The notes under the pieces: model-generated | The model's input: the letters and a program-made list of their open reading frames with translations, nothing else | Databases searched by the model: none | Told to the model about the DNA's origin: nothing | Shown: positions 1 through 64,000 of the stretch, piece by piece | Numbering within the stretch: the stretch's first letter is position 1 | Layout of the letters: every line of letters begins with the position of its first letter | From: a virus | IMG/VR virus record: IMGVR_UViG_3300049027_000111 | Span: 1 to 64,000 of that record | Reading direction: 5' to 3' (one strand) | Length of the DNA stretch: 64,000 nt | Program-made: the position numbers and the translations under genes

Positions 1-1764
1 AAGGGCGGCTTGCGCAGCCTGTTCTCGGGCCAGTCGCGCCTCTACGAGACCGCGCGCGCCCGCGCGCAGATCAGCCGCTCGCGCCAGGCGCATCCCGTGG
101 CCAGCCTGGGCGCGGAGGTCGCCGGCAGCGTGGCGCCGGCCGTGCTCGGCGGGCTCGGCGTCACCGCCGCGCTCGGCCGCGCCGCCACGACGGCGGGCAA
201 CATCGGTCGCGGCATGGCGGCGGGCGGGCTCGAGGGCGCCGTGTACGGCTCCGGCAACGAGGTCGGCGGCGTGCCGGAGCGTCTCGGCGGGGCCGTCGAG
301 GGCGGCGTGATCGGCACCGCGACCGGTGCGGCTGCCGTGCCGGCGCTCGAGGCGGGCCGCTACGTGCTCGATCGCGTCGGCCGGGCCGTCCTGCCGAATC
401 GGTTCCTGGGCGGGCAGGCCCTGAACGATGCCGCCGCGCGACGGACCTTGCGCACCACCGTCGAGGAAAGCAACGCCACGCCGGCCACGGTGCGCGGCGG
501 CATGGAGACGGCGCAGCGGGTCGGCGTGCCGACCACGATGGGCGAGCAGATCGGCCCGCAGGGCGTCGATGTGATGGAGAGCGCGGCCCAAGCGCCCGGT
601 CCCGGCCGGCAGCGGATCGCGGGCGTGCTCGAGCAGCGGCAGGTGGGCCAACCGGCGCGCCTCGAGAACCAGATCACCCGGCGCTCGGGCGTCAACCAGG
701 GCAGCCTCGATACCAAGCTGCAGCAACGGCAGGCGAGGCGCGCGGCCTCCGACCCGCACTACCGGGCCATGGCTGGCCAGCCGTTGCCTTCCAGCGTCGA
801 CAGCTCGTTCCGCACCGTGCTGGCCACCCCAGCTGGGCGCCGGGCCTATCGCCGGGCGGCCGACATGCGCGAGCAGATGGTGGCGCGCGGCGAGCCGGTG
901 TCGGCCCTGCCCGACCTCGACGCCTTCTTGCGGAGCGGCCGGGTGCTGACCGCCGACGAGGCCGACCTGATCCTGCAGGGCCTCGAGGACACCGCCCAGC
1001 GCGCCATGACGCCGGGACCGGTCCCGGGTCGCATGAGCGAGACCGGCGACAGCATCCAGTACAGCCGCACCGCCCAGCACCTGCGCGGCCAGATGCAGCA
1101 GGGCGTGCCGGAGTTCGCGCAGGCGCGCGCCGCCTGGGCCGGGCCGAGCCAGCTGATCGAGGGCATCGACCTCGGCCGCCAGGGCCTGCACGCGATGGAC
1201 CTCGACACCTTCAGGACCACGTGGGCGCAGGCGACGCCGGCCGCCCAGGACGGCATGCGCATCGGCCTGATCAACGAGCTGAAGGCCCAGCTGCAGAACT
1301 ACGCCGCCGGGCCGACCTCCAACGCCGCACGGCTGATCGCTCCACGCTCGGGCATCCGCGAGAAGATCAGGACCGTGCTCGGCCCGCAGGCCGACGAGCT
1401 CCTGCTGGCGATCGACCTCGAGTATCGGGGCGGGCTGAACACGCAGCAGGTGCTGGGCAACAGCGCCACGGCCCGCCGTCTGGCGGCGGCGGAAGCGATG
1501 GCCGACGAGCCGCTGGAGGGCACCAGCGTCACGCCGCAGGGCATCCTCGCCCGCGTGCTCGGCAAGCTCGACAACTGGGCGCAGCGCCGGACGCGCGAGG
1601 CCCTGGCGCAGATGACCACCGAGCAGGATCCGGCCGCGGCGGAGACGCTGGTGCAGCGGATCCTCAACCAGCCGCTGCGCTCCCGCGGCGCCGTGTCGGG
1701 CGCCCTGGTCGGCGGTCCGGCCGGCGCCGTCGGCGCTTCGGTGCTCAACGAGCGGCGCCGCTAG
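1..1764 (+). CDS. Ejection-type virion protein, 5' truncated by window edge
   Basis: The frame is open to base 1, so the true start lies upstream; 587 residues are visible. The first third is a long Gly/Ala-rich, weakly hydrophobic stretch (about residues 35-125) followed by Gln/Arg/Ala-rich helical sequence and a second small Gly/Ala-rich hydrophobic tail just before the stop. This composition is typical of podovirus internal (ejection) proteins that help DNA cross the envelope, and the gene precedes the tail fibre cluster as such genes do. No enzyme motif was recognised. Family assignment rests on composition and position only. Confidence 0.55.
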   Translation, partial: KGGLRSLFSGQSRLYETARARAQISRSRQAHPVASLGAEVAGSVAPAVLGGLGVTAALGRAATTAGNIGRGMAAGGLEGAVYGSGNEVGGVPERLGGAVEGGVIGTATGAAAVPALEAGRYVLDRVGRAVLPNRFLGGQALNDAAARRTLRTTVEESNATPATVRGGMETAQRVGVPTTMGEQIGPQGVDVMESAAQAPGPGRQRIAGVLEQRQVGQPARLENQITRRSGVNQGSLDTKLQQRQARRAASDPHYRAMAGQPLPSSVDSSFRTVLATPAGRRAYRRAADMREQMVARGEPVSALPDLDAFLRSGRVLTADEADLILQGLEDTAQRAMTPGPVPGRMSETGDSIQYSRTAQHLRGQMQQGVPEFAQARAAWAGPSQLIEGIDLGRQGLHAMDLDTFRTTWAQATPAAQDGMRIGLINELKAQLQNYAAGPTSNAARLIAPRSGIREKIRTVLGPQADELLLAIDLEYRGGLNTQQVLGNSATARRLAAAEAMADEPLEGTSVTPQGILARVLGKLDNWAQRRTREALAQMTTEQDPAAAETLVQRILNQPLRSRGAVSGALVGGPAGAVGASVLNERRR

Positions 1765-1818
1765 CCCGTCAAGCTCGTCCGAATCTTGTCTCGCGCCCGC
1801 GCCTGACGGAGGGTCTGC

Positions 1819-2556
1819 ATGGCGACCTGGAAAGACTACGACATCAGCGCGGCATCGAACGGCAGCGGCTCGCCGCCGTTGCGGTTCCCGGAGGGCTCGT
1901 TCCGCGGCAGCGACGTGAATGATTGCTTCCGCTCCATGGCGGCGATCATCCGTGATCTTGGCGACAAAGCCGCGCTGCTGCCGCTCAACGAGGATGACAG
2001 CGTCAACTACGGGCCCGCCGAGGGCCGGCTGGGCACCGCGGCCTTCCTGGATACCGACGAGCTCGATCCGGCCTCGGGCGATCTCTACAATAGAACTAGG
2101 GTCGTCGCGGCCAAGGACATCCGCCTGTTCTACGGCACCTTGGCGGAGGCGGCGACCGAGGCGACCTATGGTTGGGCGATCTGTGATGGTCGAACGCAGA
2201 ACTCGATCGTCACGCCCGACCTGAGGGGCAGGTTCCCGATGTTCTATTCGGCGACCGATGCCCCGAAGGCCACCGGCGGCGCCACCAGCAAGACCTCCTC
2301 GAGCAACGGCGCGCACACGCATAGCGGCAGCAGCACCGGCGGCACGGCGCTGACCGTGTCGCAGACGCCCGTGCAGTTCTCGACACGGCAGGTCGAGAGC
2401 GGTTCCGACGTCACCATCAAGGAGGCCGAGAGCAAGACCGCGAGCACCCACAACCACTCCGTCTCCATCGCCAGCGACGGCGCGCACACCCACAGCGTCA
2501 GCGACGTGCGTCCGTCGTGGGTCGCCATCGTCCCCTTGCTCTGGGTAGGCACCTGA
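1819..2556 (+). CDS. Tail fibre protein with tail-collar-like domain
   Basis: 245 residues; ATG preceded by GGAGGG. The C-terminal half has the phage tail collar signature: a GWAICDGR segment followed by TPDLRGRFPM, then three His-x-His loops (AHTHS, THNHS, AHTHS). In the family these paired histidines bind metal in trimeric fibre tips. Probably a trimeric receptor-binding or fibre-joining protein. The stop overlaps the next start (TGATG), so it is the first gene of a coupled tail operon. Confidence 0.8.
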   Translation: MATWKDYDISAASNGSGSPPLRFPEGSFRGSDVNDCFRSMAAIIRDLGDKAALLPLNEDDSVNYGPAEGRLGTAAFLDTDELDPASGDLYNRTRVVAAKDIRLFYGTLAEAATEATYGWAICDGRTQNSIVTPDLRGRFPMFYSATDAPKATGGATSKTSSSNGAHTHSGSSTGGTALTVSQTPVQFSTRQVESGSDVTIKEAESKTASTHNHSVSIASDGAHTHSVSDVRPSWVAIVPLLWVGT

Positions 2557-3980
2557 TGCCGATCGACACCGACCTGCTGTCCACGACCGGCGCCGTGGAC
2601 AAGGAGGACGTGCGCACCGGGCTGATCCTGCCGGCCGCCGCCGACATCGCCGCGCTGCAGGCAGCCGCGGCCACGCTGCAGGAGGACGTCGCCGCGCTCG
2701 AGACGGTCGTCGGCGGGCTCGAGGACGCCTACACGGTGATGACCGTGTCGGAGTATGCCGGGGCGACGCTCGAGGCCGACACCGCCTACTCCATCGAGCC
2801 AGCGTGGGTCGCCGCCACGGACGACCTGCCCGACCTCCTCGACGATCGGTGGGACGGGGTCGAGCTGACGGTCGGGACCGAGGAGCCCAGGATCTACCGT
2901 TGCCTGCCCGACGGTGAGGGCGGCCGATCCTGGGTGGCGATCGGCACGGTCAGCGCGGACAGCCCGACCTTCACCGGCACGGCGACGGTTGAATCCCTCA
3001 AGATCGGCGACCTGTGCTTTCTGACCGAGGTCGACGGCGACGCTTATCTCAGTGTCAATGCGCGCTACGACGGAAGTGATTGGCTGCGGATCGACGTGAC
3101 CGCGCCGGCCTACCGCCTGCAGTGGAACGTCGCAAATAACATGGACTTTGAGTCCTACAAAGCCTGTACTTTCTGGATTGCTTCGGCCGCTGCCAACCCT
3201 ATTGGGGCTATCGCCACAGTGGGCGGCTGGGAACTTGCTTTCTCTATGTCACAATTTCGCGACTGGACCCAGGGTGGCGGCGGGACCGAGTTCGACGGGC
3301 ACGGCACGGTTGAACAATACGGCTACGGCCGCTACCAACATGCGACCATCTCCGGGGTCGCAAAAACCGGACTGTTATGCAACCAATACCTGGATGAGAG
3401 CGGGCGCGATCGGCCGCTGAAGCCGAGCTGGCAGGCCGGCTTCCAGAGCGACGGCACCACCGACCGCTTCGTGATCAGCCGCGGCGCCGGTGGCGTCTCC
3501 TGGCCCGGCTGGACCGAGCTGCTCACCCTGTCGAGCACCGGCAGCCTGACCGTGGCGCAGCCGCTCGCGGTGGCGCAGGGCGGCACGGCGGCGACGACCG
3601 CCTCGGCGGCGCGGACCAACCTTGGCGTCGGCACGGCCGGCCTGTCTGTGGTCGCCGACAACGCCGGCACCGTCCTGACCGCGGGGGGCATGGGCGACAT
3701 CGAGATCCCGTTCGCCTGCCTGATCACCAGCGTCAAAGGCTTCGCCGACCAAAGCGGCAGCGTCAGCGTCGATTTCCTGCGCGCGGCCTCCGGCGTCTAC
3801 CCGCCGGTGACCTCCTTGTGCGCCGGGGCGCCGCTGGCCTTGTCGAGCGCGTCGAGCGCCACCGCGACAATCTCTGGATGGACCAAGACGCTGGCAGCTG
3901 GAGATATTCTCAGGCCCGTCACCAGCAGCATTTCCACGATTACCCGCCTCACCGTCAACATCACCTTGACGAGGACTTGA
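2556..3980 (+). CDS. Tail fibre protein
   Basis: 474 residues from the ATG that overlaps the previous stop. An N-terminal coiled coil (AALQAAAATLQEDVAALE) suggests trimerisation. Around residue 345 lies the classic fibre repeat AQGGTAATTASAARTNLG, seen in many tail fibres at the hinge before the distal domain. The rest is Ser/Thr/Gly/Ala-rich beta sequence with no enzymatic motif. The stretch at about 3140-3260 is visibly more AT-rich than its surroundings, hinting at a swapped-in segment. Likely part of the adsorption apparatus. Confidence 0.75.
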   Translation: MPIDTDLLSTTGAVDKEDVRTGLILPAAADIAALQAAAATLQEDVAALETVVGGLEDAYTVMTVSEYAGATLEADTAYSIEPAWVAATDDLPDLLDDRWDGVELTVGTEEPRIYRCLPDGEGGRSWVAIGTVSADSPTFTGTATVESLKIGDLCFLTEVDGDAYLSVNARYDGSDWLRIDVTAPAYRLQWNVANNMDFESYKACTFWIASAAANPIGAIATVGGWELAFSMSQFRDWTQGGGGTEFDGHGTVEQYGYGRYQHATISGVAKTGLLCNQYLDESGRDRPLKPSWQAGFQSDGTTDRFVISRGAGGVSWPGWTELLTLSSTGSLTVAQPLAVAQGGTAATTASAARTNLGVGTAGLSVVADNAGTVLTAGGMGDIEIPFACLITSVKGFADQSGSVSVDFLRAASGVYPPVTSLCAGAPLALSSASSATATISGWTKTLAAGDILRPVTSSISTITRLTVNITLTRT

Positions 3981-3982
3981 CG

Positions 3983-5026
3983 ATGGCCTTGGTCACCTTC
4001 GAGGGCTTTGATCAGTTCGACGACACCGGCCTGGGCACCCAGCTGTTGACCAAGGGCTGGGCGGCCATCGTCTCCCCCGCCGGCGCCGCCGGCCGGTACG
4101 GCGGCCGATGCTTCCGGCTCACCACCAACTCGGTCACCGCGCGCTACGATTTTGCCGCGGCCCTGGCGACGGCCACGGTCGGGCTGGCGTTCCAGAGCAC
4201 CGCCACGAACGCCACGTCGTCCTCGATCGTGATCTTCACCGACTCCGGCACGACGGGCCAGTTCGGCCTGGGGCTTAACGCATCCAACAAGTTTTTCGTC
4301 TTTCGCGGCACGACGTCGACCGTGGTGGCGACCTCGGCCACCGGCCCGGTGGCTCTGCAGTGGTATTATCTGGAGTTCCAGGCGACGATCCACAACACCA
4401 CCGGTGCCTACGAAGTAAAATTGAATGGAACGCAGCTCGCCGATCTGACCGCGACTGGCGTCAACACCCGCTCGACCGCCAACAACCAGACGACTGGGGT
4501 CTATCTGTCCAGCACCGCCAACCCGACCGGCTTCTTCTATTGCGACGACTTGTACATCACCGACACGACGGGCGGTTCGAATACCGGATTTCTCGGCGAG
4601 GTCCGGGTGACGACCATCGTCCCGACCGGTGCCGGGGCCAGCACGCAGTTCACCCCGTCGACCGGCAGCAACTGGCAGAACGTCGACGAGATCGGCACCA
4701 GCGGCACGGCGGCCGACACCGACTACAACAGCTCCAGCACGGCCGGGCACATCGACAGCTTCGCGATCAGCAGCAGTTCCATTTCCGGCAGTCCGGCGGT
4801 CTATGCTGTAGCCTTGAGCGTCACCTGCCGGAAAGACGATGTCGGCGTCAGGACGATCCGGACGCGGCTGAAGTCCTCCGCGGCGATCAGCACCGGCACG
4901 ACCTCGACCGTGCTGTCGAGCTACGGGACGTTCAGGACGGTGCATTTGGTCGACCCGAACACGACCGCGGCCTGGAGCGTCGCGGCGGTGAACGCGATGG
5001 AGATCGGCTACGAGCTGGTGAGCTAG
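3983..5026 (+). CDS. Virion protein with lectin-like (ConA/LamG-type) beta domain
   Basis: 347 residues; the start chosen is the ATG two bases after the preceding stop, giving MALVTFEGFD. Residues 1-200 read as a jelly-roll: hydrophobic strands, the motif WYYLEFQATI followed by a strand that measures a ligand (YEVKLNGTQLADL), and FYCDDLYITD. This pattern is common in phage structural proteins with a concanavalin-like fold. The C-terminal half is Ser/Thr-rich and may be a second beta domain. A carbohydrate-binding tail role is inferred. Confidence 0.6.
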   Translation: MALVTFEGFDQFDDTGLGTQLLTKGWAAIVSPAGAAGRYGGRCFRLTTNSVTARYDFAAALATATVGLAFQSTATNATSSSIVIFTDSGTTGQFGLGLNASNKFFVFRGTTSTVVATSATGPVALQWYYLEFQATIHNTTGAYEVKLNGTQLADLTATGVNTRSTANNQTTGVYLSSTANPTGFFYCDDLYITDTTGGSNTGFLGEVRVTTIVPTGAGASTQFTPSTGSNWQNVDEIGTSGTAADTDYNSSSTAGHIDSFAISSSSISGSPAVYAVALSVTCRKDDVGVRTIRTRLKSSAAISTGTTSTVLSSYGTFRTVHLVDPNTTAAWSVAAVNAMEIGYELVS

Positions 5027-5030
5027 CTCG

Positions 5031-5297
5031 ATGGCCGTCCGCGTCACCCAGACCAGCGCCGAGGCGCTGGTCACCGACAACACCGCTCGCAGGGTGCGGG
5101 CTACCCAGGTCTCAGCCGAGGCGCTGGTCACCAACAACACCGCCCGCCGGGTGCGGACCACCCAGATCAGCGCCGAGGTGCTGCAGACCGTCGGCACCAA
5201 CCCGGCGGTGCTGCGGGTCACCCAGATCAGCGCCGAGGTGCTGATGCAGGTGGTGCCCCCGGCCAGCCAGCGCTCCCGGGTGGTCTGGATTGTGTAA
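5031..5297 (+). CDS. Small virion-type protein built of four short repeats
   Basis: 88 residues made almost wholly of four tandem copies of a ~21-residue unit whose core is (V/A/T)TQ(T/V/I)SAE(A/V)L. The repeats are also clear in the DNA (cagaCCAGCGCCGAGG-like blocks about every 63 bases). Proteins with such VTQ-type repeats occur near tail fibre genes in other phages, function unknown. Located four bases after the lectin-like gene and before the GH5 gene, so a tail accessory role is likely. Confidence 0.6.
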   Translation: MAVRVTQTSAEALVTDNTARRVRATQVSAEALVTNNTARRVRTTQISAEVLQTVGTNPAVLRVTQISAEVLMQVVPPASQRSRVVWIV

Positions 5298-5327
5298 GCG
5301 CGCGGGATCGCTGAGGAGCCGCCGGCC

Positions 5328-6413
5328 GTGACCCTGACCGTCGTCGGCAACAGCTTGCGCTGGCACGACGTGCCGATCGTCCTGCGCGGGGTGGCGGTGG
5401 GCGATCCCCTCGACGCGCGCGGCTGGCGGCCGACCAGCGACTACACGACCCTGTCGAGCACCTGGGGCTGCAACTGCGTGCGCCTCAGCGTGCAGAGCCT
5501 GTCCTGGCGCGACCAGCAGGCCGGGCTGCTCGAGGCGCTCGAGAGCGACGTGGCGGCAGCCCTGGCGGCCGACATGTGGGTGATCATCACTTGGCATGTC
5601 ATCGGCTGGCCGGATGGCTTCACGGATACCCCTGAGTGGTACGACACGGATTTTAGCCTCGCGGTTGATTTTTGGACGGACATGAGATCGCGTTTCGGCT
5701 CGGAGCCACGGGTGCTGTTCGAGCTCTGGAACGAGCCGCTGTCCGAGGATGCCTACGGCGGGACCAGCACCGAGGACACCTGGCCGGAGCTCAAGGCGCG
5801 CTACGAAGAGCTGGTGACCTTGATCCGTGAGGAGTCGGCGAACGTTATTCTGTGCTCTGGTGATATGAACTCGTATGACCTGCGAAGCATCGCCGACAAC
5901 CTGATCACGGGCGACAACGTCGGCTATATTTGGCACGTCTATCCTCTCTACAACGCCGATCCGCCGATCGGGAAAAGCACCATCGCCGAGCATCAGGCGG
6001 ACTGGGCCGAGAAGCTCGACGGGCTGCCGGCCGTGGCGCCGGTCGTGGTGACGGAATGGGGCTTCCAGCCGGACGTCGCGGACCACTGGTCCGGCACCGC
6101 CGAGAGCTTCGGCACGCCGCTGGTCGAGCTCCTGGACGACGACGACCTGCATTGGACCGCCTGGATCTGGCACCCCGAGTGGGGGCCGCCGATGCTGACC
6201 GAGGACTGGTCCGGCGTGAACGTCTTCGGCGCGTTCGTGCAAGCCACCCTCGCGGCGACGACCCAGGCCCGGCCGAGCGCCGAGCCCGAGGATCCCGAGG
6301 ATCCCGAGGAGCCGGAGCCTCCTGAGCAGCCGCCCGCCGTGCTGCACCGCATCCTGCGCAGGAAGCCGACCGGCGGCCCGATGCAGACCATCCGCGTCGT
6401 CAGGCCGTCCTAG
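5328..6413 (+). CDS. Glycoside hydrolase family 5-like endoglycosidase (tail-associated)
   Basis: 361 residues, GTG start behind GAGGAG. The order of motifs is that of GH5 cellulases: RGV near residue 20, TWH at 88-90, the acid/base motif ELWNEP with Glu136, WHVYPLY with His203 and Tyr205, and the nucleophile motif VVTEWGF with Glu243. Both catalytic glutamates and the histidine are present, so it should be active on a beta-linked glucan or mannan. No signal peptide. The C-terminus (311-330) is an acidic Pro/Glu linker followed by a basic tail, consistent with attachment to the virion. Sits inside the tail operon: probably depolymerises host exopolysaccharide. Confidence 0.8.
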   Translation: MTLTVVGNSLRWHDVPIVLRGVAVGDPLDARGWRPTSDYTTLSSTWGCNCVRLSVQSLSWRDQQAGLLEALESDVAAALAADMWVIITWHVIGWPDGFTDTPEWYDTDFSLAVDFWTDMRSRFGSEPRVLFELWNEPLSEDAYGGTSTEDTWPELKARYEELVTLIREESANVILCSGDMNSYDLRSIADNLITGDNVGYIWHVYPLYNADPPIGKSTIAEHQADWAEKLDGLPAVAPVVVTEWGFQPDVADHWSGTAESFGTPLVELLDDDDLHWTAWIWHPEWGPPMLTEDWSGVNVFGAFVQATLAATTQARPSAEPEDPEDPEEPEPPEQPPAVLHRILRRKPTGGPMQTIRVVRPS

Positions 6414-6437
6414 CCCGCCCCAAGTTCGGAGACTCGC

Positions 6438-6770
6438 ATGTCCGAGATCTATGTCCGCACCGCGCTGTCGCGGCGCGGCGGTCTTCCCTTGCCCGCGGCC
6501 TCGCCCGACACCTCCCTCGGGGTGCGGCTCGCCGTCGGCTCGACGGCGACGACCAGCAGCGCGCTCACGGCCGGGCTGTACTACATCGGCAACAGCGTGG
6601 CATGCTATCTCGCCATCGGACAAAATCCCACGGCAACAACCGGTGCCACGAACCTTCCGCTTTTTGGGCCGTCGACTATCACCATCGCGATCAAGAGTGG
6701 GCATAAGATTTCGGTTATTCGCGACGCGACCGACGGCTACTTGTGGATCGTGCCGGCGAGGAGCAACTGA
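6438..6770 (+). CDS. Small tail/virion protein
   Basis: 110 residues, ATG behind GGAG. Beta-rich sequence with a G-L-Y-Y-I-G-N core and a terminal YLWIVPARSN; no cysteine-rich or enzymatic motif. The size and Ser/Thr/Gly content fit a decoration or base-of-fibre protein. Its stop TGA overlaps the ATG of the 1,227-residue protein that follows, so the two are probably made together. Family not recognised. Confidence 0.65.
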   Translation: MSEIYVRTALSRRGGLPLPAASPDTSLGVRLAVGSTATTSSALTAGLYYIGNSVACYLAIGQNPTATTGATNLPLFGPSTITIAIKSGHKISVIRDATDGYLWIVPARSN

Positions 6771-9700
6771 TGCTCGATCTCCAGCCCCTTTATTACGGCA
6801 CATCGACCTTCACCGTCGGCCGGTTCGGGGTGCTCGGCACCCTGCCGGCCGTGCCGCAGGGGCTGGGGCTGATCTACGACCTCGACTTCCAGCACACGGC
6901 GACCAGCACCGACCTAAGCAACGCCGGGTACAGCTTTAGCAGGACGGGTAGCGCGTGGGACGAATTCGGCAACAGCTTCAGCTCGGGCACGCCGCGCATC
7001 GTTCCTGGTAAGGGTTTGTTGATCGAAGGAAGTCGAACCAACAGTGTTCGCAACAGCACGATGGTCGGCGTGGCGGCGGGCACGCCGGGCACCCTGCCGA
7101 CCAACTGGACCGCCAGCGCCGCCACCGGCTTGTCCCATCAGGTCGTCGGCACCGGCACCTTGGGCGGGCTGACCTATCTTGATTTGCGGGTCTACGGCAC
7201 CGCCGGCAGCACGGCCGCGACCGGCTTCTCGCCCGAGGCCGCCACCCAGATCGTCGCCAGCAGCGGCCAGACTTGGACGGCTTCCTGGTACATGGCCCTG
7301 GTCGGCGGCAGCCTGAACAACGTCACCGCGCTTCGCTTCGACGTCACCGAGCGGAACAGCGGCGGGTCGGCGGTGCAGACGACCAACGGCAGCGACATCA
7401 AGGGCAGCTTGACGACGAGCCTGCAGCGCTTCTCGCTCACCCGCACGCTCACCGACGCGACGACGGTCGGGGTGCTCACCAGCATCCGCGGCGCGGTCAC
7501 CAACGGCGCGGCCGTCGACTACACGCTGCGCCTCGCCGCGCCCCAGATCGAATCGGGCGCGCATATGTCGTCGCCCATTTTAACCTCCGGCTCTGCAGCG
7601 ACCAGGAACGGCGAGTCCTGCATCCGCACCATCCAGCCCAGCTTCATGGCGCAGGGCACGGTCCTGGTCGAGTACGGCAACCCGGCCGGCGGCACCGCGC
7701 GGACGTTCCTGCTGCTCGTCACGGACAGCGGCAACAGTCGCTGGAATCTGCGGTCGAGCGACGGCGGCAGCTACGCGCCCAATCTGGCCGTCGGCGACGG
7801 CACCGCCAACACGACGCTGGTCGGCACCGCGTACGCGGTCGGCACCGGCCAGCGGGCCGCCGCGGCCTGGACCGGCTCGCGCTCGATCCTGGCGCACAAC
7901 GGCACGCTCACCGCCGCCGGGAACGGCTACACGTCGGATGGCACCACGCAGCTTGTCCTGGGCGGCACATCGGACAATGCGCACTGGGGCTACATCCGGA
8001 GGATCCGGCACTACGCCGCGGTCTTCACCGACAGCAACCTCCAGCTCGCGACCGCCGACTTCGACCTCAATCTGGCTTACGACGCGACCGCCAACGACCT
8101 CGCCGCGGCGGGCTTCGCCACGACCCGGGCGACGGCTGCCTGGGATGAATTAGGAAGATCTTACACATCAGATACACCTAGGGTTGTTCCGGGACGCGGT
8201 TTGTTGGTCGAGGGTGCCCGAACGAACCTCGTTTTGCGCTCGCAAGAGTTCGACAACGCCGCCTGGACCAAGTCCTCGGTCACGGTGACCGCGAACGACG
8301 CCATCGCTCCCGATGGCACCCTGACCGCCGACAAGCTGACGGAATCCGGCTCCGGCGCGATCACCCGCCCCGGCACCGCGCTCACCGTGACCGCGGCCAC
8401 CAACTACACGGTCTCGTTCTATGCGCGGCGCAGCAATTTCACTTGGCTGCGCGTGCTCGTCGGCGACGACAGCGCGTTCACCAACCGCATCGCGGGCTGG
8501 TTCGATCTGCTCAATGGGGTCAAGGGCAGCGTCGTGGTCAACGGCGCGGTGACCTCCGGCGGCTCGACCATGACGGCGATCGGCGGCGGATGGTATCGGT
8601 GCGCGATCGTTTTCTCGATGAACTCGGCGACGACAGCGTTTCCGGCGGTGGTGAGCGCCAGCGCCGACGCGTCCACGACCCGGGCCGACGTGGGCGGCGG
8701 TGCCGGCATCGGCGGCATCATGCATGTCTGGCAGGCCCAGGTTGTGGCCTCGTCGTTCGTCGGCACGCCCATCGCGACCACTTCGGCCGCGGTGACCAGG
8801 AACGTCGACGCCATCGTCGCCACCCGCGCGGCGGGGCTGCTCGATCGCGGCAGCGCGCTGGTCCGCGCCGCCCTAGCGCCGGGCAGCGACAGCGGCGTGC
8901 AGCAGATGCTGCTCACCCTGCACGACGGCACCGTCAACAACCGGCTTTCGCTTTATCGCTCGACCGCGACGTCCGCCCTGACGCTGTATCTGGGCGCCGG
9001 TGGCGTGCAGCAGGCCTCGCTCGGGGGTGGCGCGGGCTCGGCCAACGCCTTGGCGATCAGCGGCGGCGCCGGCCGCTGGGCCACCGACAACACCGCGTGG
9101 TCGGTCAACGGCGGCGCGGTCACGGTCGATGCGGTCGCGACCGTCCCGGCGATGACCAGCGAGCAGCTGGGCGCGCGCAACGGCAACGCCGAGCCGCTCT
9201 ACGGCTACCTCCGCCGGATCAAGCGCACCACGACCCTGCTGACCGACGCCGAGCTGCAGGCGGCGTCGAACGGCTACGACCTCTCGTTCGCGCTCGGGGC
9301 GACCGCGGTCGAGTTGTCCGGCTCGGGCTGGTCCTTTTCCAGGGCCGGCACGGCCTATGACCTATGGGGAAACAGCTACCCGGCCAACCAGCCCAGGATC
9401 GTGCCCGGCCGGGGTCTCCTGCTGGAAACCGGCGCCCGCACCAATCAGGTTTTGCAGTCGAACACCTTCAGCTCCGGCAGCTGGACCAAGACCGAGATGA
9501 CGCTGACCGCCGCGGCCGGCATCAGCCCCGACGGGACGGCGAACGCGTGGTCGATGGTCGAGAGCGCCAACAGCGCCTCGCGCACGATGCAGAGCAGCGT
9601 CAGCTTCACCTCGGGCACGACCTACTGCTTCAGCTGCTACTACAAGCCGTTGCCGGGCTCAGCGACGCGCTACGCGCGGATCCTGCTGCCGGCGGTCGCG

Positions 9701-10453
9701 TTCGGGGCCAGCAGCTTGGGCGCGAACTTCGATACGAACACGGGCGCGGCGACGAACGTTGGCGCCGGGGTGACCACCCCGGCCGTGTCGATCGGCGGCG
9801 GCTGGTGGCGGTTCGCGATCACCGCCACCGCGGTAGCCACCTCGTCGAACAGCGTCATCATCGGCATGTCGGTGAACACCCTCGGCACGACCAACTACGC
9901 CGGTGACGGCGCCAGCGGCCTCCTCGTCTGGCAGGCCCAATGCGAGGCCGGGGTGTTCGCGAGCACGCCAATCCCGACCACCTCGTCGACGGTCACCCGC
10001 GCCGCGGACGTCCTCACCGCCGCCCGCACGGCCGGTCTGCTGACCACCGGCTCGGTTCTGCTCGAGGCGACCACCGCGTCCGGGGTCGACGCCAGCGTCA
10101 ACGCGGGGCTTTACGCGGCTTATATTGACGCCGCGACCTATCTGTGGGTCTACCGCGGCACCAGCCGCGCGATCGGCGTCGACAGCCAGGGCGGCGGGCA
10201 GGCGTTCGCGACCGTGGCCGACCGCACCCACCTGCGCCTCGCCATGACCTGGACCAGCACCGGCTACCGAGCCTGCCTGAACGGCGGCACGGTCCAGGCC
10301 GGCACCGGCTCGGGCGCGTTCACGACGGAAGCGCTCGGCGACCTGCCGCCCTACGGCAGGCCGTCCTTCGGCTACGTGCGGCGGATCGCGCGCACGGGCG
10401 AGAGCTGGTCCGACGCCCAGCTCAAGGCGTTCACCTACGGCGCCGTGCTGTAA
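6770..10453 (+). CDS. Large tail protein with three tandem ~400-residue modules
   Basis: 1,227 residues from the ATG in a TGATG overlap. The chain is an internal triplication: each module opens with Y/F-D-L-x-F/L and contains a conserved PR(I/V)VPG(K/R)GLL(I/V/L)E element near residues 74, 469 and 874, followed by RTN and a paired FDNAAWTKS / FSSGSWTKT strand. Each module ends with an RRI(R/K) segment and a short DAxLQ helix. The modules look like lectin-type jelly-rolls, a layout common in phage adsorption proteins. No catalytic motif seen. Likely a multivalent glycan-binding fibre. Confidence 0.75.
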   Translation: MLDLQPLYYGTSTFTVGRFGVLGTLPAVPQGLGLIYDLDFQHTATSTDLSNAGYSFSRTGSAWDEFGNSFSSGTPRIVPGKGLLIEGSRTNSVRNSTMVGVAAGTPGTLPTNWTASAATGLSHQVVGTGTLGGLTYLDLRVYGTAGSTAATGFSPEAATQIVASSGQTWTASWYMALVGGSLNNVTALRFDVTERNSGGSAVQTTNGSDIKGSLTTSLQRFSLTRTLTDATTVGVLTSIRGAVTNGAAVDYTLRLAAPQIESGAHMSSPILTSGSAATRNGESCIRTIQPSFMAQGTVLVEYGNPAGGTARTFLLLVTDSGNSRWNLRSSDGGSYAPNLAVGDGTANTTLVGTAYAVGTGQRAAAAWTGSRSILAHNGTLTAAGNGYTSDGTTQLVLGGTSDNAHWGYIRRIRHYAAVFTDSNLQLATADFDLNLAYDATANDLAAAGFATTRATAAWDELGRSYTSDTPRVVPGRGLLVEGARTNLVLRSQEFDNAAWTKSSVTVTANDAIAPDGTLTADKLTESGSGAITRPGTALTVTAATNYTVSFYARRSNFTWLRVLVGDDSAFTNRIAGWFDLLNGVKGSVVVNGAVTSGGSTMTAIGGGWYRCAIVFSMNSATTAFPAVVSASADASTTRADVGGGAGIGGIMHVWQAQVVASSFVGTPIATTSAAVTRNVDAIVATRAAGLLDRGSALVRAALAPGSDSGVQQMLLTLHDGTVNNRLSLYRSTATSALTLYLGAGGVQQASLGGGAGSANALAISGGAGRWATDNTAWSVNGGAVTVDAVATVPAMTSEQLGARNGNAEPLYGYLRRIKRTTTLLTDAELQAASNGYDLSFALGATAVELSGSGWSFSRAGTAYDLWGNSYPANQPRIVPGRGLLLETGARTNQVLQSNTFSSGSWTKTEMTLTAAAGISPDGTANAWSMVESANSASRTMQSSVSFTSGTTYCFSCYYKPLPGSATRYARILLPAVAFGASSLGANFDTNTGAATNVGAGVTTPAVSIGGGWWRFAITATAVATSSNSVIIGMSVNTLGTTNYAGDGASGLLVWQAQCEAGVFASTPIPTTSSTVTRAADVLTAARTAGLLTTGSVLLEATTASGVDASVNAGLYAAYIDAATYLWVYRGTSRAIGVDSQGGGQAFATVADRTHLRLAMTWTSTGYRACLNGGTVQAGTGSGAFTTEALGDLPPYGRPSFGYVRRIARTGESWSDAQLKAFTYGAVL
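6868..10453. repeat. Three direct, diverged ~1.2 kb repeats within the tail protein gene
   Basis: Module boundaries fall near 6868, 8060 and 9275, with periods of about 1,190 and 1,215 bases. Similarity is clear at the protein level and only patchy in DNA, so the duplication is old or has diverged fast. Confidence 0.7.
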
Positions 10454-10457
10454 CCTT

Positions 10458-10595
10458 TCACGCCGCGGGTCGCGCCAGCGTCCAGACGATCCAGCCGAGG
10501 GCGAGAGCGCTCGCCAGGGCGAGGAGCGGCGCCACCAGCAGCCAATCGAGCACGGTGGGAGGCCGGTTGCCTGGCGCTTCGGTGCGGGCGGTCAT
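10458..10595 (-). CDS. Single-span membrane protein, paralogue of the 35.8 kb gene
   Basis: 45 residues: short polar N-terminus, one transmembrane helix (WLLVAPLLALASALALGWIV) and a short basic tail. It closely matches the C-terminal half of the protein at 35800-36006, sharing P-T-x-L-D-W-L-L-V-x-P-L and G-W-(I/L)-V-W-(T/A)-L. The start ATG overlaps the stop of the upstream minus-strand gene. Last gene of the minus-strand lysis cassette, converging on the tail operon. Size and topology would suit a small holin-like or lysis-modulating protein, but that is inference. Confidence 0.6.
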   Translation of the reverse strand: MTARTEAPGNRPPTVLDWLLVAPLLALASALALGWIVWTLARPAA

Positions 10596-10768
10596 CGGGC
10601 AGGGTCCAGCTCGAGCCGCGTGGCACGCAAGGTCTCGGCCAGGGCCGGGTCGGGCGGCAGCCGCCACATGCGGCGCGCGTAGACCGCCTGCATCAGCGCG
10701 TTCTCGCGGCGCAAGAGCCAGCTTCGCCGGCCTGCAAGAGCCTCTTTCCAACCGACGGTCGACAGCAT
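10592..10768 (-). CDS. Small basic protein in the lysis cassette
   Basis: 58 residues (MLSTVGWKEA...), too short for usual cut-offs but supported by a strong AGGAGA ribosome site seven bases before the ATG and by an ATGA overlap with the downstream membrane gene. Arg/Leu-rich, mostly helical, no membrane span, no known domain. Position between the zinc-finger-like gene and the small membrane gene is its only clue. Confidence 0.55.
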   Translation of the reverse strand: MLSTVGWKEALAGRRSWLLRRENALMQAVYARRMWRLPPDPALAETLRATRLELDPAR

Positions 10769-10780
10769 GGGCTCTCCTCT

Positions 10781-11203
10781 TCAGGCGGCTCGGGCCGGCA
10801 GCGGCGCCGGGCGCGCCGCGGCGCGCGGGCCGTAGGTCCGCTCGAGCGCGAGCAGCAGCCGGTCGACCGGCGGGGCGCCCTTCTTGCGCTTGGGCTCCGG
10901 CTCGGGCTTCTCGACCCTGGCCCGGCCAACCGCCAGCGTGTGCCCGGCGGCGGCCAGGGCGAGGCGCAGCTTCTCGCCCTTGATGCCGTGCGCCTGGGCA
11001 TGGGTGGAGGTGGCGATTCCTGGCCGCCACGACGCCACTGCCCTCGCCAGCCGTTCGCCCGCCCGGGCGAGCTGCGTCCGCGAGCGCATCTCGTAGCGGC
11101 ACGGCAACGAGCAGGCCTTGCGGGAGCGCCAGAGCTCCTCGCGCTCGCCCTTCTCACGGTGGACGAGCTTGCCGCAGATGCAGCAACGGTGCGGCGCGCT
11201 CAC
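10781..11203 (-). CDS. Small protein with N-terminal zinc-finger-like cysteine cluster
   Basis: 140 residues from the GTG in a GTGA overlap with the preceding gene; an ATG further upstream exists but would run deep into that gene. Cys7/Cys8-x-x-Cys10 and Cys31-x3-Cys35 form a likely zinc site, as in small treble-clef or zinc-ribbon proteins. The rest is Arg/Ala-rich helix with a basic patch (PEPKRKKGAPP). Nucleic-acid binding is plausible; family not recognised. Odd company for the lysis genes upstream. Confidence 0.55.
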   Translation of the reverse strand: MSAPHRCCICGKLVHREKGEREELWRSRKACSLPCRYEMRSRTQLARAGERLARAVASWRPGIATSTHAQAHGIKGEKLRLALAAAGHTLAVGRARVEKPEPEPKRKKGAPPVDRLLLALERTYGPRAAARPAPLPARAA

Positions 11204-11592
11204 GGCCGGCTCCAGCGCAGCATCGCCGGCTCGAGCGCCTGCCGGTCCTGCCGGTCCTGCCAGCACTCGAGGCTGCTCCTGTTGCGGCGCGTGTCGAGCC
11301 CGGCGCCGCTGTCGAGCCGGACCTCGACCCGGGCGAGCCGGTCGGAGAGGTTGGCCAATCTCTCCTCGAACCCGCGCCAGGTGGCCTCGACCGCGACCCG
11401 CCGCGCCTCGCCGCGATTGTCCATGCCGTCCAGCCGGCGCTCGAGCTGCTCGAGCTGCAGGCTCATCGTCGAGCGGCCGACCGTCTGGCTCACGCCCCAG
11501 GAGCCGAGGCCCATGATCGCCGCGACCAGGGTCGAGGTGACCGCGAGCCAGCCGCGGCTGATGACGATGCCGGTCTCCGTGCCCTCAGCCAT
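11200..11592 (-). CDS. Membrane protein with coiled coil, lysis cassette
   Basis: 130 residues from ATG at 11592, which overlaps the end of the o-spanin gene by eight bases. One transmembrane helix (about residues 15-37) is followed by a coiled coil (44-95) with heptad Leu (LEQLERRLDGMD). A type II membrane protein with a periplasmic coiled coil resembles inner-membrane spanins or some holin-associated proteins. It lies directly after the Rz1-like gene, so a role in lysis is likely but the exact one is open. Confidence 0.55.
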   Translation of the reverse strand: MAEGTETGIVISRGWLAVTSTLVAAIMGLGSWGVSQTVGRSTMSLQLEQLERRLDGMDNRGEARRVAVEATWRGFEERLANLSDRLARVEVRLDSGAGLDTRRNRSSLECWQDRQDRQALEPAMLRWSRP

Positions 11593-11827
11593 CGCGGGCC
11601 GTCCCGGCGAGACAGGCCCTCGATTGAGCGCGGAGCCTCGCATAGTCGGGGACGAAGCGATCTCCAAGGACCGACGGGTCGGGTAGGAGAACGAGCTCCC
11701 GAGCCGCCTGCAGCATCACCGCGGCGCCGTAGGCCACCGGCACCGGACAGGCCGCCGTGTCAAAAGCTTCCGTCGCGCAGGCGGTCAAGGACAGAGGCGC
11801 GATCACGAGGGCCAAGCGCGTCAGCAT
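11585..11827 (-). CDS. Outer-membrane spanin (Rz1-like lipoprotein)
   Basis: 80 residues with a lipoprotein signal peptide: MLTR, hydrophobic core and lipobox LTAC with Cys17 as the predicted lipid-modified residue. The mature part is short with a few charged residues. The gene begins inside the 3' end of the membrane-anchored gene upstream in a different frame (68-base overlap), the classic Rz/Rz1 arrangement. Known role of the family: joins the inner-membrane spanin to fuse the two membranes at the end of lysis. Assignment is strong from architecture. Confidence 0.75.
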   Translation of the reverse strand: MLTRLALVIAPLSLTACATEAFDTAACPVPVAYGAAVMLQAARELVLLPDPSVLGDRFVPDYARLRAQSRACLAGTARDG

Positions 11828-11996
11828 GGGCGATCTCCCGCTGGAGGGCAGCCTGTCTGATCAGCGCGCCTCGATCGGCGGCGGCCCGTCCGGCGGCTCG
11901 TCCCGTGTGGGCGAGGATGGCGATCGTGGCCAGGACAAGGCCCAGGAACCAGGCGGCGAGCTTGGCCCCGGTGGCGACCGCAGCGACGGACAGCAT
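11760..11996 (-). CDS. Inner-membrane spanin (Rz-like)
   Basis: 78 residues: an N-terminal transmembrane helix (AAWFLGLVLATIAILAH) then a charged helical periplasmic segment rich in Arg/Ala/Asp. Short for an Rz protein but the topology and the overlapping lipoprotein gene fit. An in-frame ATG at 12065 could add 23 residues; the chosen ATG has only a weak GTGAAG site. First gene of the minus-strand lysis cassette, whose six genes are all overlapping or nearly so. Confidence 0.65.
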   Translation of the reverse strand: MLSVAAVATGAKLAAWFLGLVLATIAILAHTGRAAGRAAADRGALIRQAALQREIAHADALGPRDRASVLDRLRDGSF

Positions 11997-12453
11997 GTCT
12001 TCACCCGCAGTGGGCTGTTGTTGCCGCCAACCTATCAGACGCCACCCGGGTCCGCGCCGGGGCATGAGCGCGCTGCCCTGCGACCTATTGGCGACCAACG
12101 CAACGATCGGCTCGACCGCCTGTTGTAGGGCTGAGTGTTGTGTTCGTTTTCCCGCAGTTGACTGATGTGCCCGCCAGGCGTTTGCCGGCGGGCATTTTTT
12201 TCCATCGGCGCGTATTGACGCGCGGCGCCCCGGAAGCTGCCGACCTCCGACCGCCGGCCGTAGCTTCGGGCAGCCGGTTGCCGCAGGGCTGGAGGCTGTC
12301 CCTCCCAGCCTCGCCCGTCCAGAAAAGCCGGCCCAGTCCCCTGCGGGGACAGCTTCCCGCCGTGCAGCGTCGCCACACGCTCCGGCCGGGCACCGACGCG
12401 GTCGGCGGGGCTGCCTCCCCCTGCCGGCCGCGTCACCTTCCCGGAGATCGTTC
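11997..12453. other. Gene-free GC-rich stretch with terminator
   Basis: 457 bases between divergent genes. It must hold the promoters for the minus-strand lysis cassette and the plus-strand GH26-like gene, but no convincing -35/-10 pair stands out. The only clear element is the plus-strand terminator at 12168-12201. The part after it (12210-12440) is very GC-rich with several imperfect hairpins and no credible reading frame. Confidence 0.5.
12168..12201 (+). terminator. Intrinsic terminator
   Basis: Perfect 8-bp stem TGCCCGCC/GGCGGGCA, extended inward by GGC/GCC past a one-base bulge, loop GTTT, followed by seven T. It would stop plus-strand transcripts reading from the tail operon across the antisense of the lysis genes. 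Confidence 0.8.
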
Positions 12454-13749
12454 ATGAGCATCCTGCGTGAGCGGGCGTCGGCGCTGGCCGACGTCCTCGA
12501 TCGGCATGCCCAGGCCAGCGCCGCCCTGATCGACGCGCAGCTCGCCGTGCATCGCGGCATCGAGCTGCTGGCCGAGGCGGTCGACCAGACCGAGGCCCAG
12601 GTGCAAGCCCTCAACGACCGCCTGGCGCAGCCGCCCGTCGCCAATGGTCCTTGGGGTCCTGGCGAGCGCTCGGGCCATCGGTGGTGGTCGGGCGTCGCCT
12701 TTCGCGGCACGATCCCGCCCTTGCTCGCCTTCGTCCAGGGCCCGCGCGCCGGGGTCAAGATTGACCTCGTCCAGGTGTTCAGCCCCGGCAACGCAGGCTT
12801 GAACGACAGCTGGGAGCACATCGCGGGCGGACCCGGCGACGACCCGACCAAGCTCGACGGCACGCTGACCATGACCCGCGGCAGCAAGCAGGCGGCGGTC
12901 ATCTGGGCCGACCCGCTGGTCGGCGGCCTGCCGGTCGCCTACACCATCCGGCCGATCCCGAGCTGCGCCAGCAACGAGGACGGCAAGAACCCGGCGGTGT
13001 GGGAGGAGATCGCCAAGGGCGAGCATGACAGCGTCTACCGCATGCTCGGGCGGCGCATGGCCCACCTCGACCAGAAGCACAACCGCACGGCGCCGCTTAT
13101 ATTAGAAATTGGTCATGAGTGCAGCGGGGGGTGGTATCCACATAGCATTGAGGGTGCCTTGCCCGACGGGCGGTTCGTCTGGCAGATCTTCCCGGGCGCA
13201 TGGGCCCGCATCGTCGAGGGCATCCGCCAGGGCTACCTGAGCCTCGGTGGCAAATACTGCCCCTATCTGTTTGTCTTCCGGCCGGCGCGCGGCGTGCTCG
13301 CGGGCGGCGTGCGCCTCGACCGCTACCTGCCGCCGCCGGGCACCTGGGACGCCATAGGCCTCAGCCAGCACGACAACGCGCCGATGTGCTCGGCGGCCAA
13401 CCCGCGCGCCTGCTGGAGCCCGAGCGTCCGCAAGGACGGGACCGTGGAGATGGAAGGCCTCTTGCTGCTCGCCGAGATCGCCGACCGGCATCGGCGCGCC
13501 ATCGCGATTTTCGAGTGGGCCGGCTACCCGCCGGACACCGCCACCGTCTATCCTGGCAACCCGGAGGGCGAGCGGTTCGTCGCGGCTTTCTGGGACTTTT
13601 GCCGGACCCATAGCCATTTGATCGCGGCCGAGTGCTACTTTGACAGGGGCGCGACGGGTTTTGCGGAGCGCCCGGACTGGTCGGCGTCCATCGCCTACCG
13701 GGCGCGTTGGGGCGCGCCGCAGGCCTGGGTGCCGGGTGCCGGTGCCTGA
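12454..13749 (+). CDS. GH26-like glycoside hydrolase with N-terminal coiled coil
   Basis: 431 residues. Residues 1-60 form a coiled coil, useful for oligomerising or docking on the tail. The rest resembles a GH26-type TIM barrel: an EIGHECSGGWYPHS motif with His221-Glu222 (acid/base) and Trp227, and IAIFEWAGYP with Glu354 (nucleophile position). These match the family pattern of a strand-4 H-E pair and a strand-7 Glu. The family cleaves beta-mannans or mixed-link glucans. No signal peptide. Overall similarity is judged from motifs only, so the substrate is not known. Confidence 0.6.
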   Translation: MSILRERASALADVLDRHAQASAALIDAQLAVHRGIELLAEAVDQTEAQVQALNDRLAQPPVANGPWGPGERSGHRWWSGVAFRGTIPPLLAFVQGPRAGVKIDLVQVFSPGNAGLNDSWEHIAGGPGDDPTKLDGTLTMTRGSKQAAVIWADPLVGGLPVAYTIRPIPSCASNEDGKNPAVWEEIAKGEHDSVYRMLGRRMAHLDQKHNRTAPLILEIGHECSGGWYPHSIEGALPDGRFVWQIFPGAWARIVEGIRQGYLSLGGKYCPYLFVFRPARGVLAGGVRLDRYLPPPGTWDAIGLSQHDNAPMCSAANPRACWSPSVRKDGTVEMEGLLLLAEIADRHRRAIAIFEWAGYPPDTATVYPGNPEGERFVAAFWDFCRTHSHLIAAECYFDRGATGFAERPDWSASIAYRARWGAPQAWVPGAGA

Positions 13750-13865
13750 TACCGTCGCGATCCTTCTCGGTGTCTTGGTGGCTTGCGGGGCGGTGGCGAT
13801 GGTCGCCTTCGTCAGCGCTGCGGTGATCCTGCTGCGGAGGGCGCGCGGGATCAGGAGGGGCAAGA

Positions 13866-14126
13866 ATGCCCGAGCGGACAATGTTGCAGTTTCTAGCGAG
13901 GGTCGAGCTCGTCAACGCGGTCGCTGCCGTGGCGATGACCATCGGCTTGGTGGTCGCCTGCTTCCTGCTCGACGCGAGCTATCGCCGGCTGGGGGTGATG
14001 CAGGCGCAGCTCGAGCAGCGCAACGCCTTGGGTGCTCGGGCGCTGGCCGAGCTGCAGCGACAGAGCGACCAAGGGGCGGAAAGCCTGAAGCTCCTGCTTG
14101 AGGCGGCGCGGCGCCTCGGGCGCTGA
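13866..14126 (+). CDS. Small membrane protein with coiled coil
   Basis: 86 residues; ATG well placed behind AGGAGG. A transmembrane helix at about 14-36 is followed by a helical, Gln/Glu/Arg-rich tail (MQAQLEQRNALGARALAE), so type II topology with a periplasmic coiled coil. The build is like an inner-membrane spanin or a holin-associated protein. No lipoprotein partner is visible here. An overlapping hydrophobic frame upstream (from 13742) was considered and not accepted. Confidence 0.55.
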   Translation: MPERTMLQFLARVELVNAVAAVAMTIGLVVACFLLDASYRRLGVMQAQLEQRNALGARALAELQRQSDQGAESLKLLLEAARRLGR

Positions 14127-14140
14127 CCCCCGCCGCGAAG

Positions 14141-14539
14141 GTGCTTATCGTTGAGGACGAGACGATTATCGCCCTGATCCTGGAGATGACCCTCACGGGG
14201 GCCGGGATCGAGGTGTGCGGCGTCGCCGGTTCCGAGGAGGAGGCCTTGCAGATGGCCGCGATCTGCGAGCCGACGCATGCCATCTGCGACGTGCGGCTCG
14301 CGCCCGGCGACGGCCTGACGGTGGCGCGCGAGCTGCAGGCAAGATACCACTGCGCGATCGTGTTCTCGACCGCCTACGCCCACGATGTCTGCCACAAGCC
14401 GGGCCTGCCGCCCGGTGTGTGCCTGGGCAAGCCCTACGACCCCGCGCTTCTGCTCGCGGCCCTGCTCGCCGCGCGCGAGATCGCCGATGGCCAGCCGCCG
14501 TCGAAGCTGCCGCACGGGGCGGTGATCGTGGGGCCTTGA
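14141..14539 (+). CDS. Stand-alone response regulator receiver (CheY-like)
   Basis: 132 residues from GTG; a stop in frame 40 bases upstream leaves no other usual start. All receiver-domain landmarks are present: acidic pair Glu5-Asp6 in LIVEDE, phospho-acceptor Asp50 in AICDVRL, Ser76-Thr77 in the switch position, and Lys97 in the LGKPY loop. The domain fills the whole protein; there is no output domain. In bacteria such proteins pass or drain phosphate from histidine kinases. No kinase is near, so it would have to act on a host kinase. Unusual cargo for a phage. Confidence 0.75.
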   Translation: MLIVEDETIIALILEMTLTGAGIEVCGVAGSEEEALQMAAICEPTHAICDVRLAPGDGLTVARELQARYHCAIVFSTAYAHDVCHKPGLPPGVCLGKPYDPALLLAALLAAREIADGQPPSKLPHGAVIVGP

Positions 14540-14572
14540 GGGGCAAAGGCAGCCCCACGGCAGCCCGTCACG

Positions 14573-14606
14573 GAGCCCCGGCCGGAAGCCCCCGGCCGGG
14601 GCTCTT
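14573..14606 (+). terminator. Probable terminator hairpin
   Basis: A perfect 13-bp stem GAGCCCCGGCCGG/CCGGCCGGGGCTC with a six-base loop lies 34 bases after the receiver gene. The trailing sequence TTCGTGTTCT is only weakly T-rich, so termination strength is uncertain. Confidence 0.55.
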
Positions 14607-14644
14607 CGTGTTCTACGGGCGAAGCCTAAGACGGAGGAGCGAGC

Positions 14645-14881
14645 ATGGACGATCAACAGCCCACCGGCTGGCGCGACATCGAGACAGCACCGACAGACGG
14701 CACGCCGGTCTTGGTCTTTGCCCAGGACTTGCAGGAACCGCCGCCCGGTGTGGATGGCAAGCTGCCCTCCTTCCAGGCGGTGGCGAGCTACCACCCTGAT
14801 GCCGGGTGGTGCGTCTGCGAGTTGCGCATGGCAACGCACTGGATACCGCTCCCCGAGCCACCGCCCGGGGCCAGCGCGTAG
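14645..14881 (+). CDS. DUF551-like protein
   Basis: 78 residues behind GGAGG. The pattern W-R-D-I-E-T-A-P-T-D-G-T-P-V-L-V near the start and THWIPLPEPP near the end is that of the DUF551 family, small proteins widespread in phages and prophages. Function unknown in the family. The full domain is present and ends where the protein ends. Confidence 0.75.
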   Translation: MDDQQPTGWRDIETAPTDGTPVLVFAQDLQEPPPGVDGKLPSFQAVASYHPDAGWCVCELRMATHWIPLPEPPPGASA

Positions 14882-14973
14882 ACCCGTCTCCTGCGGGCGA
14901 AGCACGCGGCAGGCCGCGCGGCACATTGCTGCAGTGCAGCATAAACCTCTGGGAAGGTCGGCGGCGCGTCCCC

Positions 14974-15327
14974 ATGTGGGAGATGAACCCGCACGGATTG
15001 ATTGGACCCATGCCTCCCTTCCGCCACCGCGACCGACTGGAGCAGCGCCTGCTGGGCCTGGGCGAGCGCGTGGCGGAAGAGGATGTGCCCGAGGATCTGC
15101 GGTGGTTCACGTGGCGGCCGGAGACCCAGCGCCTCTACTGCTGGTCCTGGGCGGTGCGCGACGGCTGGCTCTGGGGCCGGCTGCACGATCAGGACGGCGA
15201 GGGCGGCGTATGGCGCGTGCCGATCTCCGGCGCGGTGCGGCAGGCGCTGCGGGCGATCGGCCGCCACTTGGGCGCGGGCATCACCCTGGTCGCGGCGCGC
15301 GTCTGCCTGTCCGTCGCCGACGCCTGA
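14974..15327 (+). CDS. Hypothetical protein, Trp-rich
   Basis: 117 residues if started at the ATG of MWEMNPHG; ATGs at 14983 and 15010 are alternatives. Charged N-terminus, then a Trp/Arg-rich beta segment (RWFTWRPETQRLYCWSW) and VWRVPISGAVRQALR. No domain recognised. It converges on the minus-strand exonuclease gene 20 bases away. Confidence 0.5.
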   Translation: MWEMNPHGLIGPMPPFRHRDRLEQRLLGLGERVAEEDVPEDLRWFTWRPETQRLYCWSWAVRDGWLWGRLHDQDGEGGVWRVPISGAVRQALRAIGRHLGAGITLVAARVCLSVADA

Positions 15328-15346
15328 CCGCTGCGGGCGAAGCCGC

Positions 15347-15937
15347 CTACGGCACCAGCCCACGGCGCGTGAGCTCGGCGAAGATGTCGGCGGCGGCCTG
15401 ACAGTCCGACATGGCGTCGTGCGCCGTGCCCGGCATCGGCCGCCCGAGCAGGTGCTGGTAGCTCTCGCCGAGCTTGGGCGACTTGAACCAGTCCCGGCCG
15501 GTGGCGAGCATGGCCTCGGTCGGCGGGATGGCGCACAGGTCGCGCGTCGCTGCCATGGTGCAGAAGGCCGGGAGGCTGTCCCAGTCGCGGACCAGCCGGC
15601 CCAGGGCGATGCGCAGGACCCGGCTGTCGAACGTCTCGTTGTGCGCGACGCGGACGTGCGCCTGCGCGGCCAGGGCCAGGAACCGCCCAAGCGCCTCCGC
15701 CTCCGGGATACCTTCCTCGAGCGCCCGCTCCATGCTGATGCCATGCACCCTCGAGGCCGCGGCCGGGATGATCCACCCCTGGGGACGGACGATCACGTCG
15801 AGCTCGTCGAGCTGGCGCCAGCCGCTGTCGAGCAGCAGCGCCGCGAGCTGGACCGGATGCGGCTGCGCCGGGTGATCGTCCGGGAGCTCGTCGCGCAGGA
15901 GGGCGTTGGTCTCTAGGTCATAGACCAGGACGGTCAC
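15347..15937 (-). CDS. DnaQ-like 3'-5' exonuclease (DEDD)
   Basis: 196 residues from GTG in a GTGA overlap with the gene before it. Exo I motif VYDLETN gives Asp7/Glu9, Exo II is AHNETFDSRVL with the Asp, and Exo III is HDAMSDC with His and Asp spaced as in the DEDDh group. The family removes nucleotides from 3' ends (proofreading, ExoX-type repair or trimming). Last gene of the minus-strand recombination operon, so a role in processing ends for RecT-type annealing is plausible. Confidence 0.8.
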   Translation of the reverse strand: MTVLVYDLETNALLRDELPDDHPAQPHPVQLAALLLDSGWRQLDELDVIVRPQGWIIPAAASRVHGISMERALEEGIPEAEALGRFLALAAQAHVRVAHNETFDSRVLRIALGRLVRDWDSLPAFCTMAATRDLCAIPPTEAMLATGRDWFKSPKLGESYQHLLGRPMPGTAHDAMSDCQAAADIFAELTRRGLVP

Positions 15938-16425
15938 GCCGGCCTCGCCAGGGCGGCCACCATCGCCTTGAGATCGACGATCGGCGACACCGGAGCGCGG
16001 ACGATCGCGTCGACCGATTTCCGGCTGGCCAGGGTCTCCACCGCGCTGGCGACCGCCACCACCGCCTGCTGCCGCGACTTGTCGACCGGCGGCAGGGCCT
16101 CGTAGTCGCGCACCGACAGGGTGATCCGTCGGGTCCGGCGGGCGGCGGAGCGCACCGAGGCCAGCGAGCGGCTGCCATGCACCACCGTCTCGGTATCCTC
16201 GAGGGCCTTGAGGCCGACGCGGATGATGGTCCCGAACACCAGCTGGTGGTCCCGCATGACGATCCTGCGCGCCTGCGCCAGCCGCGACCGGCCCGGCTGG
16301 TCGGTCACGCTGAACCCGACCCGAAGGGCGATGTCGTCGTAGGTGGCCGTGGCGCCGATCGCCACCTGCCGCAGCAGATCGATCAGCATCCGGGTCTCGG
16401 GCTGCGGGACGGCGTTCACGGGCAT
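15934..16425 (-). CDS. Hypothetical protein of recombination operon
   Basis: 163 residues from ATG behind AAGGAT. The N-terminal part (MLIDLLRQVAIGATATYDDIALRVG) looks like a winged-helix opening, then LAQARRIVMRDHQLVFGTI; the second half is basic and helical with SRKSVDAIV. DNA binding is plausible. The reading frame stays open for about 250 codons upstream through the repeat array, but that sequence is repetitive and not protein-like, so the downstream ATG is used. Coupled to the exonuclease gene. Confidence 0.6.
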   Translation of the reverse strand: MPVNAVPQPETRMLIDLLRQVAIGATATYDDIALRVGFSVTDQPGRSRLAQARRIVMRDHQLVFGTIIRVGLKALEDTETVVHGSRSLASVRSAARRTRRITLSVRDYEALPPVDKSRQQAVVAVASAVETLASRKSVDAIVRAPVSPIVDLKAMVAALARPA

Positions 16426-16443
16426 GTGGGGATCCTTGGTGAG

Positions 16444-17108
16444 AGGACGTTGCCTGGTGCTGAGGCGCGATGTGACGGGCTGCGCTGCGGCGCGGCGCCC
16501 TGGGGCGAGGAGCGCGGCGCTGTGGAAAGAGGACGTTGAGGTGAGGAACGCTGAGTTGAGGTGCGGCGCGTAAAGTAGCGGCACGTCGGGAAAGGGCTGG
16601 GAAGAGGACGTTGCGAGGCACGGCGCCGGGGCGCGGGGTGCCGGGTCGCGGAACGAGTTGGAGCGCGGCGCGAGGCTGCGGTGCCGCGGGAAGCTCGCTG
16701 TGGAAAAGAGGACGTTGCGGAACGGAGCGGCGCGCGAGGTAGCGTGGCGCTGAGCGAAGCAGAGGAGATTTGCGCAGCGGCGGAAAAGGGGTCGGAAACA
16801 GGACGTTGCGTTGTGCTGCGCCATGCGGCGAGGTGCTGCGGCGAGGCACGGTAAGGAGCGCTGCTGCGGCGCGGTGGTGTGGCGAGTGGCAGGCCGAGGC
16901 CTGCGAGCCCGAAGGCTCCTCGAGCGGCGGACGGGCTCGGGGAGGCCTCGGATGGGGACGTTGCCGGGAGAGGCGTAGAGTAGCGCGACAGGGAGAATCG
17001 CTGCGGTACGGTGCGACACTCGCCAAGGAAAAGAGGACGTTGCCGGGAGAGGCGTGGCATGACGGGTCGTGTGGATGCGGCGAGCCGAGCCGGGACGAGC
17101 GGACGTTG
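16444..17108 (-). repeat. Array A: eight oriented copies of (A)GGACGTTG in a gene-free region
   Basis: The 770 bases from 16426 to 17195 hold no credible gene. Written on the plus strand, GGACGTTG occurs with its last base at 16452, 16538, 16613, 16717, 16808, 16963, 17042 and 17108, always in one orientation, spaced about 65-155 bases, and mostly preceded by a purine run such as GGAAAAGA. Two copies (16956 and 17035) share a longer 3' extension CCGGGAGAGGCGT. Genes on both sides are on the minus strand, where the motif reads CAACGTCCTCTT. Function unknown; binding sites, iterons or leader elements are candidates. Confidence 0.75.
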
Positions 17109-17195
17109 CGGCGCGGCACCATGCGGCGCGGGTCGTGAAGCGGCGTTTTGTGGTGCGGAGCTGCGCCAAGACGCGGAGCGGAACTCACCAGTCGA

Positions 17196-17756
17196 TCAGG
17201 CCCACGTGACCCGCTCGACCACGAACCTACCGTAGTAGCCGCCCTGTCGGGGACGGAACCGGCCGACCCCGACGAACGAGCCGGCCTCGCGCAGGTGCTC
17301 CTCGAACACCGGCGGGGTGACCGTCTCGTCCAAAATCACGAAGCTGGCCTCGACGACCCAGTCCTCGGGGATCTTCGGGAAGCAGCGCCAGACCCGCTTG
17401 CCGGAGCCGCGCACCCCGTTGGCGTGGACGTAGAGCCACTCCCCTTCGACCTCGTCCTTCCGCAGGCCGAGGGGCACGGGCTCGGTGCAGAGCAGCCCGG
17501 CCTCAAAGTGCTTGGTGTAGGTCGACTTGCCACGACCCGGGATCTGCCGGCCGGTCATCTTCGCGGCTTCCGACACCGACCACTTCAAGGCCATCGGCGG
17601 GATGAACACGTTGCCCTTGCCGTCGAAGTGCAGCTTCTCGCGCCATGTCCGCTTCTCCCAGTCGTCGGGCCCCTCCTTCTCCAACCGGGGGGTGACGTGC
17701 ATGCGGGATTGTGACATGGGCGAGACGCCGTGAAGGCGGGCGATGGCGGTTCTCAT
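17196..17756 (-). CDS. Conserved-looking hypothetical protein between the two repeat arrays
   Basis: 186 residues; ATG behind CCAGGAGG. Globular, mixed alpha/beta, with MALKWSVSEAAK, GSGKRVWRCFPKIP and a C-terminal GVGRFRPRQGGYYGRF motif that looks like a conserved functional loop. The sequence is well-formed protein with normal codon use for this genome, in contrast to the repeats on each side. I do not recognise the family. Being embedded between two copies of the same array suggests co-regulation by whatever uses the repeats. Confidence 0.65.
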   Translation of the reverse strand: MRTAIARLHGVSPMSQSRMHVTPRLEKEGPDDWEKRTWREKLHFDGKGNVFIPPMALKWSVSEAAKMTGRQIPGRGKSTYTKHFEAGLLCTEPVPLGLRKDEVEGEWLYVHANGVRGSGKRVWRCFPKIPEDWVVEASFVILDETVTPPVFEEHLREAGSFVGVGRFRPRQGGYYGRFVVERVTWA

Positions 17757-17776
17757 GGGGGTCCTCCTGGCGGAAA

Positions 17777-18000
17777 AGACGTTGGGTCGAGCTTCGTGGC
17801 GACGCGCAGCGCAAGGGCGGGGCGCGGGGCGTAACGGCGGGGAAAGGACGTTGAGTCGAAGGGCGACTTGGTTCGATGCGCGATGTGGAGAAGAGAAGAG
17901 TGGAGGGAACAAGAGAAGACGTTGAGTCGAGTCGCCTGGCGGCGCGGCTTGTTGCGCCAAGTTGCGCCACGGCGGGAAAGGGGTGGAAGAGAAGACGTTG
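17777..18000 (-). repeat. Array B: four oriented copies of (A/G)GACGTTG(A/G)GTCGA
   Basis: In the 312-base gap between the ATPase gene and the next gene, plus-strand copies end at 17784, 17853, 17924 and 18000 (spacing 69-76 bases). All have the same orientation as array A and a stronger shared extension (A/G)GTCGA. The copy at 17784 lies just 21 bases before the start codon of the 186-residue gene. No gene is credible here, although an ATGA-coupled frame does exist. Confidence 0.75.
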
Positions 18001-18068
18001 GGTCGAGTCGCCTCGCGATGCGGCGCGGCAAGACGTGAAGCGAAGCGCAGCGCTGGGACAGGGTTCGC

Positions 18069-19727
18069 TCATGCCGCCTCCTGCCGCTTGCCGACCTCGA
18101 CCAGACGGTCCTCGACCAGCCGCCAGGTCGGCACCCCGGCGGCCTGCAGCCGCTCGGCCGCAGCCGCGGGCGCCGTGAGCAGGAGCAGGGTCGGCACGCC
18201 CGAGGCCCGCACCGCCGCCAGCACCCCGTTGCGGTTGCGGGTGTCGAGCACGTCGAGCCCGTCGAGGATGCACAGCGCCGATCCATCGGCGCGGGCGACC
18301 GCCAGGGCGAGGAGCGCGTCCACCAGCCACTGCTCCGACTGCGCCAGGGCCTCGGCCGCCGCGTCACCGTAAGCGATGCCAAGGTCATCGGGCTGGACCT
18401 TGACCATCGGGCAGCTCGCCCGCCCGCACAGCTCGGCCAAGCTGTCGTTGAGCGCCCCGAGCCGGTCGCCGAGCTTGGCCTGCCGCGCCCCGGTCGGGTC
18501 GGCGAGGTCGGCGAGACGGAGCAGCGTGTCGAGCTCGTGGTGCAGCCACCACGCCTCGGCCTTGGTCCGGCGCTCGGCCATGGCGGCCTCCAACGCGGCC
18601 AGCCGCTGCTCGGCGGCGGCCAGCCGGCCCTCGTCCGCGGGCGGCTCTTGCGCCAGAAGCCCGGCGGCGCGTTCCGCCTCCTCGACCTGGGACCGCAGAT
18701 CCTTGGCCTGGACCAGCAGCTCGCGTGCGGCGGCGAACGCAGCCTCGGCCTTGCCCTTCCATGCTTCGCCGGTCTTCTTGTCGACCGTCGCCGCCCGGGT
18801 CGGCTTGCGCACCGGATCCGGTGTCTCCGGCCACAGCTCGACCAGCGCGGCGCAGTGCGGGCACTTGCCCCGAACCCGGGCGAACGCGACCGACTGCAGC
18901 TTGTCGCGCCAGCCCTCGGCCTCGCGACGGCGCTCCTCGAATTCCCCATCGATCGCCGAGCAGGCTGCGCGCCGGGCGTCCAGGGTCTCGGCCAGCCGCT
19001 CAAGCCGCGCCCGCTCGTGGGCATCGACCGCCCCGACCTTCAGAGCGGCATCACGCTCAGCCGTCGCCTGCGCCAGCTGGGCCGCGAGCTCATCGGCGGC
19101 CTGCTGCCGCGCGGCGCCGTCCTCGGGCCCGAGATAGCGCTCGGCCGCCCGGCGGCCCCAGGCGCTGCCCGTGAGCTGCTGCCAGGCACCCTTGCGCTCG
19201 CGGGCGCGGTCGCGCAGCTGCACCGCCGCCGCGTCCCAGCCGTGTCGCCGGATCATCGCCCACGCCCCGGCGACGGCCGCGTCGTCCTCGATGCCGAGGA
19301 AGCGGCACGCCCCGATCCATTCCTGCTGGTCGGGCTCGCCACCGAGCGCTGCCGTGAGCGCCGCCGCGCGCTCGGCCGGCGGCAGGCGGGCCGGACGGAT
19401 CAGACCCGTGGCGATCCCCGAGGCCTCGGGCGGCTCGCCCGACAGCTCCATCTGCCCCTCCGGCCAGACGATCCGCACCGAGCCCTGGCTGGTGAGCAGG
19501 TGCGCCTGGGCGGTGTCGCTCGCCGGGCCGACCAGCGAGGCGCGCTGCCTGGCGCTGAGCCCGAGCCGCGAGCTGCGGCACAAGACGGCGGCCGCGATCA
19601 GGGCCAGGGTCGACTTGCCGGCACCGTTGGGGCCGACCACCACGGTGAGCTCGCCGAGCGGCAGCTGGACGTCGCTCAGGGTGCGGCAGTTGTCGGCGCA
19701 CAAGACCATCTGCCCGGCGGCGGCCAT
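18069..19727 (-). CDS. SbcC/RecF-like AAA ATPase with zinc-hook-like motif
   Basis: 552 residues. Walker A GPNGAGKST at 32-40, long coiled-coil arms rich in Ala/Glu/Arg, a central KCPHC motif near residue 290 as in the zinc hook of Rad50/SbcC, a second coiled coil, and a Walker B-like ALCILDGLD near the C-terminus. Small for SbcC (about half), so a compact phage version. The family works with a nuclease to process DNA ends. Starts one base after the RecT stop. An SbcD-like partner is not seen; the Cas4-like nuclease two genes upstream may serve. Confidence 0.75.
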   Translation of the reverse strand: MAAAGQMVLCADNCRTLSDVQLPLGELTVVVGPNGAGKSTLALIAAAVLCRSSRLGLSARQRASLVGPASDTAQAHLLTSQGSVRIVWPEGQMELSGEPPEASGIATGLIRPARLPPAERAAALTAALGGEPDQQEWIGACRFLGIEDDAAVAGAWAMIRRHGWDAAAVQLRDRARERKGAWQQLTGSAWGRRAAERYLGPEDGAARQQAADELAAQLAQATAERDAALKVGAVDAHERARLERLAETLDARRAACSAIDGEFEERRREAEGWRDKLQSVAFARVRGKCPHCAALVELWPETPDPVRKPTRAATVDKKTGEAWKGKAEAAFAAARELLVQAKDLRSQVEEAERAAGLLAQEPPADEGRLAAAEQRLAALEAAMAERRTKAEAWWLHHELDTLLRLADLADPTGARQAKLGDRLGALNDSLAELCGRASCPMVKVQPDDLGIAYGDAAAEALAQSEQWLVDALLALAVARADGSALCILDGLDVLDTRNRNGVLAAVRASGVPTLLLLTAPAAAAERLQAAGVPTWRLVEDRLVEVGKRQEAA

Positions 19728-19728
19728 G

Positions 19729-20640
19729 TCACTCGTCCGCGAAGGCCGGCGGCGGGCTGGCGGCAGCGGCGGGGGCCGGCTGCTCCTGCGCCGCGGCGGG
19801 CGGTGGCTCGGGCTCGGGCGGCGACGGCTCGGGATCGGGATCCGGCACCGGCACCGGACGGCCGGGAGCGGGCAGGCTCACCATGTCGGGCGAGGCGTCC
19901 ACGGTCTCGCGCCCACCGTCGTCGAGGTCCCTGAGCGCGTCCGGGTCCTCGAGCGGCAGGCGCTTGCACAGGCGCTTGAGGCAAACCTTTCTCGCCATCT
20001 CGTCGGGGAAATTCTTCCAGGCGGGCGAGTTCTTCGACGGCGCAAGCTCGCGTATCTTCTCAATCTCCGCCCGCTCCATGAGCTCGATCTCGGGCGTGTC
20101 GACGCCCGTCACGACCGCGACGGCGTAGACCGCCAGCCAGTCGCCCCGGCCGCTGATCGGCACCTCGTGCTCGATGCTTTCGTCGGTGCCGAGCCGGATG
20201 CGGCAGCGGTCGTTCTCGCGGACGACGTGCGCGCTGACCTTCTTGACCAGTTGGCTGCGGCGCACGAGGGTCAGGGCCCCGCGGTAGTCCAAGCTCTCCT
20301 GCACCTGCCCTTTGAAGGGGAGCAGGTGGTAGCCACCTGCGCCGATCGGCAGGCCCGTCTTCGCCACGCGCTTGACGGCGCGCAGGAGCGAGGCCCGATC
20401 GGCGTTGAGCAGGTCGTTGTTGTCGCGCACCGCGGTGACGAGCAGCTCGCAGAGCCGTTCGATGTAGCCGGTGGTGCGCTGCTCGCGCGGCACGGTCGCG
20501 GCGAGGCTCTCGCGAAATTGCCGGCCGTCGACCTGCAACCGGAGCTGCTGGAAGGCCTGCTGCGCCGGGCTCGGCGGACGGACCTGCGCCGGGCTCGAGC
20601 CGCGCGGCTGGGCGAGCGGGACACGCTGCGGGTCGGTCAT
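19729..20640 (-). CDS. recT: RecT family single-strand annealing protein
   Basis: 303 residues from the ATG in an ATGA overlap. Core of the RecT fold is clear: RESLAATVP, ERLCELLVTAVRDN, GLPIGAGGYHLLPFKGQ, LDYRGALTLVRRS, then EIEKIRELA and a C-terminal DEMARKVCLKRL. The extra C-terminus is a Pro/Glu-rich tail. The family anneals complementary single strands during phage recombination. Directly follows the Cas4-like nuclease, the usual exonuclease-annealase pairing. Confidence 0.88.
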   Translation of the reverse strand: MTDPQRVPLAQPRGSSPAQVRPPSPAQQAFQQLRLQVDGRQFRESLAATVPREQRTTGYIERLCELLVTAVRDNNDLLNADRASLLRAVKRVAKTGLPIGAGGYHLLPFKGQVQESLDYRGALTLVRRSQLVKKVSAHVVRENDRCRIRLGTDESIEHEVPISGRGDWLAVYAVAVVTGVDTPEIELMERAEIEKIRELAPSKNSPAWKNFPDEMARKVCLKRLCKRLPLEDPDALRDLDDGGRETVDASPDMVSLPAPGRPVPVPDPDPEPSPPEPEPPPAAAQEQPAPAAAASPPPAFADE

Positions 20641-21497
20641 GCGATCTCCTGATAGGTCGCGGGGCAGGCCTTCGAGCCCCAAAGCCTGCAGTACTTCGCC
20701 GAGCACAAAAGACTGGACGGGTTCGGCAGGAACCGGCTCGGATCGCCATCGCGCTGGAAGTCCAGGGCTTTGGCCCCGAAGTCCTTCAGCACCGCATCAG
20801 CGATCTTCTCGGCCTCGACGATGCCGATCGGCTGCTGCTCCACGGACGGCTGGGGCTTCTGCTCCTTCACCCTCTGGATGAAGTCGACCTGGCAACCGTC
20901 GACCGCATGGCCGCGCGTGCGCAGGAGCAGCGTGTAGGCCCCGAGCTGTGGCGCGTGCCTCCAGGCGCTCATCCGGCGCCGGCCGGTCTTGGAGTCGTGC
21001 AGGATCGTGCGCCCGCCCTTCTCGGCATCGAGGGCGACGAGATCGCTCTGGCCGGAGATCACCAGCCCGGGCACCGCTTCCGCCTCCAGCCGGCGCTCGA
21101 CCGCCACCGGTCGCACGCGGGGCACGATGTCCCGGCGGTAGGTGCGGACCATCCGGCGCACCTGACCCTCGGCGGCGTTCCTCGAGGGTGTGTCATCATC
21201 CATGATGACGGGCTGGTCGCCGACATCCTCCGCCCACCGCTGCCGGAAGGCGCTGATGCCGGCGTCCTCGAGCACGTCGTCGGGCGACGGGCTGCCGCCG
21301 AGCAGGAGCTCGGTCAGCGCCAGCTCCGCCCCGCCGTGAACGCCGCTGCCGACGAGCGCGCCCACGTTCGCGCGCCGTGGGGCCATGGCGTGACCGTGCT
21401 CGGCGAACAGGTGCGGGAAGGCGTGGCCGGCGGCGCGCAATTGACAGTCGGTGAACGTGCTCAAGCTTGAAGCGCGGATGATCAGCGGCGGGCTCAC
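20637..21497 (-). CDS. Cas4/AddB-like PD-(D/E)XK nuclease with four-cysteine Fe-S site
   Basis: 286 residues from the GTG in a GTGA overlap. Nuclease motifs: His54 in GSGVHGG, Asp152 in SGQSDLVA, Asp168-x-Lys170 in LHDSKTG, and Gln184/Tyr188 in QLGAY, the QxxxY motif. Cys18 near the N-terminus and Cys265, Cys270 and Cys278 near the C-terminus fit the 4Fe-4S latch of Cas4 and AddB proteins. In phages this family replaces lambda Exo as the resecting nuclease for a RecT annealase, which is the next gene. Confidence 0.8.
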   Translation of the reverse strand: MSPPLIIRASSLSTFTDCQLRAAGHAFPHLFAEHGHAMAPRRANVGALVGSGVHGGAELALTELLLGGSPSPDDVLEDAGISAFRQRWAEDVGDQPVIMDDDTPSRNAAEGQVRRMVRTYRRDIVPRVRPVAVERRLEAEAVPGLVISGQSDLVALDAEKGGRTILHDSKTGRRRMSAWRHAPQLGAYTLLLRTRGHAVDGCQVDFIQRVKEQKPQPSVEQQPIGIVEAEKIADAVLKDFGAKALDFQRDGDPSRFLPNPSSLLCSAKYCRLWGSKACPATYQEIA

Positions 21498-21706
21498 GCC
21501 CAGCGCCACCAGCGCCACCAGGACCGGGTCGCGAGCTCCAGCCGGCGCTCGAGATAGCGCACCTCCCGCCGCAGCCGCGCCGCCTCGTCGATCGCCTCCT
21601 CGCGCTGCCGCTCGGCGCTCTGCAGCAGCTCCTCGAGCGCCAGGATGCGCGAGGACGGGCAGACGGTGATCCGGTCAGCGTCCGAGGTCTTGCGATCCGA
21701 CCACAT
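21494..21706 (-). CDS. Small coiled-coil protein, first gene of recombination operon
   Basis: 70 residues from ATG (MWSDRKTSDA); an upstream ATG at 21763 is possible but lacks a ribosome site. A central helix (EELLQSAERQREEAIDEAAR) is a strong coiled coil and the C-terminus ends in WWRWWRWA, very Trp-rich. Translation signal is GGAGGAGG, part of which lies in a hairpin. Function unknown. Confidence 0.6.
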   Translation of the reverse strand: MWSDRKTSDADRITVCPSSRILALEELLQSAERQREEAIDEAARLRREVRYLERRLELATRSWWRWWRWA

Positions 21707-21819
21707 GCGCACCTCCTCCGTGGCTGAGGTGCGACCTTTACCTAGACCGCCGGTCAGCTTCAAGCGATTTTCGCCTGTCAGATGACCTAGCGCGGGTAAT
21801 TTCTCCTTGAACGCAGGTC
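21707..21819. promoter_or_regulatory. Divergent early control region
   Basis: 113 bases between the minus recombination operon and the plus replication operon. ACCTAG occurs twice (about 21740 and 21785), GACCgccGGTC is a small dyad near 21744-21754, and TGACCT/AGGTCA half sites flank the start of the HTH gene, all candidate operators. On the minus strand CGCACCTC (21726-21733) can pair with GAGGTGCG (21708-21715), burying part of the ribosome site of the coiled-coil gene. Promoter boxes are not clear enough to place. Confidence 0.45.
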
Positions 21820-22122
21820 ATGGTGGGTCTACGGGAAACCATGATGGTTCATTTGGTCGATCGGATGTTGCGGCTGTTCGGCTCCCGCGCGGAAGCCGCG
21901 CGGGTCTGCGGCTGCCATCCGTCGGCCGCGTCGCACTGGGCCCGCCGGCATGGCGTGATCCCGCCCTTGCGCATCGCCCAGCTGCAGGCCGAGGCCGTCA
22001 AGCGCGGCTTCGGCCACCGATTCGACGCCGACGCGTTGCTGGCGCTGGCCGAGGCTCGCACCGCCACCCACGTCGAGAACCGCCGCCGCGCTCGTTCGCG
22101 CCGCAGAAAGCAAGCCGCTTGA
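21820..22122 (+). CDS. Cro/YdaS-like helix-turn-helix regulator
   Basis: 100 residues, or 92-93 if started at the tandem ATGs at 21841/21844. The segment LFGSRAEAARVCGCHPSAAS is a helix-turn-helix and is followed by HWARRHGVIPPLRIAQL, as in Cro/CI-type or YdaS regulators of lambdoid phages. Basic C-terminal tail. First gene on the plus side of the divergent switch, so it probably represses one or both early operons. A terminator follows it. Confidence 0.75.
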   Translation: MVGLRETMMVHLVDRMLRLFGSRAEAARVCGCHPSAASHWARRHGVIPPLRIAQLQAEAVKRGFGHRFDADALLALAEARTATHVENRRRARSRRRKQAA

Positions 22123-22221
22123 CCGCCGCCCCGGTCCAACCGCCAGCCGCCGTTTTCCCTGCGGCGGCTGGCGTCTGCGCCGGCTCTCTCCCTCCCGAGC
22201 GCAGGAAGCCCCTCGCGAAGT

Positions 22222-22251
22222 GCCGGGCGGTGCCAAGCCGCCCGGCTTTTT
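22222..22251 (+). terminator. Intrinsic terminator after the regulator gene
   Basis: Nine-base-pair stem GCCGGGCGG/CCGCCCGGC, seven-base loop, then TTTTT. It ends 60 bases before the VRR-NUC gene and would separate the regulator from the rest of the early operon. A second, longer hairpin without T tract lies at about 22140-22172. Confidence 0.75.
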
Positions 22252-22312
22252 CTGCGCCCAGCATGCGCGAGGACGGCGACAGAAACGCGACAGCCCCCGC
22301 CGGAGATCCGCC

Positions 22313-22810
22313 ATGCGGCTATCCGCCCAGCAGCTGCACCGCCTCGGCTATCGCCAGGACGAGGGCCAGCGCTGGATCCGGGGCGGGCCCGCGGTCGAGC
22401 CCGACATCGCCGCCTACCTCGCCAACCGCCCGCTCTGCCCGCGGCCGACCGGCCCGGAATTCACGTTCTCCTGCGCCCTCACCCAGGCCCTGGACGGCCT
22501 GACGCTCAGCGGAGCGCTGCACGCCGTCTGGTCGGCGACGGAGGCCAGCTCGAAGGCCGGCGGCCATCGTGGCCAGCGCGCCCAAGCCCGCCTGCGCGCG
22601 GCCGGGGTCAATCCTGGCTGGCCGGATTTCACCTTCTGCTGGAGCACCGGCAGTGGGGTCCTGGAGCTCAAGAGCGCGACCGGGCACCTGAGCCACGCCC
22701 AGGTCGCGATGCGCCGCTGGTGCCAGCGCCATGGCGTCCGGCACGCCGTGGTCCGCTCCGTCGAGGACGCCCTCGAACACCTACGAGATTGGGGAGTGCT
22801 GGACAGATGA
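22313..22810 (+). CDS. VRR-NUC domain nuclease
   Basis: 165 residues, ATG behind GGAGAT. C-terminal two thirds are a VRR-NUC fold: GVNPGWPDF with Asp105, VLELKSATG with Glu118-x-Lys120, and LSHAQ with Gln130, the PD-(D/E)XK residues in order. Ends with HAVVRSVEDALEHL, typical of the family. Stand-alone versions are common in phages and act on branched or single-stranded DNA. Starts the coupled run of early genes. Confidence 0.8.
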   Translation: MRLSAQQLHRLGYRQDEGQRWIRGGPAVEPDIAAYLANRPLCPRPTGPEFTFSCALTQALDGLTLSGALHAVWSATEASSKAGGHRGQRAQARLRAAGVNPGWPDFTFCWSTGSGVLELKSATGHLSHAQVAMRRWCQRHGVRHAVVRSVEDALEHLRDWGVLDR

Positions 22811-23016
22811 TCGATCCCGACGACCCGGGCCCCGATGTCACGCTCGCCGAGCTCCTGCGCCGCACGCAGGTGCTGCCGGAGGAGCAGCTGCTGCGCGAGA
22901 GGGCCCACCACAGCAACGCTGCCGTGAAGAGCGCCGTCAGCAGGCGGACGCACGCCAAGCTGCGGCGGCTGGGCAAGCTCGACTTCAGCAGGAGGGTCGA
23001 GCCATGCCGGTCGTGA
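22807..23016 (+). CDS. Hypothetical small protein
   Basis: 69 residues from an ATGA overlap with the nuclease gene. Acidic start (MIDPDDPGPD), then helical and basic (HAKLRRLGKLDFSRR). Overlaps the endolysin gene by 13 bases. No domain recognised. Confidence 0.6.
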   Translation: MIDPDDPGPDVTLAELLRRTQVLPEEQLLRERAHHSNAAVKSAVSRRTHAKLRRLGKLDFSRRVEPCRS

Positions 23017-23804
23017 CCACCCGCGGCAGGCCGCGTCCCACCGATCCCGGCCTCGCGCCGCCCGACGTGGTCAAGCGCTGCCTCGACAAGATCGGCTTGG
23101 TGCCACGTGGCGTGCGCGCCAACAATCCCGGTAACCTTGAGCGCGGCAAGAAACCATGGGTCGGTGAAGTAAACGACGGTCGAGAGCCCAGGTTCGCCCA
23201 GTTCAAGACGCCTGAGGATGGTATCCGCGCCATCGGTGTCTGCGTCATGACTTATGTCGACCACCGCAAGGCCAATGACGGCTCGGCCATCGACAGCGTC
23301 GATGACATCATCAACCGGTGGGCGCCAAGTCACGAGAACGACACGCGCGCCTACGCGGCGCATGTCGCCGCGCTCCTCAAGGTCGATCCGTTCGAGAAGG
23401 TCAACTTCTACGCTTGGGACAACATCCGGGCGCTGACCTGTGGACTGATCGAGCATGAAAATGGACTTAACCCATACTCGGACACGACGATCGACACGGG
23501 CCTGCTCAAGGCCGGCTTCAAGCGCCCGGCCGCGACCGTCACGGCCGAGCGCACCACCGACCGGATGATCTCCGCCGCGGGGGTCGCCGCTGGCGGCGGG
23601 GCCGCCGTGCTCAGCACCGTGGTCGCCGTGCTGCCGGCCGTCACCGAGGCCTACAAGCAGGCCACCACCTCCTCGAGCGCCTTGGCCGAGATCGCGCCCT
23701 GGCTGCCGATTGCTTTCGGCGTCCTCGCCGCCGGCACCGTCGTCGTCCTGACCGTCCGCAACGCGCGGCTCGCGCGCCTGGTCGACGGGAGATCGCCGCC
23801 ATGA
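23004..23804 (+). CDS. Endolysin-like protein with two C-terminal membrane helices
   Basis: 266 residues. Residues about 30-165 match a phage muralytic family: RGVRANNPGNL, RFAQFKTPEDGIRA, IINRWAPSHENDTRAYAAHV, closing with a catalytic-type helix containing ENGLNPY. The last 90 residues add two hydrophobic helices (about 190-215 and 228-250) and a basic end, so the enzyme is probably tethered to the inner membrane. No signal peptide at the N-terminus. This could be a membrane-released endolysin or a fused holin; both are inferred. Confidence 0.65.
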   Translation: MPVVTTRGRPRPTDPGLAPPDVVKRCLDKIGLVPRGVRANNPGNLERGKKPWVGEVNDGREPRFAQFKTPEDGIRAIGVCVMTYVDHRKANDGSAIDSVDDIINRWAPSHENDTRAYAAHVAALLKVDPFEKVNFYAWDNIRALTCGLIEHENGLNPYSDTTIDTGLLKAGFKRPAATVTAERTTDRMISAAGVAAGGGAAVLSTVVAVLPAVTEAYKQATTSSSALAEIAPWLPIAFGVLAAGTVVVLTVRNARLARLVDGRSPP

Positions 23805-24049
23805 GCCGCCGCAAGCCGCCTCCGTCCGGTGGTCCGTGCGATTTGCACCTGTCGGCAACGGAGATCGCCGTGCTGATCGCGGTCCGCGATGCGCCGCAGG
23901 TCCGCGACCGGGACCTCGCCGACCGCCGCACCGTCGCCCGGCTGCTCGCCCGGGGGCTGCTCTGGCGGGTCGACGGCGAGGTCGGCCTGACCTGGGGCGG
24001 GATGGGATGGTGCGGCCGGATCCTCGAGCCCGTGGAGGTCATGCAGTGA
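23801..24049 (+). CDS. Hypothetical, possibly winged-helix
   Basis: 82 residues, ATGA overlap with the endolysin gene. LSATEIAVLIAVRDAPQVRDRDLADRRTVARLLARGLLWR-type spacing suggests a small winged helix (quoted in part: LSATEIAVLIAV, ARLLARGLLWRV). No enzymatic motif. Possibly a DNA-binding early regulator. Confidence 0.55.
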   Translation: MSRRKPPPSGGPCDLHLSATEIAVLIAVRDAPQVRDRDLADRRTVARLLARGLLWRVDGEVGLTWGGMGWCGRILEPVEVMQ

Positions 24050-24273
24050 CGCCCATCGTGACCTCGGTCTTCAGCGCCAGATGCATCTGCGGCGAGATCC
24101 GCACCCTGGAGCTCGACATCGCCGACCCCTGGGAGTGGACCAAGATCCACGATCGCCTGCGCGCCGAGGGCTGGAGCCGTGAGCCCGGACCGCGGGGCCG
24201 CCGGCTGTGCCCGCACTGCGCCGCCGAGGGCGCGCGCACCCTCGAGCCAGTCGACGCGACGCCCCCGCCATGA
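24046..24273 (+). CDS. Small zinc-ribbon-like protein
   Basis: 75 residues from GTG in a GTGA overlap. Cys-x-Cys in ARCICGEI and Cys-x-x-Cys in RLCPHCA, about 45 residues apart, could bind one zinc. The middle has DPWEWTKIHDRLRAEGW. Function unknown. Confidence 0.55.
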   Translation: MTPIVTSVFSARCICGEIRTLELDIADPWEWTKIHDRLRAEGWSREPGPRGRRLCPHCAAEGARTLEPVDATPPP

Positions 24274-24524
24274 AGCGACGGCCCGTGAAGCTGGCCCTGC
24301 CCAAGGGGGCGGCGCGCACGGCCTACCAGGCCGGCTGGCAGGCGCAGGCGCGCGGCAGCACGGCCGTCGACAACCCCCACCACGAGCTCGAGCCCGCCAC
24401 GGCCTGGTCGCTCGGATTCTTCGCGCGCGGCGGCGCCCTGCCGCACTGGCTGATCCGGCAGGCGCGACACGCCGGCCTCCTCGCCGCCGACGGGGAGATC
24501 GCCACGGACACTCAGGAGGATTGA
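24270..24524 (+). CDS. Small protein, weakly RMF-like
   Basis: 84 residues, ATGA overlap. AYQAGWQAQARG...NPHH...AWSLGFFARGG has the Ala-Tyr-x-x-Gly...Trp-x-x-Gly spacing of ribosome modulation factor-like small proteins, but the match is loose. Otherwise unknown; basic N-terminus (MKRRPVKL). Confidence 0.5.
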   Translation: MKRRPVKLALPKGAARTAYQAGWQAQARGSTAVDNPHHELEPATAWSLGFFARGGALPHWLIRQARHAGLLAADGEIATDTQED

Positions 24525-24527
24525 GCC

Positions 24528-25229
24528 TTGGAACCCCTCATGCCGAGCCCGAACTCGCACGATCCCGACCTCGGGCCGCTGTTCCCGGCTGCCGAACCGG
24601 ACCCGCCCGAGCCGACGCCCGGGAAGCCGCGCAAGAAGCGCGCGCGGCGTGACGCGGACTGGCGCTTCAGGCCGGTGCATAACTGGCCCCTCGAGGAGAG
24701 GCCGCCGAAACACTGGAGGCTGGCCAAGGTCGCCGGGCTGGTCGGGTGCAACAGCGGCCCGATCTGGAACGACTGCATCACCTTCGGCAGGGCGGCGCAC
24801 TGGCGCTGGGGCGTGCGCTGGGTGATCTTCCTGGTGCCGCAGGTCTACCAGATCATCGACGTGCTGCGCGCGCGTCGGCACCGGGCGCCCTTGTACGACG
24901 ACAGCCTGAAGAGCTGCCCCTGGATCGAGCCCGTGCCGGTCGACGCGCCGGTTCTAGAGCCGCCCGCGGTCGAGGCCGCGATCCAAGCACCTCCCCCCTC
25001 CCCTGTCGAGCTCGTCGCCCGCCCGTGCCTGATCGAGCGCCCGCCGCTGCTGACCCCGGAGGCCATCGCCGACTGGGCGCACCTGTCCCCGGCCCGGGTC
25101 GACGCCCTCCTCAACAGCGGCGAGATCCCGTCGTTCGAGATGGCGGGCGAGATCCGCGTCGCCGAGCCCGACTTCGACGCCTGGGTCGAGCGCCAACGCC
25201 GAAGAGGAAAAACTGATCCGCGGTCTTGA
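24528..25229 (+). CDS. Hypothetical protein with C-terminal excisionase-like helix-turn-helix
   Basis: 233 residues from TTG, well placed nine bases after AGGAGG; an ATG at 24540 is the alternative. Pro-rich and basic N-terminus, a Trp-rich middle (HWRWGVRWVIFLVP), then a C-terminal domain LTPEAIADWAHLSPARVDAL...GEIPSFEMAGEIRVAEPDFDAW that reads like a MerR/excisionase-type HTH. Might be a DNA-binding accessory factor for replication or control. Confidence 0.55.
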   Translation: MEPLMPSPNSHDPDLGPLFPAAEPDPPEPTPGKPRKKRARRDADWRFRPVHNWPLEERPPKHWRLAKVAGLVGCNSGPIWNDCITFGRAAHWRWGVRWVIFLVPQVYQIIDVLRARRHRAPLYDDSLKSCPWIEPVPVDAPVLEPPAVEAAIQAPPPSPVELVARPCLIERPPLLTPEAIADWAHLSPARVDALLNSGEIPSFEMAGEIRVAEPDFDAWVERQRRRGKTDPRS

Positions 25230-25336
25230 CTATGCAGGCGTTTTGATTTCACCTCCCAGGTGCCCATCCGGGCATCTCCGCCACGATCGCGGTGAACGTG
25301 GGGTCCCGTCTCGGACGGGGCTGGAGGAATGGCTTC

Positions 25337-25582
25337 ATGGCTCGCTTCGCCACCAAGTACGACCGCGTGCTCCTGCTGATCCGCCAGGACGGCAGGTGCG
25401 CGGGGTGCGGACACCGACTGGCGGAGTTCGAGGTCGATCACCTTGAGCCGTGGGCCGACAGCAAGGACGCGGACCTATGGAACTTGCAGGCGCTCTGCGC
25501 GACCTGTCATCGGCGCAAGACTTCCGGCGATATCTCGAGGATCGCTTCCCGACGCCGTCGTCGGTCGAAGGCCGCAGCCTGA
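25337..25582 (+). CDS. HNH endonuclease
   Basis: 81 residues, ATG behind GGAGGAA. The motif is complete: Cys21-x-x-Cys24, Asp34-His35, Asn49, Cys54-x-x-Cys57-His58. It is a minimal McrA-like HNH nuclease with a basic C-terminal tail. Its last 106 bases overlap the N-terminus of the helicase gene in another frame. May work with the helicase as a nuclease-helicase pair. Confidence 0.8.
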   Translation: MARFATKYDRVLLLIRQDGRCAGCGHRLAEFEVDHLEPWADSKDADLWNLQALCATCHRRKTSGDISRIASRRRRRSKAAA

Positions 25583-27402
25583 AGCTCAGGCTCGGCCAGA
25601 TGATGCTGGCCCGCGCGCTCGAGGCGGGCTGGGACGGCTCGATGTTCATCGAGTTCCCGACCGGCTACGGCAAGACCACCGCGGCCGTGATCGCCGCCCA
25701 CATCCTGCGGCTGCGCGGGCAGGTCACCCACATCCTGATCCTGGTGCCGAGCGACGAGCAGCGGGGGAAGTGGATCAAGGACGGCCCCGAGGCCTTCAAG
25801 GAAGTCTCCGGCACCGCGCTCGACATCATCGATGCCGGCGACCACAGCGCGTTGCGCTACTTCTCGGTCGAGGGCGTGAAGGCGTTCACGACCACCATCC
25901 AGACGGCCACCGGCAAGGTCGGTTCCGCCCTCCTCGACCAGATGCTCTCACGCGGCCGGTGGCTGGTGGTCGTGGACGAGGCCCAGTACTACGCGCCCGA
26001 GGCTGAAGGCGCGAGCTGGAGCAGCGGGCTCAAGGCGATCCTCGACAAGCCGAGCGTCGAGCGCTGGCTCGGCATGTCGGCGACGCCGCTGCGCCGCAGC
26101 CGCCGCTACGGCCTCCTCGGCGAGCCCGATCTGGTCGTGCCGCTGAAGGTGGCGCTCGACGAGGAGGCCATCCGCAAGCTCGCGGTGCGGGCCGAGGAGT
26201 ACGTGGTCGACGTCCAGATGGACGATGAGGGCACGCCGGTGCGCGTCCACACCAGCGAGGTGGCGAAGTGGGCCGGGCCGGGGGCCGGCAAGCCCGACGG
26301 CTCGGCGATCACGGCCTGGGAGCTGCGCCACCGGGTCCGTTACCACCACAAGTTCCTGTCGCAGATCATCGCCCACGCCCTGAAGATCTTTCTCGACAAG
26401 CTGACGCACCATCCCCGCCAGCATCAGATGCTGGTGTTCGCGATGTCGGTGCGGCATGCCAAGCACCTGACCGAGGCGATCAACAAGGTCGCGCCGGAAA
26501 TGGGCTTCGCGGACTACATCGGCGACACCGACGATCCGCAGGCGCACCGCAAGCCCGAGCACAACAAGGCGGTGCTCGACCGCTTCAAGGCCAACCAGCT
26601 GCCGTGCCTCGTTCAGGTCGCCAAGGCCGGCGTCGGCTTCGACAACAAGCGCTGCTCGACCCTGCTCTTCCTGAACGTGATCGGCAACAGCCCGCTGCTG
26701 CTGCAGTTCATCGGGCGTGGCCTGCGCCGGAACGCGGAGGTGCCGCAGGAGGAGGACGTCTGCCACGCGATCGTCTCGATGGATCACCCGGGCCTCGAGC
26801 TGTTCCGCGAGATGGACACGGGCGACGTCGGCGACGAGGACATCGGGCTCGACATCCCCGGTCCGGGAGGTGGCGGCGACGGAGATTGCGGCAACATCCG
26901 GCTGACCAACCTGCCGGAATTCTTCCTGATCGACGCCACCTTCGACCACGCCGAGATCATCGAGCCGTTCGTGGTCGAGGAGCGGCTGCGGCGCCTGCGC
27001 GAGAGCGCCAACCCCGAGGTCCGCGAGCTCATCGCGCACGCCGAGGCCAGGGCCGGCGGCGACATTTTCGCTTACGTGCAGAAGGCGATCATCCTCGAAC
27101 GGTCGGAGGAGCTCACCGAGCTGCGCCTCGCCGCCCGGCACGAGCAGGCCAAGGCCCAGGTCAACAACGCGCGCAACACCATCGCCACCAACGTCCTGGC
27201 GCTGCGCAACGGCACCCGCAAGACGATCGACTCCAGCCAGTACGGCCCGATCTACCGGGCGCTCGACGGCCACTACATCCGGATGACTGGGCTGCCGCAG
27301 AAGACGATGACGGTGGCCGACCTGCAGGCCAAGTACGATTGGTTGAAGGGCGTCAACGATCTCGTCCGGCAGAGCAAGGTGCCGGACTTCCTCGACCTGT
27401 GA
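25477..27402 (+). CDS. SF2 DEAD/DEAH-type helicase
   Basis: 641 residues from the ATG at 25477, the first that keeps a sensible N-terminus; the next candidates (about 25600) would cut into the Q-motif-like LRLGQ. Walker A PTGYGKT at 61-67, DEAQ at 167-170, SATP at 201-204, and motif VI QFIGRGLRR near 415. The C-terminal 200 residues are extra and helical. Similar to restriction-type or phage replication helicases of superfamily 2. Overlaps the HNH gene by 106 bases and is coupled to the next gene by GTGA. Confidence 0.82.
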   Translation: MELAGALRDLSSAQDFRRYLEDRFPTPSSVEGRSLKLRLGQMMLARALEAGWDGSMFIEFPTGYGKTTAAVIAAHILRLRGQVTHILILVPSDEQRGKWIKDGPEAFKEVSGTALDIIDAGDHSALRYFSVEGVKAFTTTIQTATGKVGSALLDQMLSRGRWLVVVDEAQYYAPEAEGASWSSGLKAILDKPSVERWLGMSATPLRRSRRYGLLGEPDLVVPLKVALDEEAIRKLAVRAEEYVVDVQMDDEGTPVRVHTSEVAKWAGPGAGKPDGSAITAWELRHRVRYHHKFLSQIIAHALKIFLDKLTHHPRQHQMLVFAMSVRHAKHLTEAINKVAPEMGFADYIGDTDDPQAHRKPEHNKAVLDRFKANQLPCLVQVAKAGVGFDNKRCSTLLFLNVIGNSPLLLQFIGRGLRRNAEVPQEEDVCHAIVSMDHPGLELFREMDTGDVGDEDIGLDIPGPGGGGDGDCGNIRLTNLPEFFLIDATFDHAEIIEPFVVEERLRRLRESANPEVRELIAHAEARAGGDIFAYVQKAIILERSEELTELRLAARHEQAKAQVNNARNTIATNVLALRNGTRKTIDSSQYGPIYRALDGHYIRMTGLPQKTMTVADLQAKYDWLKGVNDLVRQSKVPDFLDL

Positions 27403-28076
27403 GCTTCGCCGTCACCTCCGAGACGGTTGCCGACCACCTGGAGCGGCTGGTCGGCAGCCCTCTCGTCTTGCGCGAGCAGATCGAGGGCTACGTGCGGGCG
27501 AGCCTCGGGGAAGCGGAGATCACCGCCCGGTCCAGCGCGGCGCTGCTGCGCCGGGTGCGCGACAAGGAGCTGTACCGACCGTCGGGCTGGCGCAGCTGGC
27601 GCTCGTTCTGCGCCTTCTTCAGTCCCGAGGAGCCGGAGCGCATCGACGTGCTGATCCGCGCCTTGGAGGTTCTCGAGAGCCGGGGCGAGAAGCGTGACTT
27701 CGGCGAGGCCGAGGCACGGGCGCTGGCCGGTCATGGCGGGGATCGCAGGAGCGCCAAGGCCAGGGCGGATCAAGTTGACATTGTCAACTTGAAACACAAG
27801 GGCGGCAACGGGGCGGATTACCTCATGGGCCGGCTGGAGAAGCTGGCCCGCGAGGGCATGCCGCGGAAGGGCATCCCGCCGGTCGCCGAGGCGGCCGAGC
27901 TCCTGCGGCGTGTGCGAGCCAAGGAAATCAGCGCGCACGCCGCCGCCAAGGCCGTGGGCATCGTCTCGAAGCTCGCGCCCTTGGACCGGCTGCGCGCGGC
28001 GTGGCGCGGCGCCAGCGCCGAGGATCGTCGGGCGTTCCTGGCCGAAATTTCTGGGCACGAGAAGGACACCGCATGA
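27399..28076 (+). CDS. ParB/replication-accessory-like protein
   Basis: 225 residues from GTG in a GTGA overlap. The segment GHGGDRRSAKARADQVDIVNLK followed (in part) by ADYLMGRLEKLAREGMP and SAHAAAKAVGI is a pattern seen in many phage and plasmid accessory proteins with GGDR-(S/D)Q and ADYxLxRLxRD elements, some annotated as ParB-like. The rest is helical, ending DRLRAAWRGASAEDRRAFL. Likely binds DNA; precise job unknown. Confidence 0.55.
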   Translation: MSFAVTSETVADHLERLVGSPLVLREQIEGYVRASLGEAEITARSSAALLRRVRDKELYRPSGWRSWRSFCAFFSPEEPERIDVLIRALEVLESRGEKRDFGEAEARALAGHGGDRRSAKARADQVDIVNLKHKGGNGADYLMGRLEKLAREGMPRKGIPPVAEAAELLRRVRAKEISAHAAAKAVGIVSKLAPLDRLRAAWRGASAEDRRAFLAEISGHEKDTA

Positions 28077-28327
28077 CCGAGCGCAGCGATCTTGCCGAGG
28101 AATGGCGCCAGGCCTTCGCCGCGGCCCACCCCGGCGAGCCCATCCCCGAGCCCAGCCCGCACGATCTTTTGCAGTGGATGGAGTGGACCGAGGCCAACGT
28201 CGCCCGGCTGCTCGAGCATCTCCAGGACGAGCTGACGCCCGCGCAGTGGCGCATCCTGGAGGAAAGGCTGACGGAGCTGGGCCGCGACATGGACGAGGGC
28301 CGCACGGTTCCCGAGCGGCTGCAATGA
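28073..28327 (+). CDS. Hypothetical small acidic protein
   Basis: 84 residues, ATGA overlap. Helical, rich in Glu/Leu/Trp (LLQWMEWTEANVARLLEHL). No domain recognised. Last gene before a 268-base gap. Confidence 0.6.
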   Translation: MTERSDLAEEWRQAFAAAHPGEPIPEPSPHDLLQWMEWTEANVARLLEHLQDELTPAQWRILEERLTELGRDMDEGRTVPERLQ

Positions 28328-28595
28328 TCGCCGGTCGCCCCTAGATCGCGGTTGTCGCCTACCGCGTGGGGGATTATTGTTCGGAATTATCTTGCGGGCA
28401 GGCTCGGCGCTAGCAGGGGGCCCACGAGAACAATTTGACCCGGAGAGGCGGGATAGTCCTCGTCCGGGTCAAATCGCATTCAAGAAAGGATCGTTCTGTG
28501 CCCACAACATGTAGCGGCACTCGCTCAGCCGCGCAAGCCCCTCAACGCGACCCCAGGTCTCTTTTCTGCGCCGATCCTCCGAGGAGGGCTGGGTC
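28328..28595. other. Gene-free control region upstream of replication initiator block
   Basis: 268 bases without a credible gene. It contains the strong inverted repeat at 28433-28474 and a more AT-rich patch around 28370-28395. The replication genes start just after it, so promoters and control elements are expected, but no clear -35/-10 pair was found. Confidence 0.5.
28433..28474. promoter_or_regulatory. Long inverted repeat (operator or RNA hairpin)
   Basis: ATTTGACCCGGA and TCCGGGTCAAAT are perfect 12-bp arms, and inside them GAGG/CCTC pairs again across a one-base bulge, giving a 16-bp stem with a nine-base loop. No T tract follows, so it is not a simple terminator. It may be an operator dyad, an antiterminator hairpin, or part of the origin region. 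Confidence 0.6.
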
Positions 28596-28823
28596 ATGAG
28601 CGACGGCGCCATGGAGCGCCCGCTTGCGACCGTCCAAAAATCGGTTCAGAAAAAGCTTGGGCCCGATGCTTGCGACACCGGGCCCGGTAGCTCCAACCGC
28701 GCAATCGGGAGTTACGCGGTGCCAGGAAAACTATGCCCATCGGCCTGCCGTCCGGCAAGGCCAACAGCGAATGATCATTCGGCCCTCCAGGTCAGCTTGC
28801 GCGCGCGGAGGGCCGGGCCATGA
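28596..28823 (+). CDS. Short ORF with duplicated start region, doubtful
   Basis: 75 residues beginning MSDGA, the same five residues that begin the next gene, because a 28-base block around the start is duplicated (see 28583-28610 and 28807-28834). The stop overlaps the next start (ATGA), which supports it; the amino-acid sequence is not protein-like (Pro/Ser/Ala/Arg, no clear structure), which argues against. Could be a leader peptide or a leftover of a duplication. Confidence 0.35.
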   Translation: MSDGAMERPLATVQKSVQKKLGPDACDTGPGSSNRAIGSYAVPGKLCPSACRPARPTANDHSALQVSLRARRAGP

Positions 28824-29755
28824 GCGACGGCGCCCCGTCCGACGACGGCTGGATCAAGCTCTGCCGCCGCTGCTCGCGCCATCCCGACCTCCGCACCTTC
28901 GAGGAGAAGGGCGTCTGGTGCGACCTGCTGATGCTCGCCGCCTCCCGGTCGACGACCACGATGGTGAACGGCGTCGAGGTCGGCCTCGAGCGCGGCCAGC
29001 TCGCGCTCGTGCTCACAAGTTGGGCGGCCGAGCACGGCATCAGCCACCAGCGGTTGCGCGCGATCCTGGCGTACTTTAGCAAAAAGCAAATGATCGATCT
29101 CGCTACGGTGAAGGGAAAAGCAGGAACGATCGTAACCATTTGCAACTACGGCATATATCAGTCGCTCTATCGAGCCGACGGACATCAGGAACGGCCGCTA
29201 AGTGATTCGACGCGGAAAACAATACAAGAAGAAGAATCTGAGTCTTATCCTAACGTTGAGTCTCCTACGTCTAACGTTGAGCCCTATCCCGTCGTCGTAT
29301 CGCGCGCGCCCACGCGCGAGGAGACGGCGGCTGGCGCCGCCAACGACGACGGGGGCGGAGCACAGGCGGTCGAGCTCGATCGCGAGCGCAAGACCAAGCG
29401 GCTGGCCAGCCTGTACGGCTTGCGCGGTGCCCGGCCACCCAGCGCGGCCAGAGGCGATGTCGAAACCTGGGCCTCCGTGATCGGCTGGCCACGAACGCGG
29501 CAGATCCTGAACTGGGTGTTCGGGCTGGAGAGCGTCGGCGACTACGGGACGCTGATCGATGTCTCCGTGGCCAACGCCAGCACCAAGGTCGAGGCCGCCA
29601 AGCATGCGGCCGTCCAGCCCGTGCTCGACCCGAACCTGGAAGCCCTCAAGCGCGGCCTGTCGCGACCGCGGCATGATCCGGTCGTGGAGGATGACGATGG
29701 CTACGTCGACCCAGCAGATCACTACCTGGCTCACCAAGCTCCGGCTGGTGCATGA
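28820..29755 (+). CDS. Replication initiator, O-like/replisome organiser
   Basis: 311 residues. The N-terminal 115 residues are a typical phage O/DnaD-like winged-helix domain: GWIKLCRRCSRH, FEEKGVWCDLLMLAA, LERGQLALVLTSWA, QRLRAILAYFSKKQMIDL, TIVTICNYGIYQ. A Ser/Glu linker with AT-richer DNA follows, then a C-terminal helical domain. In lambda-type phages the O protein binds iterons inside its own gene and recruits the helicase loader. The linker DNA here does hold direct repeats. The next gene would be the loader. Confidence 0.75.
   Translation: MSDGAPSDDGWIKLCRRCSRHPDLRTFEEKGVWCDLLMLAASRSTTTMVNGVEVGLERGQLALVLTSWAAEHGISHQRLRAILAYFSKKQMIDLATVKGKAGTIVTICNYGIYQSLYRADGHQERPLSDSTRKTIQEEESESYPNVESPTSNVEPYPVVVSRAPTREETAAGAANDDGGGAQAVELDRERKTKRLASLYGLRGARPPSAARGDVETWASVIGWPRTRQILNWVFGLESVGDYGTLIDVSVANASTKVEAAKHAAVQPVLDPNLEALKRGLSRPRHDPVVEDDDGYVDPADHYLAHQAPAGA
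29251..29281 (+). repeat. Direct repeats TAACGTTGAG within initiator gene (possible iterons)
   Basis: TAACGTTGAG occurs at 29251-29260 and again at 29272-29281, a 21-base period, with GAGTCT also repeating around them. The surrounding 29080-29290 is clearly more AT-rich than the rest of the window. This is where lambda-type origins sit. The core ACGTTGAG is shared with copies of the array at 17.8-18.0 kb. Confidence 0.5.
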
Positions 29756-30287
29756 GCCGCACGCCAAGCGCAGCGTCGATGCGATCGACCTGCAGAACAG
29801 CATCTACGCCGACGCCCTGCGCAACCTCGATCCCCGCTGGCTCAGCGCCGCCGTCGACTGGTTCGTGCGCGAGGGCGAGAAATTTCCCAAGCCGATCGAG
29901 CTGCGCCGCAAGGCCGAGGAGCTGGAGGTCGAGGCCGACAGGGCCAGGACCCGGCCCCAGGCCGCAGCCGCGATCGGCGACCCGGGAGCCGCCCTGCGCA
30001 ACGAGGTGATCTGCCTCTTGGGCGACTTCGACAACGCTGCCCGCCGGCACTTCGGCGGCGGCATCGACAGCATCGCCGGCACCCAGAGCCCCGAGTACCG
30101 ACAGTTTCTGAACGACGCCGCAGTGCTTTGGTCAGGTCAGCGGCCCCACGACGAGGTCGTGAACGGCCTGCTTACGACCGGCTACGACATCGCCGTGCGC
30201 GGCCGCCGGATGCGCGGCGTGGCCGCGTCCTTGCAGGCCTGGGCCGCCACCCGGCTTCGGCACGACGATCCGGTGAACGGCGCATGA
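29697..30287 (+). CDS. Probable helicase-loader-position replication protein
   Basis: 196 residues from the ATG seven bases after GGAGG; ATG at 29691 is the alternative. Overlaps the initiator gene by 59 bases. The N-terminal half (SIYADALRNLDPRWLSAAVDWFV, in part, then KFPKPIELRRKAEEL) follows a pattern common to small phage proteins encoded right after O-like initiators. No Walker motif, so not a DnaC-type ATPase. A lambda P-like role is inferred from position. Confidence 0.55.
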   Translation: MATSTQQITTWLTKLRLVHEPHAKRSVDAIDLQNSIYADALRNLDPRWLSAAVDWFVREGEKFPKPIELRRKAEELEVEADRARTRPQAAAAIGDPGAALRNEVICLLGDFDNAARRHFGGGIDSIAGTQSPEYRQFLNDAAVLWSGQRPHDEVVNGLLTTGYDIAVRGRRMRGVAASLQAWAATRLRHDDPVNGA

Positions 30288-30484
30288 TCGCCAGCTTCGC
30301 GGCCACCCTGACCAGCCTGCGGGCGGCGCTCGACGAGGCCGAGCGCAAGGGCTACTGGACCACCGAGGAGCACGATGTCGCCGCCCTGCTGGTGCGCCGG
30401 CTCTACGGCACCGGCCTGGTCCAGCGCTGGCAGTCGCTGCTCCAGGCCACCCCGGCCGGCGAGCCTGCCCGAGAGGAGCCCTGA
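30284..30484 (+). CDS. Hypothetical small helical protein
   Basis: 66 residues, ATGA overlap. Helical throughout (FAATLTSLRAALDEAERKGY), ending LLQATPAGEPAREEP. Unknown function. Confidence 0.6.
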   Translation: MIASFAATLTSLRAALDEAERKGYWTTEEHDVAALLVRRLYGTGLVQRWQSLLQATPAGEPAREEP

Positions 30485-31068
30485 TGCAGTCCACGCACGA
30501 CCTCGGCAAGGCCTACTCCAAGGGCCGCAAGCTGGCGCGCAAGAAGCTCTCCGTCGCCAGGCGCCAGTCGGCCCTGCGTCTGCCCCAGGTCAACGGCCAC
30601 GTCGCCCAGGCGGAGCAGGAGCTCGAGCGCCGCGAGGCCGAGCGTGCCGGACGCCACGAGCATGTGCACATGCTCAACCGGCTCGCCCGAAGGGACCGGC
30701 GCTCGGTCAACGAGCGGCAGCGCGTGGCGGGCATGTGCTACCACGATCTGCACTTGGCCGCGCAGGCCACCGTCGTCAGCCAGCTCGACCCCGGGCGGCG
30801 GGCCGGCAACCCGGGCGACCCGTTCCCGCTGGCGAGGCTCGAGGCCTGCGCCGACGCCGCCCAGCAGCTGCGAGCCGCGCAGGCGGCCGTAGGAGCCCCG
30901 CTGCGAGCCGTGCTCGATCCGGTGGTGCTGGAGGGCAAGGCGCCCCACGCGGTCGCCCTGGCGCGCAGCGCCGCCACCGGAAGGGCCATCACGCCCAAGC
31001 TGGTGCTCGAGCTGCTGCGCACCGGCCTCGACGCCCTGGGCGAGCACTTCGAGCGGGTCAGCCGATGA
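30484..31068 (+). CDS. DUF6456-like regulator-type protein
   Basis: 194 residues, TGATG overlap. Basic N-terminus (KGRKLARKKLSVARRQ). The second half reads like DUF6456: RRSVNERQRVAGMCYHDLH, then a helix pair and LRAVLDPVVLEGKAPHAVA...LVLELLRTGLDALGEHF. That family occurs in alphaproteobacterial regulators and phages and ends in an HTH-like fold. A late-gene regulator is one possibility at the end of this early operon; not proven. Confidence 0.5.
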   Translation: MQSTHDLGKAYSKGRKLARKKLSVARRQSALRLPQVNGHVAQAEQELERREAERAGRHEHVHMLNRLARRDRRSVNERQRVAGMCYHDLHLAAQATVVSQLDPGRRAGNPGDPFPLARLEACADAAQQLRAAQAAVGAPLRAVLDPVVLEGKAPHAVALARSAATGRAITPKLVLELLRTGLDALGEHFERVSR

Positions 31069-31300
31069 TCCCGCGGTCGGCCTCCTCGCGCCCGACGAAT
31101 TCCGCCACCTCCGCCAGCGACCGGAAGCCCAAGTGCGGCTCGGCGCCCCAGTCCCCCGCGAGGACCCGGCCGACCTGCCACTCGAAGGCCCGGCCCGTCC
31201 TCGGATCCTCCACGCCATGCCCGGCCTGCGGACGGTCGAGCCAGTAGCCGAGCTTGCGCAGCCGACGCCAGAGCGCCTTGCGGTCCTTCGTGCCTGTCAT
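31058..31300 (-). CDS. Hypothetical protein
   Basis: 80 residues from ATG (MTGTKDRKAL) behind GTGAGG. Starts with a basic helix (WRRLRKLGYWLDR) and ends LAEVAEFVGREEADRG. Its 3' end overlaps the end of the DUF6456-like gene by 11 bases on the opposite strand. No family recognised. Confidence 0.5.
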   Translation of the reverse strand: MTGTKDRKALWRRLRKLGYWLDRPQAGHGVEDPRTGRAFEWQVGRVLAGDWGAEPHLGFRSLAEVAEFVGREEADRGIIG

Positions 31301-31430
31301 TGCCTCACCCCAGCTGCCGATGCCGTCGCCAGGCCTGGAGAACGCCCAGCACCCCGCTCGCTGCACCGAGGCTGCGGTCGACCGGACCGATAAATAAACC
31401 AGAGGCGTATCTGAGGGCAACACCACTCCC

Positions 31431-31459
31431 TTGCTAGTTTCGTGTCGACACGGCATATT
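31431..31459 (+). promoter_or_regulatory. Sigma70-like promoter with palindromic operator in the spacer
   Basis: TTGCTA and CATATT are separated by 17 bases; the spacer contains CGTGTCGACACG (31441-31452), a perfect 12-bp palindrome. The start codon of the next gene is 28 bases after the -10 box. A repressor bound to this dyad would block RNA polymerase directly. Confidence 0.6.
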
Positions 31460-31486
31460 CGGGTCATCGCAACAGGGAGACCCGAG

Positions 31487-31699
31487 ATGACCACCGCCAC
31501 CGACTACACCGCCATCGCCTACAGCCCCAGCTCGCTGGTCCTGTTTCGGCCTGAGAACGCCGAGGCCCGCGAGCACCTCGAGGAGAACGTCCAGCAGGGC
31601 GCCGTCTGGATCCACGGCTGCTTGGTCGTCGAGCCTCGATACCTCCAGGGCCTGATCGAAGGGCTCGAGGGCAACGGCTTCAGCGTGGGGGTCGCGTGA
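31487..31699 (+). CDS. Hypothetical small protein
   Basis: 70 residues, ATG behind AGGGAGA, first gene after the promoter. Mixed alpha/beta (SSLVLFRPENAEAREHLEEN, GAVWIHGCLVVE, LIEGLEGNGFSVGVA) with no metal site. Starts a run of six coupled small genes of unknown role. Confidence 0.65.
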   Translation: MTTATDYTAIAYSPSSLVLFRPENAEAREHLEENVQQGAVWIHGCLVVEPRYLQGLIEGLEGNGFSVGVA

Positions 31700-32109
31700 T
31701 GTCCGCCTTCATCGTCAGCATCCAGACCATGAACCGCGTCGTGCAGGCCATCATGCACACCTGCCCCCACTTCGACGGCGAGCCGACCCGGCCGCCAGCC
31801 GTGCGCCTGCAGGACGTCGGCACCCATCTCGGCATCAAGCTCTACCGCCTCAACGCCGAGGCCGTGCGGCAGCGCTACGACCAGAGCGAGCCGGTGCCGC
31901 TGTTCCGCTCGACGCAGGTCGAGGCACCGCGGACCCGGAAGGAATGGATCGCCTGCTTCAAGGCGCTGCAGTGCCTGAGCTACCAGTGCTCGGAGGGTGA
32001 TGTGCCCGACACGCCGCTCTACCGGGAGCTCGAGACCGTCCGCTACGGGCTCGCCGCCAGGATCATCGCCGACCTGCCCGAGTACCAAGCCGCGAAGTGG
32101 GACGAGTGA
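31699..32109 (+). CDS. Hypothetical protein
   Basis: 136 residues; ATG in the TGATG overlap, or GTG three bases earlier. Contains LQDVGTHLGIKLYRLNAEAV and RTRKEWIACFKALQCLSYQC. Globular, four cysteines without a clear zinc pattern. Unknown family. Confidence 0.6.
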   Translation: MSAFIVSIQTMNRVVQAIMHTCPHFDGEPTRPPAVRLQDVGTHLGIKLYRLNAEAVRQRYDQSEPVPLFRSTQVEAPRTRKEWIACFKALQCLSYQCSEGDVPDTPLYRELETVRYGLAARIIADLPEYQAAKWDE

Positions 32110-32306
32110 TGACCCGCCAGGAGATTGAGACCGCCGTCTTCAACTACCTCGACGGCCAGGACGTCGGCAACGTCGAGCTCGACCTCGAGGATTTCATGAT
32201 GAACGTCATCGAGGGCGCGGACGAAGGCGAGTGGGACCTCGACGAGATCGCCGATGAGGCGAGGGAGATCCTCACGGAGATCAAGATACGGCAGGAGGCC
32301 AGCTGA
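32109..32306 (+). CDS. Small very acidic protein
   Basis: 65 residues, TGATG overlap. About a third of residues are Asp/Glu (NVELDLEDFMMNVIEGADEG). Such acidic small proteins in early phage operons sometimes mimic DNA or bind host proteins; nothing here proves it. Confidence 0.6.
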   Translation: MTRQEIETAVFNYLDGQDVGNVELDLEDFMMNVIEGADEGEWDLDEIADEAREILTEIKIRQEAS

Positions 32307-32551
32307 TGCCTCCCCTGCCCAAGCCCGGCACCAAGTGCCGCCTTGCCTTCGACCTCATGCGCCAGCCCGGCGGCGCCACCAACAAGGAGATCTGCGACGT
32401 CACCCAGATCTACGGTTCCTGGGCCGCCGAGGGCCGCGACTGGGCCGAGCGCTACGGCCTGCGCTTCGCCAGCAAGGCGGAGCCCGGCGCCAACGGCCGC
32501 ACCCTGGCGCGGTATCGGCTGATCGGCACGCTGTCGGGAGAGGACGCCTGA
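32306..32551 (+). CDS. Small protein, possibly winged-helix
   Basis: 81 residues, TGATG overlap. CRLAFDLMRQPGGATNKEIC then YGLRFASKAEP and ARYRLIG read as helix-helix-wing, as in small DNA-binding proteins. No further support. Confidence 0.55.
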   Translation: MPPLPKPGTKCRLAFDLMRQPGGATNKEICDVTQIYGSWAAEGRDWAERYGLRFASKAEPGANGRTLARYRLIGTLSGEDA

Positions 32552-32808
32552 TGCCCCGCCCCCGCCTGGGCACCGAGGCCCTGACCAACGCGCAGAGGCA
32601 GAAACGCAAGCGCTCGCGCCGTGCGGCCGAGACCACGACCCTGCGCCTGCTGCTCAGGGAGGCGACCAGGAGCCTGCGCCTGCACGCCGGCCGACACTAC
32701 CACGACCATCAGGTCTGCATGCTCTGCGGCGCGTTCGACGAGCACACGCCGCAGTGCCTGATCTACCGCGCCGAGAGAGCGCTCGAGCAGCTGGAGGCAT
32801 CGCCATGA
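32551..32808 (+). CDS. Small basic protein with CxxC
   Basis: 85 residues, TGATG overlap. Basic N-terminus (AQRQKRKRSRRAAETT), then HYHDHQVCMLCGAFDEHTPQ with Cys-x-x-Cys and nearby His, a possible small zinc site. Unknown function. Confidence 0.55.
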   Translation: MPRPRLGTEALTNAQRQKRKRSRRAAETTTLRLLLREATRSLRLHAGRHYHDHQVCMLCGAFDEHTPQCLIYRAERALEQLEASP

Positions 32809-33005
32809 CCACGCCGAAGAAGAACCCCTACGAGCTCGTGTTCTGGGGCGGCTCCGACGGCCTGCGCTACCGGCGCTGGCACAAGAGCCTCGAGGAGGCC
32901 AGAGCCACCGCCTGGCGCGTGCTCGCGGCCATGAGCAACCGCGGCGCCCACCCCGCGATCATCCACGGACCAGGGCTCGGCAAGGACGGCATCTCGATCT
33001 TCTGA
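32805..33005 (+). CDS. Hypothetical small protein
   Basis: 66 residues, ATGA overlap. YELVFWGGSDGLRYRRWHKS then a helix and HPAIIHGPGLGKDGISIF. No domain recognised. Confidence 0.55.
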   Translation: MTTPKKNPYELVFWGGSDGLRYRRWHKSLEEARATAWRVLAAMSNRGAHPAIIHGPGLGKDGISIF

Positions 33006-33045
33006 GACGGGCGCCCTTCCCACCACACCCAAGGGAGCAACGATC

Positions 33046-33315
33046 ATGATCACCATCGCCGTCGGCATCGTTCTCGCCGTCCTGTTCCTGTGCGCCCTGC
33101 CGTTCCTGATCCTCGGCTTCCTGGCGTTCGGCTGGATCGCCCTGCTGGGGTATGGCCTGGTCCTGCTGGCCGACGCCTATCAAGCCTCGAGCGGCGCTCC
33201 TGAGCTCGTGCTCCCGCTCGCCATCCTGGCCGCCAGCGCCCTCTGGTGCTGGATCGCCATGTCGGCGTGGGACGACTACCACGCCTTCCAGCGCCGGTAC
33301 GGAGGGCGGTCATGA
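33046..33315 (+). CDS. Small membrane protein with two or three helices
   Basis: 89 residues behind AAGGGAG. Hydrophobic segments at about 4-22, 26-44 and 52-72, ending in a charged tail (DDYHAFQRRYGGRS). Holin-like by size and topology, but it lies at the end of the early operon rather than beside an endolysin. A terminator follows. Role not assigned. Confidence 0.6.
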   Translation: MITIAVGIVLAVLFLCALPFLILGFLAFGWIALLGYGLVLLADAYQASSGAPELVLPLAILAASALWCWIAMSAWDDYHAFQRRYGGRS

Positions 33316-33320
33316 GCGAC

Positions 33321-33348
33321 CTCGGCGGCACCCCCGCCGGGCCTTTTT
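33321..33348 (+). terminator. Intrinsic terminator at end of early operon
   Basis: CGGCGG/CCGCCG stem, extended by two outer pairs, five-base loop, then GCC and TTTTT. It lies six bases after the stop of the membrane protein. Confidence 0.7.
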
Positions 33349-33408
33349 CACGCCCAAGGTGAAGAAAACACTTGCGCACCTGGGACCGCGTGATCTAGGT
33401 CGCCATTG

Positions 33409-33429
33409 AGGGTCACAAACTGTGACCCT
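33409..33429. promoter_or_regulatory. Palindrome AGGGTCAC-N5-GTGACCCT
   Basis: Perfect 8-bp arms with a five-base spacer (AAACT), upstream of the terminase genes. Looks like an operator half-site pair; no T tract follows. Confidence 0.5.
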
Positions 33430-33470
33430 AGGTAGCTTTCCCAGTTTGATGCCTCCCTGATCATTGCGTG

Positions 33471-33499
33471 CGGCTCGGTGCAAACCGGGCCGTTTCTTT
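33471..33499 (+). terminator. Terminator-like hairpin upstream of terminase
   Basis: Eight-pair stem CGGCTCGG/CCGGGCCG (one G-T pair), six-base loop TGCAAA, then TTTCTTT. Only 18 bases before the terminase small-subunit start, so it may act as an attenuator. Confidence 0.5.
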
Positions 33500-33516
33500 G
33501 CGCGCGGAGTAGAAGC

Positions 33517-33969
33517 ATGACAGAGCAAGTCAAGCGACCGCGTGGTAGACCGCTGACATACGACAAGGAAACAGCGCACGCGATCTGCGTAAGACTAGCG
33601 CGTGGTGAAACCTTGCGAGGTATTTGCCGAGACGAGGAATTCCCGCCAGAGAGCACCGTGAGGGCTTGGGCGCTTGAGGATATAGATGGTTTTGGTGCGC
33701 GTTACGCGTACTCTCGGCAGATGGGCCTCGACACGATGGCCGAGCAGCTGCTCGAGATCGCCGACGATGGCACCAACGACTTCGTCGCCGACAAGCACGG
33801 CGGCACCACGCTCAACATGGAGCACATCAACAGGTCGAGGCTGAGGGTCGACACCCGCAAGTGGTACCTCAGCAAGCTCGCACCCAAACGCTACGGCGAG
33901 AAGGTCGACGTCAACGTCGGCGGGCAGAGCGAGAACCCCGTGCAGACGGTGATCAAGTGGGAGAAGTGA
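33517..33969 (+). CDS. Terminase small subunit
   Basis: 150 residues from ATG (MTEQVKRPRG). N-terminal GRPLTYDKETAHAICVRLARG with a helix-turn-helix (LRGICRDEEFPPESTVRAW) is the DNA-recognition domain, followed by a long helix and a C-terminal RKWYLSKLAPKRYGEKV that is typical of this terminase family. The first 200 bases use more A/T-ending codons than neighbouring genes. Coupled to the large subunit by a GTGA overlap. Confidence 0.85.
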   Translation: MTEQVKRPRGRPLTYDKETAHAICVRLARGETLRGICRDEEFPPESTVRAWALEDIDGFGARYAYSRQMGLDTMAEQLLEIADDGTNDFVADKHGGTTLNMEHINRSRLRVDTRKWYLSKLAPKRYGEKVDVNVGGQSENPVQTVIKWEK

Positions 33970-35258
33970 TCGCGGCGCTCGACGCGCTGCCCCACGGCAC
34001 CCGCCAGATCACCATCCCCTACAAGCCACGAGACGCGTTCAAGGCCTTCCATGAGCGGCAGGAACGCTGGGCCGTCCTGGTCTGCCATAGACGTGCTGGG
34101 AAGACCGTCGGCGCCGTCAACGACCTCATCCGCTCCGTGTTCACCTGCACCCTGCCGCGGCCTCGAGCCTGGTACCTGGCGCCCACCTACGGGCAGGCCA
34201 AGCGCGCCTCCTGGGACTACGCCAAGCACTACAGCTCGGCCATCCCCGGCGTGAGGTTCAACGAGACCGAGCTCAGGGTCGACTACCCCGGCGGTGGCCG
34301 GCTCCAGCTCCTGGGCGCCGAGGCCGCCGAGCAGCTGCGCGGCATCTACGCCGACGCGGTCGTGCTCGACGAGTTCGCCTACATGGCCTCGAGCGTCTGG
34401 ACCCAGGTCATGCGGCCGGCGCTCTCCGACCGCCAGGGCCGGGCGACGTTCATCTCGTCGGTCAACGGCCGGAATGAGTTCTGGAAGCTCTACAGCGACG
34501 CTCAGGACGATCCTGAGTGGTACTCGATGGACCTCAAGGCCGATGCCTCGGGGATCCTGCCCGAGAAGGAGCTCGCGGCGCTGCGCAAGCAGATGTCCGA
34601 TGAGGACTACAGGCAGGAGTACCTCAACGACTGGGATGTCGCGACCAAAGGCTCGTACTACGGCGCCCTGATCGCCCAGGCCGAGATCGAGGGCCGGGTG
34701 TGCGGCGTGCCCTACGATGGAGCCCTGCCGGTGCACACCAGCTGGGACCTGGGCATCTCCGACAAGACAGCCGTGTGGTGCATCCAGGAGGTCGGCCGGG
34801 AGCTGCACCTGATCGACTACCTCGAGGACACCGGCAAGCCGCTGAGCCACTACGCCGCCGCGCTCAAGAACAAGGGCTACGCCTGGGGCACGCACTACCT
34901 GCCGCACGACGGCGCGGCACGGGAGCTGGGCACCGGCAGGAGCCGGCAAGAGGTGCTGGCGAACCTCGGCTTCACCTGCAGGATCGCGCCACGGCTCGAT
35001 GTCGAGGATGGGATCAACGCGGTGCGGACCCTGTTCTCGCGTCTCTGGGTCGACCGGACTCGTGCGCGCGAGGGCCTCGACCATCTCCGCCTCTACCGGG
35101 CGACCTACGACGAGAAGCGCAAGATCCTGAGCCAGCGGCCCTTGCACGACGAGCACAGCCACGCGGCCGATGCCCTGCGCACCTTCGCCATCGCCCATCG
35201 CTCGAGCACGGCACGCTCGGCGCGGCGCGATCGGCGCGAGATGGCGTGGATCGTGTGA
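33966..35258 (+). CDS. Terminase large subunit
   Basis: 430 residues from GTG in the GTGA overlap. ATPase: Walker A HRRAGKT at 41-47, Walker B VVLDE at 132-136, coupling motif SSVNG near 165. Nuclease: SWDLGISDKTA with Asp261, a mid-domain PHDGAARE, and a C-terminal HSHAADALRTF with the last acidic residue near 409. All parts of the packaging motor-nuclease are present. Marks the start of the late gene set. Confidence 0.92.
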   Translation: MIAALDALPHGTRQITIPYKPRDAFKAFHERQERWAVLVCHRRAGKTVGAVNDLIRSVFTCTLPRPRAWYLAPTYGQAKRASWDYAKHYSSAIPGVRFNETELRVDYPGGGRLQLLGAEAAEQLRGIYADAVVLDEFAYMASSVWTQVMRPALSDRQGRATFISSVNGRNEFWKLYSDAQDDPEWYSMDLKADASGILPEKELAALRKQMSDEDYRQEYLNDWDVATKGSYYGALIAQAEIEGRVCGVPYDGALPVHTSWDLGISDKTAVWCIQEVGRELHLIDYLEDTGKPLSHYAAALKNKGYAWGTHYLPHDGAARELGTGRSRQEVLANLGFTCRIAPRLDVEDGINAVRTLFSRLWVDRTRAREGLDHLRLYRATYDEKRKILSQRPLHDEHSHAADALRTFAIAHRSSTARSARRDRREMAWIV

Positions 35259-35383
35259 TGCTGCACTACCACGGCAGGAACCGCGCGCCTCGATCCCGCA
35301 TGGATGCTGGGTTTCTAGCCCAACCTCAGGTCTTGGGTAAGCACACGGTCATCCTGAGGCCAGGATATCCCCATCCCAGGTAG
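35258..35383 (+). CDS. Possible 41-residue ORF after terminase
   Basis: ATG overlaps the terminase stop (TGATG). Basic, His/Arg/Pro-containing peptide ending GYPHPR. The overlap is typical of real genes here, but the length and composition leave it uncertain. Confidence 0.3.
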   Translation: MLHYHGRNRAPRSRMDAGFLAQPQVLGKHTVILRPGYPHPR

Positions 35384-35799
35384 ATGAGATGGCATGGGTT
35401 ATACCTACCTCAGATGTACACGTCACAACTCTATACGTTCGTTAACGCATGTGATGGTCATCGCTTGCCATGACATGCGCTCGCCTTCATAGGGTGGGCG
35501 GGGCTGGACCGCTGGTGAACGGCTGCGGTCCAGCCCTGCAGTTGGCATGGGGTGCGGGCGGTGGCTGGCGGGCTGCCGCCCGCTGCCGTCTGGGGCCTGG
35601 CCCGGCGGCCCGGCCGCCCGGCCGCTTCGGCGCCGGAGTCCCGTTGCGTCGGCCCTATGCGGCCGTGAGAGATGATCCTCCTTGCTTCCGCGGGTCCCTC
35701 CACGGCGACCGACGGGTACCCGCGATCCGGACGGCGGGTCCCTCCAGCACCTGGAGCGGGTACCCCCGATCCTAGCGGCCCCGTCCTGGAGGTCCCGCG
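35384..35799. other. Gene-free region after terminase with hairpin and tandem repeat
   Basis: 416 bases. 35385-35470 is the most AT-rich non-coding patch in the window and could hold a promoter. At 35502-35535 GGCTGGACCGC/GCGGTCCAGCC forms an 11-bp stem with a 12-base loop. A 44-bp tandem repeat follows at 35690-35777. Its place next to terminase makes a packaging site or late control region possible. Confidence 0.5.
35690..35777. repeat. Imperfect 44-bp tandem duplication
   Basis: Two units, 35690-35733 and 35734-35777, each starting GCGGGTCCCTCC and carrying the palindrome GGGTACCC followed by an almost identical CGATCC. The middle of the unit varies. The units lie 23 bases before the start of the small membrane protein gene. 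Confidence 0.65.
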
Positions 35800-36006
35800 A
35801 TGCCCGCGCCTGCCCTGCGTCTGGTCCCGTGGTCTCCGCCGCCTGCGAGGCCTCCTGAGCGCCCTCTCGCGCGTGCCCGCCCCCGGGAGCCTACCGCGCT
35901 CGACTGGCTGCTGGTGGGCCCCCTGGTGGCCCTGGGCGGCGCTCTGGCGGTGGGCTGGCTGGTGTGGGCTCTCACCGTCGAGGCTGGTCGGGGCGGCTGG
36001 CGCTGA
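35800..36006 (+). CDS. Single-span membrane protein, paralogue of the 10.5 kb gene
   Basis: 68 residues: Pro/Arg-rich N-terminal half, then one transmembrane helix (WLLVGPLVALGGALAVGWLV) and a short tail. Shares the helix and its flanks (PTxLDWLLVxPL, GW(I/L)VW) with the 45-residue minus-strand protein at 10458-10595. TGATG coupling to the thermonuclease gene. Could anchor or modulate its neighbour at the membrane; unknown. Confidence 0.6.
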   Translation: MPAPALRLVPWSPPPARPPERPLARARPREPTALDWLLVGPLVALGGALAVGWLVWALTVEAGRGGWR

Positions 36007-36356
36007 TGTGGCGTTACCGCGCCTCGCTGGTCCGCGTGATCGACGGCGACTCTCTTGTGATCGACGTGGACGCGGGCTTCTACGTGACGATCCGCCAGCA
36101 CGTTCGTCTGGCGGGGATCGACACGCCGGAGCTGAACGCCAGGGATCCGACGGCGCGGGCTCTGGCGCAGCAGGCTCGGGCGCGTCTGACCGAGCTGCTG
36201 CCGACGGAGTTCACGGTGCGGACCTACAAGACGCGTCTCGCCGACAAGTACGGGCGTTTCCTGGCCGACATCGAGCTCGCCGACGGTCGGCTGGTGTCGG
36301 ACGTGCTGTTGTCGGAGGGCTTGGGCAAGCCGTACGCTGGCGGGGCGCGTGGCTGA
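36006..36356 (+). CDS. Thermonuclease (staphylococcal nuclease family)
   Basis: 116 residues. VIDGDSLVID with Asp13/Asp15, VRLAGIDTPEL with Arg34, Asp39, Thr40 and Glu42, DKYGRFLA with Arg84, and LLSEGLGKPY are all in order, so the calcium site and both catalytic arginines are present. The family cuts single- and double-stranded DNA and RNA. No signal peptide, so it would act in the cytoplasm or reach the envelope via its membrane-protein neighbour. Confidence 0.85.
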   Translation: MWRYRASLVRVIDGDSLVIDVDAGFYVTIRQHVRLAGIDTPELNARDPTARALAQQARARLTELLPTEFTVRTYKTRLADKYGRFLADIELADGRLVSDVLLSEGLGKPYAGGARG

Positions 36357-36406
36357 CGTCAGGGCGTCATGATCTCCCGACGTCGTGGTGTCATGCTGTC
36401 ATGCCA

Positions 36407-36631
36407 TCACGGTGTCCTCGTCGGCTTGAACGGGTTCGGCTCCTCGTCGATCCAGGGCGGCAGCTCTTCCTGGTCCGCGTTGTTGGCGATGGCGCTGGCG
36501 GCGGTCTCCAGCGTGATGGAGACAGTTTTGGGTCCGCCGTGGGTAGTGTTCATCCTGGCCCAGGCGCGCAGGAAGGTGGCGATCCGGCGGCGTTCGTCGG
36601 CGACGGCTCTTTGGAGCTCTTCCTCGCTCAC
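36407..36631 (-). CDS. Hypothetical small protein
   Basis: 74 residues from GTG behind AAAGGAGCAGACC. Helical N-terminal half (EEELQRAVADERRRIATFLR), polar C-terminus. The 23 bases around the start are identical to those of the next minus-strand gene upstream. Unknown function. Confidence 0.55.
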   Translation of the reverse strand: MSEEELQRAVADERRRIATFLRAWARMNTTHGGPKTVSITLETAASAIANNADQEELPPWIDEEPNPFKPTRTP

Positions 36632-36652
36632 GGTCTGCTCCTTTGGCGCTGA

Positions 36653-36982
36653 TCAGGGCGGATCTTCGTCCCGTTCCACGACGACATGGTAGTCCTCCTC
36701 TTCCCGGGCCCGCCGGCAGGCGAGGTTCTCGATCCGCTCGCACAGGCCGATGAAGGCTTCGGCGACGGCGTTGTCGATGCGCCGGGCAGCCTCGTCGGGG
36801 GGTGTGTCGTCCGGGATGCGGTCGGCGGCGGTGTCGACGTAGCGTCGGGCGGCTTCCACCTCCTTGAGCAGGTCGTGTTCCAGGGGCTGGAGGGCGATCT
36901 CGACGGCGACCCAGCGCGTGCCTTTGGATCCGGCGAGGGCGAAGCCGGTGGTGAGGGTGACGGTGTCGGGGTTGTCGCTCAC
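36653..36982 (-). CDS. Hypothetical acidic protein
   Basis: 109 residues from GTG behind the same AAAGGAGCAGACC site as its downstream neighbour. Begins with beta segments (TVTLTTGFALAG, WVAVEIALQPLE), then an acidic helix rich in Arg/Glu pairs. No family recognised. Forms a two-gene minus operon. Confidence 0.55.
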   Translation of the reverse strand: MSDNPDTVTLTTGFALAGSKGTRWVAVEIALQPLEHDLLKEVEAARRYVDTAADRIPDDTPPDEAARRIDNAVAEAFIGLCERIENLACRRAREEEDYHVVVERDEDPP

Positions 36983-37107
36983 GGTCTGCTCCTTTGGGAC
37001 GGCCTGCGGGCTGGTCGCTTCCGAAGGAATATTGCAGGGTCGCTTGTAATCCTTCTGTCTCCTGATCGGGCGTAGGGTGCGCGCCGTGGCATCAGGGATG
37101 GCAGACG

Positions 37108-37437
37108 ATGATATGCGGTGTTCGGCTGTACCGGGACGGCGCGCCGTTCGTGTTCGCGGCGAATCGGATCAGCACGTTGTTCCTGCCCCATCTCCAGCGG
37201 ATGGAAGGTTTCCGTGGCGTGCTTCTGGTGCGCTTCGGCGACGATGGTGGCGCTGGCGGGTTGGGGGTGATCGCGTTCGACACGCCTGAGCAGCTGGAGG
37301 CGGCGAACCTGGCGGCGGCGTCGTGGGCGGAGCATCATCTCAGCGACCTGGTCGGTTCCCTGCAGCCGTCGGAGCTGTTCCCGGCGGAGGTGCTGATGGC
37401 GGCGGGGACGCTGGCGCCGCCCGGCCCGGGCGAGTGA
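37108..37437 (+). CDS. Small alpha+beta protein, possibly dimeric ferredoxin-like
   Basis: 109 residues. Pattern of strand, helix, strand, strand, helix (FRGVLLVRFGDDGG, GVIAFDTPEQLEAANLAA) resembles the antibiotic-biosynthesis-monooxygenase type dimeric barrel, without a proven active site. GTGA overlap couples it to the alpha-CTD-like gene. Confidence 0.45.
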   Translation: MICGVRLYRDGAPFVFAANRISTLFLPHLQRMEGFRGVLLVRFGDDGGAGGLGVIAFDTPEQLEAANLAAASWAEHHLSDLVGSLQPSELFPAEVLMAAGTLAPPGPGE

Positions 37438-38306
37438 GCTTGGGGCGAGCGACGCCTGTTGGTGGGCGGGAGGCCGCGGTGGCGTTGTCCGATGGCGTGG
37501 GCGTGGACGAGGTGCTGCGGCGACTGGAGCCGCAGGTTTGGCGGGGCTGGCGCTACTGGGGCGGCGCGCGGCCGGAGCCTTTGACGGCGGCCTCGCCGTT
37601 GTGGGACCTGCGATATTTAGGTGTCGGCTACCGGGTGCTGAAGCGGGCCGGCTTTCACCGGCTTGGCCAGCTGTGCGCGGTGTCGGAGCGTCAGCTTCTG
37701 TCGCTGAAGGGCTTTGGCGGCGTGGGGCTGCTGGAGCTCAAGGAGGCGTTGGCCTGGCACGGCTTCGCGTTGTCGGCCACGGACGGCCCGATGCCTTCGG
37801 CGGAGGAGCGGGTAGGGTTGGCGACGCCGCTGGGGTGGTTCGACGATGTCGATGCGGCCTCGGTGGCGCAGCTGCGCCAGGCCGGCTGCGTGACGGTGGG
37901 TGATTTTCTCGCCCGGACGACGAGCAGCTTGCTGGGCACGGGCGTGGTGGAGCCGCGGTCGATCAACGACGTCGATGGCACCTTGGGCCTGCACTACGGC
38001 CTGCACCGGGTGACGGAGCGGCGGGTTCCGCGAGTTCTGCCGCGGCCGCGGCCGCCTTTGAACCAGGCGGCGTTGGCGCGTGCGGCGCAGGCGTGGCGGT
38101 CGAGCAACGGGCATGAGCCGGACCTGCGGGCGCTGGAGGCGGCGATCCGGGCGTTCGCGAGCAGCAGCGGCGGCAGGGAGTGCATCGGTCCGGACGAGCG
38201 GCGTTACCGAAGCCTGACGGTGGCGGCGCGGTCGGCGGGTGTGGAGCCATCGACGATGCATCGCTGGGTGACGCGTCGCCTTCACGGCTGGCGCCCGGCC
38301 CCCTGA
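37434..38306 (+). CDS. Protein with two RNA polymerase alpha-CTD-like helical domains
   Basis: 290 residues from GTG. Residues 54-113 follow the alpha-CTD fold closely: PLWDLRYLGVGYRVLKRAGF, then LGQLCAVSERQLLSLKGFG and GLLELKEALAWHGFAL, matching L-x-L-x-V-R-x-x-N-x-L-K...I-G-D-L...LL-x-x-x-x-x-G-x-K-S-L-x-E-I. A second, more diverged copy spans 131-190 (TPLGWFDDVDAASVAQLRQA, TVGDFLARTTSSLL). The C-terminus (about 255-290) ends in an HTH (LTVAARSAGVEPSTMHRWV). The DNA-contact Arg265 and Asn268 of E. coli alpha are not kept. May bind DNA or host transcription factors and redirect transcription. Confidence 0.65.
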   Translation: MSLGRATPVGGREAAVALSDGVGVDEVLRRLEPQVWRGWRYWGGARPEPLTAASPLWDLRYLGVGYRVLKRAGFHRLGQLCAVSERQLLSLKGFGGVGLLELKEALAWHGFALSATDGPMPSAEERVGLATPLGWFDDVDAASVAQLRQAGCVTVGDFLARTTSSLLGTGVVEPRSINDVDGTLGLHYGLHRVTERRVPRVLPRPRPPLNQAALARAAQAWRSSNGHEPDLRALEAAIRAFASSSGGRECIGPDERRYRSLTVAARSAGVEPSTMHRWVTRRLHGWRPAP

Positions 38307-38390
38307 GCTTTCGGCTTTGGAGTCCCGTTGCGTCGCCCCTGGCGGGCTGGCGCGGGTGTTCTCGTGTCCCTCCTTCAGGAGCTCCCGACG

Positions 38391-38768
38391 ATGTCCCAAG
38401 AGGACTACAAGCGCAGGTTCACCTCCAGCGCCAACTTCCGCACCGGGACGTTGGGTGCGGCGTTGACCACGGTTCTGGCGAACGTGCCGCCGTCTGAGGT
38501 GGTCAAGACCGCGATCTACACCATCGCCGCCACGGACCACCTGCGGGAGATCATCGTCACGGCGGCGGTGACCATCACGGTGCCGGCGCACACGGTTCTT
38601 GGGGTGGGTTTCCAGTGCTGGGTGCTGGCGGACGGCAACACGGTGGTTCTGGACGGTCCTGGCGGCACCAACCTGAGCCTGAGCTCGGGCGACATCGCGC
38701 AGATCCGGGTGCTGAACAGCAAGGTCCGGGCCTGGAAGAACGCCACGACGGATCTGACGACGGCATGA
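38391..38768 (+). CDS. Virion decoration-like protein
   Basis: 125 residues from ATG (MSQEDYKRRF). The body is a beta barrel-like run: IYTIAATDHLREIIVTAAVT, ITVPAHTVLGVGFQCWVLAD, TVVLDGPGGTNLSLSSGDIA, IRVLNSKVRAW. This pattern is found in phage tail or head decoration proteins. Lies far from the other structural genes, inside the accessory island. Confidence 0.55.
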   Translation: MSQEDYKRRFTSSANFRTGTLGAALTTVLANVPPSEVVKTAIYTIAATDHLREIIVTAAVTITVPAHTVLGVGFQCWVLADGNTVVLDGPGGTNLSLSSGDIAQIRVLNSKVRAWKNATTDLTTA

Positions 38769-38780
38769 GGGCGTGACGTC

Positions 38781-38900
38781 ATGGTGGCTTGGTGGCGACG
38801 TTGGCTGCGCTCTTACCGCCATTTCCGCGCGGTCGGGCATCGGGTGCAGGACGCGGCGTATTACGCGGTGGTGGCGCCGTTGCCCGGTGTGGGGGAGTGA
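38781..38900 (+). CDS. Possible 39-residue basic ORF
   Basis: ATG 13 bases after the decoration-like gene; no clear ribosome site. Trp/Arg/Tyr-rich (MVAWWRRWLRSYRHFRAV) and ends VVAPLPGVGE. Might be a small membrane-active peptide, or chance. Confidence 0.3.
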   Translation: MVAWWRRWLRSYRHFRAVGHRVQDAAYYAVVAPLPGVGE

Positions 38901-38915
38901 GAAGGACGCCCGGGC

Positions 38916-39212
38916 TCACACCCACAAGTGGCGGCGGATGGCGATCAGCTCCTTGAGCTTCTGGTCCTTGAGGTCGTCGAGATGGGTGTAGGGCGGGGGC
39001 TCGCGTTCCTCCAGGCCGGGAAGCTCGTCGCGGTACCAGCGCCATAGGGCGATGGCCGTCTTGTCGTTCTCGACGCTGGGCTCGCCGCCGAGCTCGCCAT
39101 CGACGTATTGCCCGAGGATGGTGAAGCAGGCGTGGAAGATCCGCTCGTCGGCGTCGACCCAGGCGCCGGGCTCGATCGGCAGCTGGAGCGTGGAGAAGTC
39201 TTGGTGGCTCAC
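38916..39212 (-). CDS. Hypothetical protein, last gene of minus operon
   Basis: 98 residues from GTG, GTGA overlap with the gene before. Contains IFHACFTILGQYVDGELGGE and IALWRWYRDELPGLEEREPP, then DQKLKELIAIRRHLWV. Globular with no recognised domain. Convergent with the plus-strand decoration-like gene. Confidence 0.6.
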   Translation of the reverse strand: MSHQDFSTLQLPIEPGAWVDADERIFHACFTILGQYVDGELGGEPSVENDKTAIALWRWYRDELPGLEEREPPPYTHLDDLKDQKLKELIAIRRHLWV

Positions 39213-39424
39213 GCCCGCTCTCGGGCGGGCATGGGCTTGACGGGCAGGATCTTGTCGCCGGTCTTGACGGTGGCCGTGACCGCGGCGTCGTGCGGGCCTT
39301 TCAGGGCCACGGGGTGGGGTGTGCCGTCGGCGGTGGCGAAGTAGTGCCGGCCGGAGCGGTCGGTCATGATGCGGTAGGCGGATCCGTTGGGTCTTATCAC
39401 GAGGGTCTCGGAGACGATGGTCAT
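39209..39424 (-). CDS. Hypothetical small beta protein
   Basis: 71 residues. Beta hairpins (TLVIRPNGSAYRIMTDRSGR, HYFATADGTPHPVALKG) typical of a small SH3-like or barrel protein. Overlaps the previous gene's stop by ATGA. Unknown function. Confidence 0.6.
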   Translation of the reverse strand: MTIVSETLVIRPNGSAYRIMTDRSGRHYFATADGTPHPVALKGPHDAAVTATVKTGDKILPVKPMPARERA

Positions 39425-39924
39425 GGGCCGTCTGGTACCACGTTCTGCTTGAGGCGGTTGGTTTCGCCGCGGAGCTCATCGAGCGCGACGGCGATGGGCG
39501 AGGTCTCGTCGCGCACCAGGCGGTTGAGGCTGGTGACGGCTTCCTCGGCGATATCGATCGCCTGATCGCGCTGGTCGCTGACGGCGAGGAGCTGCAGGCG
39601 CAGGGCGCGGATGGTGCGCTCGTCGTCGGCGGCGGCCTGGAGCAGCTTGCGCACGCCGATCAGGTGCCTTCGCAGGCTCTCGAGCGGCTCCGGGTAGGCG
39701 CGGGCCAGGACGTCGGCGGCGTCGTCCTCCAGCGCCTCGTAGGCGACGCGGCAGAGGGCGATCATGGAGCGCCACTGGTCGGCGTCGTCGGGGTTGTCGG
39801 GCGGGGCGAGCGGGCTCGTCTGGCGGTAGGCATCCTGCCGCGCCTTGCGATCGGCATCGATCATCTCGCGGACCATGCCCTGGCGGTCGAGGCGGATCAG
39901 GTCGTGCAGCTGGTTCTTGTTCAC
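39421..39924 (-). CDS. Hypothetical helical protein
   Basis: 167 residues from GTG in a GTGA overlap. Helical with DQWRSMIALCRVAYEALEDD, LESLRRHLIGVRKLLQAAAD and a C-terminal coiled coil (DQAIDIAEEAVTSLNRLVRD). May be a scaffold or binding protein; family not recognised. Confidence 0.6.
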   Translation of the reverse strand: MNKNQLHDLIRLDRQGMVREMIDADRKARQDAYRQTSPLAPPDNPDDADQWRSMIALCRVAYEALEDDAADVLARAYPEPLESLRRHLIGVRKLLQAAADDERTIRALRLQLLAVSDQRDQAIDIAEEAVTSLNRLVRDETSPIAVALDELRGETNRLKQNVVPDGP

Positions 39925-40205
39925 GGGCGGCGGCTCCACAGCGGCGAGCGCCGCACGAGGTCGACGAGGAAGTCGTTGGGCGGCGGTGGGCTGGCGAGGA
40001 TGGCGAGCAGGCGGTCGAAGCTCTCGGGCGACAGCTCGAGCACGGCGTCCAGCGCGGCCCGGCGGCTCTTGCGGCGGAAGCGGCGCCAGTAGCCGGCCTT
40101 GATCCGGCGGCGCTCGCCCGCCCGCCAGCGCAGGATCCGCTTGGCGCGCCGGCTCAAGCCGTCCCACTCGTCGCCGCCACGCAACGGGATGCGGGTGAAG
40201 ATCAC
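39921..40205 (-). CDS. Hypothetical basic protein
   Basis: 94 residues from GTG in a GTGA overlap. Very Arg-rich (LSRRAKRILRWRAGERRRIK, RRFRRKSRRAALDAVLEL), suggesting nucleic-acid binding. C-terminal half is helical and ends in Pro-rich loops. Confidence 0.55.
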   Translation of the reverse strand: MIFTRIPLRGGDEWDGLSRRAKRILRWRAGERRRIKAGYWRRFRRKSRRAALDAVLELSPESFDRLLAILASPPPPNDFLVDLVRRSPLWSRRP

Positions 40206-40402
40206 GGCGTCCCTTCTTCCCCGGCCTTGAGCTCGGCGATCCGTTGCTTCTGGTCGGCTTGGAGCCTGTCGACGAGGCGGCCGGCGTGGCGCAGGCGCTC
40301 GTCGCCCGGCTCCTCCTGGAGGCGCTCGCGCAGGCGATCCTGGATGACAGCGATGATGTCGAGGATGTTGCGCTCGCGGATGAGCTCGTGGTCTTCGGTC
40401 AT
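40202..40402 (-). CDS. Hypothetical small coiled-coil protein
   Basis: 66 residues, ATGA overlap. Nearly all helix with Arg/Glu/Gln (LDIIAVIQDRLRERLQEEPG, RLVDRLQADQKQRIAELKAG). No other clue. Confidence 0.6.
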   Translation of the reverse strand: MTEDHELIRERNILDIIAVIQDRLRERLQEEPGDERLRHAGRLVDRLQADQKQRIAELKAGEEGTP

Positions 40403-40812
40403 GGGTTGCTCCGTGCCCGGGCGCGTTCGGCGACGACGTGGTCGTGGACCTTCCACAACAGGCCGGTGACGGTCTGCAGCCGCTCGAGCTCGGCAAGGAT
40501 GGCCCAGACGTCGCCGACCTTGAGCTTGACGGTCTCGTCGAGGAACTCGTCCGGCTTGCCGACCTCGGCCCAGATGCGGGTGAGGGCGATGTGGGCGCGG
40601 GAGGCGGCGCCGGTCGGGTCGAGGAGGTCCGGCACGGTCCTCAGGTTGGCGTCGACATAGGCCATGCCCTTCTCGCCGCCGCCGGCATCGGCCAGGGCGG
40701 CGTAGCAGACGGCGTCGCCGCCGCCGGCACGGTCCTCCATGTCCCGGGTGCTCATGCACAGCGCGATGCGGTTCGCGCTCTCGCGATGGCAAAAATGGCA
40801 GCGTTCGCTCAT
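40399..40812 (-). CDS. Hypothetical protein with N-terminal CxxC
   Basis: 137 residues. Begins MSERCHFCHRESANRIALCM, giving Cys-x-x-Cys-His and a third Cys, probably a small zinc site. The remainder is helical with ERLQTVTGLLWKVHDHVVAE. ATGA overlap with the membrane protein before it. Confidence 0.6.
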   Translation of the reverse strand: MSERCHFCHRESANRIALCMSTRDMEDRAGGGDAVCYAALADAGGGEKGMAYVDANLRTVPDLLDPTGAASRAHIALTRIWAEVGKPDEFLDETVKLKVGDVWAILAELERLQTVTGLLWKVHDHVVAERARARSNP

Positions 40813-40997
40813 GGCGCGGGCCTCTTGAGGGAGCTCCAGGTGGCGGCGATCAGCCAGCCGGCGATGGCGCCGTAGGTCATGCCGACGTGCAGCGGGGTGG
40901 CCCACGCCACGGCCAGGAGCGTGCCGGCCTGGGCGAGCATCAGGACGCCCAGGCCGACGCGGCGGGCGGCCTCCTCCTCGGCCTGCTCGGGCGTCAC
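40809..40997 (-). CDS. Small membrane protein, two helices
   Basis: 62 residues from GTG in a GTGA overlap. Acidic start (MTPEQAEEEAARR), then hydrophobic helices at about 17-33 and 39-54 with a short turn. Holin-like in size, but nothing else links it to lysis. Confidence 0.6.
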   Translation of the reverse strand: MTPEQAEEEAARRVGLGVLMLAQAGTLLAVAWATPLHVGMTYGAIAGWLIAATWSSLKRPAP

Positions 40998-41245
40998 GGC
41001 CAGACTTCCCGGGCGGCCCCGGCGTCGGCGTCGGTGAAGCCGTGCTCGTCCTCGAGCGCGGCGCGGGCGGCGCAGACCATGGTCCAGAGCATCCTCGGGT
41101 CGTCGATCGAGCCGATCAGCTCGACCTCGAACAGGTCGGGATCGTCCGGGGGCGCCAGGGCGACGAGATGGACGACGCCGTGGACGTGGCCGCGCTCCTG
41201 GAGCTGGCGCAGGTGCTCGAGAGCCTCAAGGTCGGCTGATGGCAT
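40994..41245 (-). CDS. Hypothetical acidic protein, first gene of minus operon
   Basis: 83 residues from ATG behind GGGAGG. LEALEHLRQLQERGHVHGVV, then DLFEVELIGSIDDPRMLWTM and an acidic tail. First of eight genes joined end to end by 4-base overlaps, so they form one transcript. No domain recognised. Confidence 0.6.
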   Translation of the reverse strand: MPSADLEALEHLRQLQERGHVHGVVHLVALAPPDDPDLFEVELIGSIDDPRMLWTMVCAARAALEDEHGFTDADAGAAREVWP

Positions 41246-41469
41246 GGGCGAACCTCCCTCTGGCGGGGTTGGAGCAGGTGTTTGGCGGTGAGGGCTGAGG
41301 CGGGCAGGAGGTTGCTCGCCGCTCAAGCGGGCGGGTTTTGTCCTCCTGAGAAGCGTGTGTTTCGGGGCATTAAGTTGCTCTCTTGGTGACCTCCGGTCTT
41401 TGGCACACCTAAATACGTCTTGTCGAGAGGAATTGCTGCGGAGCAGCAGCGGCGACGGAAGGGCCGGGG

Positions 41470-41682
41470 ATGGTAAGCACGCTGGTGTCGCTGCTGGTCG
41501 GCCTCTTGATCCTGGGCCTGATCCTGTGGGTGATCAGGTACGCGGTGGGGGCGCTTGGCCTGCCGCCGATCATCACGACCGTGGCCACCGTGATCGTCGC
41601 CATCGTGGCGATCCTATGGCTGGTGCAGGTGCTCCTGGGCGGGGTCGGCGGGCTGGACCTGCCGCTGCGGACGCTGCGGTGA
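41470..41682 (+). CDS. Thivi_2564-like small membrane protein
   Basis: 70 residues with two transmembrane helices (VGLLILGLILWVIRYAV and TVATVIVAIVAILWLVQVLL) joined by a GALGLPPII turn. This matches the Thivi_2564 family of small bacterial inner-membrane proteins of unknown role. GTGA coupling to the iron-permease-like gene. Confidence 0.7.
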   Translation: MVSTLVSLLVGLLILGLILWVIRYAVGALGLPPIITTVATVIVAIVAILWLVQVLLGGVGGLDLPLRTLR

Positions 41683-42026
41683 GCGCCTGGTTCGACCGGC
41701 TGGCGGCGGAAGTCTCCCGCTGGGCCGGCTCGGCCTGGGCGTGCGCCTTCGCGGTGGCGGTGGTGCTGGCATGGGCGGCGAGCGGCCCCTGGTTCGGCTG
41801 GTCCGACACCCATCAGCTGTACATAAATACCAGTACTACAATCTGCACGTTCATCATGGTTTTCTTGATTCAGAACACCACGAACCGCTCGACCGAGGCT
41901 CTGCAGATCAAGCTGGACGAGCTGCTGCGGGTGACCACGGCGCGGAATGAGCTCATGGACCTCGAGGACCGGCCGGAAGGCGAGCTCGAGGCGGCCAAGG
42001 CCGACGTGCGGCGCGCGCGGCGCTAA
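41679..42026 (+). CDS. Low-affinity iron permease family-like protein
   Basis: 115 residues. One or two transmembrane helices, with the family signature VLAWAASGPWFGWSDTHQLY, then ICTFIMVFLIQNTTNRSTEA and IKLDELLR. Bacterial members of this small family are annotated as low-affinity iron permease-like, though transport is not proven. Host-derived by its look. At 41816-41850 the DNA is AT-richer than around it. Confidence 0.75.
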   Translation: MSAWFDRLAAEVSRWAGSAWACAFAVAVVLAWAASGPWFGWSDTHQLYINTSTTICTFIMVFLIQNTTNRSTEALQIKLDELLRVTTARNELMDLEDRPEGELEAAKADVRRARR

Positions 42027-42355
42027 GCCTCCGCTGCTTCGTCCTGGACCAGCAGCCAGGTCCCGGCGTTGGAGACATAGCCGGCGCTCAGGGTGTCGCG
42101 CCACAGCTCGCCGTCGAGGCGCACCCGATCGCTCTGGTCGGTCGGGAAGGTGCCGGGCCTGGTGATCCAGCGGCCACCGTTGGCGCGCAGGATGCCGCTG
42201 ACCTTGCAGCGCTCCTCGCGGCGATCCTCGCGCTTGCTGCGAAAGATCAGCTCGCGGCCGACCTGCAGCGCGCGCAACGGGAAGGCCGGCAGCAGCCGCT
42301 CCTCCTGGTCCTCGGGCGCGGGCGGCTGGGGGGCAAGGCGAACGACCTTCGACAT
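42023..42355 (-). CDS. Hypothetical protein
   Basis: 110 residues. Begins VVRLAPQPPAPEDQEERLLP, has a beta-rich middle (GRELIFRSKREDRREERCKV) and ends AGTWLLVQDEAAEA. Overlaps the end of the iron-permease-like gene tail to tail by four bases. Unknown family. Confidence 0.5.
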   Translation of the reverse strand: MSKVVRLAPQPPAPEDQEERLLPAFPLRALQVGRELIFRSKREDRREERCKVSGILRANGGRWITRPGTFPTDQSDRVRLDGELWRDTLSAGYVSNAGTWLLVQDEAAEA

Positions 42356-42431
42356 GGCGGGCGGATCTCCTGACCTGAGGCTGGTTGGGAGCCTTTAAGA
42401 TGCCCGGGTCCGGGCGGCAAGAGGAGGAGCG

Positions 42432-45110
42432 ATGCCCCTGCAGCCCGATGACCCGCTGGCGCCGGAGGTCGACCGTCCGGGCATGGCCCTGCCGGCCGGG
42501 GAGGCCAGGGATCAGCTGACCGACGAGCAATTCCAGGGCACCGTGAAGGCGCTGGTGCAGCGGGCGCACGACTACGCCCAGGACGAGCTCCGCCCGGCGC
42601 TCGAGCACGCGTGGCACTACTTCAGGGGCGGCGTGGACGCGTTGCCGGCCAATCTCGTCGGCACGGATCCCAGCGGCCGGGAGCTGTTCGAGGGCAGCCA
42701 GGTCGTGGTCCGCGAATGCTGGGACAAGGTGCAGGCGATCGTGCCCGAGGTCGCCCGGGTGTTCTTGTCGAGCGACGAGGCGGTGGCGTTCCTGCCGCGC
42801 GGCCCGGAGGACGAGGACGCGGCCGAGCAGGCGACCGACGTCGTCAACCACCTGTTCCGGATCGAGAACGACGGCGAGGATCAGCTGCTCACCAGCCTTT
42901 ACGACTGGTCCGTCAAGGCCACGGTCTGGAAGGTCTACCGCGAGGTCGAGGAGCGGGTCGAGACCTCGCAGTTCGAGGGCATCTCCGAGCTTGCGATCCA
43001 GAGCCTGGTCGAGCAGGCGCAGGCCGAGGGCTCGGAGGTGGTCGAGCTGATCGCCGAGGAGACCATGGCCCCGGCGCGGGTGGATGTGCCCCGGCCGCCG
43101 CCGATGCAGGGGCCGCCCGGAAATCTGGGGCCGCCTTCGCCCGAGATGCCGCCCGAGATGGCCGGAGCCATGCCGGGCGCTCCGCCACCCGGCCCGGAGG
43201 GTGCCCCGCCTGGTGTGCCCGCGGGACCGCCAGCCGGGCCGGGACCGGCGGGCATGCAGCCGCCGCCGCCGCCACCGGACCCGTTCCAGCAGGCCTTGCA
43301 TCAGGCGCTCGGCATGGAGCCGCCCCTGGTGCCGGTCTCGGTGCCGTTGGCCAGCTTCAAGGGCCGGATCACCCGGCTGCAGCGCAGCAGCAGGATCCGC
43401 TGCGAGTGCCTGCCGCCGGAAGAGCTTTTGATCGATCCGGACGCCCGGGACGGCTCGCCGCCGCTGATCATCGGCAGCGACCGGTACCTCACGGTTTCCG
43501 ACCTCGTCGCCATGGGCATCGAGATGGAGACGGCGCTCGAGCACGCGGGCGTGCGGCCGGACGATTACAGCGGCGTGCGGTTGGCGCGCACGCAGCGCAC
43601 GGGAACCGCCGCCGCGTTGGCGCCCGGAACCGAGGATCGCTCGCTCGAGTACGTGCGGGTGGTCGAGGCCCTGGTGAGCATCGACAGCGACGGCGACGGG
43701 GTCACCGAGCGGCATCGGGTCTTGTGCCTCGGCGAGGGCTTCGAGCTGGTCTCCGTGACCCCCGGAGACGACTGCGAGTACATCGTCGCCAGCCCCTTCC
43801 GCCTGCCGCACGAGCCCGTGGGTCGCGGCATCGTCGAGGAGCTCACCGACCTGCAGGACGTCAAGACGTCCTTGGTCAGGGACTGGTTGAACAATTTCCG
43901 CAGGTCGAATCATCCTCGCGAGATCCTTCCATCCGAGGACATCGATGCCTACACCGACCTGAAAAGCTGGTTCGGCGGCCCGATCCGCGCGATGCGGCCG
44001 GAGGCCCTGGGCTGGCATCAGGTGCCGATGGTCGCCGACAAGGCGATGCCGCTCTTGCAAATGTTCGATCAGATCGCCGCGATGCGCACGGGGATTGATG
44101 CCGCTGGCGCCGGGCTCAACCCAGACGTGCTAAAGGGCCAGACCGCGGCGGGCGCCTCGGCGATCGTGTCCGCGCCGCAGAGCCGCATGGAGTTCCTGGT
44201 CCGCGAGTACGCGGTCCGCTGCATGCGGCCGTTGTTCAAGGCGTTGCTGCGGCTGACGGTGCAGTTCCCGGACCGGGCGAAGGTGATCCGGCTTAGGAAC
44301 CGTTGGGTGGAATGCGATCCCCAAGCCTGGTCCGCGTCCTACGATTGCGAGCCGCGCGTCGGGCTGGGGACCGGGACCAAAGGCGAGCGCTTGCAGGCGC
44401 TGATGAGCATCGTCCAGCAGCAGCAGATGCTGATGCAGATCGGCAGCCCGCTGGTGACGCCGACCGAGCTTCGGAACAGCCTGGTGGAGATGTGCACGCT
44501 GTCGGGCCGGCGCGATGCCAGCCGCTACTTCCGCGACGTGACCGACGAGGAGCTGGCGATGCACGCGCAGCAGCAGCAGGCGGCGCAGCAGCAGGCGCTC
44601 CAGGCGGCGGCGCAGGCCGAGGCGATGAAGGAGGCTGCCAAGGCGCAGGCCACGGCTCAAGCGAAAGGTCAGGTCGACCTGCAGAAGGCCCAGCTCGATA
44701 ACGCCTTGGCCGAGAAGGCTCAAGCGGCGCAGCTGGACAGCGACATGCGGCAGTTCCAGCTCAAGCAGGCGGCCGAGGAGCGCCGCGCCGTCCAGGACCA
44801 GGAGGCGCAGCGGCAGGCGGCCGAGCTTGCCGCCGCGATCGAGCGCGAGAAGCAGGAGGTGGCCCGGGAATCGGCCCGCATCAAGGCCGAGCAGGACGCC
44901 GCTGCGCAACGTTACGCGGCCGAGCTCAAGGCCGCCACCGACCGCGAGCAGACCGAGGCGACCCTGAAGGCGAAGATGGCCGAGCTTGAGATGCGGCGCA
45001 GCATCCGGCTCGAGGAGCTGGCGCAGGAGGCCGAGCTCGAGCGGCTGAAGATGAGGACCAAGGCCCGCGACGGTCAGGGTGATGTGCCGGCGTCCGAGAA
45101 CCCGGCCTAG
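42432..45110 (+). CDS. Portal protein
   Basis: 892 residues, ATG behind AGAGGAGGAG. The core is that of a podovirus-type portal: RELFEGSQVVVRECWDKVQA, VADKAMPLLQMFDQIAAMRT, GIDAAGAGLNPDVLKGQTAA, SRMEFLVREYAVRCMRPLFK. A Pro/Gly-rich insert fills about residues 218-283. After the core, residues 700-885 are a long Gln/Ala/Glu coiled coil, probably the portal barrel. First gene of the structural block. Confidence 0.85.
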   Translation: MPLQPDDPLAPEVDRPGMALPAGEARDQLTDEQFQGTVKALVQRAHDYAQDELRPALEHAWHYFRGGVDALPANLVGTDPSGRELFEGSQVVVRECWDKVQAIVPEVARVFLSSDEAVAFLPRGPEDEDAAEQATDVVNHLFRIENDGEDQLLTSLYDWSVKATVWKVYREVEERVETSQFEGISELAIQSLVEQAQAEGSEVVELIAEETMAPARVDVPRPPPMQGPPGNLGPPSPEMPPEMAGAMPGAPPPGPEGAPPGVPAGPPAGPGPAGMQPPPPPPDPFQQALHQALGMEPPLVPVSVPLASFKGRITRLQRSSRIRCECLPPEELLIDPDARDGSPPLIIGSDRYLTVSDLVAMGIEMETALEHAGVRPDDYSGVRLARTQRTGTAAALAPGTEDRSLEYVRVVEALVSIDSDGDGVTERHRVLCLGEGFELVSVTPGDDCEYIVASPFRLPHEPVGRGIVEELTDLQDVKTSLVRDWLNNFRRSNHPREILPSEDIDAYTDLKSWFGGPIRAMRPEALGWHQVPMVADKAMPLLQMFDQIAAMRTGIDAAGAGLNPDVLKGQTAAGASAIVSAPQSRMEFLVREYAVRCMRPLFKALLRLTVQFPDRAKVIRLRNRWVECDPQAWSASYDCEPRVGLGTGTKGERLQALMSIVQQQQMLMQIGSPLVTPTELRNSLVEMCTLSGRRDASRYFRDVTDEELAMHAQQQQAAQQQALQAAAQAEAMKEAAKAQATAQAKGQVDLQKAQLDNALAEKAQAAQLDSDMRQFQLKQAAEERRAVQDQEAQRQAAELAAAIEREKQEVARESARIKAEQDAAAQRYAAELKAATDREQTEATLKAKMAELEMRRSIRLEELAQEAELERLKMRTKARDGQGDVPASENPA

Positions 45111-45592
45111 GCGGGCTCGACGAGCTCGAGCCGGGCCACGGCCTGCTTGCGCTCGTCGAGCGGCCCGATCCAATTGATTTGCGGGTGGACGCAGAAGCGG
45201 CCGTGCCCGAGGCGGATCAGGGCGCCGATCTCCGCGAGCCGGTTCATGGCGCGGCTGACTTCGGCGACCGTGGTGTTGGCGTCGTCGGCGATCTGCTCGC
45301 GCGAGGCCCTGATCTCGCGGCCGGCGCCGAACTCGGCGTAGGTCAGCGCGATGTTCCAGACGGCGATCGTGGCTCTCGGGCGCTCGCCGCGGGTGATCCG
45401 GCGGATGATCTCGCGGTGGCTGGTGGGGTTGGTCATGAAATACGCCCAGGGATCCGGTTCGACGTTCAACAGCAGCTCATTGAGCGCCGTCCGGACCCCC
45501 GGCGTCAAGCTGGCGTTAAGTAGGACCAACCGCAAAGCGCCCGCAAGTTGATCCCGGTCGCGACGGACGAGGCGTCGGATCTGGGCGGTCAT
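45107..45592 (-). CDS. Winged-helix regulator, RepL/Crp-like HTH
   Basis: 161 residues from ATG (MTAQIRRLVR). The C-terminal half has a winged helix: ASREQIADDANTTVAEVSRA, MNRLAEIGALIRLGHGRFCV, HPQINWIG, as in RepL-type plasmid proteins and Crp-type HTHs. The N-terminal half is helical. Runs against the portal gene and diverges from the small gene at 45751; a large palindrome lies in its upstream region and is probably its own operator. Confidence 0.65.
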   Translation of the reverse strand: MTAQIRRLVRRDRDQLAGALRLVLLNASLTPGVRTALNELLLNVEPDPWAYFMTNPTSHREIIRRITRGERPRATIAVWNIALTYAEFGAGREIRASREQIADDANTTVAEVSRAMNRLAEIGALIRLGHGRFCVHPQINWIGPLDERKQAVARLELVEPA

Positions 45593-45639
45593 TGACGTGT
45601 CGCTCCCTGTGGAGAAGCTGTTGGCGGGTTGTTCCCGGA

Positions 45640-45676
45640 GTGCCACCCCTGACACTTTTAATGTCAGCGGCGGCAC
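45640..45676. promoter_or_regulatory. Nested palindromic operator
   Basis: GTGCC-N5-TGACA-N7-TGTCA-N5-GGCAC, every arm symmetric about base 45658. It sits between the divergent winged-helix gene (ends of start at 45592) and the plus-strand gene at 45751. Size and symmetry fit a dimeric HTH protein. Confidence 0.65.
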
Positions 45677-45750
45677 TTTGGCGCAAGCCCATATAAGGAA
45701 GAATAAGATCTAAGAATCTTGAGGAGCCCCCCCGGCCTGTGGAGAACCCT

Positions 45751-45972
45751 ATGCCGACCGGAAAAGAGGCCTTCCAAGACGGGTCGTGCTCCGGCGAGCC
45801 GCGGCGGATCCTCGTCAAGGGCACGGAACACGTGCTCATCGACCGCTTCGACCTCCCCCGCATCAACGACCTGATCCAGGTCGACAACCTCACCACCGGC
45901 CGACGGCAGCTCGAGGCCGACGACTGGCCGTTCGAGGGCTTCATGGACCTGCCGATGGAGGTGCGGCGCTAG
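45751..45972 (+). CDS. Hypothetical small protein
   Basis: 73 residues from ATG behind GGAGAA; a GTG at 45739 is possible. ILVKGTEHVLIDRFDLPRIN and GRRQLEADDWPFEGFMDLPM, mixed alpha/beta. No family recognised. Leads into the structural genes. Confidence 0.55.
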   Translation: MPTGKEAFQDGSCSGEPRRILVKGTEHVLIDRFDLPRINDLIQVDNLTTGRRQLEADDWPFEGFMDLPMEVRR

Positions 45973-46027
45973 GGCGCCGGCCTGATCCGCGGCCTTTCTC
46001 AACGCCACCGCAGCCTGGAGATGGGCC

Positions 46028-46750
46028 ATGGCCAGTCCCGTTGTCGGCGTCCGCTCCTATCTCGCCAACCTGTTCGCCGGGGCCACGCGCGTCTCGACCG
46101 GGGCCAGCGGCGACGAGATCGTCGTCTTCCGCCGCGCCCGGCGCAACAAGCCCGTCGCGTACCGGATCCTGGCCAGCTCGTACGGCCTGGGTGCCAGCGG
46201 CAACCAGAGCATCAGCGGCAACCTCGCCGTCACCGGCACGTCCACCCTGACCGGCAACGTCACGGCGGGCGGCACGCTGGCCGTGACCGGCACCTCGGCG
46301 CACACCGGCAACGCCACGTTCGCCGGGACCCTGGCCGTGACCGGCACCTCGACGCTGACCGGCGCCGTCACCACCGGCGGCACGATCACCAGCCAGAGCT
46401 CCCTGGTCGTGACCAAGGCCAGCCGGCGCACGGACGCGGCGTTCCTGGCGCTGACCGACGCCGCGACGATCGCGGTCGACATGAGCGCGTCGTGGAATTT
46501 TGCCGTGACCCTGGGCGACAATAGAACCTTGGGCACGCCGACCGGCCTGCACGAGGGCCAGAGCGGCTGGATCCGGGTCACCCAGGACGGCGCCGGCAGC
46601 AGGACGCTGGCCTACAGCGCCGCCTGGACCTTCGGCATCGCCGGGGCGCCGACGCTCTCGACCGCCGCCGGCAAGGTCGACCTCATCCACTACGTCGTGA
46701 CCGACGCGGCGACGCCCGTGATCCATGCCGTGTTCCACAAGGCCGCCTGA
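46028..46750 (+). CDS. Virion/tail protein with beta repeats
   Basis: 240 residues behind GGAG. Residues 60-120 are degenerate repeats of LAVTGTSTLTGNVTAGGT type, about 11-12 residues each, as in beta-helical fibre shafts. The C-terminal half (GLHEGQSGWIRVTQDGAGSR) has the sandwich-like pattern seen in phage fibre ends. Probably a fibre or head decoration. Confidence 0.65.
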   Translation: MASPVVGVRSYLANLFAGATRVSTGASGDEIVVFRRARRNKPVAYRILASSYGLGASGNQSISGNLAVTGTSTLTGNVTAGGTLAVTGTSAHTGNATFAGTLAVTGTSTLTGAVTTGGTITSQSSLVVTKASRRTDAAFLALTDAATIAVDMSASWNFAVTLGDNRTLGTPTGLHEGQSGWIRVTQDGAGSRTLAYSAAWTFGIAGAPTLSTAAGKVDLIHYVVTDAATPVIHAVFHKAA

Positions 46751-46777
46751 GCACCGGGCAACGGCGGGGAGCTGCTG

Positions 46778-47875
46778 ATGGCGACCACGAACCAGCTTTG
46801 GGGCTTGGACGAGCCCGAGCCGGTCGATCCGGGCGCGCCGGGCATCGGCGGGCGCCTGGCGGAGCTCGTGCGCTACCTGCGCGGCGACGGTCCGGGCGTG
46901 CTCGACCAGATGACCGCCCAGCGCCAGCTCCTGCGCCAAAAGCTGGCCGGCGGGATGACCTATGCCGAGACCATGCGCGACCCGGAGCTCACCAACCTCG
47001 GCCTGGGGATCGCGAGCAACTTTGCCGGCGCCAGCATGCCGATGGCCACCCGCGGCATGACCCTGCCGCAGATGTGGCCGCTGCGCGAGGCGCCGGTCCC
47101 GGGCCTGACCAAGGGACCGGAGATGGCCAACCCGGTCACGCAGGCCTCGCAGGAGGCCTACAAGGCCCGCGCCGGCATCGCCAAGCCGCCGCTCGAGGGC
47201 AAGCTGCCGATGCCTGAGGACTATCTCCGGCGGGTCGCTGACCACATGGACGAGGCGCCGCACGCGCCGACCGATCCGGACGTGGCCGCCAGCTACCGGG
47301 CCATGATCGGCGAGACTGGCAAGCAGTTCGAGGCCTTGAAGGAAGCCGGCGTCCGCTTCGTCCCGTTCACGGGCAAGGGCGAGCCCTACGCCAGCTCCGC
47401 CCAGATGGCCGAGGATGTCGCCAAGAACAAGCGGCTGTATTTTCTGAAGACCGAGAACGCCTACGGCTCGGGGCAGAACCCATCCAACAACCCGATGCTC
47501 GGCGCCACCAAGTACCACGACCTCGAGGGCAACCCGATGGTCGCCAACGACCTGTTCCGGGTGATCCACGACTATTACGGTCACACGCCGCACGGCTTCC
47601 GCTTCGGCGGGCCGGGCGAATACAACGCCTTTCATGAGCACGCCAGAATGTTCAGCGACGAGGCGGTGCCGGCGCTGGCTTCGGAGACGCTCGGCCAGAA
47701 CGCTTGGGTGAACTTCGGCAAGCATTTGCGCCGCGCCGACGGCTCGATCCCGAAGCCGGGCGACGTCGACTACGTGCCGCTGACCGAGCGCCCGTTCTCG
47801 GACCAGAAGATGGTCAAGATGCCCTGGGACCTGCTCAACGCCGACCCGGCCCGCGGCATCGGTCTGGGCCGCTGA
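46778..47875 (+). CDS. Ejection-cluster protein with HDYYGH...HEH domain
   Basis: 365 residues. The C-terminal half carries VIHDYYGHTPHGF with His264, then GEYNAFHEHARMFSDEAVPA with His286, and SETLGQNAWVNFG; this block is found in many phage virion and polyvalent proteins and may be a metal-dependent hydrolase, though activity is unproven. The protein ends RGIGLGR, a tag shared with the next gene. TGATG overlap with that gene. Probably ejected with the DNA. Confidence 0.6.
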   Translation: MATTNQLWGLDEPEPVDPGAPGIGGRLAELVRYLRGDGPGVLDQMTAQRQLLRQKLAGGMTYAETMRDPELTNLGLGIASNFAGASMPMATRGMTLPQMWPLREAPVPGLTKGPEMANPVTQASQEAYKARAGIAKPPLEGKLPMPEDYLRRVADHMDEAPHAPTDPDVAASYRAMIGETGKQFEALKEAGVRFVPFTGKGEPYASSAQMAEDVAKNKRLYFLKTENAYGSGQNPSNNPMLGATKYHDLEGNPMVANDLFRVIHDYYGHTPHGFRFGGPGEYNAFHEHARMFSDEAVPALASETLGQNAWVNFGKHLRRADGSIPKPGDVDYVPLTERPFSDQKMVKMPWDLLNADPARGIGLGR

Positions 47876-49617
47876 TGCCGATCGGCCTCGGCTGGCGCGA
47901 GGGCGGGATCCCGGAGCCGGAGCCCGGCGCGGAAGACTGGTGGAAGAACACGGCCTACCCGGTGCTCGGCGGCTTGTGGGACTGGGTCAAGGGCAACCCG
48001 GTCGAGGCCGCGTCGGCGTCGATGGTGCCGGGGGTGTCGGACGTCGCCGATATCGGTCTGCTCGGCCGCGACCTCTACCGCTTCGGCACGGAGCCTTCCC
48101 GCGAGACCGCGGTCAACCTGGGCCTGGGTGCCGCCGGGGCCGCGCTGCCGTTCGTCGGTGCTGGCTGGATCAAGGCCGCCGCGGGCTACGCGCCGCAGAA
48201 GACCCAGAAGGCCTACAAGCTGTTTGAGCAGCACCCCAAGGACCCGAACCTGCTGCTGCCGCTGTTCGTCGGTCGCGACCAGCCGATTCCCTTCGGCGAG
48301 TGGCTGATCGCCGAGGCCGGGCAGCCTGGCAGGGCCCCCGGCAAGGTCAAGAGCACGCTGGGCGATCTGGCGTACCGCCCTGGCTGGCACGCGGGCGACG
48401 TGCCGATCGCGACGCACATCGGCGGCAAGAGCGACCCGACGTTGAAGGCGCCGGACTACCGCCCCGACAAGCAGGTCTGGGCCGAGGTCGAGATGGCCGA
48501 CGACCAGGACTGGCAGTCGGTCGCCAACGCCCGCGCCAGGATCACCAAGGCTGGGACGCCCGACCCGAAGACGGCGCACATCACCGATCAGGTGCCGCTC
48601 GAGGGCTACTACCGCTACAAGACCAACCCGAACATGACCGGCGAGTGGCTGATCGGCGGCAACATGCGGGTCAACCGCATCTTGAGCGACGAGGAGGTCG
48701 AGGCGGCCAACAAGGCCGCGGGCGTGTCCGACCTGCCGCGCCTGTCGAAGCTCAACCGTGGTGCTGACCTCGCCGAGGTGCCCGCCCTGGCCAAGACGGA
48801 GATGCGCCAGCTGGTCGGCGGCGGCGGCAGCCTCGAGGAAGCGCAGGGCCGGCTGCAGCAGCTGGGCCCGGGGCACGGCCTGCGGCGGAGCCCGACCCAT
48901 CCGGGGGTCTACTTCACCGTGCGCGAGCCGCAAGCACCCGAGGTGGGCGCGGCTGCCGCTCCCACGAGCTCCGAGCCGGCCCACTTCGTGTTCAAGGCGG
49001 ATCCGGCCACGTCCGAGACGGTCGAGCGGCTGGCCGGGCGGGTGACCTCCGGCGTCAACGATCGCGCCGGCCTCGGCAACAAGGGGCAGTACGTCTACGA
49101 CAACAACAGCATCCTGCTGGACTCTTCTCTCTCGCCCGAGCAGCGCCACGACACGCTCACCCACGAGCTCGGCCACGCCATGGCCGCCAAGGGCGGTGTC
49201 GTCGACCCGCGCGGGCTCGCGTGGCAAGGAGCGCCGCCGGCCCAGGTGCTGGAGCAGATCCGCGCCCTGTCCGCCGGGCGCCGGCCGCACCTGTGGGGCA
49301 GCAACGAGGAGCTCGAGAACGCCTTCCCGCATTTGGGCGCGGCGGCGATCAGCAAGTACCGGGAGCGGCCCGACGAGCTCGCCGCCGATCTGGTCGCCAG
49401 CATGATCGCCGACCCGGCGAAGGCGAAGCAGGTCGGCCACGAGGCCTACCGCTGGGCCGCATCGAAGCTCAACGCGTCCGACCTCGGCAAGATCGCCCAG
49501 TTCCTGGGCGTGCCGCTGGCCATGGTCAGCGCCGCCCTGGCGCAGGCCTCGGGGCTCGAGCCGGAAGAGGCGCCGCCACCGCCCGCCACGGCCGGCGGCA
49601 TCGGCCTGGGCCGGTGA
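47875..49617 (+). CDS. Ejection-cluster protein with zinc metallopeptidase domain
   Basis: 580 residues. Begins MPIGLG and shares its first ~90 residues (WWKN...MVPGVSDVADIGLLGRD...SRETA) with the gene at 51088. The middle (WHAGDVPIATHIGGKS, PDKQVWAEVEMADDQDWQSV, GYYRYKTNPNMTGEWLIGGN) is a domain known from phage polyvalent proteins. The C-terminal third has HELGHAM with His430, Glu431, His434 and a downstream RPDELAADL (Asp500/Glu501), a zincin active site. Ends GGIGLGR. A peptidase delivered into the host is inferred. Confidence 0.65.
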   Translation: MPIGLGWREGGIPEPEPGAEDWWKNTAYPVLGGLWDWVKGNPVEAASASMVPGVSDVADIGLLGRDLYRFGTEPSRETAVNLGLGAAGAALPFVGAGWIKAAAGYAPQKTQKAYKLFEQHPKDPNLLLPLFVGRDQPIPFGEWLIAEAGQPGRAPGKVKSTLGDLAYRPGWHAGDVPIATHIGGKSDPTLKAPDYRPDKQVWAEVEMADDQDWQSVANARARITKAGTPDPKTAHITDQVPLEGYYRYKTNPNMTGEWLIGGNMRVNRILSDEEVEAANKAAGVSDLPRLSKLNRGADLAEVPALAKTEMRQLVGGGGSLEEAQGRLQQLGPGHGLRRSPTHPGVYFTVREPQAPEVGAAAAPTSSEPAHFVFKADPATSETVERLAGRVTSGVNDRAGLGNKGQYVYDNNSILLDSSLSPEQRHDTLTHELGHAMAAKGGVVDPRGLAWQGAPPAQVLEQIRALSAGRRPHLWGSNEELENAFPHLGAAAISKYRERPDELAADLVASMIADPAKAKQVGHEAYRWAASKLNASDLGKIAQFLGVPLAMVSAALAQASGLEPEEAPPPPATAGGIGLGR

Positions 49618-50339
49618 CCCTGGGCCTCGGGCGCACGCCCCTCGACGTGCAGCCGCTCGACGACGACGCGGCCTGGACGCGCCTGGTGGACGCGCTGCGG
49701 GATCGCGAGAGCGGCGGCGGCAAGCCGCTGGTGTCGAGGAAGGGCGCCTTGGGCTCGCTGCAGCTGATGCCCGGCACCGCCGACGACATGCTGAAGGCGC
49801 TCGGCCGGCGCGACGTCCTTGCCCTGCCGGCGCCGGAGCGACGCCACCGCGTGCGCTTCGATCGCACGCTCAACGAAGCGCTCGGGCAGGAATACCTCCG
49901 GCGCCAGCTGCGGGACTTCGGTGATCCGGTGCTGGCGCTTGCGGCCTACAACGGCGGGCCCGCCAACGTGAAGCGCTGGCTGAAGAAGAACGGCGATCCG
50001 CGCAAGGGCGAGGTCGATCTCGCGACCTGGATCGAGCGGATCCCCTTCGGCGAGACGCGCGCCTACGTCAAGACCGTGACCGCCAAGGCCGGCATGGCGC
50101 CGAAGCCGCCTCAGGCATTCCAGCCGGAAGGGCCGGCGGTGGAGCCGGTGGTGGCCTCGGCACCGGCGCCATGGCGGGCCGAGATGCCGTGGGGGGTCGC
50201 GGCGCTGGCACCGTCGCCGATCGCGGGACCAACGCCGTGGCGGGTCGAGCCGCTGCCGGTCACGGCACCCTTGCCGGTCACCAAGCCGCTGTTCCTGGCC
50301 GAGGACGATCCATTGGCGCGGCTGCTCGGCCGCAGGTGA
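49614..50339 (+). CDS. Virion lytic transglycosylase (SLT)
   Basis: 241 residues from GTG in a GTGA overlap. Catalytic Glu32 in RDRESGGG, then ALGSLQLMPGTA (47-56), VLALAAYNGGPANV and GETRAYVKTV: the four SLT motifs in order. The family cuts the glycan strand of peptidoglycan. After the domain comes a Pro-rich linker and a short tail. Starts VTLGLGR, the same tag as its neighbours. Likely opens the wall during DNA entry. Confidence 0.85.
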   Translation: MTLGLGRTPLDVQPLDDDAAWTRLVDALRDRESGGGKPLVSRKGALGSLQLMPGTADDMLKALGRRDVLALPAPERRHRVRFDRTLNEALGQEYLRRQLRDFGDPVLALAAYNGGPANVKRWLKKNGDPRKGEVDLATWIERIPFGETRAYVKTVTAKAGMAPKPPQAFQPEGPAVEPVVASAPAPWRAEMPWGVAALAPSPIAGPTPWRVEPLPVTAPLPVTKPLFLAEDDPLARLLGRR

Positions 50340-50350
50340 GAGGAAACGAC

Positions 50351-51088
50351 ATGCCGCAGCCGATGCGCCGGACCATCCCGCGCCAGCTCGAGCTCCTGTC
50401 CAAGCGTGGCGACTGGCGCAGCGTCGCGCTGGTCGGCGTCGCGGACGGCGATGCCGCGACCTGGCTGACCCAGGTGGCGCCGCGCGCGCGGCTGACGATC
50501 GTCGCCACGTGGCCGGAGGAGGGCGTCCTGCGCGCGGCCAAGCTCGCGGGCCAGCAGCGCCAGCTGCGGCGCCTGGCGCGGGCCTATGGCGACCGGCTGA
50601 CCTTCCTCGAGGCCGACCCGAAGGAAGCGCTCAAGGCGGTTGGCGACGACAAGTTCGACGCGGTGGCGCTCCTCGGCGGCCTCGAGGGCAAGGAGCTCGG
50701 CACCGTCGGCAAGCGCTGGGCGGAGCACGTCAACCAGGGCGGCATGCTGCTCGGCATCGATCATCGCGACAAGGCGACGGCGAGCGCGCTCAAGAAGCTG
50801 GCGCCGGAGCACCAGAAGCTGAAGGACGGCCTGTGGGCCGCCCGCATCCGCCGGCCGTCACCAGAAGGCGAGGAGCAGGGCGAGCCCGACCCGGTGCTGT
50901 CGGAGCCGCCGGCAATCGAGGGGCCCGAGCTCGAGGATCCGCCGATCGAGGAGACGGAGCCCGACCTTGAGGAGGATCCGCCGAGCGACGGCGAGCGCGA
51001 TCTGGCCCTGGAGGCCGCCGAGCCCGAGCCCGAGCCCGCGCCGCCGGTGGTGAAGCGCACGCGCGGTCGGCCGCGGAAGGCCCCCTGA
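50351..51088 (+). CDS. Methyltransferase-fold protein with C-terminal AT-hook
   Basis: 245 residues. Residues 25-150 follow a class I methyltransferase fold: SVALVGVADGDAATWL, ARLTIVATWPEE, DRLTFLEADPKEAL, FDAVALLGGLEGK, GGMLLGIDH, but the SAM loop GVADG is degenerate, so activity is uncertain. An acidic Pro/Glu linker follows, and the protein ends KRTRGRPRKAP, an AT-hook. DNA binding of the tail is likely. Odd cargo inside the ejection cluster. Confidence 0.55.
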   Translation: MPQPMRRTIPRQLELLSKRGDWRSVALVGVADGDAATWLTQVAPRARLTIVATWPEEGVLRAAKLAGQQRQLRRLARAYGDRLTFLEADPKEALKAVGDDKFDAVALLGGLEGKELGTVGKRWAEHVNQGGMLLGIDHRDKATASALKKLAPEHQKLKDGLWAARIRRPSPEGEEQGEPDPVLSEPPAIEGPELEDPPIEETEPDLEEDPPSDGERDLALEAAEPEPEPAPPVVKRTRGRPRKAP

Positions 51089-52599
51089 TGGCCAGGATCG
51101 GCCTCGGCCCGAGCGGCCCCCCGGCGCCGGATCCGCGTGCTGAGGACTGGTGGCAGTCGGTCTACCCGACGCTGCGCTCCGCCTGGGACTGGACGCGCGG
51201 CAATCCTCTCGACGCCGCCAGCATGTCGATGGTCCCGGGCGTCTCCGATGTCGCCGACGTGGCGATAGCCGGCCGTGACATCGGCCGGTTCGCCCATCAG
51301 CCGAGCCGCGAGACGGCGCTCGATGCCGCGCTGTCGACCGCCGGGGCGGCGCTGCCGGTGCTCGGTGCCGCCACGGTCAAGCGCGCCGGCACGGTCGCAA
51401 GCAAGCTTGGGACCAGGGCGGCGATCGAGGGCCCGATCCCGATCTCGGCCGCGTCGTTCGCGAAGGAACCGGTGAAGCAGGAGATCGAGCGGCGCGTCTC
51501 CACGATGGAGGCGCCGTTCGACATCTCCGATCTGGGCCGGAGCAGCGGGCCGCAGGCCGAGCTGCCGCGCTACGATCCGCGCGCCGGCAAGGGCCGCGGC
51601 TTCCCGGCCCGGGTGCAGCGGCTCATGGGGAACAAGGACGTCTACGAGCAGATGAAGGGGTTCGTCGAGCGCGGCCTCGATATGAGCGGCCGCGAATGGT
51701 ACGACACCCGGCCGCTCAAGGAGGCGTTCATCGAGCACTGGGGCCCGGAGGACGGGCCCGGAATGTTCACGCGCTACATGGACTACGTGGCCGCCTCGAG
51801 CCCGCGCTCGGACGTGGCCAGCAACATCAGGAACGCCAGCTACTATTACAGCCGCGACGTGCAGGGCAACCCGCTCACGGACGCGGAGGAGAAGCTGCCC
51901 TACCCCTACGGCCATCTGGCGCAGGGCCTGCACAAGCAGAACGCCGTTCGGGTCGGCGACCCGAATCAGGTGAGCTTCGATCCCAGGAACAACCCCAAGC
52001 CCTTGTCCTTCTCGGCCAACCTCCAGGGCAACCATTTGCCGGCCACGATCGATGCGCATGCGATCAAGCTGCCGGCGATGCTCGCGCGCGATCCCGAGTT
52101 CCTGATCCGGAACATCCGCGAGGAGGCGTTTGATCCGGTCACCGGGAAGAACAAGATCGATCCGGCGACAGGGAAGAAGGTCTACATCAACCGCAGCCCC
52201 TACAAGGAATTCAAGGCGGGCACGCTGTCGATGGACGATGCGGTCAAGGACCCGACCTTGTGGGAAGGCCAGCCGAACGAGAACGAGTACCTGGCGATGG
52301 AGCTCTATTACAAGCGCATCGCGGAGGAGCTCGGCATCACGCCCGCCCAGGCCCAGGCCGCGGCATGGGTCGGCGGTGGCCATCTCACCGGTCTGGAGAG
52401 CGCGGCCGAGCCGTTCATGGCGACCGTCAACAAGCGGCTCCAGCGCACCGCGGCGGTGCATGAGCTGCCGGTCGAGGAGACCACGCGCCGTTTCGTCAAG
52501 GGCGAGCTGCCGCTGTTGAGCGCGGCGCCGGTCGGCATCGGCCTCGGGCTGGGCGCCCGGACCTTGAGCCAGCTCGGCGCCGACGAGGAGCCCTACTAG
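51088..52599 (+). CDS. Ejection-cluster protein, shared N-terminus and DUF7178-like domain
   Basis: 503 residues, starting MARIGLG. The first ~95 residues repeat the module of the gene at 47875 (AEDWWQS, DAASMSMVPGVSDVAD, SRETALDAALSTAGAALPVL). From about 190, REWYDTRPLKEAFIEHWG, MDYVAASSPRSDVASNIRNA, PYPYGHLAQGLHKQNAV and SFSANLQGNHLPATIDAHAI are the pattern of a phage domain annotated DUF7178. Near the end GIGLGLGAR resembles the tag. Probably packaged with the DNA. Confidence 0.6.
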   Translation: MARIGLGPSGPPAPDPRAEDWWQSVYPTLRSAWDWTRGNPLDAASMSMVPGVSDVADVAIAGRDIGRFAHQPSRETALDAALSTAGAALPVLGAATVKRAGTVASKLGTRAAIEGPIPISAASFAKEPVKQEIERRVSTMEAPFDISDLGRSSGPQAELPRYDPRAGKGRGFPARVQRLMGNKDVYEQMKGFVERGLDMSGREWYDTRPLKEAFIEHWGPEDGPGMFTRYMDYVAASSPRSDVASNIRNASYYYSRDVQGNPLTDAEEKLPYPYGHLAQGLHKQNAVRVGDPNQVSFDPRNNPKPLSFSANLQGNHLPATIDAHAIKLPAMLARDPEFLIRNIREEAFDPVTGKNKIDPATGKKVYINRSPYKEFKAGTLSMDDAVKDPTLWEGQPNENEYLAMELYYKRIAEELGITPAQAQAAAWVGGGHLTGLESAAEPFMATVNKRLQRTAAVHELPVEETTRRFVKGELPLLSAAPVGIGLGLGARTLSQLGADEEPY

Positions 52600-52808
52600 G
52601 CCCCGGGGCTCGGCGGGCCCTGCTCCTCGAGCACCAGCTCCATGTTCACCAGCAGCCAGGACAGCGCCATCGCCGCCATCGGCGGGATCGGCCGCTGGCC
52701 GCTCTCCCAGCGCGCCACCGTGGAGCGCGACACGCCCAGCTCCTGCGCCAGATGCTCCTGCGGCCACGACAGGCGGTAGCGCAGGTCGATGAGCTCCTGA
52801 GCGGTCAT
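52596..52808 (-). CDS. XRE-family helix-turn-helix repressor
   Basis: 70 residues. MTAQELIDLRYRLSWPQEHL, then AQELGVSRSTVARWESGQRP is a full Cro/CI-type HTH, with a short helical end. Two bases after the stop of the gene upstream. Likely controls nearby promoters, perhaps the repeats at 53353-53396. Confidence 0.8.
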   Translation of the reverse strand: MTAQELIDLRYRLSWPQEHLAQELGVSRSTVARWESGQRPIPPMAAMALSWLLVNMELVLEEQGPPSPGA

Positions 52809-52810
52809 GG

Positions 52811-53329
52811 TCAGCCCTCCTCGATCAGGTAGCGCTCGATCTCGGGCAGCGATGCGCCACAGTTACCGCCATCGGGGGGCCAGACGAGATAGTTGCCGCG
52901 GAGGTCGATTAGCCAATAGCCGTTGTAGTCGGCTGCCCGCGGGTCGCGGGTCCGGCTCTTGCGCAGGACCAGCTCCTGCCGTTGGGCCATCCGGCGCAGC
53001 CGGGTCTCGTAGCTCTTGTACTGCGTGCCGGTCATATTGTTGACGCGGTCGGCATCCGCCTGGTCGCGCTCGCGTTCGCGCTGCTCTTCGGCACTCTCTG
53101 CCGCCTCGATCAGACGGACGCCGATCCGCTCGACCGCCTGACGGATCTCCCAACCCGGGGCGCGCTCGCCGCCACCCTTGCGGACGTAGTCGAACTTGAC
53201 CCCGTCGAAGTCGTAGTTGTCGAGGGCATCCTGGAACGCGTCGACCGTCGGTTCCTCGCCGAGCTCCTCGCGGAGCTCCCGCAGCGCCGTGCGCGCCATG
53301 CGCTCGATGATCCGCTCGTTGAGCCTCAT
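52811..53329 (-). CDS. Hypothetical protein with compact C-terminal beta domain
   Basis: 172 residues. N-terminal helices (IERMARTALRELREELGEEP) and a linker, then QRQELVLRKSRTRDPRAADY, NGYWLIDLRGNYLVWPPDGG, ASLPEIERYLIEEG, a small domain I have seen as a stand-alone unit in phages and bacteria, function unknown. Translationally near the HTH repressor. Confidence 0.6.
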   Translation of the reverse strand: MRLNERIIERMARTALRELREELGEEPTVDAFQDALDNYDFDGVKFDYVRKGGGERAPGWEIRQAVERIGVRLIEAAESAEEQRERERDQADADRVNNMTGTQYKSYETRLRRMAQRQELVLRKSRTRDPRAADYNGYWLIDLRGNYLVWPPDGGNCGASLPEIERYLIEEG

Positions 53330-53352
53330 CGCAACCTCCCGCGTTTGATGGC

Positions 53353-53396
53353 GCCGGAAGTGTTACCACAAGTGTCGCTGGAAGTCACGCTGGAAG
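53353..53396. repeat. Three GC(C/T)GGAAG direct repeats in divergent promoter region
   Basis: GCCGGAAG at 53353, GCTGGAAG at 53377 and 53389, at spacings of 24 and 12 bases, between the minus-strand gene pair and the scaffold genes. Spacing in multiples of 12 suggests bound protein on one DNA face. Candidate site for the XRE repressor. Confidence 0.45.
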
Positions 53397-53427
53397 CGTA
53401 ACCCCGGCCGCGCACCCAAGGACATCC

Positions 53428-53694
53428 ATGGACGACAACGAGAGGCTGCAGCTGGCGCGTCAGGCCGACGCGCTGTTGCAGAACCATGCCTGGCAGGCCG
53501 CCGTCGCGCGCCGCCGCCAGGCGCTCAAGGACATGTGGGAGGCGACGCCGCCGGCCGAGCTGGCCGAGCGCGAGCGCCTGTTCACCGAGCTTCGCGCCCT
53601 CGCGGGCGTCGAGGGGTCGCTGCGCTCGATCCTCATGGACGGGCAGGCGATCGAGCGTCGAACGACCCTTAGGAGAGTACGCACCCATGGCTGA
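53428..53694 (+). CDS. Small protein preceding scaffold
   Basis: 88 residues behind AAGGA. Helical and charged (LQLARQADALLQNHAWQAAV, LAERERLFTELRALAGVEGS). Small proteins in this position are common before scaffolds and may help portal or prohead assembly. Its end overlaps the scaffold start by eight bases. Confidence 0.6.
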   Translation: MDDNERLQLARQADALLQNHAWQAAVARRRQALKDMWEATPPAELAERERLFTELRALAGVEGSLRSILMDGQAIERRTTLRRVRTHG

Positions 53695-54892
53695 GCCCTC
53701 CCCGGCCCCGGCTTCGGACCCGCCGCGCGGCATCAGCATGCATCAAGCGGCTGCCCTCTTGGATTCGCGGCAAGCGTCCGGGGCCTATGACCCGACACGC
53801 GCCTCTGCCGCCCCAGCTGCAGGCACGCCATCCGACCAGGCGCCAGAGCCCTCGGACGACGAGACCGTCGCTCCGACTCCAGGCGCGCCGAGCGAGACGC
53901 CCCGCCGTCCCGACGCCCCTGCACCCGACGACGAGGTCGATCCGGGCGAGGAGGAGGCCGAGGACGGCGAGCCTGAAGAGGAGGCCGAGCCGGAAGAGGA
54001 GACCGACGAGGCCTACCTTGAGGATGAGGACGGGACGAAAATCCCGGTCGCCGAAGCGCTGAGCACCTACAAGCGCTTCAAGGATCTTCAGGCACGCGTC
54101 ACGCGCAAGGAGCAGGCCCTCGCTGAAGAGCGACGGCAGATCACCGGGCAAGTACGTGAGGTCGAGACCGCCCTGGCCCAGAAAGCCAGGGCGGCTCTGG
54201 AGAGCGAGCAGACCTACCAGACGAAGATCGCGGAGCTCGACACCTACCTGGCCGAGATCTCCCAGGGCCTGACGGGCGCCGACGAGCAGTGGAAGGGGGT
54301 CGACTGGACCAAGCTCAAGACCGAGCAGCCGGGCGAGTACCTCCTGCTGCGCGACGAGTGGCAGCGGCACCAGGACACCAAGCGCGAGGTCGAGACCCGG
54401 CGCCAGACCATCGCGCGCGAGCAGGCCGAGCACGAGCAGCGCACGCAGCAGCAGCAGCACGCCAAGCTGCAGCAGCACCTGCGCACCCGCTACGCGGACA
54501 TGCTGGCCGATCCGCAAAAGACCCAGCGGGTGAGCGACGCGATGCTCGGGCTGGCGCACGAGCTCGGCTACAGCGACCAGGAAATCTCGCAGACGCTCGA
54601 CACTCGGGCGTGGGATCTCTGGCACATGGCCGCTCAGTACAAGGTCATGATGCAGGAGCGTGACCGCGCCTTGCAGGGCCAGCCCAAGCGCCAGCTGGTC
54701 GAGGGCGGCGAGCTCGCCCCGCAGCGGGTCAAGATCGTCAAGCCGTCGGCCCCCAAGCCTCGGGCGCTCACGACCGAGAAGGCGCAGCTCGGCGGCGCCT
54801 ACAGCGCGTTCCAGAAGGACCCGAGCCGCGAGAACGCGCTCAAGGCCCTGGAGGCCCGCCAGCGCTACAACGGCGCCGCCCGCACGCGCTAG
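53687..54892 (+). CDS. Scaffolding protein
   Basis: 401 residues, ATG behind AGGAGAG. Long acidic N-terminal part (about 45-115, with EEEAEDGEPEEEAEPEEETD), then a long helical Gln/Glu/Arg-rich region (QALAEERRQITGQVREVETA, KREVETRRQTIAREQAEHEQ) and a basic C-terminus (PKPRALTTEKAQ), which usually touches the coat. It lies directly before the capsid gene. Position and build make this call firm. Confidence 0.78.
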   Translation: MAEPSPAPASDPPRGISMHQAAALLDSRQASGAYDPTRASAAPAAGTPSDQAPEPSDDETVAPTPGAPSETPRRPDAPAPDDEVDPGEEEAEDGEPEEEAEPEEETDEAYLEDEDGTKIPVAEALSTYKRFKDLQARVTRKEQALAEERRQITGQVREVETALAQKARAALESEQTYQTKIAELDTYLAEISQGLTGADEQWKGVDWTKLKTEQPGEYLLLRDEWQRHQDTKREVETRRQTIAREQAEHEQRTQQQQHAKLQQHLRTRYADMLADPQKTQRVSDAMLGLAHELGYSDQEISQTLDTRAWDLWHMAAQYKVMMQERDRALQGQPKRQLVEGGELAPQRVKIVKPSAPKPRALTTEKAQLGGAYSAFQKDPSRENALKALEARQRYNGAARTR

Positions 54893-55010
54893 ATTTGGTC
54901 ACTTAGCAGCTTTCCTCTCCTCCTCCTCCTCGACCTCGCGGGATGCCCACCCGCCGGGCCGGCGCAACGCCGTCCTAAGTCATCACCAGAAATACCCAAG
55001 GTAAACCACC

Positions 55011-56039
55011 GTGGCGACAGTTACCGGCACCCTTGTGACCAATGGGACGCAAACGCTCGTTGGCATGCGCGAAGATCTCGCGGAGTTTATTAGCAGAACA
55101 GATCCAGCTGAGACGCCATTCTATAGTTTCTGCGATGAGGGCACGGCCAAGAATTCACTTGCGCACGACTGGCAGACCGTCGATCTGCGCAACGCCCGCC
55201 GCGTCCCGAGGCCTGAGGGCGACACCGTCACCCTCGACACGCCGAAGAAGACAGTCAAGCTCAGCAACGCTTGCGAGATCATCCGTGGCGAGTATGGTAT
55301 CTCGGGCACGGCGCAAGCGGTCGATACCGCTGGCGACACAGGCTCGATGAATTTTCAGCGGCTTCATTTTGGCATGGAGCTGCGCAAGGACGTCGAGTTC
55401 ATGCTGCTCGGCCCGCAGAACAAGAAGGCGACCGACACGCGCGAGTCGGCCGGCATCCAGGCCTTTGCCGGGGTCTTCTCCTACGGCTCCGGCGCCACGA
55501 CCCCTGGCACGGGCGCCAGCGCCGGCACGGTCGATGTCACGCAGGGCACCGCCCGTGACCTGACCATGGACATTCTCAACACAGGCCTAAGATCAGCCTG
55601 GACCGGCGGCGCCCGCACGTCAGTCATGTTCATGTCAAGCGCTCAAAAGATGGGCATCGACGAGGTTTTGCCGACCGATCAGCTGGCCACCGGCCAGTCT
55701 GATCTGTTGAAGGATGGCGTTCTTGTGGCCACGACAGTCGCGGTGTGGCGGTCAGCTTTTGGCGACGTTAAGTTTGTAATGGATCGTATCCTTGACGAAG
55801 GTGCAACCGACAGTGCTGGCGACCCGATTACTTGGGGAACCGGCGTGATAATTGGCGTCGATGAGCGCGGCACCTATCGCCCGAAGGTCTGCACCTTGCC
55901 GGGCCGCAAGTTCAAGACCGAGCCGCTGGGCAAAAGGGGCGACATCGATGAAGAGCTGGTCGTGTGGGAAGGCACGCTCGAGGTGCCGAACCCGGCGGCC
56001 ATCGCCGTCATAGGCGGGTTGAACGACCCGACGGCGTGA
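55011..56039 (+). CDS. Major capsid protein (SU10/DUF5309 type)
   Basis: 342 residues from GTG behind AAGG. Starts TGTLVTNGTQTLVGMREDLA and AEFISRTDPAETPFYSF, then WQTVDLRNARRVPRPEGDTV, IIRGEYGISGTAQAVDTAGD, ELRKDVEFMLLGPQNKKATD, and a C-terminal LVVWEGTLEVPNPAA, the pattern of SU10-like HK97-fold coats. Codon use is more A/T-tolerant than its neighbours in several blocks, as often in highly expressed coats. A 118-base pyrimidine-rich leader precedes it. Confidence 0.88.
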   Translation: MATVTGTLVTNGTQTLVGMREDLAEFISRTDPAETPFYSFCDEGTAKNSLAHDWQTVDLRNARRVPRPEGDTVTLDTPKKTVKLSNACEIIRGEYGISGTAQAVDTAGDTGSMNFQRLHFGMELRKDVEFMLLGPQNKKATDTRESAGIQAFAGVFSYGSGATTPGTGASAGTVDVTQGTARDLTMDILNTGLRSAWTGGARTSVMFMSSAQKMGIDEVLPTDQLATGQSDLLKDGVLVATTVAVWRSAFGDVKFVMDRILDEGATDSAGDPITWGTGVIIGVDERGTYRPKVCTLPGRKFKTEPLGKRGDIDEELVVWEGTLEVPNPAAIAVIGGLNDPTA

Positions 56040-56091
56040 TCGGCCCGGCTGCCTGGCATCATGCTGGCGGCCACGCCTTCCGGGCCGATGA

Positions 56092-56121
56092 GCCGCCCCG
56101 GGATCCCGACCCCGGGGCGGC
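56092..56121 (+). terminator. Hairpin after capsid gene
   Basis: An 11-bp perfect stem GCCGCCCCGGG/CCCGGGGCGGC with an eight-base loop, 53 bases after the capsid stop, with no T tract. Might slow transcription or protect the capsid mRNA end. Confidence 0.55.
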
Positions 56122-56144
56122 GCTCCCCTGCGGAGAACAGTGGA

Positions 56145-56501
56145 ATGCACCGACGCAACCGCACGGCCGCGGTCGAGATCAGCGGCGACCGCATGGTGCG
56201 CCACCGGCCCGGCGGCAAGCAGATCTACCGCGTCTCGGGCGACGAGCTGCGCTGGGCCGTGGTCGAGTACGTGCCGCAGGATCTCACCGACCGGCTGGCC
56301 CGCTCGCGCAGCCTGGAGCTCAAGATGCCGCTCGGCGATCCCGAGAACGTCTGGATCAAGGTCGCCGAGTACCCGCTGACGTGGCTGAACGCCCAGGTGC
56401 CGATGAGCGCCTGGGACGACCGCAAGGCTATGGCGCGGCGGGTGGTCAACAACCGGGACTATCGCCGGCTTCGGGCGGACAGCGATACCAGGATGTGGTG
56501 A
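56145..56501 (+). CDS. Hypothetical structural-block protein
   Basis: 118 residues behind GGAGAA. Basic start, then AVEISGDRMVRHRPGGKQIY, ELRWAVVEYVPQDLTDRLAR, VWIKVAEYPLTWLNAQVPMS. Mixed alpha/beta, no known domain. Between capsid and adaptor, so it may be a head-completion or decoration protein. Confidence 0.6.
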   Translation: MHRRNRTAAVEISGDRMVRHRPGGKQIYRVSGDELRWAVVEYVPQDLTDRLARSRSLELKMPLGDPENVWIKVAEYPLTWLNAQVPMSAWDDRKAMARRVVNNRDYRRLRADSDTRMW

Positions 56502-56504
56502 GCC

Positions 56505-57113
56505 ATGGCGATCGGCACGTACAGCGAGCTCCAGGCGGCCTGCTCCTCCTTTGCCGGGGGGTCGTCCGACACGGCTTTTGCCGACGCCATCCGCACCTCG
56601 ATCGCGCTCTGCGAGAGCGACATCGAGCGTCAGCTGCGAGCCCCCGAGCTCATCGTGCGGCGCACCGGCGTCGTGGGCTCGGCCTGGGAGGTCTTGCCCG
56701 ACGACTTCATGAAGCTGATCAGCCTGTCCCTGATCTGCGACGATGCCGAGACGGTGCTCGCCCAGATCCCCGAGGACGCGGCGACCGCCTACGCGCTGCG
56801 CTATCCCTCGGGCACCCCGCGCTGGTTCGCGATCGTCGGCACCGAGCTGCGGCTGATCCCGGCGCCGGACGAGGACTGCACCGACTCCTTGCGGATGGTC
56901 TACTACAAGAAGGTGCCGCGCCTGTCCGACGATGCGCCGACCAACGATTTGCTGACCGCCTTCCCGGACCTGTACCTCTGGGGCAGCTTGAGCGTGCTCG
57001 GCGAGTACGTCGAGGACAGCGCCCGCCTCCCGCGGTTCGAGCAGCGGTTCCAGAACGCGATCAAAGCCGTCAACAAGATGAGCGTCCTGCGTGACGGGAC
57101 CTTGGCGGGCTGA
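56505..57113 (+). CDS. Head-tail adaptor (gp4-like)
   Basis: 202 residues. Pattern of the phage adaptor family: SIALCESDIERQLRAPELIV, VLPDDFMKLISLSLICDDAE, GTPRWFAIVGTELRLIPAPD, MVYYKKVPRLSDDAPTNDLL, AFPDLYLWGSLSVLGEYVED. The family forms the ring under the portal in podoviruses. Its stop overlaps the next start by TGATG. Confidence 0.8.
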   Translation: MAIGTYSELQAACSSFAGGSSDTAFADAIRTSIALCESDIERQLRAPELIVRRTGVVGSAWEVLPDDFMKLISLSLICDDAETVLAQIPEDAATAYALRYPSGTPRWFAIVGTELRLIPAPDEDCTDSLRMVYYKKVPRLSDDAPTNDLLTAFPDLYLWGSLSVLGEYVEDSARLPRFEQRFQNAIKAVNKMSVLRDGTLAG

Positions 57114-57427
57114 TGGCCTGGTGCCTCGTCGAGCAGCCCGCCGCGACGGCCTGGAGCCTCGAGGCGGAGCCGGACGCCGCCGTCTGGGCCGAAGAGCGGG
57201 GCGACACCTTCTGGCCGACGGATGACGAGCTCTGGACGCCTTGGACCGACGGCAGCTGGTTCTTGGACCATGACGGCGCGTTCGTCGGCTGGACCGACTG
57301 GCCGCCGCCGTGGGGCCAGACGCCGCCGGCCGAGCCCTGCTCCTGCCTCGCCGACGGCGCCTACCTGACCGACGATGCGGGCAACCCGCTCACGGACGAG
57401 TCCGGCCTCATCCTGCTCTACGACTGA
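57113..57427 (+). CDS. Trp-rich small structural protein
   Basis: 104 residues with about a dozen Trp, acidic (DTFWPTDDELWTPWTDGSWF, FVGWTDWPPPWGQTPPAEPC) and ending LTDESGLILLYD. No family. Coupled to the adaptor; perhaps a tail knob part. Confidence 0.55.
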   Translation: MAWCLVEQPAATAWSLEAEPDAAVWAEERGDTFWPTDDELWTPWTDGSWFLDHDGAFVGWTDWPPPWGQTPPAEPCSCLADGAYLTDDAGNPLTDESGLILLYD

Positions 57428-57438
57428 CCGGGACCAGC

Positions 57439-60400
57439 ATGGCCACATCGAAGCGCACCACCGACCTGCCGCTGGCGACGGCGCTGGTCGATATCCTCGG
57501 CCATGACGCCGACGGCCACACCAGCCGCGCGGACCTGACCGGGCTCGCGGCGGCCCTGGCCGGCACCTTGAGCAACGTCGAGCTCACCGCCAATGGCATC
57601 GCCGTGCGCTACGAGCTCGGGTTCGAGGTCGAGACGCCGCGCGCGGCGATCGTGGCGGTCGACGGCGTCGTTCAGCCGATCAGCACCTACACGGTGGCCG
57701 GCGGCTTCATCACCTTCAGCGAAGCGCCGCCCACGGGCGCCAAGCTCGACATCCGGGTGATCGGCGAGGCCGTGCCGGTCCTGCTCGGCGATACCTTCAC
57801 CGCCTCCGGCACGGGCGCCGTGTCGCGGCTGATCCTGAACAAGCTTGCCGACGTCGTCAGCGTCAAGGACTTCGGCGCCTACGGCAACGGGGAGTACGAC
57901 GACACCGTCGCCATCAACGCCGCGCTCGCGACGGGCAAGCCGGTGTTCTTCCCGGCTGGGGTGTACCGGTGCTCGAACGGCGTCGATCTGCCGGCCGGTG
58001 CCCGGCTGATCGGCTCAGGCGCGCCGAAGCTCGGCGTGTTCCCGCAGAGCACGGATGACAAGCGGTTCTTGCGGCCCGGCTACAAGGACCAGCTGCCGGG
58101 CACCACCCTGCTGTTCACCGGCACCGGCACCAAGACCACGACGACGCCCAGGGTCGACCGCTTCGCGTCCTTCACCTATTGCGTCCGGACCACGACCTCC
58201 GCCGCCGTGTCCCTCGAGGGCCTCGCCATCGTTATGGACATGGATGTCCTGGATGCCGACGGCGACCTGACCGAGACCACGACCGACAATCGGGCGGCTT
58301 ACGATGTCGGCTACCTGTGCGGCGCGGATCGGAGCTACCATCGGGATCTGGTGATCTTCGGCTACTTCGCGAAGGCGGGGCTCGTCGTCCACGGCAGCAA
58401 CCCCGACTACATCACCTTCGATGGCGGCTCGAGCTCGGGCGACATCGGCTGCGCCATCGTCGGCGACGGCACCAACGGCCTGTCGGGCACCCAGTTCTAC
58501 GCCTGGGACTTCTTCGCCAACGACCACCACAGCCGCAGCATCATCACGAATCAATGGGGCACGACGGCGCTCTACATCGATGGCGCGGTCGCGGCCTCGC
58601 CACCGAACGCCGGCATCGGCGGGCACTTCTTCGTTGGCGGCTGCGTCCGGACCTACACCGACAACCCGTTGAGCTTCGACCACTGCAACTGCGCGGTCCT
58701 CACCGGCGTGGTGCTCGAGTGGCCGAACCTGCCGGGCTCGACCGGCGCCACCGTGGCGACCCCGCTCGCCACCTCGAGCACCTACGGTGTCAGCTTCGAG
58801 AACTGCCGCCATCTGGCGGCGATCGGGAGCGGCGGCATCTATGCCATGGCCAACGCGATGGGCGGGCCGTTCCTGCATGCCGATCCGCGCTACGGCGAGC
58901 TGGGTGTCGTCGGTGCCGGCGGCGGCGTCATGCTGCGCGGCGGCACCAGCGGGCAGCTGCCCCGCGTCCAGCTGACCACCGATGCCAACTCGAGCACCAC
59001 CGGCTGGCAGCTGGTCTACGACACCGGCAACAGCGACATCCTGGACTTCCGCAACGCCGGCACAAGTCGTTTCAGCCTCGCCACGGCCGGCGGGCTGCAG
59101 AAGGCCGGTTTCGCGCATGGTGGAACCAAGACCATCGCGAGCGGGTCGATCGCCGCCGGCAGCTACAATTATTACAGCGTCGACACGGAAGCCTCGGCGT
59201 CGACCGACGACCTGGACACGATCTCCGGCGGCGTCTACGACGGCCAGCTTCTGCTGCTCCGGGCCGCCAACTCAAGCCGTGATGTCGTCTGCAAGGACGG
59301 CACGGGCAACCTGAGGTTGGTCGGCGATCTCACCCTGACGCACGCCCAGAACCGGCTGCTGCTGGCCTTCGACGGGACCAACTGGGTCGAGGTCTCGCGG
59401 TCGGAGAGCACCAGCGCCTCGGCCGGCGGGCCGGTCTCGGTCAAGGATTTCGGCGCGGCCGGCAACGGCACGACGGACGACACGACCGCGTTCATCAACG
59501 CCCTGGCCAGCGGCGCCAAGACGGTCTTCGCCCCGGCCGGGGTCTACAAGCTCACCCAGACCTTGTCCCTGCCCCAGGGCGTGACCCTTGAGGGCGAGGG
59601 TGTCGACGAGTGGGAGCCCATCTACCCGACCAGGGCCAAGAAGTGGGGCGGCACGGTCCTGCTGTTCGCCGGCACCGGGACGCGGGCCACCACCTTCGCC
59701 GGGGTCACCAGCATGCGCCACGGCGGCGGCTGGCGGGTCGACGGGGCGGACACGCGCAAGCTCACCTCCTTCTATAATGCCGATGCCTCGGGCACGACCG
59801 CGGCGACGCAGCGGACCTTCAGCGTCGCCGTCCGCAACGCCACCGGCGCCTACTATTGCGGGCTGCGGAACTTGCGGATCGCCAACTGGTCCGGTGCCGA
59901 CGGCATGTCGGGGCACAGCGACACCGGCTCCGGCTCGCTCGGCGACAGCTGGGACATTGGCCTGCTGCTGGACAACACGGAATATTTTCTGGCCGAGAAC
60001 ATCCAGGTCGTGGGCACCTGGAGGGAATACGGCCTGCTCGACATCGCCACGGCGATCACCGAGAGCCGGTCGGAGCGCAACCACATCCGCCGCGCCAAGC
60101 TCCAGGGCCGGGTGGGGCTCGGCATCCGTAGCACGGATCGCTGGGCGGTCACCGCGACGACGGGCACGACCGTCGATGTTCGTTGGTCGGAGGAGCACTA
60201 CTGGGCCGCCACCGGGTCGTTCCGCGGCCAGGACGGCGTCACCTACGCCTACACCGGGCGGAGCTTCGCCGGCTCGACCTTGACGCTCACGGGCGTGACG
60301 CCGGACCCGAGCGCGCTCACCCAGGTGCGCCATGCCGGCACTGGGTTCGGCAACACGGAGTTCCACGACGCCTATCTCTACGGGCTCGATCACGTCTCGG

Positions 60401-61254
60401 GCTCGCTCGCGTCCAGCCTCAGCGTCGCCGACAGCAAGCCGCTCGAGGTGTCCGGCTTCCCGCTGCGGGGCATCAAGTTTCGCAACGTGAAGTGCCACAC
60501 GCGCGAGCCGGTCATCGCGCATCTGCACGACGCCCAGGACATGACGTTCCTCGACCCGCAGTTCGAGGGCGGCGGCAAGCTCATCGCGTCGCCGGTCTCG
60601 ACCGAGGCGTCCGGCTGGGCGGCGGCGGCCTGCGGCGAGACCCGCAACCTCGTGACGCTGGGCGACAACAGCCTGGACGAGCAGACCCTGACGCTGTTGA
60701 CGCCGCGCTCCGGCTTCGTCCAGGGGCTGCAGGCGGGGCTGCGCGCCGACCTGACCGGCGACTTCACCCTGACCTCGCTGCGCTCCGACCGCGACACGGT
60801 GATCAAGACCCATTCGAGCCAGAACTTCTACGTCAAGAAATCGACCGGCAGCGGCGTTTTCCGGGTCACCGACACCGGCAACGTCCTGGTCGAGGGCGGC
60901 GGCCAGTTCTCGCTGACCGGCGGCAGCGGCATCATGAACGTGGATGCTTCCGCGACCTTCGCCCTGAGGCAGTCGAGCACGACGCGGCTGCAGATGTTCT
61001 CCACCGGCAACTTCGCCCCGGGCAGCGACAACGCGCTGAACTTTGGCGTGCAGGCGACGCGCTGGGCCAATGTCTACGGCACGAACTTCAGGCCGGGCGC
61101 CGGCACCGCGACCTGGACCAGCGGCACCGGCACGCCCGAGGGCAGCGTGACGGCCACGGTCGGCTCACTTTTCACGCGAACAGATGGCGGGGCTAGCACA
61201 ACCTTATATTGCAAAGAATCGGGCAGTGGCAACACCGGTTGGATCGCCAAATAA
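57439..61254 (+). CDS. Tailspike with two pectate-lyase-like beta-helix modules
   Basis: 1,271 residues. After a head-binding-type N-terminus (RAAIVAVDGVVQPISTYTVA, typical of T7-like fibre anchors), a first beta-helix starts at VSVKDFGAYGNGEYDDTVAI and a second at VSVKDFGAAGNGTTDDTTAF, about 535 residues apart; both carry the FPAGVY / APAGVY turn. The C-terminus ends GGASTTLYCKESGSGNTGWI, a common fibre end. The modules look like glycan-degrading tailspikes; two in one chain is unusual. Overlaps the hub gene by TAATG. Confidence 0.78.
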   Translation: MATSKRTTDLPLATALVDILGHDADGHTSRADLTGLAAALAGTLSNVELTANGIAVRYELGFEVETPRAAIVAVDGVVQPISTYTVAGGFITFSEAPPTGAKLDIRVIGEAVPVLLGDTFTASGTGAVSRLILNKLADVVSVKDFGAYGNGEYDDTVAINAALATGKPVFFPAGVYRCSNGVDLPAGARLIGSGAPKLGVFPQSTDDKRFLRPGYKDQLPGTTLLFTGTGTKTTTTPRVDRFASFTYCVRTTTSAAVSLEGLAIVMDMDVLDADGDLTETTTDNRAAYDVGYLCGADRSYHRDLVIFGYFAKAGLVVHGSNPDYITFDGGSSSGDIGCAIVGDGTNGLSGTQFYAWDFFANDHHSRSIITNQWGTTALYIDGAVAASPPNAGIGGHFFVGGCVRTYTDNPLSFDHCNCAVLTGVVLEWPNLPGSTGATVATPLATSSTYGVSFENCRHLAAIGSGGIYAMANAMGGPFLHADPRYGELGVVGAGGGVMLRGGTSGQLPRVQLTTDANSSTTGWQLVYDTGNSDILDFRNAGTSRFSLATAGGLQKAGFAHGGTKTIASGSIAAGSYNYYSVDTEASASTDDLDTISGGVYDGQLLLLRAANSSRDVVCKDGTGNLRLVGDLTLTHAQNRLLLAFDGTNWVEVSRSESTSASAGGPVSVKDFGAAGNGTTDDTTAFINALASGAKTVFAPAGVYKLTQTLSLPQGVTLEGEGVDEWEPIYPTRAKKWGGTVLLFAGTGTRATTFAGVTSMRHGGGWRVDGADTRKLTSFYNADASGTTAATQRTFSVAVRNATGAYYCGLRNLRIANWSGADGMSGHSDTGSGSLGDSWDIGLLLDNTEYFLAENIQVVGTWREYGLLDIATAITESRSERNHIRRAKLQGRVGLGIRSTDRWAVTATTGTTVDVRWSEEHYWAATGSFRGQDGVTYAYTGRSFAGSTLTLTGVTPDPSALTQVRHAGTGFGNTEFHDAYLYGLDHVSGSLASSLSVADSKPLEVSGFPLRGIKFRNVKCHTREPVIAHLHDAQDMTFLDPQFEGGGKLIASPVSTEASGWAAAACGETRNLVTLGDNSLDEQTLTLLTPRSGFVQGLQAGLRADLTGDFTLTSLRSDRDTVIKTHSSQNFYVKKSTGSGVFRVTDTGNVLVEGGGQFSLTGGSGIMNVDASATFALRQSSTTRLQMFSTGNFAPGSDNALNFGVQATRWANVYGTNFRPGAGTATWTSGTGTPEGSVTATVGSLFTRTDGGASTTLYCKESGSGNTGWIAK

Positions 61255-62720
61255 TGCCCGTGATCCCGCTCGGCCCCTGGCGGCCCGACACGGCCGGGTT
61301 CGTCAACAATTCCGGCCAGCTCAACGACATGAGGAACGCCATCCCGGTGCAGGGCGGCTGGCAGCCGCAGCGTTCGCTCGGGGCGCTGTCCGAGCAGACC
61401 ATCGCGACGCCGGTGCAGGGCGTCCAGGTCGCGACCCGGACCAACGGCGGCCTCGAGCTGTTCGTCGCCGCCAACGGGTCGATCCACCGCGTCCCGAGCC
61501 GGACGGGCGCGCTCGAGGCCGCCGGCTCGGGCTTCGCGGCCTCGGCAAGCGACCGCTGGCGGTTCGTCCAGTTCGGCGACCTGCTGCTCGCCACCAACTT
61601 CGCCGATGACCTCCAGGCCTACGACCTGACTTCCGGCGGTAGCTTCGGCGATCTCCACGCGAGCGCGCCGCGCGCGAAGTACATCGCGATCGTGCGCGAC
61701 TTCCCGGTGGTCGCCCACACGTACGACTCGGTTGACCTCACGGACGCCTACCGCGTTAGATGGCCGGGCTTCGTCAATGGTGTCGTCGACCCTACCAGCT
61801 GGGCCTACAGCCTGACGACCCAGGCCGACTTTCAGCGCGTGAGCGACATCGGCCAAATAACCGGCCTGACCGGCGGCGAGATCGGCACCGTGGTCGGGCA
61901 ACAGGGCCTGTGCCGCATGTCCTACGGCGGCTCGGCGCTGTTCTCGTTCGAAGTCGTCGAGCGCCGGATCGGCTGCCGGGTGCCGAACTCCGTGGTTCAA
62001 TATAGACAAGGAACGTATTTCTGGTCCCCGGACGGCTGGCACGTCTTTGACGGGTCTGCAGTCAGTCCGATCGGCAACGAGAAGATCGATCGCTTCTTCC
62101 ACGAAGACTTCGACGAGGGTTCCGCGGAATTGATGTGGGCGGTGGCCGAGGACGGCCGCGGCCACGTCGTCTGGGCCTACCCCGGCCAGGGGCATGGCGG
62201 GCGCTGCAACCGGATGCTGCGCTTCGCGCCCGAGCTCGGCGAGTGGGCGGTCACGGACGTCGTCCTCGACGGCTTAGGCCCCGGCAAAAGCTTCGGCGCC
62301 TCCCTCGACGACTCGATGTTCGACAACCTCGACGAGTGGGGGTCGCTCGACGATCCCGGCTTGTGGCTGGAGCTGCCGCAGACGGTGGCGGTCGCGGACG
62401 GCACGGTGCAGGCCTTCATCGGCTCGCCGATGGATGCCTTTTTCCAGACCGGCTTGCTGATGCTCAACCAGGACGGCCGGTTCCTGCTCAACCGGGCCTT
62501 CGTGCTGCACGACCGCGGCTATCCCGCGATGCGGATCGGCATGGGCGAGCGGCTCGACGCCGGCACCATGACCTGGCTCGAGCCGATCGAGCAGCAGAGC
62601 GACGGCTACATGCGCGTGCGCTGTCCCGGGCGCACGCACATGGCCGAGCTTTACCTTTACGGCGACTGGGTCAGGGCGCAAGGCATCGACCTGCGCGGCG
62701 CGCCGATCGGCACCCGCTGA
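61254..62720 (+). CDS. Tail hub/stabilisation protein (gp10/tubular B-like)
   Basis: 488 residues. Propeller-like repeats of beta strands: FVQFGDLLLATNFADDLQAY, AKYIAIVRDFPVVAHTYDSV, VVGQQGLCRMSYGGSALFSF, EVVERRIGCRVPNSVVQYRQ, GTYFWSPDGWHVFDGSAVSP. This is the pattern of P22 gp10-like/DNA-stabilisation hub proteins in podoviruses. It sits after the adaptor and spike, as expected for the tail core. Confidence 0.75.
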   Translation: MPVIPLGPWRPDTAGFVNNSGQLNDMRNAIPVQGGWQPQRSLGALSEQTIATPVQGVQVATRTNGGLELFVAANGSIHRVPSRTGALEAAGSGFAASASDRWRFVQFGDLLLATNFADDLQAYDLTSGGSFGDLHASAPRAKYIAIVRDFPVVAHTYDSVDLTDAYRVRWPGFVNGVVDPTSWAYSLTTQADFQRVSDIGQITGLTGGEIGTVVGQQGLCRMSYGGSALFSFEVVERRIGCRVPNSVVQYRQGTYFWSPDGWHVFDGSAVSPIGNEKIDRFFHEDFDEGSAELMWAVAEDGRGHVVWAYPGQGHGGRCNRMLRFAPELGEWAVTDVVLDGLGPGKSFGASLDDSMFDNLDEWGSLDDPGLWLELPQTVAVADGTVQAFIGSPMDAFFQTGLLMLNQDGRFLLNRAFVLHDRGYPAMRIGMGERLDAGTMTWLEPIEQQSDGYMRVRCPGRTHMAELYLYGDWVRAQGIDLRGAPIGTR

Positions 62721-63028
62721 TGCCATTCCCGTCCCGCTACCGTCTGCCGACGCCGCAGATCAGCGGCCCGGAGCTGGCCCGGATCGTGGCCGACATGCGG
62801 GTGGGCCGCCTCGACGTCGGCAGCGAGATCACCCTCGAGAGCGCCGCGACAACGACGGTCGTGCGCTCCAGCACCATCGGGCCGGACACGATCCCGGTCC
62901 TGGTGCCGACCACCTCGACCGGGGCCGCGCTCAAATGGTGGCTGTCGTCCCGCGACAAGGGCGAGCTGACGCTGGGCCACGACGCCCCCGCGGGCGACGA
63001 GCCGTTCCTCCTCCTGCTGATCGGGTGA
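62720..63028 (+). CDS. Hypothetical tail protein
   Basis: 102 residues, TGATG overlap with the hub gene. SRYRLPTPQISGPELARIVA, then a beta hairpin (EITLESAATTTVVRSSTIGP) and ALKWWLSSRDKGELTLGHDA. A small beta protein, family not recognised; probably a virion part from its position. Confidence 0.6.
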   Translation: MPFPSRYRLPTPQISGPELARIVADMRVGRLDVGSEITLESAATTTVVRSSTIGPDTIPVLVPTTSTGAALKWWLSSRDKGELTLGHDAPAGDEPFLLLLIG

Positions 63029-63032
63029 CACG

Positions 63033-64000
63033 ATGGGCCTGTTCGATTTCCTGAGCGACGGCGGCTCAGAGGTGCAGAAGGCCGACCTGCCGGGCTATCT
63101 CGAGCGCCCGACCAAAGGCATCGCCAACAACGTCTGGGATCTGCTGCGCGCCGGCAGGGACAACGGCGGGATGAACGCCACCCAGCAGCAGGCGCTGCAG
63201 GGCATGATCGCCCAGGCGCAGCAGCCGTCGGGCCTCGCGAGCGGCGCCAGCAACTGGCTCACCGGGCTGCTCCAGGGCGGCAGCGGCCTCAACCAGCAGC
63301 AGGCGGGGCTCGCCGGCCAGCTCACCGCCGGCCAGGTCGTGAACCCGGCCATGGCGGAGACGGCCAGGATCGCCCAGGGCGGCGATCTCGGCAAGAATCC
63401 CTATCTCAACGCACAGTATCAGCAAGGCGCCCAGCAGCTCACCGACCAGTTCAAGAACACCGTCGTGCCGGGCCTCGACAACAGCTTCGCGAGCTCAGGC
63501 CGGCTCGGCTCCGGGGCCTACGCGCAGCTGCGCAACCAGACCGAGAAGGGCCTCGCCCAAGGCCTCGGCGACCTCGCCACCAACATCTACGGCGGCGCCT
63601 ACGCGACCGATCGCGCCAACCAGATGAGCGCTTTGAACCAGTGGCAAGGCCTCGGCCAGAACGCCATCGGCAACCAGCTCTCGGGCGCCAACCTCTTCGG
63701 GACCGGGCAGCAGAACCTGTTCTCGGCCGTCGGCGCGGCACCCGGCGCGCAGAACCTCAACTTCGACCAGCTCAATCGCATGTACCAGGCGGGGACCATC
63801 CAGCAGCAGGCGCCCTGGCAGCTGTACCAGAACGCGGCTGGGATCATCGGCGGCCTCCCGGGCTCGCAGAACCAGACCACGCAGCAGCGGCAGAACCCGG
63901 TCACCGGCGCGATCAACTTGGGTGCCTCGGCGGCAGGCGCCTTCATGGGGTCCGACGTCCGGCTCAAGACCGACATCGTCCGGGTCGGCGCCACGCCGCT
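63033..64000 (+). CDS. Virion protein with C-terminal S74-type chaperone start, 3' truncated
   Basis: Open to the window end; 322 residues visible. N-terminus MGLFDFLSDGGSEVQKADLP, then a long Gln/Ala/Gly/Asn-rich helical body (TNIYGGAYATDRANQMSALN). The last visible residues, SDVRLKTDIVRVGATP, are the opening of a peptidase S74 intramolecular chaperone, which in other phages trims itself off after trimer folding. Codon use is as in the neighbours. The complete gene lies beyond the window. Confidence 0.7.
   Translation, partial: MGLFDFLSDGGSEVQKADLPGYLERPTKGIANNVWDLLRAGRDNGGMNATQQQALQGMIAQAQQPSGLASGASNWLTGLLQGGSGLNQQQAGLAGQLTAGQVVNPAMAETARIAQGGDLGKNPYLNAQYQQGAQQLTDQFKNTVVPGLDNSFASSGRLGSGAYAQLRNQTEKGLAQGLGDLATNIYGGAYATDRANQMSALNQWQGLGQNAIGNQLSGANLFGTGQQNLFSAVGAAPGAQNLNFDQLNRMYQAGTIQQQAPWQLYQNAAGIIGGLPGSQNQTTQQRQNPVTGAINLGASAAGAFMGSDVRLKTDIVRVGATP

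Follow-up and report, generated by a model that had tools for sequence, protein, structure and literature searches.

The window analysed here, a stretch of 64,000 nucleotides, is part of a 66,480-base IMG/VR virus record (IMGVR_UViG_3300049027_000111; 69.5% G+C). Its terminase and portal genes flank an island in which short genes run in either direction, and within this island a gene was found whose product resembles the RNA polymerase alpha-CTD. The features dealt with are as follows, with residues numbered on the 275-aa version of the protein that begins at GTG 37479:

33966-35258: terminase large subunit
37108-37437, plus strand: upstream neighbour gene by gene call, possibly co-transcribed with the alpha-CTD-like gene
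37468-37473, plus strand: Shine-Dalgarno-like GGGAGG, read from the sequence, 5 nt before GTG 37479
37479-38306, plus strand: gene of the alpha-CTD-like protein, GTG start, 275 aa, with an in-frame Pfam match
37596-37778, plus strand: domain 1 (residues 40-100), alpha-CTD fold according to Pfam, RpoA-only profile, AlphaFold and Foldseek
37827-38003, plus strand: domain 2 (residues 117-175), probable degenerate alpha-CTD-like helix-hairpin segment, with profile scores above all shuffles
38196-38282, plus strand: predicted C-terminal helix pair with HTH-like pattern (residues 240-268, TVAARSAGVEPSTMHRWV)
42432-45110: portal
55011-56039: major head protein

An earlier note, made from the letters alone, had placed the gene at 37434-38306. 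This frame is open, and the G+C by codon position in the frame of 37479-38306 (0.72/0.57/0.87) fits a genuine gene. The start was revised: GTG 37479 is the likelier one because of the GGGAGG upstream of it and because a home-made gene caller picked it, while the GTG at 37434, which would add 15 codons, is without an obvious ribosome site. For the upstream neighbour no significant match was obtained in Pfam or PHROG.

With regard to the genome as a whole, the terminase is nearest to those of Rhodoferax phage P26218 and of Pelagibacter phages, its nearest counterpart on a genome contig belongs to a Rhodospirillaceae MAG (49%), and the portal is nearest to those of environmental phages and of phages of Sinorhizobium, Rhizobium and Sulfitobacter. 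Judging from these relatives, the host is likely, if not established, to be proteobacterial and perhaps alphaproteobacterial. The window proteins that were scanned included neither a recognisable RNA polymerase nor a recognisable sigma factor, so the phage probably depends on the host RNA polymerase. No tRNA genes were found, and a promoter scan of the short-gene island found nothing. Several other features of the window are recorded here in their own right: a response-regulator receiver domain at 14141-14539 on the plus strand (Pfam Response_reg, E=1.1e-10); a small protein at 5031-5297 (plus strand) built from repeats of the type TQxSAEALVT(D/N)NTARRVR; a RecT-like annealing protein and exonuclease gene pair at 19729-21518 (minus strand), which represents a phage recombination module; two genes of the structural region at 47875-49617 and 51088-52599 (plus strand), likely a paralogous pair with similar beginnings (EDWWKNTAYPVLGGLWDWVKGNPVEAAS, EDWWQSVYPTLRSAWDWTRGNPLDAAS); and two minus-strand genes at 36407-36631 and 36653-36982, which by eye have a common upstream sequence, with AAAAGGAGCA as a strong ribosome site a short distance ahead of the GTG.

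The earlier note had likened the first domain to the alpha-CTD and had named a profile search for the alpha-CTD family as a check; the likeness withstood the analysis. The whole protein matched PF03118 (RNA_pol_A_CTD) at E=6.1e-8 with 32.7 bits against a gathering cut-off of 23.8, this being its sole relevant Pfam match, and in a PF03118 search of the phage's own genome the alpha-CTD-like protein exceeded the cut-off with 27.3 bits. A profile built only from three RpoA CTDs (RpoA-only profile) gave 32.7 bits on domain 1, with none of 2000 shuffles above 5.2, and the other predicted genes of the window reached at most 1.8 bits. When the PDB was searched with the whole protein sequence, the majority of the matches and every significant one were RNA polymerase alpha subunits, led by that of Streptomyces (E=3e-7). 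Of the NCBIfam alpha-subunit models only the C-terminal part aligns to the protein, far below cut-off, and the alpha-NTD, which is responsible for RNA polymerase assembly, had no match in the Pfam search of the protein.

From the single sequence AlphaFold gave an uninformative model (mean pLDDT 36.6). A second model, whose input was an alignment of domain 1 with 25 phage alpha-CTDs, reached a mean pLDDT of 70.0 overall and ten-residue block means of 84-96 over residues 31-110, with helices of domain 1 at 49-56, 62-66, 70-74 and 81-93; since its input alignment is made of alpha-CTDs, it does not stand independently of the sequence match. In a Foldseek search against the PDB with the 275-residue query, the best 50 matches listed were all RNA polymerase alpha structures, at E-values none of which was below 0.001. 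Isolated alpha-CTD chains (7vpd_S, 1z3e_B, 1lb2_E, 8y5t_A2 and 8hvr_K) were superposed on the domain 1 model with 0.8-1.4 A over 55-65 columns and target-normalised TM-scores of 0.83-0.92. The helix-hairpin fold on which the likeness had been staked is therefore present in domain 1 of the alignment-aided model, and domain 1 is, by sequence and predicted structure, a helix-hairpin domain of the RNA polymerase alpha-CTD type.

In E. coli alpha, DNA is contacted by R265, N268, C269, G296, K298, S299 and E302. The aligned equivalents in domain 1 are V/R/V/G/V/G/E, which upholds the replacement of the DNA-contact Arg and Asn reported before (R265 to V, N268 to R) and adds K298 to V and S299 to G, so that the canonical contact set of an UP-element reader (R265, N268, K298, S299) is absent from domain 1 and canonical DNA binding by it is argued against. 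Equivalents of L270, K271, H276, G279, E286, G296, L300 and E302 are kept. In domain 2, as the alignment was read by eye, the positions of R265 and N268 are likewise changed, with R and S at 298 and 299. Of the other phage alpha-CTDs, 25 in number, 22 have K or R at position 298 and 22 have S at position 299; that R265 and N268 are kept in 25/25 carries no weight, since the search pattern demanded both residues. Within the phage alpha-CTDs seen, the window protein is unusual in having lost the canonical DNA contacts. As to protein contacts, the equivalent of E261 on the sigma-contact surface reads R in domain 1, and the activator-contact strip is partly retained (T285 to S, E286 unchanged), with the equivalents of V287 and E288 altered.

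The second, diverged alpha-CTD copy that had been proposed for the protein fared less evenly. In its favour, the RpoA-only profile gave 15.7 bits on domain 2 (best of 2000 shuffles 6.4; 0/2000 as high) and a broader profile gave 7.7 bits (best of 5000 shuffles 4.7; 0/5000), identity to the M. tuberculosis alpha-CTD amounts to 33% over 63 aligned columns, and the ATPL with which domain 2 starts, like the ASPL at the start of domain 1, resembles ALPI of actinobacterial RpoA. Against it, domain 2 alone found alpha subunits in a PDB sequence search at E=0.14-0.43 with an unrelated protein ranking first, and the expected fourth helix was modelled as strands at low confidence (block means of about 35-61). 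Descent as an internal duplicate of domain 1 found no support in the pairwise comparison, the score being reached by 629 of 5000 shuffles. On balance domain 2 is probably a degenerate second alpha-CTD copy. The same three weaknesses, in database match, pairwise match and modelled end, would be expected if its likeness were chance and the protein had a single alpha-CTD-like domain, the rest of it being helical but unrelated, which we hold to be possible but rather doubtful in view of the shuffled controls and of the A(S/T)PL opening of both domains; this concerns anatomy and is compatible with any functional reading.

Towards the C-terminus, helices at residues 240-252 and 257-268 were predicted in both AlphaFold models (block pLDDT 67-77 in the alignment-aided one), and this stretch resembles an HTH by sequence pattern. 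For the HTH claimed earlier, Pfam, PHROG and PDB searches gave no support at the C-terminus. Sigma70_r4 had no Pfam match in the window protein up to E=10.

Relatives of the gene were sought at several levels. Three related IMG/VR contigs, which are fragments, and five phage genomes with a related terminase or portal were without a PF03118 match, and sister phages sought in IMG/VR by means of the portal protein were not found. Of 289 genomes from the class to which the Rhodospirillaceae MAG belongs, 274 match PF03118, nearly all exactly once and about nine twice, where a single match per genome is to be expected from RpoA. No relative of the whole protein came up when IMG/VR and GTDB genomes were scanned with degenerate patterns, and a scan by an alignment led by domain 1 returned 29 stretches, of which 0 were confirmed. 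The 385 genomes of the same class held no credible relative of the part after domain 1; the sole match to residues 119-290 of the longer version has internal stops. Likewise set aside were a tblastn match in MT836588, a chance match that falls in a flagellar-hook-associated-like ORF, and weak matches to BLR5658 and an N-acetylmannosamine kinase. The alpha-CTD-like gene looks like a lineage-specific acquisition. The RpoA sequences closest to domain 1 are actinobacterial; a domain of 60 residues cannot settle the origin, and a tree of these 60-residue domains was too weak for use.

A phage-encoded alpha-CTD module had been regarded as new, which did not hold: a scan of IMG/VR yielded 35 loci, and several isolated phages have such modules, some of them annotated, so that the window protein is an unusual variant and not the first of its kind. 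With an RpoA CTD as query, proteins of the phages Goe8, Mazun, Morrill, vB_RpoS-V16 and Mecenats66 were found (plainly bacterial rpoA records in the phage collection were excluded from the count); that of Bacillus phage Goe8 is annotated 'RNA polymerase subunit alpha' and those of the Microbacterium phages Mazun and Morrill 'DNA binding protein'. An alpha-CTD domain is also borne by Zenteno07 gp68 and Mithril gp57, and an annotation of alpha-CTD type is present for Mithril and several uncultured Caudovirales proteins. For Erythrobacter phage vB_EliS-L02, ORF40 is reported as an alpha-CTD protein on the basis of annotation (PMC9127768). In 15 of the 35 IMG/VR loci, open frames read by eye contain a sigma-70 region-4-like HTH followed by the alpha-CTD, and Pfam recognised Sigma70_r4 together with RNA_pol_A_CTD in L016, L017 and L032. 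Phage or prophage proteins with this combination are widespread and were noted at L016, L017, L018, L023, L029-L036, L042 and L043, and L032 additionally carries a Cro/CI-type HTH. Other fusions join the alpha-CTD to a MazG-like pyrophosphatase (Ruegeria phage vB_RpoS-V16; L011:1426-2292) or to a NinX domain (Morganella phage Mecenats66; L012:1141-1704). No functional study of a phage-encoded alpha-CTD protein was found in the open-licence literature.

Two observations were made alongside. The alpha-CTDs of L022 and L027 match an internal segment (positions 787-862) of the BREX kinase PglW model NF033442, a profile resemblance which suggests that PglW contains an alpha-CTD-like segment. On a large plasmid of Streptomyces sp. 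NBC_01717 a gene (L008:2260-3267) is annotated as a full-length RNA polymerase alpha subunit, and about 20 Streptomyces plasmid records have similar alpha-subunit matches.

Set beside these proteins, domain 1 of the window protein shares fold and core sequence with the canonical RNA polymerase alpha-CTD, whereas the protein as a whole differs from the alpha subunit in lacking the alpha-NTD and in the probable degenerate second copy and putative HTH that follow domain 1. The sigma-70 region 4 fusions (L016, L017, L018, L023, L030, L032) are likewise phage-encoded, combine an HTH with an alpha-CTD and are of comparable size (about 200-380 aa), but in them the region-4-like HTH precedes a single alpha-CTD and K/R298 and S299 are retained in most. 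Mycobacterium phage Zenteno07 gp68 and Mithril gp57 resemble the window protein as small alpha-CTD proteins of isolated phages, and with 36% identity the Zenteno07 alpha-CTD ranks with those nearest to domain 1; both differ in that the alpha-CTD is C-terminal to an unrelated N-terminal part and keeps R265 and N268. Gp23 of vB_RpoS-V16, a 288-aa protein of a phage with an alphaproteobacterial host, shares the N-terminal position of the alpha-CTD, but its C-terminal part is the MazG-like pyrophosphatase and not an HTH. The Goe8 protein and ORF40 of vB_EliS-L02, the latter compared from the text of PMC9127768 alone, agree in being phage proteins annotated as alpha subunit or alpha-CTD; the Goe8 protein departs from the window protein in its single C-terminal alpha-CTD and has no homology outside it. 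New here are the tandem arrangement, in which the second copy is probable, and the loss of the canonical DNA contacts.

As to function, the alpha-CTD contacts sigma region 4, activators and NusA. The explanation that we favour, tentatively and at somewhat less than an even chance, is that of a phage DNA-associated regulator which would use its alpha-CTD-like modules for protein contact. Binding to DNA would fall to the C-terminal helix pair, as a probable HTH, while the N-terminal module, with its good and its degenerate copy, would serve as contact surface for proteins; it is not proposed as an UP-element reader, as the canonical minor-groove residues are gone. Such a regulator would tune how the host RNA polymerase transcribes, be it the phage genome or from host promoters. 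For this speaks the repeated coupling of alpha-CTD with DNA-binding domains in phages (the 15 of 35 loci above); against it stand the HTH without profile support, the R in place of the sigma-contacting E261 and the position of the gene in the terminase-portal island, outside a recognisable early regulatory block. Conservation of the interaction surface is not readable, since a homologue of the whole protein was not found. Nor does an alpha-CTD module alone imply transcription, since it is also fused to the MazG-like pyrophosphatase and to NinX.

The last point leads to the strongest alternative, a general helix-hairpin-helix (HhH) nucleic-acid-binding protein of replication, recombination or packaging, alpha-CTD-derived or merely alpha-CTD-like, whose link with RNA polymerase is gone. 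HhH folds are in wide use for DNA backbone binding, in domain 1 the glycine of the hairpin and the counterpart of E302 are retained and the groove residues are not, other phage alpha-CTDs score HHH_5 weakly, and the gene adjoins terminase and nuclease genes. However, the sequence is nearest to the alpha-CTD and not to the HHH families, PF03118 having no relevant competitor in Pfam, and the listed fold matches all led to RNA polymerase alpha, so that such a protein appears possible but not probable.

Less likely still is an alpha-CTD mimic in which modules devoid of DNA binding would serve as decoy or adaptor towards those host proteins to which the alpha-CTD is a docking site, with the HTH anchoring them to chosen DNA. 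A plain decoy, that is, a mimic dead in DNA binding which would sequester host activators, sigma region 4 and NusA and so damp host transcription, would suit the retained fold, the lost DNA contacts and the partly retained activator strip (T285, E286), but is the least probable of these readings, given that the V287, E288 and E261 equivalents are altered, that a DNA-binding C-terminus would be superfluous, and that no host-matched mimicry is visible, the closest RpoA being actinobacterial while the nearest phage relatives point to proteobacteria.

Known alpha-directed factors of phage takeover modify, cleave or bind the host alpha subunit; a decoy or adaptor anchored by an HTH would, if true, be a new mode of redirecting the host RNA polymerase. 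It seems common for a phage to encode its own alpha-CTD module, and the 35 IMG/VR loci together with several isolated phages, cultivable ones among them (for instance those encoding Zenteno07 gp68 and Mazun gp26), are candidates for asking whether the module acts as an adaptor, a decoy or a DNA reader, the window protein being the variant without the DNA-reading residues.
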